The notes beneath the pieces are model-generated. The model was not told where the DNA came from. It saw only the letters and a list, made by a program, of their open reading frames with translations, and ran no database searches. Of a DNA stretch of 64,000 nt, positions 1 to 64,000 are shown piece after piece. Within the stretch, counting starts at the first letter, position 1; every line of letters begins with the position of its first letter. Source of the DNA: Sialis fuliginosa (lineage: Eukaryota; Arthropoda; Insecta; Megaloptera; Sialidae); assembly GCA_961205875.1 (NCBI GenBank), contig OY540813.1, forward strand, positions 7,783,001-7,847,000, given 5' to 3'. A program made the position numbers and the translations under genes.

Positions 1-661
1 TTTTAACTCGAGTCATACCGGCCAACGTTTCGTCACACATTGAATTAGGCAGTGGAAATTTTCAGGGTTCTTAAAACAGAAACTAATTGTTAGATTAATT
101 TCACAACACCAATTTGCATTTTTAAAATAAAAATTGAATCTTAATTTAACAGAATATAAAGCAATTATTGTGATTAATAATATGCAATATTGATTTTATT
201 AGGTTCAAAGGTAAATATGGAGATGCTTTTATTAGTCAACAATGTGGAAAAACGTGTCTAAAAAACGAACTTTGTAGCATCGTTCAAACAGAATTCAACG
301 ACTCAGCGCAATGCAAACTAATTGAATTATTTTAAATGTCTAGTGAAAAATTAGTGTATTTCATACAAAAAATACTAAAGTCGCCTAAATATTATATTTT
401 AAGTATAATATTGAACTCTAATAATGACCTAGTAGGAACTATATATTTATACAAGTAATTTGTATATTCAACCTAATAGGTACTCGTACATTTTTTTTAT
501 ATTGTACATTCTTTTGTAAAGTAATTGTAGATATACTTAAGTACAATTTTTGGCTTAAATGTACATAATTGTACTTTTTAAACTTAAGTAAATTTACCGA
601 CCAGTTGACAAAGTGCCGGTACTGACGTGAATACAGTCGTAGATAAAGAAATTCAAAAAGC
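1..661. other. Non-coding AT-rich stretch
   Basis: No exon-like open frame or recognisable repeat end is visible. The only longer frame (439-708, minus) is low-complexity and runs into the MITE at 665-971, so it is not called. Confidence 0.6.
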
Positions 662-664
662 TTA

Positions 665-971
665 TGTCCGCTATTATAAAGGAGCTCGCAAAATTTGCAA
701 GCTTGCAAACACTTTCAAACGAGGTTTCAAACTTATATGACAATTCTCTTTGAGTTTTTAACAGATAGTTTCATGTACAGTAAATTGATTTTTACCGTTT
801 TTACTCAAGATTAGTAAATACATTTTAGTAAATATACTTTACATAAATTTGTTTTTACTTCATATGCATGAAACTATGTCAAAAACTCCAATAAAACTGT
901 CATAGTTTGATACCCTATTTGAAAGCGCTTGCAAGCTTGCAAATTTGCGAGCTCCTTTATAATACCGGACA
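665..971. mobile_element. MITE with long inverted ends and TTA target duplication (family 1)
   Basis: The element begins TGTCCGCTATTATAAAGGAG and ends with its near-perfect inverted copy, closing in CGGACA. TTA lies directly outside both ends (662-664 and 972-974). The inverted ends continue through GCTCGCAAA and TTGCAAGCTTGCAA, giving stems of about 45 bp, and the interior has no coding capacity. The 3-bp TTA duplication fits the PIF/Harbinger type, but the ends are not the classical GGG start, so the superfamily is uncertain. A shorter relative lies at 38628-38810. Confidence 0.8.
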
Positions 972-974
972 TTA

Positions 975-1695
975 ATAAATCTGTTCAATTAATAAGTCAA
1001 TGAATAATAAACAATAAAGTAATAAATATTCTCTTTCTTCGTGTCAAACGCTATTAGTTAAATTTAAGAAATAATTTATTATTATATTAGGTTTGACTAA
1101 TAAAACGCGAATACTGATTTAAATTTCTACAGTATTAATTGTAAAGATATCGAGTTTATTATTATAATCTGCTTATTTATACTGTATATAGTTTTGAAAT
1201 CATTACCAAAAGTCATTTTTATATTTTAGAGTAACCATTGACAGATAATGTTAATAAAATAAATTATTATTTATGTTTATGTATTATGTATTTTATTTAA
1301 TCTTTTTTGTGTTATTTTCCATAAAATATATAATGAGTAAACACAGTAATTTACAAAAAATGTTTTTAAAAAAGGTCGCGTATTTATTTGTGTATTTATG
1401 TTTATTTAAAAGTGTGATTTTACAAGGTAAGATAATTTATTAATTAAATATCTAATTATTTAAAATGTTAAAGGACTACGATATTTTTTAGTGAAATGGA
1501 AAATAATTTATCCAATTTATTAGATTTTTATTTTAAATTAATCTTAGTAACTTTTAAAAATATTTATAAAGTGTAATTAACTCCTTATAGGTAGTTTTTA
1601 TTGAACTTTTTGTCTCTCCCACTCACTCTTGTTTATATAAAATAAATAAGTAATTATATATGTATATTTATAAGAATTTAAAAATTATTATATCA
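975..1695. other. Non-coding AT-rich stretch
   Basis: Runs of A and T, no exon-like frame, and no repeat ends that I can pair. Confidence 0.55.
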
Positions 1696-1699
1696 TTAA

Positions 1700-2376
1700 G
1701 GCAGTATTGCGATGTGACGCCTAAAATTTTCAGCCTATTATTTCAGGGTTTTTTTCGTAACAAAATAAAATAATTTTTCCAGTCTTTTATGTTTTTATTT
1801 GCATCTAAAATTATACAAACAAATCTTTTTTAGTAACTTTTATTATACTTTGTTTATGTTTTTTGAGGTCAAATCGGACTACTCGAAAAAAGGTGGGTGG
1901 GTGGTGGGAAGCACATCTCCACCTGTGGTGATTTAAAATAAAAATATCAAATATATATTTTTATTTTATAGAATTGTCTTTATCGTATTATCTAGAACCA
2001 GACATTTATATTAATAAAAAAACAAAATGTCGGATTTGTAAAAAAAGTTAACAAAAAACTTTTTTTTGTTAATTATTTTTAAAAATAAATAATTTTAGAC
2101 TAGTGTGTAGAACAACGTATTAAAATTATAGCCCGATCGGTTGATTAGAATTCCGTTTCTGCTTCCCATCAACCGAAAAAAAATAGTTTAGAGAAAAACG
2201 CGTTTAAAGATTTAGTAACAGCTGTTACACTAACACGTTCTCTTCTATGTGCTATAACTTCGTAAATACTTTGAATTTCGGTCTACAATTTTCACAGTAT
2301 ACTGTCTGTATATTTTTCTTTCAAAATATGTATATAAAAAATCGAAAATTTTAAATCGTCACACCGCAATACTGCC
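1700..2376. mobile_element. TTAA-flanked MITE, 677 bp
   Basis: TTAA occurs immediately outside both ends (1696-1699 and 2377-2380). The left end reads GGCAGTATTGCGATGTGACG and the right end is its inverted copy with one mismatch in the first 18 bases. The interior is non-coding. Four-base TTAA duplications are the mark of piggyBac-type transposition, but the terminal bases are not the usual CCC, so this is assigned by target site only. Confidence 0.75.
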
Positions 2377-2606
2377 TTAAACATATTTATTATAGTCTAT
2401 TTACTTTGGAAATCATAACAAATTGGTCGCATCAAAATTAAATTTTACATTTTACAATTTAATGAAATAGACAAATAGTTTTCAGATCTGAAAATAGTTT
2501 TAATTAAAAAATAAATCTATTGTTTCATATTACAAAATAAAATACACACCTATATAACAAAATTTACAAAGTTTGATAAAATGTAAATACTTATAATAAA
2601 ATGAAA

Positions 2607-3771
2607 TTAAACAGTTTTACTAAAATCTAATATATATTTTCTGCCAACAAATCCTTGAATGTTCATTGTATTTGATAATGCTTCTTGATAATTTTCAAAA
2701 GGTATCATCGTATAAGCAGGACCTTTCAATTGTCCAGCAACCATTTGTTCAATAATGTCGTTAAACATTTCTATTCGTTTTTCTGATGTGAGATTTTCTT
2801 TTGTCCATTGTGTCATCCAGAATCCATGCAATGTAAGATTTTTAAAAATGAGAGCTGAAGTAGGAACGGTAACTGGATCTCTTGACATACCCCCGTAAGT
2901 TACCATTTTCCCACTATGTGCCATATGACGTAAAATCTCCAAAGCATTTTTCCCACCAATGCAATTTAATGCCAATTTAGGCCGTACATATTTCCCAGTT
3001 TTAAAAATTTCTGTTGTTCTTAATTCTTCTTCGGTGAGGACCTCAGTTGCACCTAAATCTGTCAAATATTTTTTCATGTCTTCTATTTCAGGTCGATTCC
3101 GAACAATATTTATTGTTTTGATACACATGTTCCTTGCCAACTGTATTACATTTTGTCCGCAAGCTGAATTTGCACCGTTTTGTATTATCAAATCCCCTGG
3201 ATGAAGTTCTACAAAATCATGAAGCATTCTGTAAGCTGTACACGGGTTCACTGTTAATGTTGCAGCTTCAATTAAACCAAGTTTCTTAGGGATTTTAAGG
3301 ACTTTACTTTCATTCAAAATAGTATGTGTTCGCCAAGTTCCCAATGCATTTTGTAAAGGAACAACACGGTCGCCCACCTTTACATTTAAAACGTCTTCAC
3401 CAATTTCAATAACTTCACCAACACCTTCATTACCTAAAACAAAAGTTGATATTAGTTTATTTTTGTTCAAAACAATCTTTTTTATTCTACGACTCACCTG
3501 GTATTGATGGTAATGTTGGTTTAACTGGATATTTTCCTTGAATAGTATTTATATCAGCTGGATTAACTGGTGCAGCAATCATTCGAACGAGAACATCTTT
3601 TCCTTTTGGTTTTGTTATATCCTCTTTTTCTAAGCACACGACTTTTGCCGGGTCGCCGTATTCCGTGTAAATTAATTTACAAGCTGATGTCATATTTCTT
3701 ATTTGTACATTTCTTAAGTCAAACAGTGAACTTTTGAATGATTTTATAATTCTTACAGGAAAATAAGACAT
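2607..3771 (-). CDS. MECR: Mitochondrial trans-2-enoyl-CoA reductase (MECR/ETR1-like)
   Basis: Two exons, 3498-3771 and 2607-3433, separated by a 64-bp GT-AG intron (donor CAG|GTGAGT) and joining in frame to 366 residues, close to the usual family length. This NADPH enzyme performs the last reduction of mitochondrial fatty-acid synthesis, which supplies lipoate. Visible features: a basic N-terminus without acidic residues over the first 17 positions, suited to mitochondrial import; NPADINTIQGKYPVKP with the family's catalytic Tyr at about residue 81; and GANSACGQNVIQLAR (about 178 on), the nucleotide-binding Rossmann turn, followed by SGKMVTYGGMS. The first ATG is at 3771; a second in-frame Met at residue 27 would lose the presequence. 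The gene lies 219 bp downstream of the OSCP1 stop on the same strand. Confidence 0.95.
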
Positions 3772-3990
3772 TTTATTTTAATTCAACTTTTAAAAATATT
3801 ATTAACCTAAAATAACTAACTATTTGACGTACCAACAGCTGATTGTTACTATAGATACGAAACGAGTTAGGGAGTTTATTTTTTTCAGGTCTGTACACAG
3901 AAGGTTTAAAAAGACAAATATGTATTTGAAAAATATTTTATTTCTACTAAAAACATTATTGTAAACTAAAATAAAATTACATATCAATAC

Positions 3991-5562
3991 TTATTCTTTA
4001 TAAGAGTCTTCTTCAATTATATTAATTAGATCATCTGTAAATGAGCCTCCATTATTTTCATTAATTTCTAGACTATTAAAAATATCACATATTTTGTATT
4101 GTTCAGAACAATCAATATCCGTATACAGCTGCAAAGGAGCAGTAGTGTCTTGAGACGTACAAGAAATTATTTTATCTGTATTAATCTTAAAATTAATTAA
4201 ATTATGATTCATTTTTGCGTCTCCCAATAATTCATTTACAAATGTTGTAATTTCACAACATTCTTTATTTATACGATCTTCGGTACGATTTATAATTTTC
4301 TGAGTAGCATAAATATTTGTTCCAAGATTTCTTAACATGGCTGTACAATTTTCATCGAATTGTTCGAGATCACAGTTAAAACTGCCATCTTGATTTTGTA
4401 AACCTAATTTAATCAAAATAGATACCCTGACATTGAAAACACTCAACCATGCTAATAAACACTCTCTAATTTTAGTTAAATCGGCTGGAGAAAACTGTTT
4501 TACATATTCATTAAATAACTGTTGTGTATTTTCTAGCAACAGTAGAGTATCATTTGAACTGACTAGTGTTTTTAACTCTGAAATATGTTTGTTGGTAACG
4601 TGTATAATATCACTGGACATTGTTGTTTGCCATTTATATATCATTGTTATCAGATCCCATAATTTATTCATACTATATTTATCTAGTTGCATGTAGGAAG
4701 CATGAGCGACATTTTCCAGAAAATTACGAACCGCTTCATGAGTAAAAGGTGGTCTTGTATCAAATAATACAGACGTTATGTCATTTGCGAATAAAGCAGA
4801 TGTTATTTCGTTTCTCACTATAAAATTAAAAATTAATTATTAGTAAGTACATTAACTTATAAATTAGTTAACAGAGTATACAATAATATATTAATACTGT
4901 TAATTAGTTCAGTCACCAGAGAATTTCATATAGGGATGGAGTGGTGGAGCTGGAACAAAATGCTGAACTACATTTTTTTTCGAAAAGATAGGTTTTTAAA
5001 ATAAAGTAACTTTTCCCCTTCTGCGACAGGGAATGCATATTAATCGGCAATTTCAAAACTTTTTATCGATTTAATAATACCCAATTAAAAAATATATATT
5101 TTATCCTTAAATTGACAGCTCCCAACTTTTACACTTCCTTCAAAAGGGGGTAAAGGCGAGACACAAAGTATAATGCGCCGATAATATAATATAAAATAAT
5201 ATAAGGGGGCGCTGATACAGGTCCTTGTCGGGGACGCAGGGAGTCTTAGCTATGCCTCTAGAAAGGGGAGAAAAGTTACTGTCGTGCAATAATGTTCTTT
5301 ACATCAAAATCTCTCGAAAAACGTACTTCGGCAAATTTTAAAATAATTTGTACATATATATGTATGTATATGCGGATAAACAACTAAATACAATTGTGTG
5401 CATGTCAAATTATCTGCACGGTAATATCAATTTACAAATTATGTACTTACCAATGGTAGCCTTTTCCTGTTGTACTTGTTGCGCGTCTAATCTTTGTGAA
5501 ATAACAAATAACATTTCTGATCCGATGTTTAATATTAGAAAAGGTGTTACGTGTGACGCCAT
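3991..5562 (-). CDS. OSCP1: OSCP1 (organic solute carrier partner 1 / NOR1) homologue
   Basis: Two exons, 5451-5562 and 3991-4817, flank a 633-bp intron (donor ATTG|GTAAGT, acceptor TATAG|TGAGA) and join in phase to 312 residues, somewhat shorter than vertebrate OSCP1. The N-terminus (TPFLILNIGSEMLFVISQRL) matches the family's LFLNLGGEMLYILDQRL block, and NVAHASYMQLDKYSMNKLWD matches the conserved helical segment. Vertebrate OSCP1 modulates organic solute transport and is linked to cilia; its biochemical role is not settled. I chose the ATG at 5562 because it gives the family's short start; an ATG at 5607 would add 15 residues. The intron contains a likely foldback element. The gene is divergent to the sphingomyelinase gene. 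Confidence 0.92.
5004..5286. mobile_element. Possible foldback element in the OSCP1 intron
   Basis: AGTAACTTTTCCCCTTC near 5005 recurs inverted near 5285 as GAAAAGTTACT preceded by TAGAAAGGGG, and GGGAATGCATA on the left is echoed by TATGCCTCT on the right. The interior is non-coding. The stems are imperfect and no target duplication is clear, so this is tentative. Confidence 0.45.
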
Positions 5563-6043
5563 GCTTATTTTATGATTCTTAGAAATAATCGATAATTTTA
5601 TTTTCATGTTAGGTATGCACGATATAGATAGGTTTGTTTACTAGGAAACGAGGCATATTATTTATTCAAACATCTGCTGACGTTTACGAACTCAAGACAA
5701 GCAGTGGTAAATTTATATAGGGTGCAAGGGATAATCGCCTGGGGCCCCCACCAACAGGATGGTCCTATATCAATCTTTAATAAACTCATATACATTTTTT
5801 TACTCATATTTCTTACATCGTGAAAAATATTTTTTGTCGAAAAACATTTTCTCTAAAACTAATGGTTCAGCAGTTATAAGGAAATAAACAATTTATCGCG
5901 CTGGAATTTTACATTCCTGATAATTTTCGTTCAATCACCTATGTTTATGATTTTTTCAGATTTTTCAGAGTGATTCTTTTGGTGATTATGGCAAGGAGTA
6001 GCAATTTTCTAAGCGTTTTTCCCGAAATAAGTTTTATTTGACA
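5563..6043. other. Divergent upstream region of OSCP1 with decayed repeat sequence
   Basis: The stretch next to OSCP1 must hold its promoter. From about 5716 it looks repetitive: TATAGGGTGCAAGGG on the left and TTTGACACCCTA near 6048 resemble the two ends of a TAGGGT-type hAT element, but no target duplication supports this. A second repeat tail with CGGACATCG and CGGAACACTAAAA follows the inserted hAT MITE at about 6430-6515. Confidence 0.4.
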
Positions 6044-6051
6044 CCCTACTA

Positions 6052-6376
6052 CAGCGGTCACCAAACTACGGCTCGCTGGCCGAATTCAGCCCTCCAAAGT
6101 TTTTCATCCGGCCCCTGATTTTTATATATAAATATTTTTTATACATAATATAAGAAATATTAATTTTATATAATTTGAAGATTTGATGTAAATATGTGTA
6201 TTTATTTACATTTGAATAGATATTTTCGATATATACTTTATTTGTCTATTTACATAGCTAATTGCACATGTAAATAAATGTTCTAATAGGATTCCAATAA
6301 GAATATTTTTCGTCCGACCCCCCATGTCTAAAAAAAATCGATCCGGTCCGTTTCTCAAAAAATTTGATGACCCCTG
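6052..6376. mobile_element. hAT-type MITE, 325 bp
   Basis: The left end is CAGCGGTCACCAAACTACGG and the right end reads inverted CAGGGGTCATCAAATTT, matching at 14 of 17 positions. Eight-base flanks are CCCTACTA (6044-6051) and CCCTACAC (6377-6384), 6 of 8 identical, as expected for an aged hAT target duplication. The interior includes a GC-richer block (GGCTCGCTGGCCGAATTC) next to the left end and is non-coding. Confidence 0.8.
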
Positions 6377-6570
6377 CCCTACACGATGCTATTGAATTTT
6401 ATTTCCATTTAAATTAATATCTTTTCCGTCAAATAGTTTCAGAGAAAATCGCTTGTGACAGACGGATGAACGGACATCGAATTGATCCATGTTTCGTTTT
6501 CACGGAACACTAAAAATAATTAAATATCATAAAATTATATTTATAACTAATTAAAGTTTCTTATGTATAG

Positions 6571-6745
6571 ACTCTAGATATAGAAAACACCAACTAAGAA
6601 GACTTAGAGCAGCCCATAGAATTTTGGAACATCCTATATGCATATACAATTCTGTTAAGCTCTTTCAACGAAGCATTCCACAACAATATCGAAATGTCTC
6701 GCGACCTATAAGAAACGGATATGGTCGTAGAAGTTTGAAAACAAG
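6571..6745 (+). CDS. Candidate upstream exon of the sphingomyelinase gene
   Basis: An open stretch lies between an acceptor-like TATGTATAG (ending 6570) and the donor ACAAG|GTAATT. It encodes a basic peptide containing HQLRRLRAAHRILEHP and QQYRNVSRPIRNGYG. Its end phase (two bases of a codon) matches the start phase of the next certain exon at 7400, so the junction reads on as ...[11 protein letters not shown] see no match between this peptide and known sphingomyelinases and no signal peptide here, so it may instead be a fortuitous frame in a repeat-rich intron. The true first coding exon was not found. Confidence 0.35.
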
Positions 6746-6837
6746 GTAATTTTAAATTTTCCCTTATTTAAACATTGGTATATGTATAGTGCACGTTCAG
6801 GAATGCGCGCAGAAATTTTCCAATAAAGCTTGTAGAC

Positions 6838-6920
6838 CAGGCCTGGCCAACCCAAATTGCTCCACGGACCGCATAGACAACCTAAAATTATTCGAGGGCC
6901 GCACATAAATAATAACATAA
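6838..6920. mobile_element. Truncated hAT end
   Basis: CAGGCCTGGCCAACCCAAAT followed by CGGACCGCATAG and GAGGGCCGCAC is the typical terminal block of a hAT element family. A relative sits at 43870 (CAGGCCTGCACAACTC). No matching right end was found nearby, so the copy is incomplete. Confidence 0.6.
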
Positions 6921-7084
6921 AAAATAATTTCACTTTGGATTAAGTTGGGCGTGTGAATAATTTTTGCTCACGAATTGTATTTTTTTCTCACGTCCAATCA
7001 CGCTCGCGACAAAATTTAATATATCATGTTATAAATTAACTTTTTTTATTTTTTTTCTATGAAAAGTGAAATTAAAACCATAAA

Positions 7085-7340
7085 AAAATGTTGAGATTTA
7101 GATTTCGTTAAAAGTATGTTTTTTTATATAGAAAATAACGTGAAAAGTTTAAATTTTCAGAACCGCACGTCTGTATCTCAAACCGTTCTCAAGATATGGC
7201 CACTCAAAGTTTTAAGTTTTTTCAAAATTAAAAAATTTTTTGAACGGATGGTCGGATTTGATTTTAGTCAACGAATTTGGAATAATCGTGTTAAAATCTA
7301 TCTAATGGCATGTATAATACTTGAAAATTCGACAAAAGCG
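7085..7340. repeat. Single arm of the foldback family found at 44.1-44.9 kb
   Basis: The stretch from GATTTCGTTAAAAGTATGTT through CTGTATCTCAAACCGTTCTC to GCATGTATAATACTT follows the left arm of the 748-bp hairpin at 44109-44856 almost throughout, with the second arm missing. It lies in the intron just before exon 7400-7577 of the sphingomyelinase gene. Confidence 0.75.
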
Positions 7341-7399
7341 CTTTAACACATCGTTGCAACGAGGATATTAATTAATATAATATATTCAATTGTTTTAAG

Positions 7400-10300
7400 G
7401 AATCCTGCCGAGCTTTTCAAACAATCGTCAAACAATTTGCAACTGGATAAGTCAAGTGATTTGCAAAATGATTTAGTAAATGAATTAGTTAAATATGCAG
7501 CTACAAACACAACTACACCACGTCTATATACTTTAGCTTCTATAGTAACAGAAACACCTACCAAAAGAGCTGGTTTTGTATGTATTATGTATTGTATATA
7601 CTTTAATTAATATACACATATTTTACCTCAGTTAATTGGTGTCTTAGTAAAACCAAAAGAGCAAACCACATTTACAATAATATAAAAACATCAATTTTTT
7701 TAAACTTTCTGAACGGTTCATTAAATTAAAATATGACTAGAGTTGCACAAATCGCCTCGGCGCTTTTTTTAATAATTCATAAAATATATGCAGAATTATA
7801 ACGCGAATTTTACTTAGCATTTATTGTTTATTAACTTTTTACTCTACATAATAAACAAACAAATAAAAAAATATTGGGATTCGAACTCGAGACCCTTAGT
7901 TTAAAAGAAAAAATAAAAATAATAAATAAACATATATTGGGATTCGAACTCGGGATTCTTAGTTTACAAGATTTATTATAATTTTTTGTAAATTTTAAAA
8001 TATCAACCAAACGGTACTTTATATCGGAAAATCACAAAAGTTTTTATTGAGAGGATTCTAAAACATATTTGATATTATCGATTCAATAATTAATACCCGA
8101 GATATGAACTATTTTCAATTTTATTATAAGGCTTTTTTTGTGGAGTCTCTAGCCTTTCAGGTATTCTTCCGATCTTTTTGAAACTTGGTAGAAAAATCGA
8201 TCTTGTAAATACCTCAGTTATATTCGTTAGTTAGCGGAATTCTTTTATTAATTTCAAAATAGCGGCCATACAAAATTGAAAATAATTCATATCTCAGGTA
8301 TTGATTATATTATCGGATCGATATCAAAATGTTTTGGAATCGCCTTAATAAAAGCAAATTATTGTGTCTCTTGTGATTTTTCAATATAAAATACCGTTTG
8401 GTTTATATTTCAAAATTTACAAAAAATTATAAAACATCTTATAAACAGTGGGTCCCGAGTTCGAATTCCAATAGTTTTTATTTTTTTTGTTTATTTTGTA
8501 GAGTAAAAAGTTAATAAACAATAAATAATACAAAAAAATCGCGTTATGACCTACACACGATTTATGCATTTTTTTGTTTTATGAATTATTAAAAAAGCGC
8601 CGAGGCGATTTTTTTCTTTATGGTCTTAAAATGTTCCTTAAACACTAAAGAATTGGATTGTACAAAAAAATCAGAGGTAATAAATTTTTATTTAAGTTGG
8701 CTTCCAGATCACCGTGTCACCGAAACAAGATTTTTCTCGGTCTTGGTCTCGAAAAGATATTGGTTTAAATTCGTTTGAAGCAAAACCGAAACGATACCAC
8801 TTGAAATTAAACAAAACGAGACTGCCTAAAATTCTAACCGAGATGATATCGACTAATTATAAATCTATTTCAGGGTGATTTTACCAGATCAATATATGAG
8901 ATAATAAGTTGTGGTTTCTGCAGTACAATCGTTTCTACTGTTAAGGCATTGGTGAATAAAAATGTCAATATCGAAAACATAAAATCTCCTTTACGTTTTT
9001 TGTGCGAACTAAAGAAACCAAAAGAATTATGTTCTGGAATTATAGAAATAAATACGGTTTGTAACTAAAATTTATTATTTTTTTTGATTAAACTGCATTT
9101 CGCTATCAGCAATGGCGTCGGAACCAATTTTTTAAGCTGACCTAACTTTACTTGGCGTTCTTAAAATTCAAAATTGACTTAAATATTCTTTGGCTTGATT
9201 AATATTGTATTATTTGTTAAAAAAATAAATAGAAATATAGTGGAACCTCGTTAGTACGTTTTAAAAGAGATTGAGAGAAAACACGTATTAACGGGAAAAA
9301 CGTCCTAACGAAATATTTTAATATGGGGTTATGAAAGAATGCCGGGACCTAAAAAAAAAAACGTACCTACTAAGGTAAAACGTACTATCAAGGATTCACT
9401 GTACTTATTTTTATTTATCTCTGACTAGACTCATGGTTACATTTTATAATTTGTTTGTGAACTTTAACATCAGATTACAAAAATTAAAGAATAGTAAGAA
9501 AATTTTTTTAAGGAGGCAAAAAGTTGTCACTGCCCCCCCCCCCCCCCTCTGCCCTGCTCCCGGCCCAGGCGCCACTCGCTCTCAGTAGTAAATAATAATC
9601 ATATAAGTTTTTTACAGCCAATAATTTTAAAAATATTTGAAATGGATCCCAATCTAACAGGCAAATATATTTGCGGTACAATTTTTCAAAAAATTAAATG
9701 CTCTGACCAAGTTCTCAGTAAATCAGATTGGACTATAAGTTTACCAGAATACTCCAAGATAAAAAGACCTAGTAAAATAAGGGTAAGTTTTAAATAAGTA
9801 TACATTAAATTGAAATACCAATACAATAATTATTTTAAAGGAGAAACAAGTTATTAAAATTGCCCATATAACTGATTTACACATGGATGTCATGTATGAA
9901 GAAGGTAAAAGTACAAAATGTACATTTCCAATTTGTTGTCGTGGAGCATACGAGATATTGTCTGAAAATCGAGCCGGAAGATGGGGCGAATATAATGCGT
10001 GTGGTACACCTTTAGAAGTCGCAGAAAACCTTTTGTATCACATTAAAAAACAACATCCGGTAAGCTCAATTTAGACCCCTTTCACACTATAGGCGGCTGG
10101 AAAATGAACGCAAAACTACAATAATAGATCAATAGACGGCCAGCGAAGCGGTCAATGTTACATAATTATATGTAATTATACGCGCAGACACGTCGCAAGA
10201 CATTCAGCCCCAGAGAAAGGAAAAAAGAAATGGAAAATATTTACAATATTTTTCATTAAGTGAAAATTATTTTATTACAATTTGCTATGTTATTTGATTA

Positions 10301-12734
10301 TTAACTTGTATTTTTATTTTTTATTGAGTTTTAGGATTTTTTGAATTTGTTGCCTTAAATCAAGTGCAATCTGCCAATTTTTTAAATTCACTACCAAAAA
10401 TAAGATCGATAATTTTTAAATCAAAATTTTGAAAAATTATAAGTGGCTTATATTTTTATAGCAGCTTAGTTATATTAAAATCCGTAAAATAAACTTTTGT
10501 ACTATCACAAAATGACAAAATTCCAGGTGAGGACTCGGAAATTACTTGCAACTAGATTCTATTATGGAAAATGTCAGACTTACATCGGCCGTTGTCGCCA
10601 AGTGTGAAAGCATTTGATTAAATCAGGGATGGGCAAATATTTTTGATGATTTTTTTTTATTGTAGAATTTAAATTACATTTATTTCACTGGAGATGTACC
10701 ACCTCACAATGTGTGGAATACAACTTCTGAACAAATAACTGAATTAACAAAAATTTGGGTGGAAAAACTAAAGAAATATTTCCCGGATAAAATGGTTCTA
10801 CCCGCTATAGGCAATCACGACTCACATCCTGTCAACAGGTGAATTTACATACAAAAAAAATGTTTAGTTTGCCTAGGCAGTGGCGGACTAAGGAAGATTA
10901 GTATTCGGGGTGGAATGTTAGTTATGCACCTCTCTTCTCCTAAAACTTTTTTTAGTAAATTAGTTTCGAGGAATATTTATTTAATTAAAGAAAACATTAG
11001 ATAAGCAAAGAAAAAATTTGTTATATCAATAATATCTTTGTATAACACACCTACCTACCTTGGCTCTTTCCTATATCTTGATGGTTCCTACAAAAAAGGG
11101 GCTGACAGGTTTCTAGTCTTGGGGTTAAAGGGGGGGAGGTCCGGCGCGACGAGTTAACAAGATTTTGTTTCGTCGTCAAAGAGGTCCGCCGAAAATTATA
11201 GCTTGGGGGCCCGCGATAGCATATAAGGGCTATGCCACCACTGCCCCCCAACCCCCGCCGCCGCTTAGTCCACCACTGTGACTAAGCATAGTTATTATAT
11301 TATTTTCAGTTTTGCACCAAGAGAGTTAGATTATATGCCAAATCTTAATTCAAAATGGGTATATACTTTAATGTACGAGCAGTGGAGTAACTGGCTACCA
11401 CAATCTGTACAAAAAACTGTTGAACACATGGGCTATTATTCTGTTCTAGTTAGACCAGGATTTAGAGTTATTTCGATCAACAGTAATGTATGCTATACTC
11501 TTAATTTGTAAGTAACAAACATTATTATATTATATATGTATATTATATCTCCAAAAATTATTTTATTTATTTAGTTGGCTACTCGTATCCAGAAAAGATC
11601 CTGGAAACCAACTAGCTTGGTTAGTAAGGGAATTGTTAAAAGCTGAAGAAGCTGGAGAGCATGTGCACATATTATCCCATATTCCACCTGGAGATTCAGA
11701 ATGTAATGTACAATGGAGTCGAGAATTCCATAAAATAGTTATAAGGTATTTGTATCATATTCAGTCTATTATTTATTAATGAATAAAAAAAAATTTTTTG
11801 TTAGATTTTCGCATGTAATTACTGGTCAATTCAACGGTCACACACATTACGATGAAATTAAATTATTTCTTGATAAAAAAGGAAATGTTGTAAATTCTGC
11901 TATGAATGGTGGAGGTATTACAACCTTTACGGATGTTAATCCTAACTATCGTATATTAACTGTTGATCCTAATACATTTGTAAGTAAATTAATTATTTAG
12001 AAATCAAAATGAGTAAATATTTCAATCAAAGAATTGTCAAAATTAAATTTTTATTTAAATTACTAAAATATAAGAAATACGTTTTTTTTTTTTTTAATAT
12101 TTAAATACAAAATATGAATCTGTAAATTAATACATTTCCAATATTATCTTTTCAATTACGTATTTCTAAGGGTAAGTTCACCATGGTCGGTTGTAAAATT
12201 ATTGAAAAAGAATCTAAGTGATTAAGGATTAATATTAAGTTATAATACTAACATAAGTTAAATACATACAAATTATAGGAAGTACTTGATTATGACACTT
12301 GGATATATAATGTTACGGAAGCAAATTTAAATCCAGAAAGAACACCACAATGGTACAAATTATATTCTTTCACTGAAGCATACGATGTACCATCTACACG
12401 GCCAATAGATTTACAGTTGTGGATTAAGAAAATGTTAAAAAATAGAAATTTAATTGAAAAATACATAAGGTATAGTTTCTTATAATAAAGTCATAAAGAA
12501 ATATATATTCTTTAATTATATTTGTGAAGTAGTGAAATTAATTTTTTTTATATTTTCAGTTTTAAAAATAAGAACAGTCTTAAATCAGAAGATAAATGTG
12601 ATGATTCAAGTTGTTTTATGAATGAACTATGTACGATAGTTACTACTATATTTAATGATTATAAGCAATGTGAGAATGTAAAGAAAAAACATAATTTTAA
12701 TTTGCTAACGTGGAATTCTCGTAATTTTTTATAA
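7400..12734 (+). CDS. SMPD1-like: Acid sphingomyelinase-like phosphodiesterase (5' coding end not found)
   Basis: Ten exons: 7400-7577, 8874-9056, 9618-9782, 9841-10059, 10666-10838, 11310-11507, 11575-11745, 11805-11979, 12279-12469 and 12560-12734. All have GT-AG introns and phases that close into 608 residues without an initiator Met, so at least one upstream exon with the signal peptide is missing or unrecognised. The family is secreted or lysosomal and hydrolyses sphingomyelin to ceramide. A saposin-B domain comes first (ISCGFC, LCELK, LCSG, YICG, KIKC supply six Cys). The metallophosphatase motifs follow in order: [26 protein letters not shown] and NGHTHYDE, which carry the zinc ligands. 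The C-terminal region is Cys-bearing as in human SMPD1. Introns are enlarged by several transposons. Confidence 0.94.
7749..8611. mobile_element. Long foldback (hairpin) element in a sphingomyelinase intron
   Basis: Outer ends are AAATCGCCTCGGCGCTTTTT and its inverted copy near 8592-8611. The arms, about 400 bp each, pair along most of their length (for example ACCAAACGGTACTTTATAT with its inverse near 8390, and TATTAACTTTTTACTCTACA with its inverse near 8500), leaving a loop of about 100 bp centred near 8190. The left arm has an extra copy of a roughly 65-bp segment with GGGATTCGAACTCG (at about 7876 and 7939). No coding capacity and no clear target duplication. Confidence 0.85.
9238..9401. 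mobile_element. Pogo/Tigger-like MITE, 164 bp
   Basis: TA dinucleotides flank ends reading TAGTGGAACCTCGTTAGTAC and, inverted from the right, CAGTGAATCCTTGATAGTAC, with GTTTTA continuing in both. The CAGTG-ACCTCG terminal pattern with a TA target is typical of pogo/Tigger elements. It lies in the intron between exons 8874-9056 and 9618-9782. Confidence 0.75.
10079..10610. mobile_element. Probable MITE in a sphingomyelinase intron
   Basis: CTTTCACACTATAGGCGGCT on the left is answered by GGCCGTTGTCGCCAAGTGTG then AAAG on the right, forming inverted ends with the shared core CTTTCACACT..GGCG. The interior is non-coding. No target duplication is evident, so family and exact limits are open. A truncated hAT-like end (CAGGGATGGGCAAA) lies just beyond it at 10624. 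Confidence 0.55.
10878..11278. mobile_element. hAT-type MITE, 401 bp, GC-rich end
   Basis: CAGTGGCGGACTAAG on the left matches inverted CAGTGGTGGACTAAG on the right with one mismatch. Flanking octamers TGCCTAGG (10870-10877) and TGACTAAG (11279-11286) agree at 6 of 8, as for an old hAT duplication. It sits in the intron between exons 10666-10838 and 11310-11507 and explains the local GC-rich patch near 11130-11270. Confidence 0.75.
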
Positions 12735-12758
12735 GTTATATTAAATAATATTATATTA

Positions 12759-12764
12759 AATAAA
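12759..12764 (+). terminator. Poly(A) signal of the sphingomyelinase gene
   Basis: AATAAA lies 24 bp past the stop codon, the only canonical signal before the convergent UQCC1 gene. Confidence 0.65.
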
Positions 12765-12784
12765 CTTTACTATTTAATATAAAT

Positions 12785-12790
12785 TTTATT
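12785..12790 (-). terminator. Poly(A) signal of UQCC1 overlapping its stop codon
   Basis: On the minus strand the stop TAA is followed at once by ATAAA, so AATAAA shares the last base of the stop. Cleavage after this signal would fall near 12760-12775, inside the 3' end of the convergent gene. Confidence 0.55.
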
Positions 12791-14123
12791 TATGTTTTAT
12801 TATTTAAAGATAACCATTTGACACTTCTCCTATTGATAAGTTCTTCTGCAGATATTTCATCCAAAAGCTGCATCTAAAATTAATTAATTTCAATAATGAC
12901 AAATTACTAAAGTTAATTAAATTCTGAATAATTGTGTATGGTACCTATATACCGCTATACCTATATTTTTTATTTGACTGATAATCCTTTTGATTTCTAT
13001 TCATATTATTGATTTTCATTTAAAAAAATCGAATAAAGAAATCTTAATTTTAAAAAGAATATTGAAGGCTTGAAAACAATTGATTTCTAAACTTACTTCC
13101 TTAATATTTTGGTACCTTCAAGATGTAAGTAATTTTTATTACTTTGATTTCTTTTTATTTAATACAAAGCTTAAGATAATAATAGGTATAATGTCTTTAT
13201 TATATTTACAAAATATGTAATATTATTTCATTAAGTGTCGAAATACGATAAATGAATAAAATTAAAATAAAATCACAAAATAACAAACTTTTAACTTACA
13301 TGCTGTCTGACATATTTAACTAATTCTTCAATATGTTTTGCATCATCACAATTTTTCTGAAAAATTCGTCGCCAGATGGCCGAAGCAAGAATTTTGTCAT
13401 CTTTAGAAAGTAATCCTTCATCATAACTTATAATTGCAGCTTGAAACTGTTCTGATATTTCAGCTAAATATTGACGTGAACTTGATTGGCTTACTGTCTA
13501 AAAGAGGTTTAAAAATTAAATTAAAATATGTATTATTAAGTCAAATTACTGATACTAACCACCAGTTGTTTTGTTCTTTCTTGAATATCAGACCACATTG
13601 CTTCGATTATAGCATTTCTCACAAATTTACCATCATCGTCTTCTGACATTACACGGGCACATAACATCCAAACGTGTAATTCTGTTATAAGAAACCAAGA
13701 GTAGAAAGTATCTGCCAAGTGGAATCGTTTAAAAAAGTCGGCATAAGGAACCTTGTCTGCTACGGTTTCATATAATAAATAACCAGAAGCTTTCATACGC
13801 TGTAACAAATAGATATAATATAACGAATGGTATTCTAGTAAATCAAAACATACATACGCTACTAGAGTAGTTAAACAAATTATATTTTTTAACAAGTCTC
13901 GGAAGTATACCCTCTCTATATTTTATTGATGTTTTATCAGTATATATGAATCGATGTTGAAAATTGTGATTATTCTTTATCATTTGACTAAATCCAATAA
14001 TTTTTTGAATGGTCCTTATTTGTCTCTGAAATTAAATCATTATATATTTTTATACATGTTTATTTATGGAAAATTTAGGTTAAGGTGTGCATTTAATAAA
14101 TATATCTTGAAACTTACATTCAT
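12790..14123 (-). CDS. UQCC1: Ubiquinol-cytochrome c reductase complex assembly factor 1 (CBP3 family)
   Basis: Five exons: 14118-14123, 13858-14025, 13560-13799, 13300-13497 and 12790-12873, joined in phase to 231 residues. The first coding exon holds only Met-Asn before a GTAAGT donor. The protein is the chaperone that, with UQCC2, binds newly made cytochrome b in mitochondria and starts complex III assembly. The core block is clear: HLADTFYSWFLITELHVWML, then NAIIEAMWSDI and SYDEGLLSKDDKILASAIWR, the conserved ubiquinol-cyt-c chaperone domain. The N-terminus (NRQIRTIQKIIGF) is basic and fits an import sequence. It is shorter than the human protein mainly at the N-terminus. The third intron back from the stop is only 58 bp. 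It is divergent to the ZNF800-like gene and convergent with the sphingomyelinase gene. Confidence 0.93.
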
Positions 14124-15263
14124 TTTATTGTTTTAATGTGAATAAAAAATACTAATTATACAATAAAACTTAAGTTTTAAAAATAAATTGAAATCGAAGT
14201 AGATATGAATAAGAACAACCAATCATACAGTACATATTTTAAACACTAGATTGTCAAAACCCACTTTCTGCCAGAGAATAAAATGGTGGACATTTGCTGA
14301 ACATGAATTGATCCACATTTTTATTGGAATATTTGGTAATTATCTCTTTTATAAATTATATTTTAGATTCAGAAGATAATATTTAGTTATTTGTTTATAA
14401 TGAAATATATTTTATTAGTAAGACATACCTAATTTTTATAAAAATAAAGGGAGAGACATAGGTATATGCTCTTCGAATATTTATTAAATTTATAGATTTT
14501 GTTATAATTTTCAAACATAATGATACAATCGTTATTTTTAAAAGTAAATATTGTTTGTATATAATTAAATAAATATATGATATCAATTACAAAACATATA
14601 TTTCATACTGAAATACATTCAGAACTTCAATGTCTGTCGTTACTTCATCATAAGAGTTCGATATGTCCTATTTGTAATTTTAATGTAAAAATATATATTT
14701 ATTTATATGTTTAACTAAACATATTATTATACATTTATGGTTTCAATTTTATATTTATATAGATTTCGATTTTAAATAGAAATAAATTAAATAATAGTTA
14801 TATTTTGACAATACTGATTTGTAGAAAGCGAGTAACCATAAAGAGTGAAAATATGTATTTTAAATTATAATTATCATTGTATATTTTTGTTTAGTAATAG
14901 TCATGTAGGTTTCCTAAAATATTTATTTTTTTGTATATTTATACCTATATATTATAGTATACCGAAAGTTGAAAGTCAATAAAATTATTTATAAATGTGT
15001 TATTTAGAAAACAACAAAAATACATTCAATTATTTATTTTTGCATATCTTAAAGGTCTTAAAGTATGTTAAAAAGAATAAAATAAAAATTATAATTAGCA
15101 TTGAACATTATTTTTATAATATTTTTAACATGAAAATTTCTTATGTCAAATTTTTTACATAATAGATATAAAACAAATTATTGTTTGGAAGTTATTTAAG
15201 AACTGGTTAAATATCATTGTTTGAAGAATGTATTGTATTCCTTTGTTTTAGGAATAGATCAAA
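14124..15263. promoter_or_regulatory. Divergent promoter region of UQCC1 and the ZNF800-like gene
   Basis: Both neighbours start outward from this 1.1-kb region. A pyrimidine tract and acceptor (TTTGTTTTAG, ending 15252) lie 11 bp before the zinc-finger ATG, so that gene probably has a non-coding first exon further left. No TATA box or other motif can be assigned with confidence in such AT-rich sequence. Confidence 0.45.
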
Positions 15264-18200
15264 ATGACAGGATCACAACCGGGTCCAAAAGTTCGAGGAC
15301 GAAAGCGTGTCACCAGAAGCAATGTGTCGACTGAAACAAAAAGCCCCAGTAGTAGCCCTAAAAAAGATAGTAAACAAGATGAATCCTTACTGACAAAACC
15401 TATACAAACTAGTACAACAGGGCTCTGTAAAGCATCTCAAGTTCTACAATCTGGAACATTAGAGGTATATGAAGCAACCGATAGAAATAACCTCTTTTTA
15501 TGAATTAATTGGTTCACTTATTAATATGTAATAACATTGTTCCAGGTCAGAAAATATCTTTCAAATGAATGCGATATTATATATGAATGTCGCGTATGTC
15601 GTAGTTTATTCCGTAGCATGGCAAATTTCATTTTGCATAAACGACGATATTGTTTAGAAACTTACAATCGAAGTCATCATAGTAATTTTATGAAGAAATT
15701 TGAAGTATGTTGAATTTGATAGTATATATTTTAAAATATATAGAGAAATATTTATTTATTAAAATTTTTTAGGATGACGAAGCATTATTTATTGAATCTG
15801 AAATACAAAAGTCAGATGAAGAAAAAGTAATCAATGCATCAAAAATTAAAGATCTAGCTTCAATTGTTCAAAGACTTACACAAGAAAAAACAGAAATACT
15901 AGACGAAAACTCAACAGAAGACATAAAAGAAATTAAAAAATTAAAAACGCAATCAATTGATGGAAACAAAGCAGGCGTGTTTCAAACATTCTTAAATAAA
16001 ATGGATTTAGAAAAGGATATGATGAAAAATGAGGTAAATTGATAAATAGCAAATACCTACGTACATTTTTTTTAAATCATTTATTGTTAGATTTAAAAAA
16101 TTAACTGATTGTTTGATTTAAATATTTTTTCTTTTTCTTTTTAGGTGATGGAGCTACACAACATGATTGATAATGATGAAGCTGTGATAGGTCCAAATGG
16201 TCAATGCTTAGGATTTCGATCTGGCTCTATTAAAAACAGTAATAATGTTAATATTGGAATTGTATGCAGTCAATGTAAGTATAAACAAAAATCTTAAAAC
16301 AAATAATAATATTAATAATTAAAAATACTTTTTGCAGGTAATATGAAATTTTCAACACGTAAAACATTGAAGTTTCATATAAATACAAAACACAATGATA
16401 CTCGTATGGTTTATTCCTGCCCCGAATGTTCTGAAATATTTGCTAGCCCATGGAGCGTTTATAGACATCTTTATAAAATTCATCGTAAAACAACAGTTCA
16501 AGTGCGCCGTTTACGTAATACAATACAAGCCCGTGCTTGTCGAATTGATCGCATTCCGGCCAGTCGTCGTTCTGCAATACAAACTCAACAGAATTCAGCT
16601 ACTACACCTCTTACCGAAGAACAACGTAGAGAAGAAGAAAATCGAGTAAGTTTATTTACTTTTTTATGTTTGTATAATTGATTCTATTTCAAGTTTGATT
16701 AATTAAAAATATTTTGCAGGCTTGGATGGAAAATCTAGAATCCGACAATGATTTTCAATGTTGTGGTGGGTGTGGTCGTCGCTTTGAGCGACGAGCTGCA
16801 TTAAATTCGCATTCACAGTTATGTCAGAAAAGAATTGCAGCTCGAGCCAATTTGATTGTTAATACTGCAAAACTCAAACCACGAGTTGCATCTGATGATG
16901 AAAAACAAGTACCTCGCGGTGCCAAGCGTAGAAAACCTTTACTATCCAGAAAGATCAACAACGATGATATTATAGAAGATATAAAAGAAATGTCAAGTAA
17001 TTCGAGTAGCAATTCCTCGTCTGACTCATCACGGCCACAATCAGTTGTCGGTGAATTTGAAATTTCTGAAATTATTGGCTGTGGTAAGTAAAAAGCACAA
17101 ATCTTTTTTAAAAATAACATTTTATTTTCTTATTTTATTTTTCAGATCCATTACTGCTTGTACGAACAAGTTTAGCTTCTGGTACTACATCACCTGAAAT
17201 ATTTAATAGTCAACCAGAAAAACTAACTTTATTAGAGGATGATCCCCTTTCCGATAAGAGCTGTACAATTGAAATTGAAAAAGATCCGTTAGCTGACTCG
17301 AATACCAATAGCACGGTTGCAGATTTTGGAGAGTCAAATCCTCTTTCATTCAGCGATAATGAAACACAATCATCGAACCACTTTATAATCGTTCCTGATA
17401 AACAAATACTGTCCAGTAATATCGAAGATTCAAATGAAAGTTCTACGGTATTTAATAAAACCGAACTCTCCAACGAAGACAAAAATAATTTATTGAGTGA
17501 CTATTTTGGAAATAAAATAAAAGAATACGTAAGCATTGGTAAAAAATTTATGTGCAATCGATGTATTTATAAGTGTAGTAATATGGCAGCTTTGAAAAAA
17601 CATATGTCATATCATTTTCATTGGATGCGATTTAAATGCATCCATTGTGATTATTTATCATATGATAAAAGATCATGTATTATGCACGCTCAAACAAATC
17701 ACCATGCTACGATTGCAAACATAAAAAAGTATGTTTGCCGTTTACACGAAGCTCAATCTATTAAACTTAGCTCAAAGGATTTTCTACCTTTAAATACTAC
17801 ACCCCATGAAGTTATAACATTAGATGATAGTGATAACGAAGAAGAAAAGAGACCAAAAACAAAAAATGACAATCAAGATACTTCTTTAACTTCCTCAGGT
17901 AATAATGAAATATTTTTATATTTTTTTATTGACTCATATTAACTCTTAAACATTACTTTGCAGAAAACAATACAAGTAATAACAGTGAGTGCATTGTAGT
18001 TCCTGATGATAATGATGGTACGAACGTATTGTCACGTAAAACTATCATGGAAGTTATAGGTATAAGTACGACAGATCATACAACTAATACAATAATTGAT
18101 GATTTGCCGGAAATAACTGTTACTAAAATAGAAACAAATATAGAAGAAAAGGCTCAAGTAGTTTTAGAAAATGTAGAACCTATTAAAGTTGAGTTGAAAG

Positions 18201-18691
18201 ATGATAAAAGTGAGGCACACAACGTGCAGTTCATTAAAGTGACAGAAATAAGAAAAGAAACAAAAAGTCCTGATGTTACACAGAACACAAGACCAGTTCG
18301 AAACCGTGTAAAACCAATAAATAAAGACTTTATTTATGATCTTTCGACAATCCCAAAACATGATACTGATTTTTATAGTAAAAATTTCAAACGGAAAAAT
18401 GATGAAGGAAAATCATCAGAAAATGAACTAAAGAAGAAACGTAGAAGAAACTCCAAAACTTTTCCAAGGCCTTCATCAAGTGATACAACTCCTGAAAAAG
18501 AATCTGATGTAGAAAAAAATAGTAATTCACCAGTTTTGACACAAACAACTGAAATTGCTGAATTAAATCAAATCGTTAAAACAGTGGTTTTCGATAGTTC
18601 GAAAGATGAGTCTGGTGACAGTAGTGATGCGTTGGTTTATAACAATACTGAAAACATGTTACCTGAAAATATTATGTCAGTGATAACTTAA
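15264..18691 (+). CDS. ZNF800-like C2H2 zinc-finger protein
   Basis: Eight exons: 15264-15464, 15546-15704, 15773-16033, 16145-16274, 16338-16645, 16720-17083, 17146-17898 and 17964-18691. The phases close into 967 residues. The N-terminus has KPIQTSTTGLCKASQVLQSG followed by YECRVCRSLFRSMANFILHK, which matches the order and spacing in vertebrate ZNF800. Six fingers are visible: CRVC...RRYC (CCHC type), CSQC...HINTKH (split by an intron), CPEC...HLYKIH, CGGC...HSQLC (CCHC type), CNRC...HMSYH and CIHC...HAQTNH. Long acidic, Ser-rich linkers and a basic KKKRRRNSK stretch, a likely nuclear signal, follow. A nuclear DNA- or RNA-binding regulator is inferred; targets cannot be read from sequence. 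The start ATG lies just after a splice acceptor, implying a 5' untranslated exon. Confidence 0.86.
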
Positions 18692-19183
18692 GACTTTTTA
18701 TGTGACTATTAATATAATGATTCTCACGTTAAATAACACTTGTTATATATTAAATGTAAATTATTATTTTTAATGTTAAGTATTTAGATCATTTGATTTT
18801 CTGAAAAATATCTTGAAATATTTGTTACCTGAATGAACATAAAATTCAGTGAACACTAAATCATTTTCAGTAAATTCATGTGTGATTAAAATGTAAACGA
18901 ACAAAAATGTTATTTAAATTATCTCCGTTTTTAATTTATGTAATACGTTTTGTTAAATAATATTATTAAATACAATATTCTTTTAACAACAATAATTAAT
19001 TCCTATATTATAAACTATTTTTATAAATAAGGAATGCGTGAAATTAGAATCTATTGTTATAGATTCTAGTAATGTACAGTCATGATTACATTGAATATTA
19101 ACTCTGCCATTTAGTATTCAGCCGGAGTGTTGAATTTATGTACAATCGGTGTCGCCGTATCTCTAAAGCATACATATTACACA
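18692..19183. other. Probable 3' untranslated region of the ZNF800-like gene
   Basis: AT-rich and non-coding, following the stop directly. The first clear AATAAA on the plus strand is at 19701-19706, beyond a MITE, so the 3' UTR may be about 1 kb and include that element. Confidence 0.45.
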
Positions 19184-19191
19184 CTGAATAG

Positions 19192-19457
19192 TAGGGTGGA
19201 GGAAAAATACAATTTGTTTGAACGCTTAGATTGCTTATTCATATCCTAAAAACACCTGCTAAAGGAATATAACTGGATATCATCATGCATTTAAATATCG
19301 TCCCTTTATTTATATATAACGCCCTAATTTCTACTTATTTCATATAAAAATGATCGTCTAGGAACCTGAAGATGATATTCAATTACATATTCCTTTGACA
19401 GGTGTTTTTATAATATTGTGCATATGTTCGAATTAATTATATTTTCGCTCTACCCTT
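19192..19457. mobile_element. hAT-type foldback MITE, 266 bp
   Basis: Ends TAGGGTGGAGGAAAAAT and, inverted from the right, AAGGGTAGAGCGAAAAT. The inverted similarity continues for about 90 bp (AAAAACACCTG, AAAGGAATAT and GATATCATC occur in both arms). Octamers CTGAATAG (19184-19191) and CTGAACAG (19458-19465) flank it with one mismatch, a good hAT-style target duplication. Confidence 0.85.
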
Positions 19458-19750
19458 CTGAACAGTCTTATACTACTTGAAATTATAATTCGTACTCAAT
19501 ATATATTGAGCTTTAAACTATTAATTAGTAATACTTGAGTGATACCTTTTTACAGATCAATATTTAATATTTTGAATTTTGATGTATGTACAAAATACAA
19601 TGTGATTTGTAATGTTTAAAAATAATTTATAGTTGATACGGTGTATATTTTTTTGTTGATAAGTTTTGTGAAATATTTTACTTTGATGTAACTTCATATA
19701 AATAAAAATGTTTGAGTACTTTTAAGTTTTGCTTTATTTCTACATACGAG

Positions 19751-19955
19751 AAAAGGCTGAAAAGTTCTCAATCTCAGATACTTGTTACCATAACTCTGAG
19801 TATAAAAAATCAGATCAATATTTATCATTTAATTACTTGAGACATAATTATACTAACCTGATTTTTATCCTATATATTCAGTTATAAAACTAGTGACTCA
19901 TACCACAAGCAATTATGACAAGTACCTGAGGCTGAGAACTATTCAGTCTCCCCTA
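19751..19955. mobile_element. Small foldback MITE
   Basis: GGCTGAAAAGTTCTCAATCT and ACTTGTTA on the left return inverted on the right as GACTGAATAGTTCTCAGCCT and ACTTGTCA, giving stems of about 40 bp around a loop. No target duplication could be fixed. It follows the AATAAA at 19701. Confidence 0.65.
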
Positions 19956-21937
19956 TATATTTTTTTATAAAATACCAGGTCTAAAATTATACAAATAAAT
20001 TTCATTATTAATTTACTTTATTAGTAGGTCCATTATAAATATTTATTATATGTATAATAATCCCTTACATTTTGTGCCCTTTACACTAAACATAAGATAA
20101 AATAAATTTTCATTACTACAAAATGATATACTTCTCTAGTCATATAAGTTCATTATTAATATATATTTACACAATATGTACAATTTACTTGAATGAAATA
20201 ATTTTAAAATTAAAAATAAATATAAAAATATAAATTGCACTGTTCATATTCAAATAATTTAACAGAATACTCACTTTTTAATTTTTGATTAAATTATTCA
20301 CGTTCACAATCTTTGGTAGAATTAATTAAGAACAAATAGACGTATTTATTTTCAGTTACTATCAACAATACTATTTGTCTGGTTAGTTACAAAGGATTCT
20401 ATGAAATTCTACTAAAAATCATGAACATAAACGCTGTAACATGTTTTATATAGAAAAGATATGTTGACAAACTGGTATTTGTATAAAAGAATAATCGATT
20501 ATGACTTACGACAAAAAAAAACATTTGATATATTTGTACAGTACAGTTTACAAATATAATATATGCTATAACTTTGTTATTTATACTACAATTATATAAT
20601 TTCTAATGAAGTGTATACAGATGAATTCAACATTAAAACTGTAATTAAGGTCAGGCGCTAAGTAGAAGAAATTCAGACTAGATATTTTTTTTATATAATT
20701 GTTCCTTAAAATTAATATTGTCTTATCATTGAAATATTATTTCAATTTTAATAAATTCAGGCCGTCATTACTAGGTGAAGTACGAATTTGGCGAAAAATA
20801 TGTATAGAAACTTTTTTGTAAAGAATTTAATTAGCTTTTTTGTCATTTTTTTTCTCGGAAAACCAAGAAGTTTTATTTTTGTCCCTTTATACAGAAAAAA
20901 ATATTTTGGCAGAATAATTTCTGAATTTTGTAAGTTTTTTGACTTAGTGCCTGGCTTAATGATAGTTAATTTAAAACAATATTTATTCTCTTATAAAAAT
21001 TCACAAAATTAATTATATTACACATGATCATTCATAGACAAAAAGAAACAACATATTTTCCTAAAATAAGATTTTCTAAAATGTGTGATCTGTTTAATAA
21101 TTATGAAACTCAATTTAACTCATTTTTCTACACATACTAGATTAGATGATATATTACTTATGAAGAAATAAAAAGCGTATAAAAATAAATTGAAAATTTA
21201 GTAGATTCATTCATTTTTAACAGTATTAAAAATGTTTAATTTACTGTAACATTTTTCATATCATTAATATAGGAACTGCCGTATATGTTTGAAAGCAATA
21301 AATAAATGTGGTGGCAGTACAAAATATATAATGTTCTTATTGTACTTATTTAAAAACACGTATTATATTTCATGAGCAGAAAAATTTACAGATAGTTCTA
21401 TTTTCTATTTTATGTACGGACTGATACAAAAAATAGATAAACTATATCTACTAACATAAATAATTTACACGTTTATGTAAATAAAAGTAAATATAATATT
21501 CTTCTCTATCCTATCATAAAAATGTAAGTATATAATAAAGTAATGGTAATTTCTTGCGATATTTTCTATGTGATATTTTATAAATTATGTTAGCAGTTTT
21601 TTTTAAAATAATATATTTCTTTATTAAAATAAAAATGCTTTAGAAAATTTAATGTTTTAAGTAATTACAATTATAACCACTATTTTAATTATTTTTTTTA
21701 TACAGAATACGATTAAAAATATTTATTTAAGAATAAATATGCCAGGTTTTTTTAAAACCATAAAAATCACTCACAAAATGTATTTTTTATCAGACTTTCA
21801 TATTTCACTGTTATCACACTTCAATACTTCCAAATATTTGTCATTCAAGGGCTGTAAACTTACAACACTAAAATACACTAAGATGTTTCTTTAATTAAGT
21901 TCGTATAAGCTATAAATGCCATATACTATTTTGTCAG
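19956..21937. other. Non-coding AT-rich region, likely 3' UTR of RSF1
   Basis: No exon-like frame on either strand. The stretch next to 21938 must carry the RSF1 3' UTR and poly(A) site, but the many TTTATT hexamers do not single one out. Confidence 0.45.
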
Positions 21938-24900
21938 CTACGAATCAAGATCGTCTTCCCGTTGACTTGAGAAATAAGAAACCAATCCTCCAAATTCTCC
22001 ACCTGTGTCTTCATCATATGATGGTTTCTCTCCAACAACATTTGGTAGTTGTCCATCAGATGGATTGTAATGCTCTGGGTAAGGTTGTTCTTGATAACCA
22101 GGTGATGGAATAGCATCATCTGCAGGAGGAGGTACGTACGCTCCATAATGATATCCTGCAGGAGGCAATGTGTGATACGGGGCAAAATTGCCTGGTGGCC
22201 TAGGAGGTGACGGTTGCTGGTACGGTATGTGATGTCTGAGCGGAGGCGGAACAGAAGGTCCCGCAGACGGTACAGTTGCGTATTCACGAGCCATAGGAAC
22301 GTTTGCTCTCGGATATGGAGGTGGTGGCGGCGTGCCTTTATTGAGAGGACTGCCAGCTGCAGGCTGTACAAGAGCTGGAGAGTTTCTGTCTCTTGGTGCC
22401 GGAGAGCCAGCGATAGCTATGGGACCTCCTCCCGATGGAGACGGATCTAATGGGTGATGTCCAGAGTGGTACATTGGCGGAGGACCGAGGGAAGCTGGTG
22501 GACGAGTGTGTGGACTTGAAACTGCTGGATAATGGGGAAGTACTGATGGTGGTGGGCCTCTTGGACCTCCTAAAAGAAAATATATTTTAGAAACAATTAT
22601 AACCGATATAATGGGTTTTTATTTTAATAAATATAACATACCTGGTGTTGGATGTCGATAAGGACTAGGTACATATATTCGAACAGGTGGTGGTGTGTCA
22701 GAATTATGAGGAGGCACCATAGGAGGTGTACTGCCATAATATTTCTGATTTGTTATATTTGGAGAGAAACCTTGTTGTGCGACTGAAACCGGTTGTGATT
22801 GAAGCATCCTTGTAATGACTGAAGGTGTTGGTTGTGCTTGAGAGAAAGGTTGTGGAGGTGTGGCGATACCCAATTTACCGATTTGTGGTACTTGATCGGG
22901 TGAATTACTAAGTGGAGGCTGGCCCATTGTTTCTGCTATTAATGATTTCTTACCACGGCCTCTACCTCTACGCTTAGGTTGCACATCGAGCTGTCCACCA
23001 TCAAGTGGAGACGATGCTGGACTATCATTGGAACTGGTATCCATCAAAGGAGGAGTATTAAATATGTTTGTACGAACTATTAGTTTTGGAACTGTTGGTG
23101 CAGTTTCAGCTTTAGATTCCATCGATGATTGTGATGATTCAACTAGAATTTGTAAAAAGAAAATTAAACATAAGATACAAATTTTTAAAAATGCAGCGTT
23201 TAAAAAATCAAACGTACCCGAACTAAATTTACTATTGACTGCTGCTTGTGCTGCAGAAGTCTCATGTATAACACCTTCTAATTGATTGGGTGGTAAAGTA
23301 TTTGTAGTATCCATATTTGCAATAGTAATTGGTTTATTTTCAAACATTGCTGATTCTAACTCACTCTTCTTTTTCCTTCCTCTTTTCTTTGGTTCTTTTA
23401 TAGTTGCTGCTGCAGCTTCTCCAAGCTGTTCTCTCAACTTAACTCTTTCCATTTCTTTTTGTAATCTAATGGCTTCTTTTTCCTCCTTTTCTTTTTCTTT
23501 TTGAGCTTTCTTTTCCAACCGTGCTTGTTTCTTCTGTAATTTTTCTTGGAGTTTTGCATCACGTTTTGCTTCGCGCTCTTTTCTCCGTTTTTCTTTAGCT
23601 ATGGTTTGAGCTGCACGTTGAAGCTGCTTGTTTGCATATTCTTCTTCTTCCATCATCATTTCTGCTAGTTCTTCATCATCCATATCTTCCATATCCATAT
23701 CCTCGTCATCATCATCATCATCATTTGAATCTTGTACTTGACTTATTTCTTTTAAGATATTTTTCGGTATTTCACCTTCTTCTAGATCATCATCTGAAAA
23801 TTCTTTTTCAGATATAACTGATGGTATCATAGGAGCAACAGGTTTATGAATACCCCCTCGACCACCACGAGAACCTCTACCTCTACCACGAGGTCTTCCA
23901 GCCCCACGGGTAGGAGCTGGCATAGGTTTAATGTTCATCGGCCCAGGAGATATATTTGCTATTGGTAGTGCGATTTTTGTAGGTGGTATTTCTGCTGGTT
24001 GTAAAGATATAATTGGAGTTTCTTTATCTTCTACCGTTACATCTTCTTTAGTTTTTGCAACCAAGTCAGGCTCTAATTGAGATTTGATTGGCAGTTCAGT
24101 ATCAGGTTCTGAATTCTCACTATCATTTTTGACATCAGGAATTGCTTCCTCATCATCTTCATCTTCTTCTTCTTCATTGGCAACATATTCATCTTCACTC
24201 TCAATAACTGGCTTTGAAGGTTTTTTCAAAACCTCCTATTAAAAAATTAAATTTATATAAAATAAAAAAAAAATACTTTTTTTTTTAAATATTTGCCTTT
24301 TAAAACCAACTAAAAAGCAGAAAAGAATGTACCCATTTCGGTTTGGAATTGCCACAAACATATACATAAATATATAAATAACACAGTGAGTTAAATAAGG
24401 CAAATTTAATTTAATAATTAGTACTCATTTTGTTTTAAAAATAATATTACCTCTTCACTATCAGTTCCCAAAGCTTCAAGATAATTTATTTTTCTACCAC
24501 GTGTCCTACGCTGAGGAGAATCATCTTTTGGATCATCGAGACCACCGTATTTAATTCTCGGTTTTTTAACTTTAGTTTTTACATCTTTATCTGAATCTTC
24601 AATATGAGATCTATGTTTGGATTTTCTTGATTTTGATTTTTTAATTCTCGGTGAATTGAATATTGATTGCTTCTTTGATCTAAAAACAATTTTGAGATTA
24701 AAAAAATACTATAAGAATGTTTTTTTTAAACATACTTTTTCTTACGCCCCCAATCACCATCACTTTCTTCACTCTCGGATTCATCCCAAATCGAACGATA
24801 TTTTTTCTTCTTAGGAGCGATTTCATCACTGTCGTCATCATCAACTAAACAAGAATAAAACAATATCACCTACATTCTTGTAAACTAAATTATAACAATA

Positions 24901-27900
24901 AAAACTTACTAAAATCTTTATCATAGCGTGTGGTTCTGACACGACCTGATCTACGAACAGGCCCACCACTTCCACGTTTTCCTCTCCGGCCTCCGCCCAT
25001 ATCACTATCATCAGATTGTAAATCTTCATCATAATCTTCGTCGTCTTCTTCAGAGCTGTTTATTAGAAAAATTAATGTTAAAACTTTTAATTTCACGGTA
25101 ACGCTAAAATCTATAAAATGATTTTGAGTATCAATAACATTTACCTAGATCCTTTAAAATCTTCATCCGAATCAGGATTATCTTCTTCAGAACTAAAATC
25201 TAAGCTAGTTAATTTTACATGCTTTTTCTTGCCCTGTTGTTTCTTTCTAATAACTACTGGTGGAATATCATCTTCTGATGAATGCACATCATCGCCTTTA
25301 ATTTCAGCTCCATCATGTGGTTCAACTACATTTTCTTTATTTTCAGCTGTTTCAGTTTCATTCGTCAGTGCTTTATTTTCCTCTGTTTCTGCATTAACGA
25401 TTGTGCTAATGTCTTTTCCTCGACCTTGATTTCCTGCTCCTTTCACTGCCTCCATTTCATCCTAATATATTGCACAATATTTATATTAGAAACACCGAAG
25501 AAGTAAAAGGGATAAAAGATCAATATTATCTCGATTATAATGCAACTACATACCTGTATTGCTGACTTTATAAGTTCATCATATTCATTGAATCGGTAAC
25601 TGCCTGCTTGTCTACGTTCTCTTAACTGATATATGGGTTCACTATCTTCTGAACTGGAACTTCCACTATCAGAAGAACCTGAGTCCTCGCTAGCAGAACC
25701 AGCTTCCTCACCACTGCTGCCTTGCTCTTTCGATGAAAGTACATTACTCAAATTTACATTTACGTAATCTAATCTTTGTTTTTTCAATATTTCAGTTTCT
25801 ATTTTCTTTTCAGCTTTGTCAAATTCTTGTAATTGAAGTTTTAAACGTGTTATTAAATTTGCCTAAAAAATAGAACCTGGTGAGTGCCCAAGGACATTCA
25901 ATAAACATGTTGAATTTAGTAATATACAGAAAAACCTTGATTTTACGGATTTAATAAATAAAATTGTTAAATGACATAAATATAAAATAAAAAATAATAC
26001 TATCATACATGTTGACAAGGAGGGCAGAACCAATCTCCTTCAGGAATAATCAGTAAAGCTGGACGTAAACAGGAACAATGCCAACCACAGTCACAGGAAT
26101 CACACAATAAAATCCATTCCGGGTGATCTGTTTTACCACAATGTTGACATGCATATTCATCTGTTTCTGCATCCGACTCGACTAAAAAAAAAGAATTGTA
26201 TTTAACCCCTTAACATTTTTCTTGAGAAAAATGGTAACAAAATGTTTTTTTTCAAAACATAATGAAACTAAATAATAAAATTTAGTAACAAAAAAAAAAT
26301 GTTATTTTCTTGCGCGTGAAAATTAATCATACCCGAAGTGCGTTCAGGTCTGGTAATTTTCGCCAGTTTAGTATGCCCTTATGGGCTGGGTGTTAAGGGG
26401 TTAATCATTATACGATTTGCACTGGCATCTCTTAAACTCTTACCTTTAGCAGTTCTAGCACGTCTAGCAGGTTGAACCGGACCTTCCACATCACTTTCAG
26501 GTGAAAACTCATGATCTGAACGTAGAGCACCAACTGGTACTTCTTCATCTGAAGGTTCTTCTTCAACTTCATCTTCTTCCTGTGAAGAGCTTGAACCGCT
26601 ACTTGATTTCCAAGGATTGGATTCATCAAATTTTAAACCCTTCTTCTTTTTTTTCTTTTTACGTTTTTTGTCTTCTATCGTATCAGTGGTAGTTTCATCT
26701 TCAGATTCGTACTTACTTATTTTCTTAATGTCTGGTTTATAATTCTAAAATATATTTTTATTTAGTTGTACATACAAAAATACTCAAAGTAAATAAATTT
26801 ACCTTATCATCATATTTTTTACGTTTTTGTTCATTTTTTAATTGAGCAAGAGTTAGTTCTTCAATTTTACGACGTTCAGCTTCTTCTTTAATTTTTATTT
26901 GTGCTATTCGCCGTGACTGACGTACACCACTTCTTGTGTTTATTTCTTCATCTAAGCTTTCATTTAACATCTCAGGATTAATATCTAAACCTAATAGTTT
27001 AAGTGCTGAAAATAATTAATATAAATTAAAATCAATTTAAAAAAATTTGATTTAATCAATTCTTACCTTTTTTTCTTGGTTGGGTTACTTTTGGAGACTT
27101 TTCTTCTACTTTAGTTTCATCCTCTACTGCAACATTTGCAGCATTTGGCTGTGTATTTCCTTTTCGACCTTTACCTTTTTTGGTAGGTCGTCCTCTTGTA
27201 ATTTTAGATTTTGTTGTGTCTTTTGAATCAACCGAGTTTTGCGATTCATTTTCTTCTTTTTCATCATCACTACTAATTGTTTCCATTCTTTGTTGTTCAA
27301 TACTCCGTCTAAGTTCAGTGTCTGGAGTTCTTTTATTTTTAGTTTTTCTGCGTTTAGCACTCGCACTTACGGTTTCGTCAGGTACATCTACTTCAATTTC
27401 ACGACTACGTTTTCTAGTGGTTGGACCCGTGGTGGATATTACATTAGATTGTTTCTTAGTACCAATGACTGAAGAAATTTTTGGTGCTTCATTATCGGAA
27501 CAAGCTAACGGATCATGTTCTGGTTCTAGTACCACATCAGGACTATCAGTATCATCGATACCTAAAACTGATTCGACAGTACGTCCTGAAGTTTTCAAAT
27601 TAGCTGAACTTTTTCTTGTTGTTCTAACACTAACAATTTTATTATTTGGTTTTTCAATTGCAGAACTTTCTTTTAATTTATTTATGTCTACACACATGAG
27701 TAAAGGTTTTGTTGGAGATACTACTATTTTGTTTGTAACAGTTACGTCATTTTTAATTTTCTTAACTTCACTTACGCCTAGAGACAGTGGATCAGACGTG
27801 TCTGTTACAATTTTATCAGAACTTAATTCTGATGGTGTTAATTTAGAATTCTTTCGTTTAACAGGAGTTAAAACAATAGAAGAATTTTTTCGTAACTCTT

Positions 27901-30900
27901 CAATTATTTTTACTGTTACATCTTTCCTATTTACATCATCTACTTTTTTATTTGTAAATTCAGTATCTTCTTTCGTTATGATTGACTCAATTTTTAATGG
28001 TGTTTCTTCATCACTATCATTTTCAGAATCATTTTCATTGAAAGTGTCCAATTCTCCATCCATATGATCAGACACATCAGAATTATCAGAATCTGCTTCA
28101 TAATTATCAGCATTGGTAGTATCCTCTCCTAAATTTTCACTGACAGTGAGACCTTTATTTAATACATCATCAGTTGAAACATTTGTTTTAGAAATATTTT
28201 CTTCAAGTTCTGCTGATCTTGACACATCTTCTTCATGGATGTTCTCGGATTCACTTTCATCTGGTTCCTGTTCTTCAGTACTTTCTTTTTCTGAATCTGA
28301 AATTGGTTTTTCAATTATATCAGTTTTAGAAATATTCTCTGTTATTTCTAATGATTTTGAAATTTTTTCTTCCAAATTAATTTTCTTTGATTCACTTTCA
28401 TCTGGTTCCTGTTCTTCAATGTTTTCTTTTTCTGAATCAGAAATCACTTTTTCAGATGTGTCTGTTGTAGATATATCTTCTTCAACTTGTAATGATTTTG
28501 ATATTTCTTCATGAATTTTCTTTGATTCACTTTCATCTGGTTCCTCTTCTTCGGTGTGTTCTTTTTCTAAATCAGAAATCAATTTTTCAGATGTGTCTGT
28601 TGTAGATATATCTTCTTCAACTTCTAATGATTTTGGTATTTCTTCACGAATTTCCATTGATTCACTTTCTTCTGGTTCCTGTTTTTTGCTGTTTTCTTTT
28701 TCTAAATCAGAAATCAATTTTTCAGACGTGTCTGTTGTAGATATATCTTCTTCAACTTCTAATGATTTTGATATTTCTTCATGAATTTTCTTTGATTCAC
28801 TTTCTTCTGCGTTTTCTTTTTCTAAATCAGAAATCAATTTTTCAGATGTGTCTGTTGTAGATATATCTTCATCAACTTCTAATGATTTTGATATTTCTTC
28901 ATTAATTTTCTTTGATTCACTTTCTTCTGTGTTTTCTTTTTCTAAATCAGAAATCAATTTTTCAGATGTGTCTGTTGTAGATATATCTTCTTCAACTTCT
29001 AATGATTTTGGTATTTCTTCATGAATTTTCTCTGATTCACTTTCTTCTGTGTTTTCTTTTTCTAAATCAGAAATCAATTTTTCAGATGTGTCTGTTGTAG
29101 ATATATTTTCTTCAACTTCTAATGATTTTGATATTTCTTCATGAATTTTCTTTGATTCACTTTCATTTGATTCCTGTTCTTTGTTGTTTTCTTTTTCTGA
29201 ATCTGAAATCAATTTTTCAGACATATCTGTTTTAGAGATATCCAATTCAACTTCTGATAATTTTGAAATTTCTTCTTCCAAATGAATTTTCTTTGATTCT
29301 TGTTCTTCGTTGTTTTCTTTTTCTAATGTATCTGTTTTAGATATTCTCTCTTTAATTTCTGATAATTTTGAAATTCCTTCTTCTAAATAAATTTCCTTTT
29401 TTAATATTTTCGATTCACTTTCATCCTGTTTCTGCTCTTCATTGCTTTCTTTTTCTAAATCTGAAACCTGTGATTCAAACATATCTGTTTTAGATATACC
29501 TTCATTAATTATTGATGATTTTGATATTTCATCTTCTAAATGAATTTTTTCTTTTGATAATGATTCACTTTTGTTCTGTTCTTCAGTGTTATCTTCTTCT
29601 GAAATATCATTATCATCTTCAATTTTATATTCTTGTGTTTGTCTGCTTTCTGTCTGTTCATTTTGAATTTCACAAATATTTTCAATAGCCTCATATTTTT
29701 CTACATCCAAGCTAGTGCCCTGTTTTTCATCTTCATCTCTTTGTAAATCAATTTTATCATTCCCCGTTTCTTTAGTTTTAAATGTATCAATTTCATTATC
29801 ATTTTTAATGCAACTATTTTTTTCTTGCAATTCACCTTTCAGAATTTCTGATTTATCTAATGGTTCGTCAGTTTCTTCTACAATCATATCATTACTTTTT
29901 TCAGAAACAATACTATCATTTGATTTACAAGTTTCAGTAGCTTCCTCTTCATTATCATTTTCATTTAAATTATCTTCACCTGAAGTAGTAGTAACTTCAG
30001 CATTTTCATTTAAACAGATATCCTTAGTTTCTTCATCAACATTACTTCTGTTTGTATCAATGCAACTATTAATTAAGTTATCTTGTAATTGATTTTCTGG
30101 ATCATTTGTTGATTGTGATGTTTCAATTTTTTCTTCCACTTCACTATTTTTACATTCGGTTTCAATTTGAGAATCAATGTTTTCTACAATGATATTATGT
30201 TCCTGATTTGTACTTTCATTTGATGATGAAACAACATTTTCTTCTGGTTGAATCGAATCTTCATTGGATTTGTTACAAGCAGTAATTTTTTCTATACCAT
30301 CATCTATACTTTTTTCATTTATTGAACATTTATCATCTGTATCTGTTATATTACTTTCTTCTAATAAACCGTCACTACTTTGTTCTAACATTACCTTTGT
30401 AGAAACATCTAATATTTCTTTGGTAGTAGTAGTAGTACCTACCCTTGTATCACTAATTATTTTTGAATTATTTTCATCACTTGCACTAGATTCTTTAACT
30501 TCAGTTATATCATTCACCTCAGATTCTGACATATTATCAGATGACGTATCAGCAATGGTTTCTTCCATTACAGATTTCTCTTCGCTGGAATTATCAATTT
30601 TTACTTCACTGTTTTCTTCAAACTGAACATCTTTTGTTTGTGAATTAGTTTCGATTTCCTTATTTATATCGGTAACTTTTGTAATATTGTCTGCATCCAA
30701 ATTTTCTTCATTGCATATTGATTTTGATTCTTCAATTTTGTTTTCTGATAAATTACTGCTATTTGTTTCACTAATTTGATTTGATAGTTCATCAACATTT
30801 TCCTCCGTAGAACTTTCAATATTTTGAATATTTACAATTTTATTAATTTTTTTAAATTTTATGTCATCGTCAAGCTTGCTTTCTAGTTTCAAATCATTAC

Positions 30901-33900
30901 TGACGAATAGTTTTTGAATTGTAATATTTTCTCTAATTAATATTTCATTTTTTTCTGATAATATTTTATTAATACCCTGAATATTATCTCCTAATAATTC
31001 TTTATTTTTAATATTTTCTTCTAGTACATTTCTTTTTACCTGAATATCATCTATAGCTGTATTAATTTCCTCTATTGAGTTTGTTTTATCTGTAATATCA
31101 ATATCCATCTTTTCTTCTTCGGTAGTTTCTCTTAAAATAGTATCATCGTTATTTGATATATCTTTAACATTAGAAGATTCATCTATTTCATTTGTACAAG
31201 TATCTTCAAATTTGTTTAAAGAAATTTCACCTTTATTTTCATTTAATACTTCACTACTTTTTGGGACACTAACTCTTTCAGAATCATTGTTCTCAGATTG
31301 ATCTGATAATTCAACTTTCCCTGGTAAATTTATTTCTTTGTCTTTATCAAATATTGAACAAATTTCTTTTAATTTTAAATCATCGCCTTTTGATATTTCA
31401 TTAAGACACTGGTTTGGTGATTCTTTAATATTTTCTGAAGTAGGTATCTCACTACAATGACTTATTTTAATGGATGTACTGGAATCAGTTTCTACATTTT
31501 CCTGAGAAGTATTTTTACTTGATACAGTCTCTATATGAGAATCAACATTTTTTACATTATTATCCACTATTTCAATTTCATTAATATTTGTATCAGATTC
31601 TTGATTCTTTTTAAGAGAATCCTGGCAAACATCTATTAATGTTTTGTCTTTTGTACCAATGCTTAGATCTAAATTTTCTTGACTGTTCAATGCACATTCT
31701 TCTTTAGCATTTTCTTGATCAAATATTCTCACATCTGAATTTTCTTCATCTACTGAAGAAGTTTTTAAAATGTAATCATCTGCTAATGCTAATGAAGATT
31801 TTGGTTCTTCAATTTTTTTTTCAGGTTCGTGAAAATCTTCGTTAATTGATTTAGATTTTTCTACATTTGATGCATCATCATATTCACTTGTATATTTATT
31901 GATTTCATCATCTAGTTGAGTATGTGATTCTTCTAGATTTTTTCCATCTTCGTCTAATGTTTTATTAATTGATTTATGTTCATTTTTATTATCAAACACT
32001 TCACTTTTGATATCTACTTCTTCAGACTGAACAATACTTTCTTTCTGTTCAATTTCAATTTCTTCTTTACTAATTCTAAGATCTATTTTTTCTAATGCAT
32101 CAATTTCAGTATCTTGTGATTTTGGTACGTTACTAACTTCTGTAGTTGCTTCATTACTTGTTTCCAATAAAACATTTTCACTGTTATCAATGTCTTTGGT
32201 ATCGTCGTGACATTCTTCTTGAGGAACATCAATATTTGAAACATCAACACCTATTTCCTTATTCTTTTCTAGCTCCGTATCTTGATTGTCTTGTTGGATT
32301 TCTTTACTAACATTTACATCACTTTTCTGAATATTACCATCTTCATTAACTAAACTGGAACATTCTTCAGCGTTTTCAGATTCCGTTCCATCTATACTAA
32401 TTTTAGAGTCTTGTTTTTTTATATGACTTTCAGATTCTATTGCTTTATTTTCTATACTTAAACTAATTACTGGAGTTATTTCTTCTTCACGAGCATTTGT
32501 TATAGGTTCTTTTAGGGTTTCCTTTTCTAATTTTCTTAAATCATCACCAGAATTTAATTCTAAATTTTCTTCATTGGATTCTATATTTGATATGTTTAAA
32601 TTTTTATCTTCATGAAAAGTTTTACTATTTAATTCTAAGGTAATTTCAACATCACTAGGCTGATAATTTTTATTTGTTTGAGGTACTATTTGGCAAGTTT
32701 CATTTAAATTTTTTTCTTCGCATTTTAATTTCACACTTTTAGGAATTTCAGAACTAATACATGTATCTTTTGACGGCTCGTCAACAATTTGCTCTCGTGT
32801 TTTATTATCAGGTTCACTTAATTTATCAGGAACATTTTCATTTATTTTTTCGTTATTCGAAAGGCATTTTTCGTTTTCACTTAACGTTGAGTCTGCTCTT
32901 TTAGTTGGCAAATCCTCTAACATGAAATCAATTGTAGCATCTATTTCATCAATAATGGCTTTAGTGTCATCAATGTTTTGTAAATGATGTTTCTTTTCAG
33001 GTGTGTTCTTACTTCCATCGTTTGGTTTATTATTTAAACTACCTGGACCAAAAAAAAACAATTGTTTTGTCGGTTCAGATATTCCATCATTTGTTTCATT
33101 TGAAACATTATCCGGCTTAGATTCTATATTTTCATTTGAACAAGATTCTTTTACAGAACTATCGTTCTCCTCAGTCACCGTTTGTAAAAATCTTTTTGCA
33201 GCAGGTAACGGTGCTACGATTATTTTATTTGACTGATCTGTTATCTCTAAATCATCATTTAATTTAGTAACATTCACATTTAAATTATCAACTGTATCAC
33301 ACGTATTTTTATAACTATCTGTACAAGAAATATCTAAATTTTTATTAATACTGCTTGAAGTTGAGTCACTTTTGTCCTCAATATTTTTATTTTCTACATT
33401 TTTACATTTAGCTGTGTTATTGCTAGTATCTTCATCTTCTTCGCTCGTATTGGCAGCCATGCAGTCAGCACCGCAACCTTGTCCGTATACATAAAAAGTT
33501 TCTTCTTCTATAGTTTCACCGACAGGACTAACAATATTATCTGGATCATAATTAATACCTTCACATTCTTTCCCTGAACCTTCTCCTCTAATTACTAACA
33601 CTGGATCTTGTATTTCTTCACCGACTTCTATATTTTTTATTTTTTTTGTTTCAGAATGTGGAGTATCTTTCAAAAGTCGTTTTCTGCCGATGTTTTGTTT
33701 TGAAACTTCAGTTTCCAATGTATTTGGTGTCACATTTAATTCAGAATCAGCATTGTAAGATGCTACACACTTCTTTAAATCTGCATTCATATTTCCATTT
33801 AACCTACTGATTACATCTTGCATTCCACTTAAAGAAGCATGCGCCTTTAAATGAGGTTTAGAGCTACCACTTGGAACATTATTTACAACTAAATTTTCTA

Positions 33901-35905
33901 ATCTTCTAATTTGATCAACATCAATATTTTTGTTTCGACGAGTTTTCCTTAAATCTACTTTTAAATTTTCAGGTTCAGAATTATCATCTATTACTTCAGA
34001 ATCAGAATGATTTTCTGCACTTGTATTACTTTCTTTTGTGTCATCACTTTTTATACTTAAATCCATTTCTTTAGCTTCTTCTGCATGCAAACTATTTTCA
34101 TTACTTTTATCTTGTTCATTTATTATACTATCTTTTTTTCTTACAACTTTATCCTCTGAAGGTGTTTCTTCTTTTACCGGCCTTTCATCTTTTACTGTTT
34201 CTTTTTCTACTGGTATGCTTTCTTTTACTAATACTTCATCTTTGGTAGAAATTTCATCCTTTATTGATAGCTCTTCTTTGGTTGAAACTTCTTCCTTTAA
34301 TTCAACTTCTTCTTTTACTGAAGTATCTTCTTTTATATTTTCCGATTCTTTTTTCTCATTAACTACATCTTTCTCACTTTTGACATCAGTAGCAGATGAA
34401 GAATCATTCTCTTTTTCAGAATCTTCTTTAAAGTTTGATTCAGATGATTGCTTGGAATTTTGGCCAGTGTCGGTAACAAGTTTATCTGATTCAATACTAT
34501 TACTGTCTTCATTTACAATTGACTCGGGACCAATCAGAGAAAGATTGTTGGATGTAAGTTGAGTTATAAGGTTTATTAAGCCCTCACGATCTCTGCAAAA
34601 AATAATTTTGTCATTACTATAAGAATTTTAAATGATTACATTACATAATTAAAATGTTTTAAAATAAAGAAATAGTTCCAATTACAAAATTATTACATTT
34701 TTACTTCTAACATACTTTGCAACAAGAGTCCATGTTTCTTCATCTACATCTTCTCGATATACACGTAGATTACAATAGTCATCTTGTTGATACCAATAAG
34801 AATGACCCCATCGATCATATCCTATAGGTTCCATTCGCAAATCTTGAACAGGCAGTTTACTTATTTCTGTTTTAAATTTTTGATTTGCGTCAAACTGTTT
34901 TTCTAATAATGTCTAAAAAAAATATAAAAAATAAAAGTTACAGTTGCTTGAAATCTAGTACATTTAGTATAAAATAAAAACAATTACCTTCAATGCACGA
35001 AGTTTGACTGTGACTCGAGCTTTTTTATATCCGAACCGTTCGATTTCCCATGCATCTTGATTGGAGTAACTGTGGCAAAACTTCACTAACGCTCGCTCCC
35101 ATCTCTCACTATGAACAGATTTTCGGGCTTTCCTCAATAACGTTATATGGAAATCAACTAATGGTGTTGGCACTAAAAATTACATTAATTTATTTAAAAA
35201 TAATCACTTATATACCATCCATATTTTAGGAATTAACTTGAAAAGAATTTGACTAAATACATAAATAAAATAAATATTTTTATCGATAACTTAAAAACTG
35301 ATAACACACATAATTATAAAACACGAAAAGTTGTTTTATACTGAATGCATATTAATAAGACATAAAAGTTATGACAGTTTGTAACACATTTTATATTGAC
35401 CTTGATGAACAAAAAAACAATAAAATATGTCCATTCTTAATTCATAAAACTAAATACAAAAATTTTACTGTGTGTTAAAATAAGATTCACAAAATAAATA
35501 AGAAAATTAAAAAAAAATGTATGCTCTAAATTTAAAAATATTTGATAACTTATATTGGGGTCTATACACCCCTGATTACTAATGAGAGGTGTTTGTTTAT
35601 ATGAAACAACTAATACAATATTTTTATCGTCATTTAAAAATTAAATGAAGTATTTCCAAATGGAATAAATTATTTTTAAATATAGTTTCGATGACATTAA
35701 GTCAAACGATCATTAGACAAATTGAATTAATACTGTATGCCTTAAGACATTGAGCAGTACCTTCTTCAGAATTTTCGATCATTTCTTGAAGTTGTTGAAA
35801 ATTGGGATACAATATGCCACATGATTTGCCAAATTTTTCCAAAAAACAGCAAATAATTGCAAAATTAGGATCACAAACACAAGACGCTTCATTATCTGAC
35901 GCCAT
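21938..35905 (-). CDS. RSF1: Remodeling and spacing factor 1 (RSF1), giant form
   Basis: Fifteen exons join in phase to 3,996 residues: 35761-35905, 34988-35172, 34716-34912, 27067-34592, 26803-27005, 26444-26744, 26009-26181, 25554-25862, 25145-25461, 24910-25055, 24736-24844, 24451-24679, 23218-24235, 22642-23142 and 21938-22569. RSF1 pairs with an ISWI ATPase to space nucleosomes. The N-terminal block (DPNFAIICCFLEKFGKSCGI), the WHIM-type region (LVDFHITLLRKARKS to EPIGYDRWGHSYWYQQD) and the PHD finger (CQHC...CDSCDCGWHC...CPPC, exon 26009-26181) identify it. Human RSF1 is about 1,440 residues; the excess lies in one 7.5-kb acidic exon with internal repeats. The C-terminus is Pro-rich. The ATG at 35905 is the first in frame with the conserved block. 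Confidence 0.93.
27067..34592 (-). other. RSF1: Giant acidic exon of RSF1 (7,526 bp)
   Basis: A single uninterrupted exon encodes about 2,500 residues dominated by Glu, Asp, Ser, Asn, Lys, Ile and Thr, with almost no aromatic or Cys residues, so it should be intrinsically disordered. Flanking splice sites are good: acceptor TTTTTTGCAG and donor AAAAAAAG|GTAAGA, with phases matching neighbours on both sides. Vertebrate RSF1 also has a long acidic middle, but not of this length. The complementary strand has long chance frames, as expected from its biased codons. Confidence 0.85.
28160..29600 (-). repeat. RSF1: Coding tandem repeats in RSF1, 40-45 residues per unit
   Basis: About eleven units follow the pattern EKLISDLEKEN, then EESESKKIHEEI, then SKSLEVEEDISTTDTS. 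The four best units lie at exactly 120-bp spacing (28691, 28811, 28931, 29051, at GTTTTCTTTTTCTAAATCAG on the plus strand); others are 135 bp with an inserted EQEPD segment. Unit length is always a multiple of three, so the frame is kept. Confidence 0.9.
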
Positions 35906-36754
35906 TTGCTCTGAGCGCACTATAACAGGACGCAAACACTTAAATTACGCAATTTCTGCATGCATTTATTGTTATTGTCACTTAAATTTTAATAGTTCGA
36001 TATTTACACTTCTGCATTTTGAATTAATCAATCACATTTTACACTAATTCAACAAAATAAATAGTCGGCAACACCACACAACAAATGTTACGGTCATTAT
36101 AACATTACTTCGGTATTATGCTACTTATGTCGGGAAACTTCGTGCAGTCGGAGATCAGACACGATCGTCAAATTTTTGTTGAAAATTCTTTTTCTATGTT
36201 TTTAAATTTTGCAAATGTATCAAATTTAATTAATTTAATGAAAAATTAATTTAAAAAACATAACAATATTAACAAAAAAAAAATAGGTGATTGAATGCAA
36301 TATAATATTAACCTGATATTAACTATTAGAAATAAAGAAATATGTTTATAATGTTCGTGTGAATATTTTTTACATATTTCATCCATTTCGCCCATATTAA
36401 TATACATATATACCCATATTAATATTTTTAATTATTAAAAAAACGATAAAATGAAAAATTATAACGAATGTACAAATTTGGCAACATTGGCATTATTATT
36501 TCTGTAAACGTCAACAGAAAACGCCGCCGCTGTAAATTTACCTTGGATCTGTCATTTTTTTGATGTGGCAAAAATGTGGCACTTTTGAATTAAAATTATT
36601 TGATATCATCTTCTCTCATCGATGACTGAAGAGAACAATTCATTACTTTTTTATTTTTAAAATAAAATTAATTATTATGGTATTTTTATTGAAAAAAATT
36701 ATTATTTAACAACAGGATTCCATTTCACCTTAAATATAATAAAAAAAATTCAAA
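35906..36754. promoter_or_regulatory. Divergent promoter region of RSF1 and the UDP-galactose transporter
   Basis: The two start codons face outward across 849 bp. The sequence is AT-rich with a short GC-richer patch (AAACGCCGCCGCTGTAAATT near 36520). No TATA box or named site can be supported. Confidence 0.45.
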
Positions 36755-37949
36755 ATGAAGACTCAAAGTAAGTGTGTCATTAATATACTCTTTTGAAATA
36801 TTCTTTAATGTAAATTTAAAATTTAATATAAATGTACATATTTGTTTAGAGAACGGAAACACATTAAAATATATCAGTCTTGTTACATTAACTTTACAAA
36901 ATGCTTTATTGGGACTCAGTATGCGATTCTCTCGAACTCGAGTTGGAGATATGTTTTTGTCTTCAACAGGTAATATTGTATCAGATAATAGTATACTACA
37001 AAGTCCAGTTCTATAATAATTTAAAAATATTTTAGCTGTGTTTATGTCTGAAGCAGTAAAACTTGTTACATGTTTACTAATGGTATATTTAGAACAAGGA
37101 AACTTTAAAGCTTGGATCAATCACTTGCATGCAACTGTTATCCGACAACCAGTCGACACTCTCAAAGTTTGTGTTCCTTCTTTAGTATACATAATTCAAA
37201 ATAATTTATTGTATGTGTCAGCATCTCATTTAGATGCAGCAACATATCAGGTAAAAATTATATATTTTTAAATAAATTGTGATATAAATAACTATACTTT
37301 ATGTTTTTAGGTGACATATCAATTGAAAATTCTCACAACAGCAGCATTTGCAGTTGTCATTTTACGCCGAAAGTTGTTACAAACTCAGTGGATCGCTTTA
37401 GTTGTGTTAATCGTGGGTGTAGTCTTAGTTCAACTTGCTGATAGTACTTCTCCATCAAAAAATGCTTTTCCAGATCAAAATCGTCTTCTTGGATTCAGTG
37501 CTGCTTTAGCAGCTTGCTTTTTATCTGGTTTTGCTGGAATATATTTTGAAAAAATAATCAAAGGTTCTGATATATCAGTATGGATGCGTAATGTACAATT
37601 AAGTTTTCTTTCTATTCCTATTGGCTTGTTTACTTGTTTTATAGTTGACGGCCATATAATAAACGAAAGAGGTTTTTTCTTTGGTTATGATTTATTTATT
37701 TGGTATTTGATTTGCTTGCAAGCTGGAGGAGGATTAATTGTTGCAATGGTAGTTAAATATGCCGATAATATTTTAAAAGGATTTGCTACATCTCTAGCTA
37801 TTATAATTTCTTGCATTGCATCAATATATATGTTTAATTTCAACTTGACATTGCAGTTTACAGCAGGTGCCTTTTTAGTTATTTGTTCGATATTTTTATA
37901 TGGTTACGTACCTAAAGTTCCAGAACATACGTCAAAAATAAACATCTGA
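36755..37949 (+). CDS. Ugalt: Golgi UDP-galactose transporter (SLC35A2/Ugalt-like)
   Basis: Four exons, 36755-36767, 36850-36969, 37036-37250 and 37311-37949, join in phase to 328 residues. The first coding exon has only 13 bases (Met-Lys-Thr-Gln plus one base). The protein is an SLC35A nucleotide-sugar antiporter, moving UDP-galactose (insect forms also UDP-GalNAc) into the Golgi in exchange for UMP. Family hallmarks are LTLQNALLGLSMRFSRTR, the highly conserved PVDTLKVCVPSLVYIIQNNL and SASHLDAATYQVTYQLKILT, and YADNILKGFATSLAI near the end. About ten hydrophobic spans are present (for example WIALVVLIVGVVLVQLA). It is full length. Family members A1, A2 and A3 are alike, but the wording is closest to Drosophila Ugalt. 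It is convergent with the cytochrome b5 reductase gene. Confidence 0.96.
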
Positions 37950-38242
37950 CAGTAGCGGAAATAGATGCAACTATACAGTAACGTTTAAAATAATAAATAC
38001 AGTATTGAAAATTTAATTTTAATGAAAAATTACTGTGGTATTTAAATTTAGAATATATTTTGACTTTTATTTATTTAAATTCCTATTGATGAACTAATTC
38101 TAATAGGTTGCATAGCCCTGAAAATTTTTGAAATTAAGTTTTTAGTTAAAATATAATTATTATTGTAGATGTAGAAAAATGTATACTTTTACATTAGTAA
38201 CAGAAAATTCAAATTGTTATAATTTATCTGCAATATTAAATA

Positions 38243-38582
38243 CAGTAGCACCTCGTAATAACAGCTACTCACTTAATGGCGGTTTGCAATAACAGCGCTC
38301 TTAAATCTCTTAATATTTTATATTTCTGTTTCTTTTTCAGTTGTAAATCATGTACTGTATGTACTAAATATATATTTAAAGGTAAACATTGTGTAAATTT
38401 CCCTTATTATCATTGTTTTATAGTTAGTGTTATTGCACACTTAATATATATTACTAAATAGTATGTAGTTTTGTTTGCAGGCACTCGTGAGGCACAAAAA
38501 AAACCTTAATTCACATACTAGTGTTTTTCACTTAATGGCGAGGGTCCGGTTGCAATTACGCCGTTACTGCGAGGTACTACTG
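38243..38582. mobile_element. Pogo/Tigger-like MITE, 340 bp
   Basis: TA lies outside both ends (38241-38242 and 38583-38584). The left end CAGTAGCACCTCGTAATAAC pairs with inverted CAGTAGTACCTCGCAGTAAC, and both ends share CACTTAATGGCG further in. The end sequence and TA target are those of pogo/Tigger elements. The short frame inside is not a gene. Confidence 0.85.
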
Positions 38583-38627
38583 TAGCTTTAATCGTTTCTA
38601 GTAAAATTTTACAATCTATTAGAATTA

Positions 38628-38810
38628 TGTTCGGTATTGCAGCCTAGCCAACAAAATTTGCTAGCTTGCAAGCCCTTTCAAACGAGGTATTAAACTTATA
38701 AAACAGTAAAAACCAACTTACTGCGCATGCAATTATTTGTCAAAAATTCCTAGAGAACTGTCGTATAAGTTTGAGACCCCGTTTTTGCTAGCTAGTCTGT
38801 ATACCGGACA
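38628..38810. mobile_element. MITE of family 1, shorter copy
   Basis: The ends TGTTCGGTAT...ATACCGGACA are flanked by TTA on both sides (38625-38627, 38811-38813). CTAGCTTGCAAG followed by CTTTCAAACGAGGT matches the element at 665-971, with much of the interior missing. Confidence 0.75.
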
Positions 38811-38813
38811 TTA

Positions 38814-40453
38814 ATAATTTATTTTTATGTACAACTTTAACTTTTAATTTTGTTTGATCTGTATAGTTCTTACATCGATATTTAAAAAAACTATCCAATG
38901 TGCCATTTTTTAAATTTAATAAGGACAAACCATAAATCAGTTTTTCAAATCTTACTCCTAATATTGTAATAAATTACAATATATTTTTAACGTGGGTTTA
39001 ATTTCAATTGTATTCATAAAGCCCTGAATTTTATGGTTCAAATTCACAGATCATATTAGGTAAATTTATTGAACCTGGTGGTCTGTGAACCATACATAGT
39101 TTAATAATTTGATACTGAATAAAAATAATATAATATCAATATTGGTATTGTTGCACAAATAGACCTAGTAAAAGTTGTAATCCGTACAATTTTTACCAAC
39201 TATACATACATTATTACATGGACAGTAAATGAATAACAGTCGATAGATCCTACAACTTAAAAAACGCCTATAAAAAATTATTTTGTTGAAAGAAACAAAA
39301 ATAATAAAAAACTATTGTTTATTTATGTGTCATTTACAGGCCAGAACTACTAAGTCCACTTTTAATAATAATAAATATACTTTGTTGTTAAATTATGAAA
39401 TGGATTTGTGAAAAGTAAAATGTGGACTTAGTCACATTGGCAACTGATGTGAATGTATTTTTCTTGTATATATAAAAATGCAGTATGCAATATTTTAATT
39501 TACTTCATATTTATTAAATGTTATACATTAATTAAACAAAGCTTTTATGTGAAATGAGAAATAATATTAAAAAAATATTATTACTTAAACATTATAATTA
39601 AATTTTATTTTAATAGTGCAATAAAAACAGTTCATTAATTATTTATGTATAAGTAATGGTTATTTTCTACCTAAGTAACAAAATAGAAACTGCAAAAAAT
39701 ATAAAACTCCAACTTGTGTCGGTAAAATTAGCAACTTTTTGAAAACTGTTGCGTTTTTATCAGCAAGTTCAAGACTTGTCTGAAGTCAGTAAGAACAAAA
39801 GGTTTTTTAAAACAATATATGTAGTCCGTTAGTTTAGTTTTCAAGTTGAAGTATTCATTTTATTTATTATGTGGTAAAAAAAATAAGTGAAATATATTAG
39901 CGACTTATGTGCACAAAGCAAAGAACAAAATAAGAAGTGTTTTGTAGGTCTTGTGGAAATGGATTTTTAGTTTTGTTGCTGTTTATGAAAACAAAACTGT
40001 TAGTTTGGTGGAAAATTCAAAGAGATTGTATGACATAGAGACAGAATAAAGATACTCCAGAAACGACAGTCCATGTCACGTAGATACTCAATATTTTTTC
40101 TTTTATTTATGATTGATGCTGACTTATGTAAAGTGCTATGGCTCACTTACTCTATGTCATACAATGTCTTTGGGAAAACTTCCTTATTAAGAATTATGTT
40201 AAAATTCTTTAATAATAAAATAGTAATGCTTATCAATGATCTGCTTATATTTTTGTAATTAATTTTTTTAGTGGTGGTTTAAAAATTATGAAAGCTGTGA
40301 TTTTTAAATAAATTTTTAATAGAAATATACATGTATTATTTTTTATTGCCTTCTACTTACACTGGAAAATAAAAATGGTGAAATAAAACAAATTTTTCTA
40401 AATTAAAAAGATTCTGAATTGTATATTTATAATGCACATTTATACTAGTACAA
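38814..40453. other. Non-coding region between two convergent genes, with small hairpins
   Basis: No exons seen. Two inverted pairs stand out. CTAAGTCCACTTTTA (about 39349) faces TAAAATGTGGACTTAG (about 39417-39432). ATTGTATGACATAGAG (about 40025) faces CTCTATGTCATACAAT (about 40150-40165). Either may be a small MITE. The 3' ends of the transporter and of cytochrome b5 reductase also lie in or beside this interval. Confidence 0.5.
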
Positions 40454-43173
40454 CTAATATGAAAAACACAATTCTTTGTCATATCCTAATTTCTCAAGAT
40501 TAGGCATACAAGCAAAATTAATCATAGGTGGTGGACCACACATTAATACTAAATGATCAGACGATGGTGGGAATAAATGATCTTTAATCATATCACCATT
40601 CACGTGTCCTGAACTGAATTTCCAGTCTAAAAAGCAAAAAGAACATGACTTTATTTAAAATTTATATAAATTAAACTACTGGTATATCTTTAAAATGTGG
40701 GTAAAATCATGGTAAAATATGGACATAGATACTAAACATAATTTATAAATTAAATAAAAATTAATAAATGCTAATTACCTTCATTCGGAGTGTCTAAAGT
40801 ATACCATAGTTTAAATTGCTGTGGATGTGACTCAAGTACTTCTTCCAGCTCTTTACGCACAAGAATATCTTTCTCGGTTTGGTTAGCAAACAGTAATGAA
40901 AGCTGCGTTGAGTCTGATGGATCTTTGCTTATATGACGGATAAGTTGCAACATTGGTGTTATTCCTGTACCACCTGTGAAAATATTAGGAAAGTAGTATT
41001 ACGAACCAAAATATATTTAAAAGTTATTAAAAAATAAATAAATATCATTTTCTGGTTCCTAAGTATCGCATTTAATTGTTTAATAGAAAGCGCTGAAAAT
41101 CTGTCATTTTTAGTATGTATTGATAGAAAAGCATGATTTAAAATTATTATTTTATACTTTTTTGTATTTTTCATTTTCATTCTAGCAGTATTTGACTCTC
41201 ATAGGGTGGTTATCATACTATATGAGAAATATTAGTTAGTTTGTTAAAATTTACTGACTAATTTGTTAATTGATTTTGGAAATTATTAATTTTTGTCATT
41301 GAGAATGTATTTTTAGTATATAACACAAAATTTCAAGAGAGCTGGAAATCAGAAAGTGGGTGGAAAATTGAATACAAGATTTGACCTTAGCTGATAACAA
41401 GTTAAAAGAAGCATGGTAAAAACAATTATTTAAAAAGTTGAGAACTTCTGTGTTAGATTAATAGAAATAAACACTGCACTTTATTTTTAATTTCTTACAA
41501 AAAACAAGTATTAAGTAACAAGATATAAGGTTTGTTGTCATTTATTGTATGACATACTTTAGTTTTTATGAACATCGTCTCATATGTAACTGTTTTGCAT
41601 TTTGTAACTTATCACATTCACAGTTTTTATAATAAAGAGATCGGATTATGTGATAATTGTTACATGTACATGTACCTACTATTGTATACACCCAAATCCA
41701 TTTTCACATAAATTTTTTTTACACGATTTTGAAATAGCACAGTCGATAACAATAAAATAAAATTTCTTTTACACGTATTGATTTGATTATTTACACGATT
41801 CATTTTTTCAAAATTATGTTATTATTTTCGTACAGTGAAGTTTTTTTTCTAGTTAAATTTTCCTTTTAAATTAAATAAATAAATAAATCTTTTTTTACAC
41901 AGTGATAGGCTGTACGTATCTACTGTGCAAAAACAGAATTGGGTGTATACAATTTAATGTAATGTTGAATTAGCAGAATATTACAAAGTTGTATATAATG
42001 ATGTTATAAATGAGCTGTTCTCGTTCCGCTTAATAAGTCTGTTTACAGTATTTGTATCATTGTTTATAAAATGTACAATGCACATGTATAAAACGTACAT
42101 TGTAGATATACACAATTGTTATACATACCAGCAATCATAGAGAGCTTTTTAACTTGAATTTCCTCAGGTGGTGCTTTTCTTAGTTTCTTGATACTGAATT
42201 TACCATTTCCTAAATACTGCAATCTACCTGACGGACCTCTAACGTCGATTTTGTCTCCTATTTTCATATCATTCAAATGCTGTGACATTTTCCCTCCATC
42301 AGGAAATCGTGGATGAACATTTTTATAGTATACCTGAATAAAATCAAAATTAACAATAAAAATATATATACCTACATTATTTATTAATTACTTACTTTTA
42401 TAACTAAGTCAACAAAACCAAAATCATTGTCAGAAGACACTGGTGTATAGGCACGAATGATTAATTCGTCATTGATTTTAGCTGATAAATGAATATGCTG
42501 CCCAATAGGTAAACCTATAGATTTATTAATTTCAAGAAGTTATATTTTGTTGATTAAATTTTGTTTATTTCATCTTACCTAAAATATGTTCATTAGAAGG
42601 AAGAGCAAATCGGAATCTGCGTGTGTCATGACTTATTTCTTCTTTCTCAATTAAAGGTAACGCATATTTAGCTGTAGGGTCAAGTAGTGTACGTTTAAGT
42701 TTCTTTGCTGTAAAAATAGTTTTACTCATGTATAAGAATATCAGGAAATATAGATTATTATCAATTATGAATATTAGGTACCTGCTTTTTTACCGGAAGA
42801 CATAAAATGGTATATAACAGCGGTTGCAATTACAGCTCCGATACCTACTACTAGGGGCCATATCTATAATAAAACAGAGAAACAATATGAATACATTAAA
42901 AAATTATTAACATAATAGTTAACTAATTACTTATTCATTGTTGTTGACATAACCTTTTTGTGTTATGTTAATATTATGTTAACTATCCTTATTGTAAACT
43001 GGTGAACAAGATGAAAATATTTTAAATTCAGTTGAAACTTACCGAAATGATTTCGTGTATAAAACAAGTCATTATTTATTTTATTTTTTGATAAAAATAT
43101 ATAAACATTAACCACACCTATACAAAATCGACGTATTAAATGAACTATTTGGACTTACCACGTGATTAGACAT
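40454..43173 (-). CDS. Cyb5r: NADH-cytochrome b5 reductase
   Basis: Seven exons: 43159-43173, 42782-42860, 42579-42707, 42396-42514, 42129-42333, 40779-40973 and 40454-40626. They join in phase to 304 residues, the length of human CYB5R3. This flavoprotein passes electrons from NADH to cytochrome b5 at the ER or outer mitochondrial membrane, for fatty-acid desaturation, sterol synthesis and similar reactions. A hydrophobic N-terminal anchor ([20 protein letters not shown]) precedes the FAD domain, where RAYTP and GGKMSQHL bind flavin. The NADH lobe has [10 protein letters not shown] and LMCGPPPMI near the C-terminus, which ends in Tyr after CFS. The start exon is five codons. The 1.15-kb intron between 40974 and 42128 holds a MITE. 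Confidence 0.96.
41681..41953. mobile_element. MITE in a cytochrome b5 reductase intron
   Basis: ATTGTATACACCCAA at the left end and TTGGGTGTATACAAT at the right are exact inverted copies of 15 bp, and A/T-rich TTTTTTTACACG-like runs occur inward on both sides. The palindromic GTATAC at the ends suggests a TA target, as in Tc1/mariner-type elements, but the exact edge is ambiguous. Confidence 0.7.
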
Positions 43174-43869
43174 TGTAAAAAAGTTTATCAAAAGTTATGA
43201 ACGGTGCATAAAAATTAATAGCAATAGACTTCAATGATAAGCCGTGAACTACTCGCTCATTGAAGGTCTGCTGTCAAAGTAGGCAAGATGTAGCATGAAT
43301 GTGGCATGAATGCAAGAAAACCAGTGCACTGCAGGTGTTAAGTAATACATAATGACTAACAACAATTTTTAGAAATGTAAAAATACACTGAAGTATTCCA
43401 AAGGGATCATGTGATGTCAGAATTTAGCTGATCTATTTATTTTAATTCGTACAAGTTGATTAGATAACAATAACATTTCATTATGTTCCAATGTTAAAAT
43501 TATACAAAGTTTTTGCTTCATAGTAAGGTGAGTAAGGTCATCGTAGCTACTATACTTGTTTACCTTAAAAAAATCGAAAATACAAATCGGAAATTTGTAA
43601 ATATTACATCAAGGATGAGGATCCAATAAGATATTTGTTTTAAATTTAAATATGAATAAATTAATAAACCTACAAACACAGTGCTACCGGTAGACTTTTC
43701 GGTACCACAGGTATATTTTTTTGAATGATCTACAAAAAAGAATCTAAAATTTTCGCGTAACGTGCGTCGTTCTTGAGATATCTTGAAAAATTAACTATTT
43801 TTGGGTGTCACCTCTCTCCCTTACACATGATTTTAATGTTTTTTTTTTTAATGGGACTATCCTCTAAAC
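43174..43869. other. Upstream region of cytochrome b5 reductase
   Basis: Must contain that gene's promoter. No coding exons and no convincing repeat ends up to the hAT end at 43870. Confidence 0.4.
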
Positions 43870-45306
43870 CAGGCCTGCACAACTCAAAATGTAAGGCGGG
43901 CCGTAATACTTTATTAAAAACTTGTGCGGGCTGAAAGAAATTTTTTACTCGAAAACAGTGGCGAGGCGTGAAATTTTTAATAAGGGAAGCATATTTTGTC
44001 AATCCTCCCCCTCCTATCAACAAAAAAAAACTAGTTATGAAACACCTTAAGTTCAAGCTTTTACTTTTTAAAATAAATTCTTATATATTTATATAGTAAT
44101 TAAATGATTCTACGTCTTATTTTCTTGTATTTTAGTCGATATTTGTATGACGAGTTGAAGTTCACTGCAGGAAATATCCCTAAAAATTTTCGAATTTTTG
44201 ATTTCGTTAAAAGTATGTTTATTGTATAGAAAATGACGTGAAAAGTTGATATTTTCAAACCGCAGGTCTGTATCTCAAACCGTTCTCGAAATATAGCCTC
44301 TCAAAGTTTTAGTTTTTACAAATTTTTGGAGAAAAAAAGCCATAACTTTTGAACGCGTGGTCGGAATTGATTTTAGTTGACGGATTTGTAATCAGCGTGT
44401 CAAAATCCATATAATGACATGTATAATACTTTAAAATCCGATAAAAAAATTTTGGCCAAAAATCGACATTTTTTTAAGGTATACCCCTTTGAATTTTTTC
44501 GATTTTTCGTGAAATTTTTTTTTTCGAGGTTTAAGGTATTATACATGTCATTATATAGATTTTGACACGCTGATTCCAAATCCGTCAACTAAAATCAATT
44601 CCTACCACACGTTCAAAAGTTAGGGCCATTTTTCTTAAAAATTTTGAAAAAACTGAAACTTTGAGAGCCTATATCTCGAGAACGGTTTGAGATACAGACC
44701 TGCGGTTTGAAAATTTCAACTTTTCACGTCATTTTCTATACAATAAACATACTTTTAACAAAATAAAAAATTCGAAATTTTTTAGTGAAATTTCCTGCAG
44801 CGAACTTCAACTCTTTATACAAATATCGACTAAAATACAAGAAAATAAGACGTAGAGGTATTAAAGTTTTATAACTGAGCGTGTAAATTAATATTTAATG
44901 CTATTTTTGATTAAAATGTTTGAGTTGCGCATAAAGACGAATATTCTAATAATATTTTTAAATTATTTATTAACTGAAAACACAGATTTGTATTAATTTA
45001 CACATAAAGTAAGGGAAGCACTGCTTCCACTGCTTCCATGGACGCTTCGCCACTGATATAGATTATAGAAGTATATAACTAGTAGATGAATTTATTTGTA
45101 TGTTAAAAAATAAAAAAAAATAAAAATTCTGCAATCTAAAAATTACCCTCCCCCCTCGGTCCAAGACTGCCACGCCGGAGCATTTTAGAAATCAGGCAAC
45201 TAAATTCGTATAGTATTATAAATTATTTTGATCAACTTATAATTTTCGTAGACTCATGGGGGGGGGGATTGATCCCCTTGATCCCCCCCCCTCTAACTAC
45301 GCCACT
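43870..45306. mobile_element. Nest of hAT-type ends around a long hairpin
   Basis: CAGGCCTGCACAACTC (43870) is a truncated hAT end like the one at 6838. CAGTGGCGAGGCG at 43956 pairs with CGCTTCGCCACTG ending at 45055, and another CGCCACTG end closes at 45306 after a GC- and G-rich stretch. No 8-bp duplication matches for either pairing, so the order of insertions is unresolved. The interior holds the 44109-44856 foldback. Confidence 0.6.
44109..44856. repeat. 748-bp near-perfect inverted repeat (foldback)
   Basis: Arms of about 370 bp pair from TCTACGTCTTATTTTCTTGT at the left edge to its inverse at the right edge, centred near 44483 with almost no loop. Both arms carry CTGTATCTCAAACCGTTCTC and GCGTGTCAAAATC or its complement. 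Mismatches are few. A single arm of the same family is at 7085-7340. Confidence 0.9.
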
Positions 45307-46008
45307 GCGGACGGACACACAGACTGACAGATATGGAACGAAATGTGGTATTCTTGACGTGAAACGGATAAATCAATTTAAAATTTTGAAATCGGGGAAC
45401 ATTTTTTTTTGTCTCAATCTGAAACGATCACAAAGCTTCTCGTAAAGATTAAGTTAAAATTTTGAAATCGGAAAATAATTATTTTTTATGTTAAAACGAT
45501 CACTGATCACAGTTTCTCGTATCTTCGATATGGCGAGGAAGCGATACTTAAGTATAAAATCAATTACATACGAGTACCTACATTTTGTAATTATACTTAA
45601 CAAGATTGGTAGATTTCCATAGTGAGTAGTAAGATAGCAAGATGTTTCAATACAAGTCAACGTTCTCTGCACGAGTGTTATAGGTAAGTATATTTTAAAA
45701 TCTAACTCATTTGGAAATTTCTGAAATTTAAATATCAATGTACTCTTGATATTCCCACCAAAAACTTTGTTCTGGGACACTCCGGTCCTGTAAACAATCA
45801 AGGTTATTATAATCATTTTAACGTATTCAAAATTTCAATTAATTCAACATTTTAATTCAATGACTATCAATTTGCTACACTTTCACATTGAATAAACTTA
45901 TTAAAGTGGGTAATAAACATACATTTAATATACAAGACGAAATGACACGTAATCTTTTTTCTGATAGAATCGCAATTAATTTCAATGAAGGATTACGTTC
46001 CTGGATTA
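45307..46008. other. Non-coding stretch with a decayed repeat tail
   Basis: GGACGGACACACAGACTGACAG just after 45306 (given in part here) resembles the tails of common insect interspersed repeats. The rest has no recognisable exon. Confidence 0.4.
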
Positions 46009-46011
46009 TAA

Positions 46012-46185
46012 GGGTCGATCCAGACTATCGTGCCGGTCCCGATCCTGTCTCGCTCCAATCAAATATAAATAATAAATATACAATAAACAATGAAATCATT
46101 CACACTATAGGTATCGTGCCGGTCTCAGTTCAAGCATATGTATATTTGACTGGACCGAGACCGACACGATAGTCTGGATTGACCC
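46012..46185. mobile_element. PIF/Harbinger-type MITE, 174 bp
   Basis: The left end GGGTCGATCCAGACTATCGT matches the inverted right end GGGTCAATCCAGACTATCGT with one mismatch, and TAA flanks both sides (46009-46011, 46186-46188). The GGG start and TWA target duplication are those of PIF/Harbinger elements. It overlaps a chance frame at 45888-46172. Confidence 0.85.
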
Positions 46186-46188
46186 TAA

Positions 46189-47769
46189 GCCGCATCCATT
46201 TGGTCCTTCTATCGGTTTCATCGCACATTGCATTTGCAATAGAAGCCTAATGAACGACCATATCGACGTGGCTTATACCTAGAAGCCAAGATCCATATCA
46301 AGATTACCGCAGGAGCATAAAAAGACCCATTTTTATGCACAGAAAAATTATTGATGAAAACCGCATTGAAATCGGTCCAATAATTTCCGAGTCTATAAGC
46401 CTTATACAAGCGAACATTTATTTTTATATACAGAGATAGAAAAGATATCATGCAAATTATTAAGTGAACCTAAAAATGGGAATAATTAATTTTTTATAGC
46501 TCTCTGAGTTTTAATTGTCAGGGGTAATTAAACATTTTTTTTTCGAGTTCATTATGTGTAGGTAAGTATTCTACAAAAATCGTCGTCCATCAGAGTCTCT
46601 TATTTGCTTGAACGGCTCAGATGTATTATAAATATTGCTTTCTTATTAACTTTTTGCTAATGTAAGCATCTACGTTCAAGAACCTAAAGAGATAATTGTA
46701 AGTTCACAAACCAAACATTTGAAAACATCGATAATTTTAGAAACATATTTATAGGAAGTTAAATCAGAGATACCTACACATGTTTCTTTCATTCGATTGT
46801 AAAGTAAAATGATTTCATTGACCAAGTAGGTATTTTGGTATCAATATTATTTTTAAAACTATAATACCACTTTTGTATGGCTTTTACCATCTTTGGCAAA
46901 TATAAAACAAATTATAAAAGTATACATGAAAATACCATTTATATGTTTTTTTTTTATACAATTTAAATAATTTAGAACCGAGTTGTAGTCGCACAAAAAG
47001 ATTAAAAATTTTCCCTCGTACAGTAAACCTTTATTTATTATTCTGTTTTGTGAAAATCAACCATTAGGAAAACGGAAGATATCGAGAAATGTGATTAGCT
47101 TATATGTCAGAGTTGTATTCAGTAAATATTACATTTATATTTGATTTGCATTGTTAGTAAACATGTTATGTTTATGTTAGGGATTTAGTAATAAACTATT
47201 TATTTAAATCTATTTTATTTTTAACTCCAAAATAAAAATATTCTAATATCTATAAAATAAAACCTACAATTTTTTATAATATCTTGATATATTTGTGTTG
47301 ACACACACACTTTTTACTGTTCTTGCCTGTGATTATATTATTAATTTATCCATTTCAATTTTTAACTTTATATTTTTAAATTATATCAGTGGTGACATCT
47401 TAATATAAACAGGAGTAATTTTAATCCAAGAAACAAACCATGGTAATACATATATAAAGAAACGACAGTAGCGACAATAGTTTATCATCTATTCTAAAAA
47501 TTCAAGACTTGTATTTTACCACAAAAAGTTGCGTGTTATTACTTCATGGGCCACATGTACAGTGTTTGGATTCAACACTGTCCATGTAAAAAAATCTAAA
47601 GAAAATTTTTGAATAAAATTTCATGAAAAACAAAGCAAAAATTATATGAAATGTAATGCACAAGGAAAATTCATAAATAACACACACCCAAATTTAAATT
47701 TTGTTATTTTTGCATTAATGAGTCTTCAAAATTTTGGTTCCCTTCAAGGTTAGTATATTCACAGGTTGC
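46189..47769. other. Non-coding region with a decayed repeat tail near 46350
   Basis: ACCGCATTGAAATCGGTCCA followed by ATAATTTCCGAG resembles the 3' tail shared by many insect interspersed repeats. Beyond 46450 I see only AT-rich sequence. Confidence 0.4.
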
Positions 47770-47869
47770 CTCAGTAGCATTTGACCAATCAGCTTGGGTA
47801 CCGCAGATGACGTATTCCCCTACTCGCGCCGAGTAACAAGGCTATATTATGATTGGGCACATCATTCCC

Positions 47870-47952
47870 TATTTGGGCACTCCAGATGACGTATGTATTT
47901 CCCTCTCTCGCGCCGAGCTACTGAAGCTACCTTGTACTTTACATACCTTGGA
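47870..47952. repeat. Fragment of the MITE family at 49722-50090
   Basis: CCAGATGACGTATG, CGCGCCGAG and CTACCTTGTACTTTACATAC then CTTGG repeat the order of motifs at the right end of the element at 49722-50090. A second partial copy (GCAGATGACGTATTC, CGCGCCGAGTAAC) lies just before it near 47802-47838. Confidence 0.55.
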
Positions 47953-49291
47953 TTCCCCCTTGTTGATGGAGGTACCAGACAAATGTCCTTTTTGCCCATA
48001 GAATAACGCGTCACTGACCACATTTATAATAATGCCAAGTTGTTACAGTAGACACTCGCTATCATCAACCAGTTTCGCGTGATATATGTTCAACTTGTTT
48101 ATCACTCACTTCTGGTTTTTAGTCTACTAGTTTAGTTTTTATAATAGTGAACTTATAAATATGTCCTCCTTATTTTCAATAATTATCATTAAACTTATAA
48201 TTTTTTAAAATAAATGATAATATTTCATAGCAATATTTTGGTATTATTTACAGCATAACTACTATATAATTATTAATATATTAATAGCTTGGCCCTGAAT
48301 AATTTGTCTTTCCATAAAAATTGATGAACTTATAATTATGTCCTTCAGTGTACCTACGTACGTATCTAATAATATTTCTTTTTCATTTTGAGAAAATGGT
48401 TACCAAGAAGAACAAAGGGCTCACAAATTATAAAATAATTTAACAAAGGGCTCGCGCGAGCCCCCTCGAGCTCCCTATCACTGCCTACAGGTAACGTTTA
48501 TTTTGCTTTTTGGTTTTTACCAAATTCTTTATAAAGAGTTTGATAAAAATAATGTTTCAAATCGAAATACTAAATGAAAATAAAATATGATATCCAGTTA
48601 GATCATTAAATCGACGCCCGCTTTATTTAAATCCTGCGTAGGTATAGAAGTATTCATATCCCTGACATGAAAAAGGGGATTTAAATTGTATAGTGTATCT
48701 GTATAGAATTTAAACACAAACTATGTATATAACAATATTTCTATTGTATGCATATAAACAAATGTATGATATTATGAATTGCAGCGTTCGTTCACTGCCA
48801 TTGTGACGGTGTTAGTTTTATATCCTATAAATGTATTGTTAATTTATGTGTATAATAAATGATATCATTGGTTTAACGATTACAATTCTGCCCACATTTA
48901 AATACAAATGTGGATAAAACCTGTTACTACGATCTATAAAAGTGTTGATTTTTTTACGAAAATAAATGCTTTGTATATATGTATACTATATATATATATA
49001 TGTACCTACTCGTATATATGTATGTCTTTATTATAGTTTACAGATAGTTATCGATTTTCGAACTTGTACATTTAGTGACTAATTGTGTTTAGTTATTTCT
49101 TACTGGCGACCAGGTTAAATTATCGTGTATCACTCGCATGTAGGGCGATTGGTAGATACACAGCATGCTATAGAATTATCTATCAAGAAAAGAAAAATAA
49201 GGGCAGTATGCATTCAACTATCTTTTGACAAGTTTATAAAGTATAATGAAAATACTTGATAGCACTAATGTCCTCGTTAATATTATTAATA
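47953..49291. other. Non-coding AT-rich region
   Basis: No exon or paired repeat ends recognised. A short self-complementary GGGCTCGCGCGAGCCC lies near 48448. Confidence 0.4.
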
Positions 49292-49718
49292 AGGGGTCAT
49301 CTATAAATTACGTCACATGTTAATGGGGCGGAGGGGGGTCCACAAAGTGTGACATGGTGTGACAAGGGGAGAGGAGTCACAAGCTTTGTGATGCCACATA
49401 AAAAAATCGAAACAATGAATTTTATATGAATTCGAAGAGGAAAAATTAATATGTTGAGATCAGTGAAGACATGTTGGGAACATTTCAAACGTGCATAGAA
49501 ATATTTCATATAAATTAAAATAATATAAACAGCAATGAAAAAAAAAACTAAATTCTTTTTGTTTTCGCTGATTTTGAGTACCTTATTATTGTTTCAAAAT
49601 TTGTGTGACGTCACAACAGGGGTGGGGGGGGGGCATACAAGTGTGACAACCTGTGAGAAGACCGAGGGATGGGTAAGAAATAATGAAATTTGGGTGACTT
49701 AATTTATGGATGGTTCCT
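49292..49718. mobile_element. MITE with G-rich ends, 427 bp
   Basis: GGTCATCTATAAATTACGTC on the left pairs with GACTTAATTTATGGATGGTT on the right (inverted AACCATCCATAAATTAAGTC). Inner segments on both sides have GTGTGACA-type motifs and G runs. The right end abuts the target site of the next MITE at 49722, so a second insertion landed on its edge. Confidence 0.65.
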
Positions 49719-49721
49719 AGT

Positions 49722-50090
49722 CAAAGTATATAAAGACAAGGTAGTCTCCAGAGCTCCTTAACTAATTAGCGGCTGCGCGGGAATTATATATGTAGAATAC
49801 CAATTACATAAAATTCCTTTATTTATTCTTGTTTTCGTATTTTAATAGACCAAATTGTCTGCGATAGCTTTTTTATGATTTGGCAATGTCGAATTTGTAC
49901 TTATTTGATTGTATGTGTTGTTAAAATATCAAAAAATACGAAAACAGGAATAAATAAAGGAACTTTTTGTAATTGATATTCTATTATACATTTATAGCAT
50001 TTGAATACATCCCCCAGATGACGTCAATTCCTGCGCCAACGCTGATTGGTCAAAGTATTGTTGAGACTACCTTGTCTTTATATACCTTGG
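49722..50090. mobile_element. Foldback MITE with 8-bp target duplication, 369 bp
   Basis: Ends CAAAGTATATAAAGACAAGG and, inverted from the right, CCAAGGTATATAAAGACAAG, both continuing into GTAGTCTC. Flanks TTCCTAGT (49714-49721) and TCCCTAGT (50091-50098) differ at one base. The arms also share ATTCCTTTATTTATTC around the middle, inverted near 49950, so much of the element can fold back. Confidence 0.85.
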
Positions 50091-50098
50091 TCCCTAGT

Positions 50099-52283
50099 AT
50101 ATTTTACATCAACAACAGTTAATTCGGCCAATATTGTTTTTAAGATCTACGTTATCATAGATCTCTGTAAATTTAAGTAGATCTATGGTAATTGACGTAG
50201 GCTAGATCTACGCAGATCTTTTATTAATCAATTAAAGTTGTGATGTAATTAAACTATCATTACTATCACTATGGTGGAATGCGGTGATTATGTTTTTAAA
50301 TCAACCAGTCGCGCGAATTTTCATCGATTTTGAAATACACGTGGGTGAAACCGCGAGGAAATTATAGTATACGAATGTATTCAGTGTATTGTATATTTGT
50401 ACATATGAATATGCATGTGCATAATATGTAGTGTATGTAACATGTATGTAAGTACATAAATGTGCTCATGTTTATGTTCTTAAAACGCTTAGAGGAAACT
50501 GTAAATTTCAAATTTAGATGGAAATTTATTTACATATTTATTTTAAAAATGTACATTTGTGCATACATACGTAAAAACGTGAAGTACATATTATCATATA
50601 TTAAACACACTAGTTGTTATATATATGATATTATGTTGTTATGAAATAAATACAATTTATGTTTTTATTAATTTGGAAATTATTTCTGCAAGCAGAAGAG
50701 TAAATAAACAAAATTACAGTCATCATATATTAATTAAGTTATATTTGAACCGTTTTTGTAATTTTTGAATTTCTTGATTAATATCACGTATTTTATTTTA
50801 TTATTGTGAAACTTTATTTATATACTTGTGTACATCTAACAAAATTTTCTATTATACTGTCTACGCATATTTCTTAAATGAACATCAATTAGTTATTTGC
50901 GGACTGCATAGGTGTACTTATAGATTGCACAATTATGGCAAAATAAAGCTCGCACATCCACACATGCTAGGGTTCCGTAGCCATTCTCTTAAAATAATAT
51001 TTGCTACTTGATAATACATATTATGTTAACGAAAAATGTAACCTCTATAAAAAAACATTCGCTCAATGGGGTAAATTAAAAAATTAAGGAAACTTTACAG
51101 TCTACGAGAGGGGAGCCCATAAAATATTTTTTTCAAAAATCTCATCATTTCTGTATTTCGGTCATCAATCTACGTCCGTGTAGCAAATTTCATCTTAATA
51201 GGTATATAATTGAGACAATAAATCAAATCTGATTTTATAAATACGCCCCTGGACAATCACTGCTTTATTAAATCTCCAGAGAATTGAAATACTTGTGTCA
51301 TTTATGTATATATGTAATATGTATGTATATATACCATTTCTGTACGTTCACCTAATTATATGCTAATGAAGTACATTAGCTAAGTATGAATTTTTTATCA
51401 AGTTAAATTTGTTCCGATGTTTTTGAAAATTCGCATGAGTTAAAATGATTATTGCATCACTCTTTTACGGTATACGCTTATTCCATGCTTTGCACAATTT
51501 TAATAGTTGATTTTTACAGATTTTTTTTAGAACGCATCGATCATACAGGTTGAGTAAAAAAAAATATGGAATATTGCTCATATTTTCTAAAATATTCATT
51601 ATTTAAAAAAAATGTTTTAGTAAAAAAATTATTTCATATGTAATGCTAATCTTAAAAAAATTAATGCAATTAAATCAGTTACGATATTATGGTATCCAAC
51701 TCTATTTTCTTAAATGACAACATATCTAATTTATTGGTTCTATGAATAGATCTTAATTTTTGCGTACAACCCTGTCGTTGCGCTCCAGGCGAAAACTAGA
51801 ACTAGCGTCCCCCTGATGTAATCGAATACTTTTTTTTCGTTGCCATTTCAATTTTGGCACCCTTCAACCTCACTTTAACACCCACCTCTACTATATTTGA
51901 TGATCTTTTTTTTATTTTTAAAATAAAATTATTAACATAATTAAAATTTAAAGTCAGACTAGAAATTAATATAACTCGATGAATATCCAAAAAAAATTTG
52001 CCCGCAATTGGGACATATTTTTGTAACGATATAATTTTTACATTTACGAAATAATTGTATTACTTATTATTTTTAATTACATATTTTAAAATAATTATGT
52101 TGATTGAAGTAAATTAATATTATTATTATTTTGAATAAAAATTGTATTATTATTATTAATTACATATTTTAAAATAATTATGTTGATAAAAGTAAATTAA
52201 TATTATTATTATAAATAGTGTTATGAGATTTTTGGTTTGCTATAAAATCATTAAATCTCGAAATAATATATTTAATATTCACA
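50099..52283. other. Non-coding region upstream of the pacifastin-type gene
   Basis: Contains clustered AGATCTACG-type motifs at 50143-50222 that are partly inverted, a repeat tail with GCTAGGGTTCCGTAGCC near 50968, and a short direct duplication at 52079-52213 (TAAAATAATTATGTTGAT twice). The promoter of the gene starting at 52284 must lie at its right end. Confidence 0.45.
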
Positions 52284-53486
52284 ATGCTTTACAAAGGCTT
52301 TACTGTAGTAATTTTTCTGATATTTGTGGTTCTCACAAACGCGTGGAGTAAGTGCACATTTAATATTTATTTAGCTTTTAAAGTGAATTTATGTAGATCT
52401 ATTTTTTACTATTTTTTATTAGGAATCCGCAGAAACTAGGAACCGTTTGTTTATCTATATAAATTTTATACCGATTAAGATGAAATTTGGTATACCCAAG
52501 AACAGAAATTATAATATTTTTGAAAAATAATTTTTTTGGACCCCCTTTCTATAGACTGAAAAGTATATTACATTTTTTGTTTCACTTAATCCATTAAGTT
52601 GTCTTTAGTAGGTCTTCTAAAATGAAACAAAAAATATTATGTGACCTTTTGATTTTAACCATTCAGTCATGAATTATTTGCTTTTAAATGTCGTTATCAT
52701 AGCCCCAACCCCCTCTAATTTCTAAACTTTTTTTTCACTTAATCCATTAAGTGGGTTGTTTTTAGATAGGTCTCCTAAAATGCAACAAAAAATATTATAT
52801 GACCTTTTGATTTTTACTCTTCAGTCACGAATTATTTGCTTTTAAATGTCGTTTCAGAGCATCAACCCCCTCTAATTTCTAAACTTTTTTTTCACTTAAT
52901 CCATTAAGTGGGTTGTTTTTAGATAGGTCTCCTAAAATGCAACAAAAAATATTATATGACCTTTTGATTTTAACTCTTCAGTCACGAATTATTTGCTTTT
53001 AAATGTCGTTATCAGAGCCTCCCCTCTCTAATTTCTAAACTATCAATTAAAAATATCTAAAAAAAAAACAACAAAATGTAGCTTTTAATTAGTACTTTCA
53101 GTGAAAATTATATCGAACACTGTAGCAAAAATATTTTATAAAAAAATTTGAAATAACTTTTTTTACAAATCGTAATGACTGTGATGTTTTATTATATGTA
53201 TATTGTTTTTATTTAGCTCGACCTGAAGTAGGACATCCATCGTTATGTGAACCAAATCAACGTTTCTTCAAGGGATGTAACGTATGTAAGTGTAATGCGG
53301 TGTTCACACCAAAGAAAACAAAACAGCAACACGGTGTTTGAAAACACGTCGTATTTAAAAATACATAGGCTTTATTGCACTTTTGTCAAAAAGACACGAT
53401 GTTGCTGTTTTGTTTTTTCGGTCTGAACACGGCATAATAGCAGAGGAACAGGTACAGTTTCTTGCACATATGTATGTGCTCTATAG
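52284..53486 (+). CDS. Small secreted pacifastin-type protease inhibitor, exon 2 carrying a MITE
   Basis: Exon 1 (52284-52347) encodes a signal peptide (MLYKGFTVVIFLIFVVLTNA). After an intron, exon 2 starts at 53217 and encodes LCEPNQRFFKGCNVCKC, the first part of a pacifastin domain (C-x9-C-N-x-C-x-C). A 139-bp MITE begins two codons later. As the genome stands, translation runs into the MITE and stops at 53339-53341. Downstream of the MITE the frame gives SCTYVCAL and a stop at 53484-53486, matching the family's closing C-T-x3-C. Pacifastins are small insect and crustacean serine-protease inhibitors acting in haemolymph. Whether the MITE is spliced out, or the gene is dead, cannot be told from sequence alone. 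Confidence 0.75.
52564..53041. repeat. Tandem repeat, about 156-bp unit, three copies
   Basis: CCCTCTAATTTCTAAAC recurs at 52711, 52868 and (as CTCTCTAATTTC) about 53024. Between them lie TTCACTTAATCCATTAAGT, CCTAAAATGCAACAAAAAAT and GAATTATTTGCTTTTAAATG in each unit. The second and third copies are nearly identical and the first has diverged. The array fills the intron of the pacifastin-type gene. Confidence 0.88.
53296..53434. mobile_element. MITE inside the pacifastin exon, 139 bp
   Basis: The left end TGCGGTGTTCACACC pairs with inverted TGCCGTGTTCAGACC on the right, and the arms share AACAAAACAGCAACA further in. TAA flanks both ends (53293-53295, 53435-53437). The 3-bp TAA duplication fits PIF/Harbinger-type insertion. 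Confidence 0.85.
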
Positions 53487-53540
53487 GGATCAAGAAACTG
53501 GTAAAAAATATGTTTTCATATATGTATATTGATTATTTAT

Positions 53541-54836
53541 AAATAAATAAATTGTATTTTTTGTTTTTCAGGAAAAATATCCAGTGATTATGCTGATAGT
53601 ATTCTTCTTTAAGTAAGTATAAGATTAAAGCAAAGTTAAGATGAAGTATAATCATTTTTATTAACATTGTTTTTATTTAAATATTTTAGGAACTGTGTTA
53701 AAGTTATACAAGAAAAAAATACTTTAACCGGTTAGTGCAATATAATATAAAATGTAAGAGAATGCAAAAAATACAAAATGTTGGATTATATTCATTATTA
53801 CTATAATTTTATTATGCTAATGGTGGAAATTATTGATACGTGCTAATTATTGATTGTTTATCCTATATTATAGATTATATATAGATTACGTATAAGAAAG
53901 TCCCGTGGCTCCCATCGCAGATATTTTCTTTTACTTTATTTTTGAGGTTTCACAAGAGATTTCATGCGTTTGCACTTTGCATTCATTATATTATATATTT
54001 GCATATTATTGACATAAGACTAAATTTCATCTGATTCGATTAACTGTGTGAAATATTCGAGCAACGATCCCTTCCTTCTCACCGCATCTAAAATATAATG
54101 GAAGTAGTTAAACTTGCATACAAATAGCTCAATTGTCTCTCTATATTTTACATAGTCCATGCCATTACTTTAATAAAAACATATGAGATCTTCATGAGAG
54201 AATCTTAATTCTAGGGGTGTAATGACTGTAATAAAAAAATCATAAAATATAGTTAAATGGAAATAAAATATAAGTATCCTTTATACGATTTCTAGAAGCA
54301 AATTAATCGCCGTTTAAAATTATATTTTAAGGAGGTTATTCTAGTAATTATTAGTCAAGTGTAGGTATATATTAGAAAATTAATGTAAACATGAAAAAGT
54401 TTGTATTTGATGTACGTTCAAACAAAAATCGAACAATGTTACCAAACTTATGAACAAAAATTAATTATTACAAAAAAACGATGCGGTAAAAGTATTAATC
54501 TATCATACAAAACAATTATTAGAATTTAATCTTGGATTTGGTTTATAGAACAACCCCTTAAATTAAAAAATCTTAAATTCAATAAATAAAAGTTTTCGAC
54601 ATTTCTTTTTTATTTTAGTTTAAACTTATATTAAAAACAATTTATAAGACAAAATAATAAGTTATGAATTTGTAAATGATAAATAAATAAATTAATTTTA
54701 AGAAAAGTATTTTTAGATATTCTTCAGAAGGTAAACAACGTGAGTACAATATAGATGTAATAAATCATGACAGTGTGTAACATAAACGTCCAAACTCAAG
54801 TCCATATAATCTACTTTTTCATTAACTTTCTGCAGA
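53541..54836. other. Non-coding AT-rich region
   Basis: AATAAA-like sequences near 53541-53549 could end the pacifastin transcript. No further exon is supported. Confidence 0.4.
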
Positions 54837-54888
54837 ACACAATTCTCTGTTTATGTTTTGCATGCAAAACATAAACAGAGAATTGTGT
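54837..54888. repeat. Perfect 52-bp palindrome without spacer
   Basis: Left half ACACAATTCTCTGTTTATGT then TTTGCA; the right half is its exact reverse complement. The symmetry stops at the next base on each side. There is no target duplication. Confidence 0.95.
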
Positions 54889-55274
54889 CGAAAAAATACT
54901 ATAGATATTTTATTTGTTTTCATAATCCTATTTATTTTCTATTTATTCTAATATTGAGATATTTTTATTATTAAAAAAAATAATTTAATTTAATTTAGTT
55001 TACCCTTCGTATATAATAAATATAAATTGAAATAGCCCTAATACAAAATCATTGAAATCTAGTTACAAAACAAAACCATAGAATATAATATACAAAATAA
55101 TATGTTGAGAAGGCACCATATATACAACAATAGCTAGATTAAAGTTTAATATTGGAAATCTATTGTCCAAATTCTAAAGAGAAGGTATACATAAATCGTT
55201 GATATAATGAAAATCTAGTAATACATCGGGAGGATAAAAATAAAACGTCTCCTTGGCGACATAGTACTCATGAA

Positions 55275-55715
55275 CTCATGTTACTAATAAAACAAGTAAC
55301 TCTTTATTTAATTAATCAATTTAATTACTTAAGTCCGCAAATATAGTTTTTTTTTAATTATAGCCTTTTATTTTGTTTATATCTTTTCTCCGCTAAAACC
55401 AGTAATGAGCATGCAGTGATGCTTGCTAAAAGAAAGAATCGTCAAATTTTAAACAAAACAGTATGATAATATAATAAATAATTAATAAATAAATTTTACT
55501 AATAATTAGTTTAAATATCCACCATATTGTCAACTATTGGCCGATTGTCATCAAATCACGCTGTAAGACAGTTAAATGTATATAGATTAATATTAAGAAA
55601 TGGTAGTAATCAAATATCAACAAGTATTTCTAATTCAGTACATTTAATTAAAAAATAGCCATTACTGAGGTCATATCCAATACTGGTGACAGTATCTTAG
55701 TTTGTAACATGAAAA
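55275..55715. repeat. Dispersed non-coding repeat, copy 1
   Basis: Shares the order TCATGTTACTAATAAAACAA, GTCCGCAAATATAGTTT, ATAGCCTTTTAT, AAAACCAGT, AAAGAATCGT, TTGGCCGATTGTCATCAAAT and ACTGGTG with 57775-58195, in the same orientation 2.5 kb away. It has no coding capacity and no clear ends. Confidence 0.8.
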
Positions 55716-57770
55716 ATGGCCGGGCTAAGCATTATAATTACATTGCCTTTCGTGTTCAAACTATATAAATATAATAACAATAAATGTACATTTCGTAAAG
55801 TATAGGTATGTATGTTAAATTATTCATAAAGACAATAAATAAATATGATACCTTCAACAAATAGACCACATACATACATATCAGTATATTTCCATTCGAA
55901 TGTACTACTACAATTCTTACTTATATTACATACAAATATACCTAGGATCTTCTTGAGCCGCTAATTTCTATTCATAGCGCGTTCTAGCTACGTAGTAAAG
56001 TGTGCATTGCAGAACTTTGGAGTTTGATAAGTCTCAGAGCTACCAACACTGGAGCAACTGTACTAATTTTTATTGAAGTTTACGAAAACACAAGATTAAA
56101 ATCCGAGGTAAAGTCTTGTAATGCTCATATTAGATTATTGTAGATAGATATGCATATAGTTTATTGGGAAATTTAATTTAAATTAAAACATTATTAGTTG
56201 AAATATAAATGATAATTTTTGAGTTAAACTAAACTGTTTTATAAACTAATTATAAACTAAAATTACCTTACCTAATATCTATGTGCGAGATATTGTAACA
56301 TAGCAAGGGATTTGTCTAAATTGTCAAAATTTAATGCTCTCTCTTAAATTTATAAAAAATATAAAATACCTAGAAAAAACGCATTTTAAAGTTTCAAATT
56401 TCTATTTGTCAATGTTTTTTACCAATTGAATTTTCATTAAATTTTTAATGGGATTACATAGTAAACAAAAAAATTCATTCTTGTAGATCCATGGAATTAA
56501 AAATATTAGATAAAATTTGTTGATTCAAAAGCGTATAGATTTATTTTCTCACTTCTATTTTTAGATTTTATCTCCGATTTTTTTCAACAGAGCTATTTGT
56601 AAATTAATGACATCAAATTTTGTCTATTAACCCTACGCACATTGACAAAGTTTTACAAAGCATTTCGTTTTATTTGTTTTATTATCATATAATTAAACTT
56701 TAATTTTCAAGAATCCCTGAAAATTAGAGAATTTAATCTCTAAAATGGTTTTTATCTATTTATGTACGATCATTATAATAACATTATTTTGATTATTTAA
56801 TTGTAAAAATGAATATTCATGTCTGTATAAATAATAAATAGTGTGAAATTATGTTTGGGATTCCTCAAGTACAAGTAATTTAACCTCTTCACTAAATGTA
56901 TCGAGGCATAGTGTCTCCTTAGCATTACATCCTTTATCTTGCTAAATATATCACACAATTTGAATAGTTTAGGAACTAGGTAAATGTTTATGCGTTAATA
57001 TAATAATACACTTAAACATAAGCCCTATTGAAACAATCCTCTTCTCAAGTATCTTTGATGTGCAGATTACAGAGGTGGGTTTCATTTACACAACTTGAGC
57101 TAAATTTGAAAACGTTTATTATTTTATAATAAACTTGTAATGTAAAATAATATAACTAAATGTTGTTTTAATTAATATAAACAGTAAGTAGTAATACATA
57201 TAAACAGTAAACTACTTAATTATAAAGAATACATATTAAAAAAATTTTTTATTTAACAATAAACAATACAAAATTGTTTTAATGTATGTATTCTATCTAT
57301 ATATTTATTGTTATTTAAAAAAACTGTCTTTTATGATAAGATACTATGGAAAAAACAATATTTGTCAAATGCGAATCGAGCTTCGCAAATAAGTGTTCTG
57401 TACCATATAGTTTTTCAATTTATTAGAATATGTTAATGACACTTGATAATACAAACCATACATTTAAATCATTTAGGTTTAAATGGTTTAAGCTCTTAAA
57501 AAAGTTTAAGAACTAATTTAAAACGTAGTTTAAATATTGTAGAAAAGGTGGAAGCACAGTGTATTTTCTTTTTAATATTACATTATAATTTTAACTTTTT
57601 TTAAATACATAAGTATGGCGAGTGCTGATAATTTTTTTTTTTGATCGCCTTATATAATTATACAATCTCCTTTGAAAAAAAAAACTTAAGTACTGGCACC
57701 AGTTTTGGCCCCTTTAAGAGCAAAGCATATTGTTTTTTGGGATTAATGGGCTTTTTTTGTAATTTTCTTA
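55716..57770. other. Non-coding AT-rich region
   Basis: Nothing gene-like was recognised on either strand. Confidence 0.5.
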
Positions 57771-57774
57771 AACT

Positions 57775-58195
57775 CATGTTGCTAATAAAACAACTACCTC
57801 TTTATTAGATCAATTTAATTACCAAGGTCCGCAAATATAGTTTGTGTTTTAAATTATAGCCTTTTATATTGTTTATGTTTTTTCTCCAATAATGGATAAA
57901 GTAAAACCAGTGATTGGCATCCAGTGATGGATACTTGATAATTATTACAAAATGATAAGTACTACGGCACAAAAATTGTAAAATAAAGAATCGTAATATT
58001 TGAAACAATGTAAAGCAGATGCTATGATAAAATATTAATTAATAAATATATTACACTAATAATTATTTTAAATGTTAACCATTTTGAAACCCATTGGCCG
58101 ATTGTCATCAAATTAAGCTATTTTACAGTTAATTAAACAATAATCCAACACTGTGGTATGATCTAAGACTGGTGCCAGTAACTTATCTTTTATGA
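57775..58195. repeat. Dispersed non-coding repeat, copy 2
   Basis: Second, diverged copy of the block at 55275-55715. TGGATAAAGTAAAACCAGTG and ATGGATACTTGATAATT are present here but reduced in copy 1, so the copies differ by indels as well as substitutions. Confidence 0.8.
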
Positions 58196-59628
58196 TAAAA
58201 AACACACATATACCAAAGCGACTATAGTATATGGAAATAAAAAAATCACCAAAATGTTATACTTACAATCAAGTCTAATTTTAAAACTAATGTTGGTAAG
58301 CTTTGCGGAAGTGCTAAATCTGTTTCATTCTCATTGTCAGTGACAAAAGCTCGCGTCTTTCTAAAGCATTTCTAAACATTTCTTTTATATATCTAATTAA
58401 TTAAACGGAATCGTAGCGGATAAATTGGAATTCACACAGATTAAATGACCACATAGCCTTTAACATGCCGGTCGCATAGCAACTCGTACAATTATACCAG
58501 TATTAAAAGGTAAGCTAAACTTAAAGGGCAAACGCGACCCTTGAGTGTATAATTGCACTACGGGGTCTTGCTGACAAACATGTTTGAGTCTATTTCGGAA
58601 CAGGGTGGTTTGTATTAATGACATCACGAAAAATATATAATTTACAAATATATTGAATATTGGAAGATGTTTGCTAGTTTGGTGAGAGGAATAGAAATTA
58701 CGTATTATAATTATTTACTTCGATGTTTCCCAACAATCTCAACGTGGCGTGGATGCTCTCAGGGGTTATAGAGTAGAGTGTAGTTGTAGCTTGTTTCTGC
58801 AGTTCTAAAAATGAAAAGTGCAGTTGTAAAAGTCAATTTGTGTAGTTGAAAATTATAAAACATATTACATATGTTATAGTATAAAAAATATACTACAAAA
58901 AGGTACATCCAGTTGAAAAATTTCAAGTAGAAAACAAACAAAAATAAGAAGTATAGTTATAAAATTTTATTAAAATAACCTCTGGATGCTCTCATTCCTT
59001 TTCAAAACTAATGGAGTAATATGATCCTGTGAAGGGCGATGCTTTTTAGTTTTGAGTTAGTAAAACGAACATTAACAATACTAGAAAGTATAGTAGTATC
59101 GATCTAATAAAAAAAAAAACACACTATTATTACGTATGATTCATTATTAAACTAACTAAAGTTTTACTAAAAGTCTGGAGTAAAGTTTTTCTTTTCTTTT
59201 TAAAAGTTATGTTCAATATAATTTTTTTTGGTGGGGGTGCTGGAGGGAGGGTATCATCAGTAAACATTATAAACTGAGTGATGGCAAAAAAGGTTAGAAA
59301 ACTCGAGCTACAAGTTTATATTTGTAAGAATTTGTGAGTAGATTAAACTTTTTCGAAATAAGAAATAAACTTCATCAGCGCCCCTTTAAAAAATACTATT
59401 TAAACAAGAATAGTTTCGCTTAGTTGATTTAATATTTTAAATACTGCTATTTTCGTTATAGTTGTTTTAATTGTTCATTTAACCTATAAACTTGAATAAT
59501 ACCTTCGAGAATACTTATCATCTAAAGTGTTACTAAACTAACGTAGTTATAGTTACTATAAATTATGCTTTTGTACATTCTTGTATATGTATTTACATAT
59601 GTACAAGAGTACAAGTAATTCAGTTATT
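58196..59628. other. Non-coding AT-rich region
   Basis: No exon or paired repeat ends recognised. The short frame at 58759-58941 is low-complexity and rejected. Confidence 0.45.
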
Positions 59629-59632
59629 TTAA

Positions 59633-60327
59633 GGGAGCACATCCATCTCAACGCATCGAAAATGAACGTTTTTTAGGATTTTTCATAGGGTCTACAAGGT
59701 TAACAATTAAATAAAATGAAAATGGTATATTATTAATTGGTAATTGAAGTTTGAAAAACAATTTACAAAATATAATTTTTATAAAAAATAGAAAATAAAT
59801 AATGACATTTTTGAAGGTCCTGCTGAAAAAATGGCGCCTCACTATTTGCATGATAACTTCTTGAAATATCAATGGATCTGAAAAATTCAAAAAGATTATT
59901 TTGTTATCATGCCGATACGACAGGGCTCGAAAAAGTAGTTTTGATAAAAACACGTTCGAAGTTTTGAAGCGTTATGAAGACAATTTGTGGCATAATTTTT
60001 TCGTAGTGAGCTTACGTTTAATCTGCTATTCCAGCTTTATATTGTATCCCTTATTCTATTTGTATTTGATTGTTTTTTATATTTTTTGTTGTTGTCCTAG
60101 TTGTCCGAGCTTGTTTAGTTGCCTGATGTATATGAATCCAAGCGTGTTTTAGTCGATTTGCGCGAGTCAGTACTCTGACATTTATCGGTATAACTTATGA
60201 ATGGAATAGAATTTTTCAATATTCTTTTTGATTCTATTTTTTTTAATATTTGTAAAAGTTTGAGGAATAATAATCAATAGTAAAAAATCGATTTTTTATG
60301 CGTTCAGGTAGATGTGCATTTACTCTC
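59633..60327. mobile_element. Possible TTAA-flanked element, 695 bp
   Basis: TTAA sits at 59629-59632 and 60328-60331. The left end GGGAGCACATCCATCTCAAC then GCAT is echoed, inverted, on the right by GAGAGTAAATGCACATC and CTGAACGCAT. The similarity is imperfect and gapped, so this is a weaker candidate than the element at 1700-2376. Confidence 0.4.
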
Positions 60328-60331
60328 TTAA

Positions 60332-61795
60332 TTATATGTATAACAATAGTATGAGTAGTGTCAGAAGTAACAGTTTTTTCAGCAGTATTTTCAGAAATAC
60401 TAAAAATGACACAGCAAACAAATATCATAGTGAAATTAACCATAAAAATAAGTAACTACTGAGAAGAACACGTGTCTAGCACTATCCACCATTAAATTAC
60501 AATATAGAATCCATTGGGTCTGTGAGACTTGGCGCCATCGTTGTAGGGTTAATATTATTGATGCAATATATTGTTATGATGCAAGTAATTTTTTTTAATT
60601 AAAATTTATAAATCCATAGTAAAAATAAGTACATAGCATAGGTTATTAGCTAGTTCATTAGACAAAACTTTTAAGAAAGTATGTTATAAACTTTTATAAA
60701 ACCAAGTAAGGGTAGTTTGTCTAAAAGTATTACTTTAAAATACGCTTTGCTCCTTTACCAACTTTAAAACGATAATCAGTTATTCAATCCAGTGAACCAG
60801 TAAAGCCGTCTACAAAGTTTTCATATTTATTGATTTATATTTGTTTAATATAAAGTCAAGCTTTATAGAAAACTTGAACGTGTTTCTGATACCAACAGCC
60901 TCGTCTTTCATAAGAAAATATTAAAAAATAAGGAGCTTAAGTTAAAACATGAATTTGTTAACAGATTGAATTAATCGTAAAAAATATATATTATACGAAC
61001 AGTTCCCCGCAGCTTCGCTTGAATTTTACTTCGAAACTAAATCATTTCCATTATTATGTATTTTATTGGAAGATATAAATTAAAAATTTTCCTTAATATA
61101 GGTGTTTAATTTAATTATATATCTTAACTAATTATTACAGGGACTTAAGCTTTCGAACAGTGAAAATTTCATTTAAACCTGTCCGGTAGTTTCAAATTAA
61201 AATAAGCAAACAGACATACTTTTTAAAAATCAATGTATTAGGTATACGAGTATTGCGAGCCCACTGATTTTTTTACCATCATAAAATATTTAATTTAAAA
61301 AAAAATAATACTCAAAGAAAGATTCTTGATGATATACATATAAAAAAGAAAAAAATCTACCATAAGAAATAAAAAAATGTTACTTCAATCAAAAAATTTA
61401 AATGTATTGTCATAAGAATGCAACCACATTTTCTTGAAAAAATCCATATGTATTCATGCATTTATAATATATTTATATCACACACAGTTTTCTGATAAAC
61501 CATTCGTACAATATCGATGGATTTTATTATTTATTTATCAGCTTTCATCAAAATGTAGCTCACGATTCTGTTATAAATTTCATATCATCAATTCGAACAT
61601 GAATTACATTTCAAAACTGCAGATATATTTGCATTTCTCAAAAAAGAACAGGGTGTATAATGTAGTATATATAATATATACTACACACCTGAAAATTTTT
61701 GTATTGAGACTGAATTAATGTTATTTTTGATATATTATTTATTTATTACTGTAAAAACGGAGAAACTGTTGTTTCTTAGTCACTTAAACTAAAAA
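60332..61795. other. Non-coding region with a decayed repeat tail near 61010-61225
   Basis: CCCGCAGCTTCGCTTGAATT and, later, GTGAAAATTTCATTTAAACC then TGTCCGGTAGTTT resemble 3' parts of common insect interspersed repeats. No coding remnant is seen. Confidence 0.4.
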
Positions 61796-61900
61796 TATAC
61801 ACCTTAACCACAAAACATCGTCACTCGACAAGTGTTTCAACTTCACAAGAAGTCCTCATCATGAGCTTAACAGTTCCAATGTCGAGTGACAAGGTGTATA
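61796..61900. repeat. Short hairpin repeat, 105 bp
   Basis: TATACACCTT at the left end pairs with AAGGTGTATA at the right, and GTCACTCGACA further in pairs with TGTCGAGTGAC. The inner stem is offset by 14 bases on the left. Probably a small MITE. Confidence 0.6.
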
Positions 61901-62249
61901 CATATTTTTATTATTATTTATTGTATACATAATTTGTTTGTTTTATTTCAGCTATGATATAATATTTGCATAAAACTTTAACTAAAATAAAAATAAAAAT
62001 GAGCACAGAAATACTTTAACTAAAATAGAACATCACACATGCCAATTTTTAATTATCAAACCTTTTTATACGTGCATAAAAAAAACGTAAAAATTTAAAT
62101 CTGGTATAGGTACAAACAAAATTAATATTTTGTAATTAAATTATAAAAATAAACTACAGTCAACATTAGAAAAGGTTATCTAATTTTAATTTAAAAATAT
62201 TATCATATTATTATTATTACATATTTGTTAAATAATGAAACCGAAATAA
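61901..62249. other. Non-coding AT-rich stretch before the ankyrin fragment
   Basis: No upstream exon that would join the ankyrin frame in phase could be identified, though TTTATTTCAG at about 61943-61952 is acceptor-like. Confidence 0.4.
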
Positions 62250-62627
62250 TTGAAAGGTATCAAATTTATTTTTGAATCGGGCGAATATTCTATTTGCCTG
62301 ACGAGTACATTCGGTACCAATGTAAATATTGAGAATGGAGGCGGTAATACAGCCCTTATATTTGCTGCTAAAGAGGGACAATTGGAGGTAGTTCAAATGC
62401 TGTTGAGTAAAGGTCCGATCATAAATAAAATGAATAAATGTGGTAAAACAGCTCTGGACTTAGCACGTGAACATTTTCAAACAAAGATTGTGAACTTATT
62501 GTGTAACTATGTAAGTGACAATCAAATAAGTGTAAGTGATAGCAATAATTCTGGCGTTCAGAATGTAGGTGATATCAACCATGCGAATAATGTTATCATC
62601 CATAGCAACTATTATAATAATTAATAA
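62250..62627 (+). pseudogene. Orphan ankyrin-repeat fragment or terminal exon
   Basis: An open frame of about 124 codons ends at TAA (62625-62627) and follows an in-frame stop at 62247-62249 without an ATG at its head; the first in-frame ATG is deep in the repeats, near 62396. It encodes NTALIFAAKEGQLEVVQMLL and KCGKTALDLAREHF, two adjacent ankyrin repeats, then a tail rich in Asn and Ser (GDINHANNVIIHSNYYNN). It could be the last exon of a gene whose other exons I cannot see, or a fragment left by duplication. Ankyrin repeats bind proteins and say nothing about function alone. Confidence 0.55.
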
Positions 62628-63657
62628 CTTATATTCTACTTGATTATATATGAATTTTCAACGTTACAACGATCTTTGTAACTTATCTTTGTAGATCGTT
62701 TTAGATCTTTGCAGATATCCACAAATCAAAAACCAGTGAGCATACGTGATTTTGTCTCAAAATGCAGATCTATCAATATCTGATTTGATCACTTCAGATC
62801 TAATTTTTTCTCCCGGGTAGCAGCAATACTACCTTTTAACTAAAAGTAATCCTGTTTATGGTATATTTCTCATGTGAATGTAGCAATATAGGTATTATAA
62901 AAATATATTATTTTTATATAGAATGTTAGTCTCAAAAGCCAAAGAAACTTGAAGAAATATGTATAAAAAGTTGTATTTAAAAAATATATATATTACTAAA
63001 TCTTATGTAAAAGTGGATGTATGTCACAAAAATACGAAGTTTATTTAATAATATATTTCATTTCAATTGTCTTTTTATTAGGTATCAAAAATTGTTGCTG
63101 TCAAAACAATTTCGTGCTATAATATTATTAAATTACAAAAATTCATAAATGATAACATATGCACTGGCAACACCTGTTAAAGTGATGGAAATTTATTTTT
63201 GCTTTAAACAATACCGGGACATACATGAATAAATGAAATCTTTTGCTCGATAGAACTGAAAAATAACAGATTAGATCATGCATATTCTTTTAACTGAATA
63301 CTAGATATGTTAGCGAACGATTTAATCGATTTTATTACAGCGCAGATTTAATAATATTGCTTCTTTCTTCCAGTTTAGAAAAAGTAATCCAACAGACATC
63401 AATATGCATTGAAGTCAACAAAGATACTCCCATTGATTTAACAGAAATGTATGTACATATTTGTATTTGCAAATAGTATCAGATACGTCTCATGCATTTA
63501 TGTGAAACCTTATTTAGTTACAAATGCAAATACTTCATCTGGGATGCTCCTGGTTTCAAATGTACTAATAACATTTGCATCTATTGCACAACGCATACAA
63601 CATACACTTCATTAACTACTAATATAAAATGAATGTATACATTTGTAAATACAAATA
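62628..63657. other. Non-coding region with AGATC-rich motifs at 62660-62815
   Basis: Several AGATCT, GATCTTTG and GATCGTTT motifs crowd the first 190 bp, recalling the cluster at 50143-50222. The rest is AT-rich without recognisable genes. Confidence 0.4.
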
Positions 63658-63665
63658 TATGTATA

Positions 63666-63980
63666 CATGGGCGCCGGGAGGGGGGTGCAAGGAGGTGCAC
63701 TTGCACCCCCCTGGCAAATGAAATAATTAAGAAATACAATTGTTATTTTAAAATTTAATACATTTGCACCCCCCTGGCAAATTGGAAAACATATAAGTTA
63801 TAAATGTGAAAATATAAAACTGAGGACCTTTTTTTTTCTTTTTTTTTTAGTCGTGCCAGTTTCAAATTGTATATATATGAAAACTGAAGACCTTTTTTTT
63901 TTTACTCATATTAATTTCCATCAAATTTTTTTTTTGTATATATTTGCACCCCCCTAAAAGAAATTCTGCCGGCGCCCATG
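63666..63980. mobile_element. hAT-type MITE with perfect 8-bp target duplication, 315 bp
   Basis: TATGTATA flanks both ends exactly (63658-63665, 63981-63988). The ends CATGGGCGCCGG and CCGGCGCCCATG are perfect 12-bp inverted copies. TTGCACCCCCCT occurs three times inside (about 63699, 63762 and 63944). The identical duplication points to a comparatively recent insertion. Confidence 0.88.
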
Positions 63981-64000
63981 TATGTATATAGGTATGTTTG

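Follow-up and report, generated by a model that had tools for sequence, protein, structure and literature searches.

In the gene for the Culex Bin-toxin receptor, the insertion of a transposable element (TE) reportedly activates cryptic splice sites and gives rise to a new spliced mRNA. PIF/Harbinger elements are marked by duplications of three bases, TAA or TTA, and their plant Tourist-like members are defined by terminal inverted repeats (TIRs) of 14-25 bp whose 5' end reads G(N)5GTT (PMC2213677). Among the pacifastin genes, the most complex one studied by the time of PMC2689174, from Trichoplax, has 42 domains, and in Trichoplax each domain is divided by a true intron that falls between Cys3 and Cys4. 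The six cysteines of a pacifastin domain are bridged as Cys1-4, Cys2-6 and Cys3-5 (PMC2689174).

The DNA analysed here, called the window, is a 64-kb stretch (C5:7783001-7847000) of the 392-Mb genome of Sialis fuliginosa, which is assembled in 20 contigs. Elsewhere in this genome 82 stop-free pacifastin-domain matches were found by pattern in 81.5 kb of fetched sequence, many of them close together. This large expansion covers C13:5.647-5.702 Mb, C13:8.350-8.400, 16.284-16.290, 2.777 and 15.397 Mb, and places on C10 and C6 (L039-L050). The window itself also holds, on the minus strand, a stop-free frame of 2523 codons (27059-34627) with tandem units of 135/120 bp (28184-29275), beside a PHD-finger-like exon at 26006-26209. 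PHD and RSF1-like are the names that we presume for this exon and the adjoining frame. A UDP-galactose/UDP-GlcNAc transporter exon on the plus strand (37311-37946) is 66-81% identical to the 120 listed of 3411 relatives, and many of its named relatives are insects of several orders.

Judged by its sequence, the host is a single-domain pacifastin-type gene whose domain exon is interrupted by a MITE. Its splice sites were scored with donor and acceptor weights derived from 76 donors and 81 acceptors of the genome's own pacifastin exons. These weights represent the exons of one family, with the best AG and GT chosen for each exon without transcript proof, a choice that favours the reference sites but does not affect the comparison with the window's GTs and AGs as a whole. 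The acceptor weights reach back only 20 bases from the AG into the intron, so that a more distant pyrimidine tract is left uncredited. The coding part of exon 1 (52284-52347, plus strand) encodes MLYKGFTVVIFLIFVVLTNAW plus one base and looks by eye like a signal peptide. Its donor GGA/GTAAGT scores 8.7, the 36th percentile of the reference donors, and together with an acceptor of 9.5 gives a sum of 18.3 for the phase 1 intron that follows (intron 1, GTAAGT...TTTAG, 52348-53216, plus strand). Within intron 1 lies a repeat (52575-53180) of three tandem units of 157 bp (52575-53041) and a dispersed tail (53042-53180). When the DNA search was done with 53042-53295 and the best 40 of 1904 candidates were scored, the tail was matched at 84-95% in 41 other rows. 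No empty-site paralogue was found among these. All rows besides the window match the intron-1 repeat, which could have crowded out weaker exon-2 matches.

Exon 2 is present in two halves on the plus strand. The 5' half (53217-53292) starts with (A)CT CGA, ends in CEPNQRFFKGCNVCKC and carries Cys1 to Cys4, the codon of Cys4 ending at 53293. The 3' half (53438-53486) carries Cys5 and Cys6 and ends in RGTGTVSCTYVCAL. The host frame thus reads ...CEPNQRFFKGCNVCKCN upstream of the element and ...SRGTGTVSCTYVCAL downstream of it, followed by the stop codon TAG at 53484-53486. When the element and one TAA are left out, the halves join into one frame of 63 residues, and both match one inhibitor domain. 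CEPNQRFFKGCNVCKC shows the motif Cys1-x9-12-Cys2-Asn-x-Cys3-x-Cys4 (PF05375; PMC2689174) with a spacing of x9, and the motif Cys4-x2-3-Gly-x3-6-Cys5-Thr of PMC2689174 appears as CNSRGTGTVSCT, with x3 and x5, only in the joined frame. The final Thr-x3-Cys6 of the motif as given in PMC2689174 is one residue short in this gene, since CTYVC has x2. We therefore call the gene pacifastin-type and do not treat it as a strict member of the motif. The short Cys5-Cys6 spacing is unusual but not unique in the genome: among the 82 other domain matches the distance from Cys5-Thr to Cys6 is standard in 62, one residue longer in 17 and one shorter in 3.

The Pfam model PF05375 has a gathering cut-off of 27.9 bits and scores 28.0 on a joined piece of 42 residues, 26.6 on all 63 joined residues and 24.8 on the frame that runs into the element. 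The initial annotation, which had recognised a pacifastin-type domain interrupted by the element, was borne out in this respect; the spliced form that it proposed scores 25.6 bits. Among the window's 127,900 anchored starts only 6 show the tail pattern G...CT..C, four of them in the gene's own tail and two at one other place, and therefore the in-frame 3' half is not there by chance. A second open frame (+1) also runs through exon 2 and was judged by inspection to be due to chance. Solved pacifastin inhibitors match the host domain weakly (best E 0.0042). A protein search with all 83 candidates scored found no close paralogue in the genome, the off-locus exons showing 27-62% identity and the best-scoring one 54%. 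Outside the genome, no candidate shared three 5-residue words with the host protein in a database that does contain insect proteins. Downstream of the gene, possible micro-exons with fair splice sites are seen at 53572-53612 and 53690-53730, which may reflect 3'-UTR introns or another gene. The pair 53501/53571 scores 19.9, fair sites lie at 53613, 53689 and 53731, and an AATAAA is present at 53542 within the candidate intron 53501-53571.

The interrupting element is a foldback MITE of 139 bp on the plus strand, spanning exactly 53296-53434, and is flanked by TAA duplications at 53293-53295 and 53435-53437. Its length and the duplication agree with what had been annotated at first. Aligned to its own reverse complement, the MITE shows 71% identity over its length, and the outermost bases match at 13 of 15 positions. 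The ends are TGCSGTGTTCASACC and the TIR is TGCCGTGTTCA; compared with the plant consensus G(N)5GTT, the TIR is present and GTT stands at positions 7-9, but T replaces the first G. In the inhibitor frame the MITE contains a premature TGA at 53339-53341 (plus strand). As RNA, the element is predicted to form a very stable hairpin (-54.8 kcal/mol; shuffles -27.9 +/- 3.0), which includes the T-rich 3' arm in its base pairing. According to this fold, the pairing would more likely hide the T-rich tract than help splicing. A hairpin may also draw splice sites together.

The MITE is a member of a high-copy family with young members and not a rare element. At least 42 full-length rows with 99-100% identity were obtained, its own copy included, when the best 40 of 1635 first-look candidates were scored. 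These are the best-scoring copies, and they show recent copies and not the average age of the family; partial and more diverged neighbours came up in the same search. Two other listed copies, C4:15338978-15339116 and C4:12244285-12244423, are 100% identical to the MITE of the window. No further copy was found in the 64-kb window, and among 50 pacifastin-related loci only L051 and L055 carry the MITE, both of which are the window's own place. Identical TWA duplications flank 27 of 30 fetched copies (TAA in 18 and TTA in 9, the window copy included), whereas the remaining three have ATA/ATA in one case and unequal flanks in two. The base two positions upstream of the TWA is a pyrimidine in 30/30 copies, the base two positions downstream is an A in 24/30, and the site in the window, TGTAATA, fits this target context. 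With its TAA/TAA flanks the MITE shows the 3-bp TTA/TAA target-site duplication (TSD) of PIF/Harbinger MITEs. We class it as PIF/Harbinger-like on these sequence features, because of the TAA/TTA duplications and the GTT at positions 7-9, though the first base is T and not G.

Several copies lie next to each other. At L081 (C1:16234100-16234770), four copies are arranged head to tail at positions 54-618 with a single shared TAA between them and a period of 142 bp, and three of the four differ from the MITE of the window only at position 68. Second copies also adjoin L026, L028 and L035, and at L029 the second copy is about 36 bases away. The family is starting to form tandem arrays.

The initial annotation had suggested that the MITE may be spliced out as a newborn intron (53292-53451, plus strand), with GTAATG at 53292 as the donor and AACAG at 53447-53451 as the acceptor. 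Both sites are present, and the frame arithmetic is correct: the splice would keep all six cysteines and give CKCTVSCTYVCAL. The splice scores, with a sum of -3.6, do not make this a credible intron. The donor 53292 (AGT/GTAATG) scores -1.9, at the 0.01 quantile of the 76 reference donors (lowest -2.2), and 49% of the GTs in the window score as well. The acceptor 53451 scores -1.7, under all 81 reference acceptors (lowest 3.4), and is equalled by 40% of the AGs in the window. The pair falls under all 20,000 sampled sums of random reference pairings (median 20.2, 1st percentile 8.9).

We then enumerated all 153 GT-AG pairs across the element. The tail frame is restored by 20 of them, and six of these keep the six cysteines. 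The best six-cysteine pair, 53334/53451, reaches a sum of 1.4 and would exonise part of the MITE, and the best frame-restoring pair, 53286/53451, reaches 3.1 with five cysteines. No pair with credible splice sites in the element, the TSD or the adjoining exon, as described for Introners, was therefore found across the element, as 1.4 and 3.1 compare with 8.9. The strongest U1-like site close before the MITE is TAT/GTAAGT at 53286-53291 (plus strand), with a weight-matrix score of 4.7 and a U1 duplex of -4.9, compared to -2.4 for 53292 and -5.9 for the donor of intron 1. It sits in the Cys-Lys-Cys codons, and its use would cost one of Cys3/Cys4. The donor 53282 (GTATGT) scores 8.0 with the weights, within the reference range, but its U1 pairing is only -1.4, and its use would cost two of Cys3/Cys4.

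As a check against chance, we inserted the element in silico at each TWA of the 82 domain exons, 243 sites in total. A cysteine-sparing in-frame GT-AG pair arose at 157/243 sites in the same orientation and at 140/243 in the reverse. In the same-orientation control the median best score was -3.5, with 95/157 sites at -3.6 or above and none at 15. Since such pairs arise by chance at most TWA sites, the pair 53292/53451 is what chance would lead one to expect.

Whether other copies behave as introns was tested with 30 fetched copies out of the 42 near-identical ones listed, the one in the window among them. After removal of the element and one TSD by script, the open reading frames (ORFs) across the junction were compared with those at 1500 control positions. 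Their median length was 57.5 at the copies and 54 at the controls, and only one copy of the 30 (L023) exceeded the 95th percentile of the controls. The printed ORFs of L028 and L029 read through the second MITE copy. Seven of the 14 printed ORFs (L023, L018, L017, L034, L015, L038 and L016) were run against Pfam and had no match above the cut-off, the sole match having 15.5 bits against a cut-off of 24.1; the seven were among the longer ORFs, with the host gene and the MITE-derived frames set aside. By their sequences, the 30 copies examined, a small part of the MITE family, give no sign of an Introner family.

The reading that we favour, and consider likely from the sequence, is that the 139-bp MITE disables this copy of the gene and was inserted recently. 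A PIF/Harbinger-type transposase would have inserted the MITE by cut-and-paste at its preferred site T-N-TWA-N-A (TGTAATA in this gene), and so recently that the two host parts still form a single reading frame. The pre-mRNA would not be spliced across the MITE, and the unspliced frame would take 14 residues from it and stop at the TGA. The predicted product has 62 residues with four of the six cysteines and is devoid of Cys5 and Cys6, so that the bridges Cys1-4, Cys2-6 and Cys3-5 could not all form. The loss would probably be tolerated because many other pacifastin domains remain in the genome, and the insertion may be polymorphic. It had been noted at first that the flanking codons show no other damage. 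This holds in so far as the host halves contain no further stop or frameshift, but not for Cys5-Thr-x2-Cys6, which is one residue short. The intact halves are in keeping with a recent event, and they also fit an allele that is spliced and still functional. It also counts against a disruptive insertion that the Pfam score does no more than reach the cut-off and that the donor 53282 beside the MITE is in the reference range.

If the MITE and a few flanking host bases were instead spliced out via 53292/53451 to give CKCTVSCTYVCAL with six cysteines, the correct frame arithmetic, the T-rich tract that the MITE supplies and the known recruitment of splice sites from the adjoining exon by Introners (PMC9860276) would all find their place. 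We regard this as highly improbable, as both sites are of a strength that nearly half of the GTs and two fifths of the AGs in the window reach, their sum lies under every sampled reference pair and cysteine-sparing pairs are common by chance. Moreover, about 30 bases separate the end of the T tract from the AG, and the tract is base-paired within the RNA hairpin; the ORFs across the junction at the 30 copies are like the controls, and seven of the longer ones lack a Pfam match above the cut-off. That the MITE is already removed as a newborn spliceosomal intron in some transcripts with the six cysteines kept, either by 53292/53451 or by partial exonisation via its own donor 53334, is very unlikely as well. 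If true, an animal PIF/Harbinger-like MITE would have been caught at intron birth in a gene of a kind that, in the insects studied, carries its domains undivided in one exon. An intron that joins GTAAGT 53286 or GTATGT 53282 to an AG past the MITE is unlikely, but deserves more weight: both donors are within the reference range, and joining 53286 to 53451 would bring the tail back into frame with five cysteines. However, the AGs at 53440-53457 are under all 81 reference acceptors, the best pair sum with them is 6.3 and the U1 pairing of 53282 is poor. Such aberrant splicing, with one or two of Cys3/Cys4 lost or a frameshift, would still mean a loss of function. Taken together, the recent silencing that the initial annotation held as its fallback fits the splice scores and the chance control better than a new intron does.

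The MITE may also have hit an exon that was already dead. With its short Cys5-Cys6 spacing, the gene may already have been degenerate when the MITE arrived; it is also isolated on C5 and removed from the clusters on C13, and much of its intron 1 is filled by the repeat. The lack of a further stop or frameshift, the sound splice sites of intron 1 and the recurrence of the short spacing in 3/82 other matches argue against such a pseudogene, which we hold to be improbable. With still less confidence, the locus might toggle and not decay, if precise excision of the MITE can bring the gene back in certain cells or offspring. The matching TAA duplications here, the TWA duplications at 27/30 copies and the recent activity suggested by the identical copies would permit this. 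Precise excision is described as general for Tourist-like MITEs (PMC4561436), and one TSD was kept in 48/97 mJing excisions (PMC6850418), but these data come from rice and yeast assays. An ancestral intron at the position of the MITE is unlikely, since the insect genes published in PMC2689174 have whole domains in one exon. The 82 domain matches in the genome are all continuous as well, but the search pattern required this and would miss split domains.

As a type of finding, a MITE inside an exon is nothing unusual. Here the example is clean and apparently young, the exon that it interrupts codes for a member of a large inhibitor family, and near-identical sister copies occur throughout the genome. 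The locus is a ready test of how insect splicing deals with a newly arrived foldback MITE, and it shows that frame arithmetic alone is no proof of a new intron, because most TWA sites in small cysteine-rich exons give a cysteine-sparing GT-AG pair by chance.

As in the case of the Culex Bin-toxin receptor, a coding exon of an insect gene contains a TE; a new spliced mRNA is reported there. The insect pacifastin precursors described in PMC2689174 share with the host gene the signal peptide in exon 1 (putative in the host gene), the one domain per exon and the pattern C-x9-C-N-x-C-x-C-x3-G-x5-C-T. The host gene differs from them in its last spacing of x2 and in the exon interrupted by the MITE, which stands after Cys4 and not between Cys3 and Cys4 like the intron of Trichoplax (PMC2689174). 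The Introners of PMC9860276 are also non-autonomous DNA elements with TSD and TIR inside coding exons. They are described as introns in many genes and can recruit splice sites from the adjoining exon; no other of the 30 MITE copies was recognised in a coding exon, and no credible site was found beside the one in the window. Also close are mPing, mJing and other Tourist-like (PIF/Harbinger) MITEs, which are likewise short and non-coding, with a 3-bp TWA duplication and near-identical copies. The MITE of the window differs from mPing and mJing in the T as the first base of its TIR in place of G, in the foldback over nearly its whole length and in its insect host. The TIR of mJing, GGCTGTGTTCG, has 8/11 positions in common with that of the window MITE, including GTT at 7-9, and mJing also disrupts a gene, HTD1 (PMC6850418).
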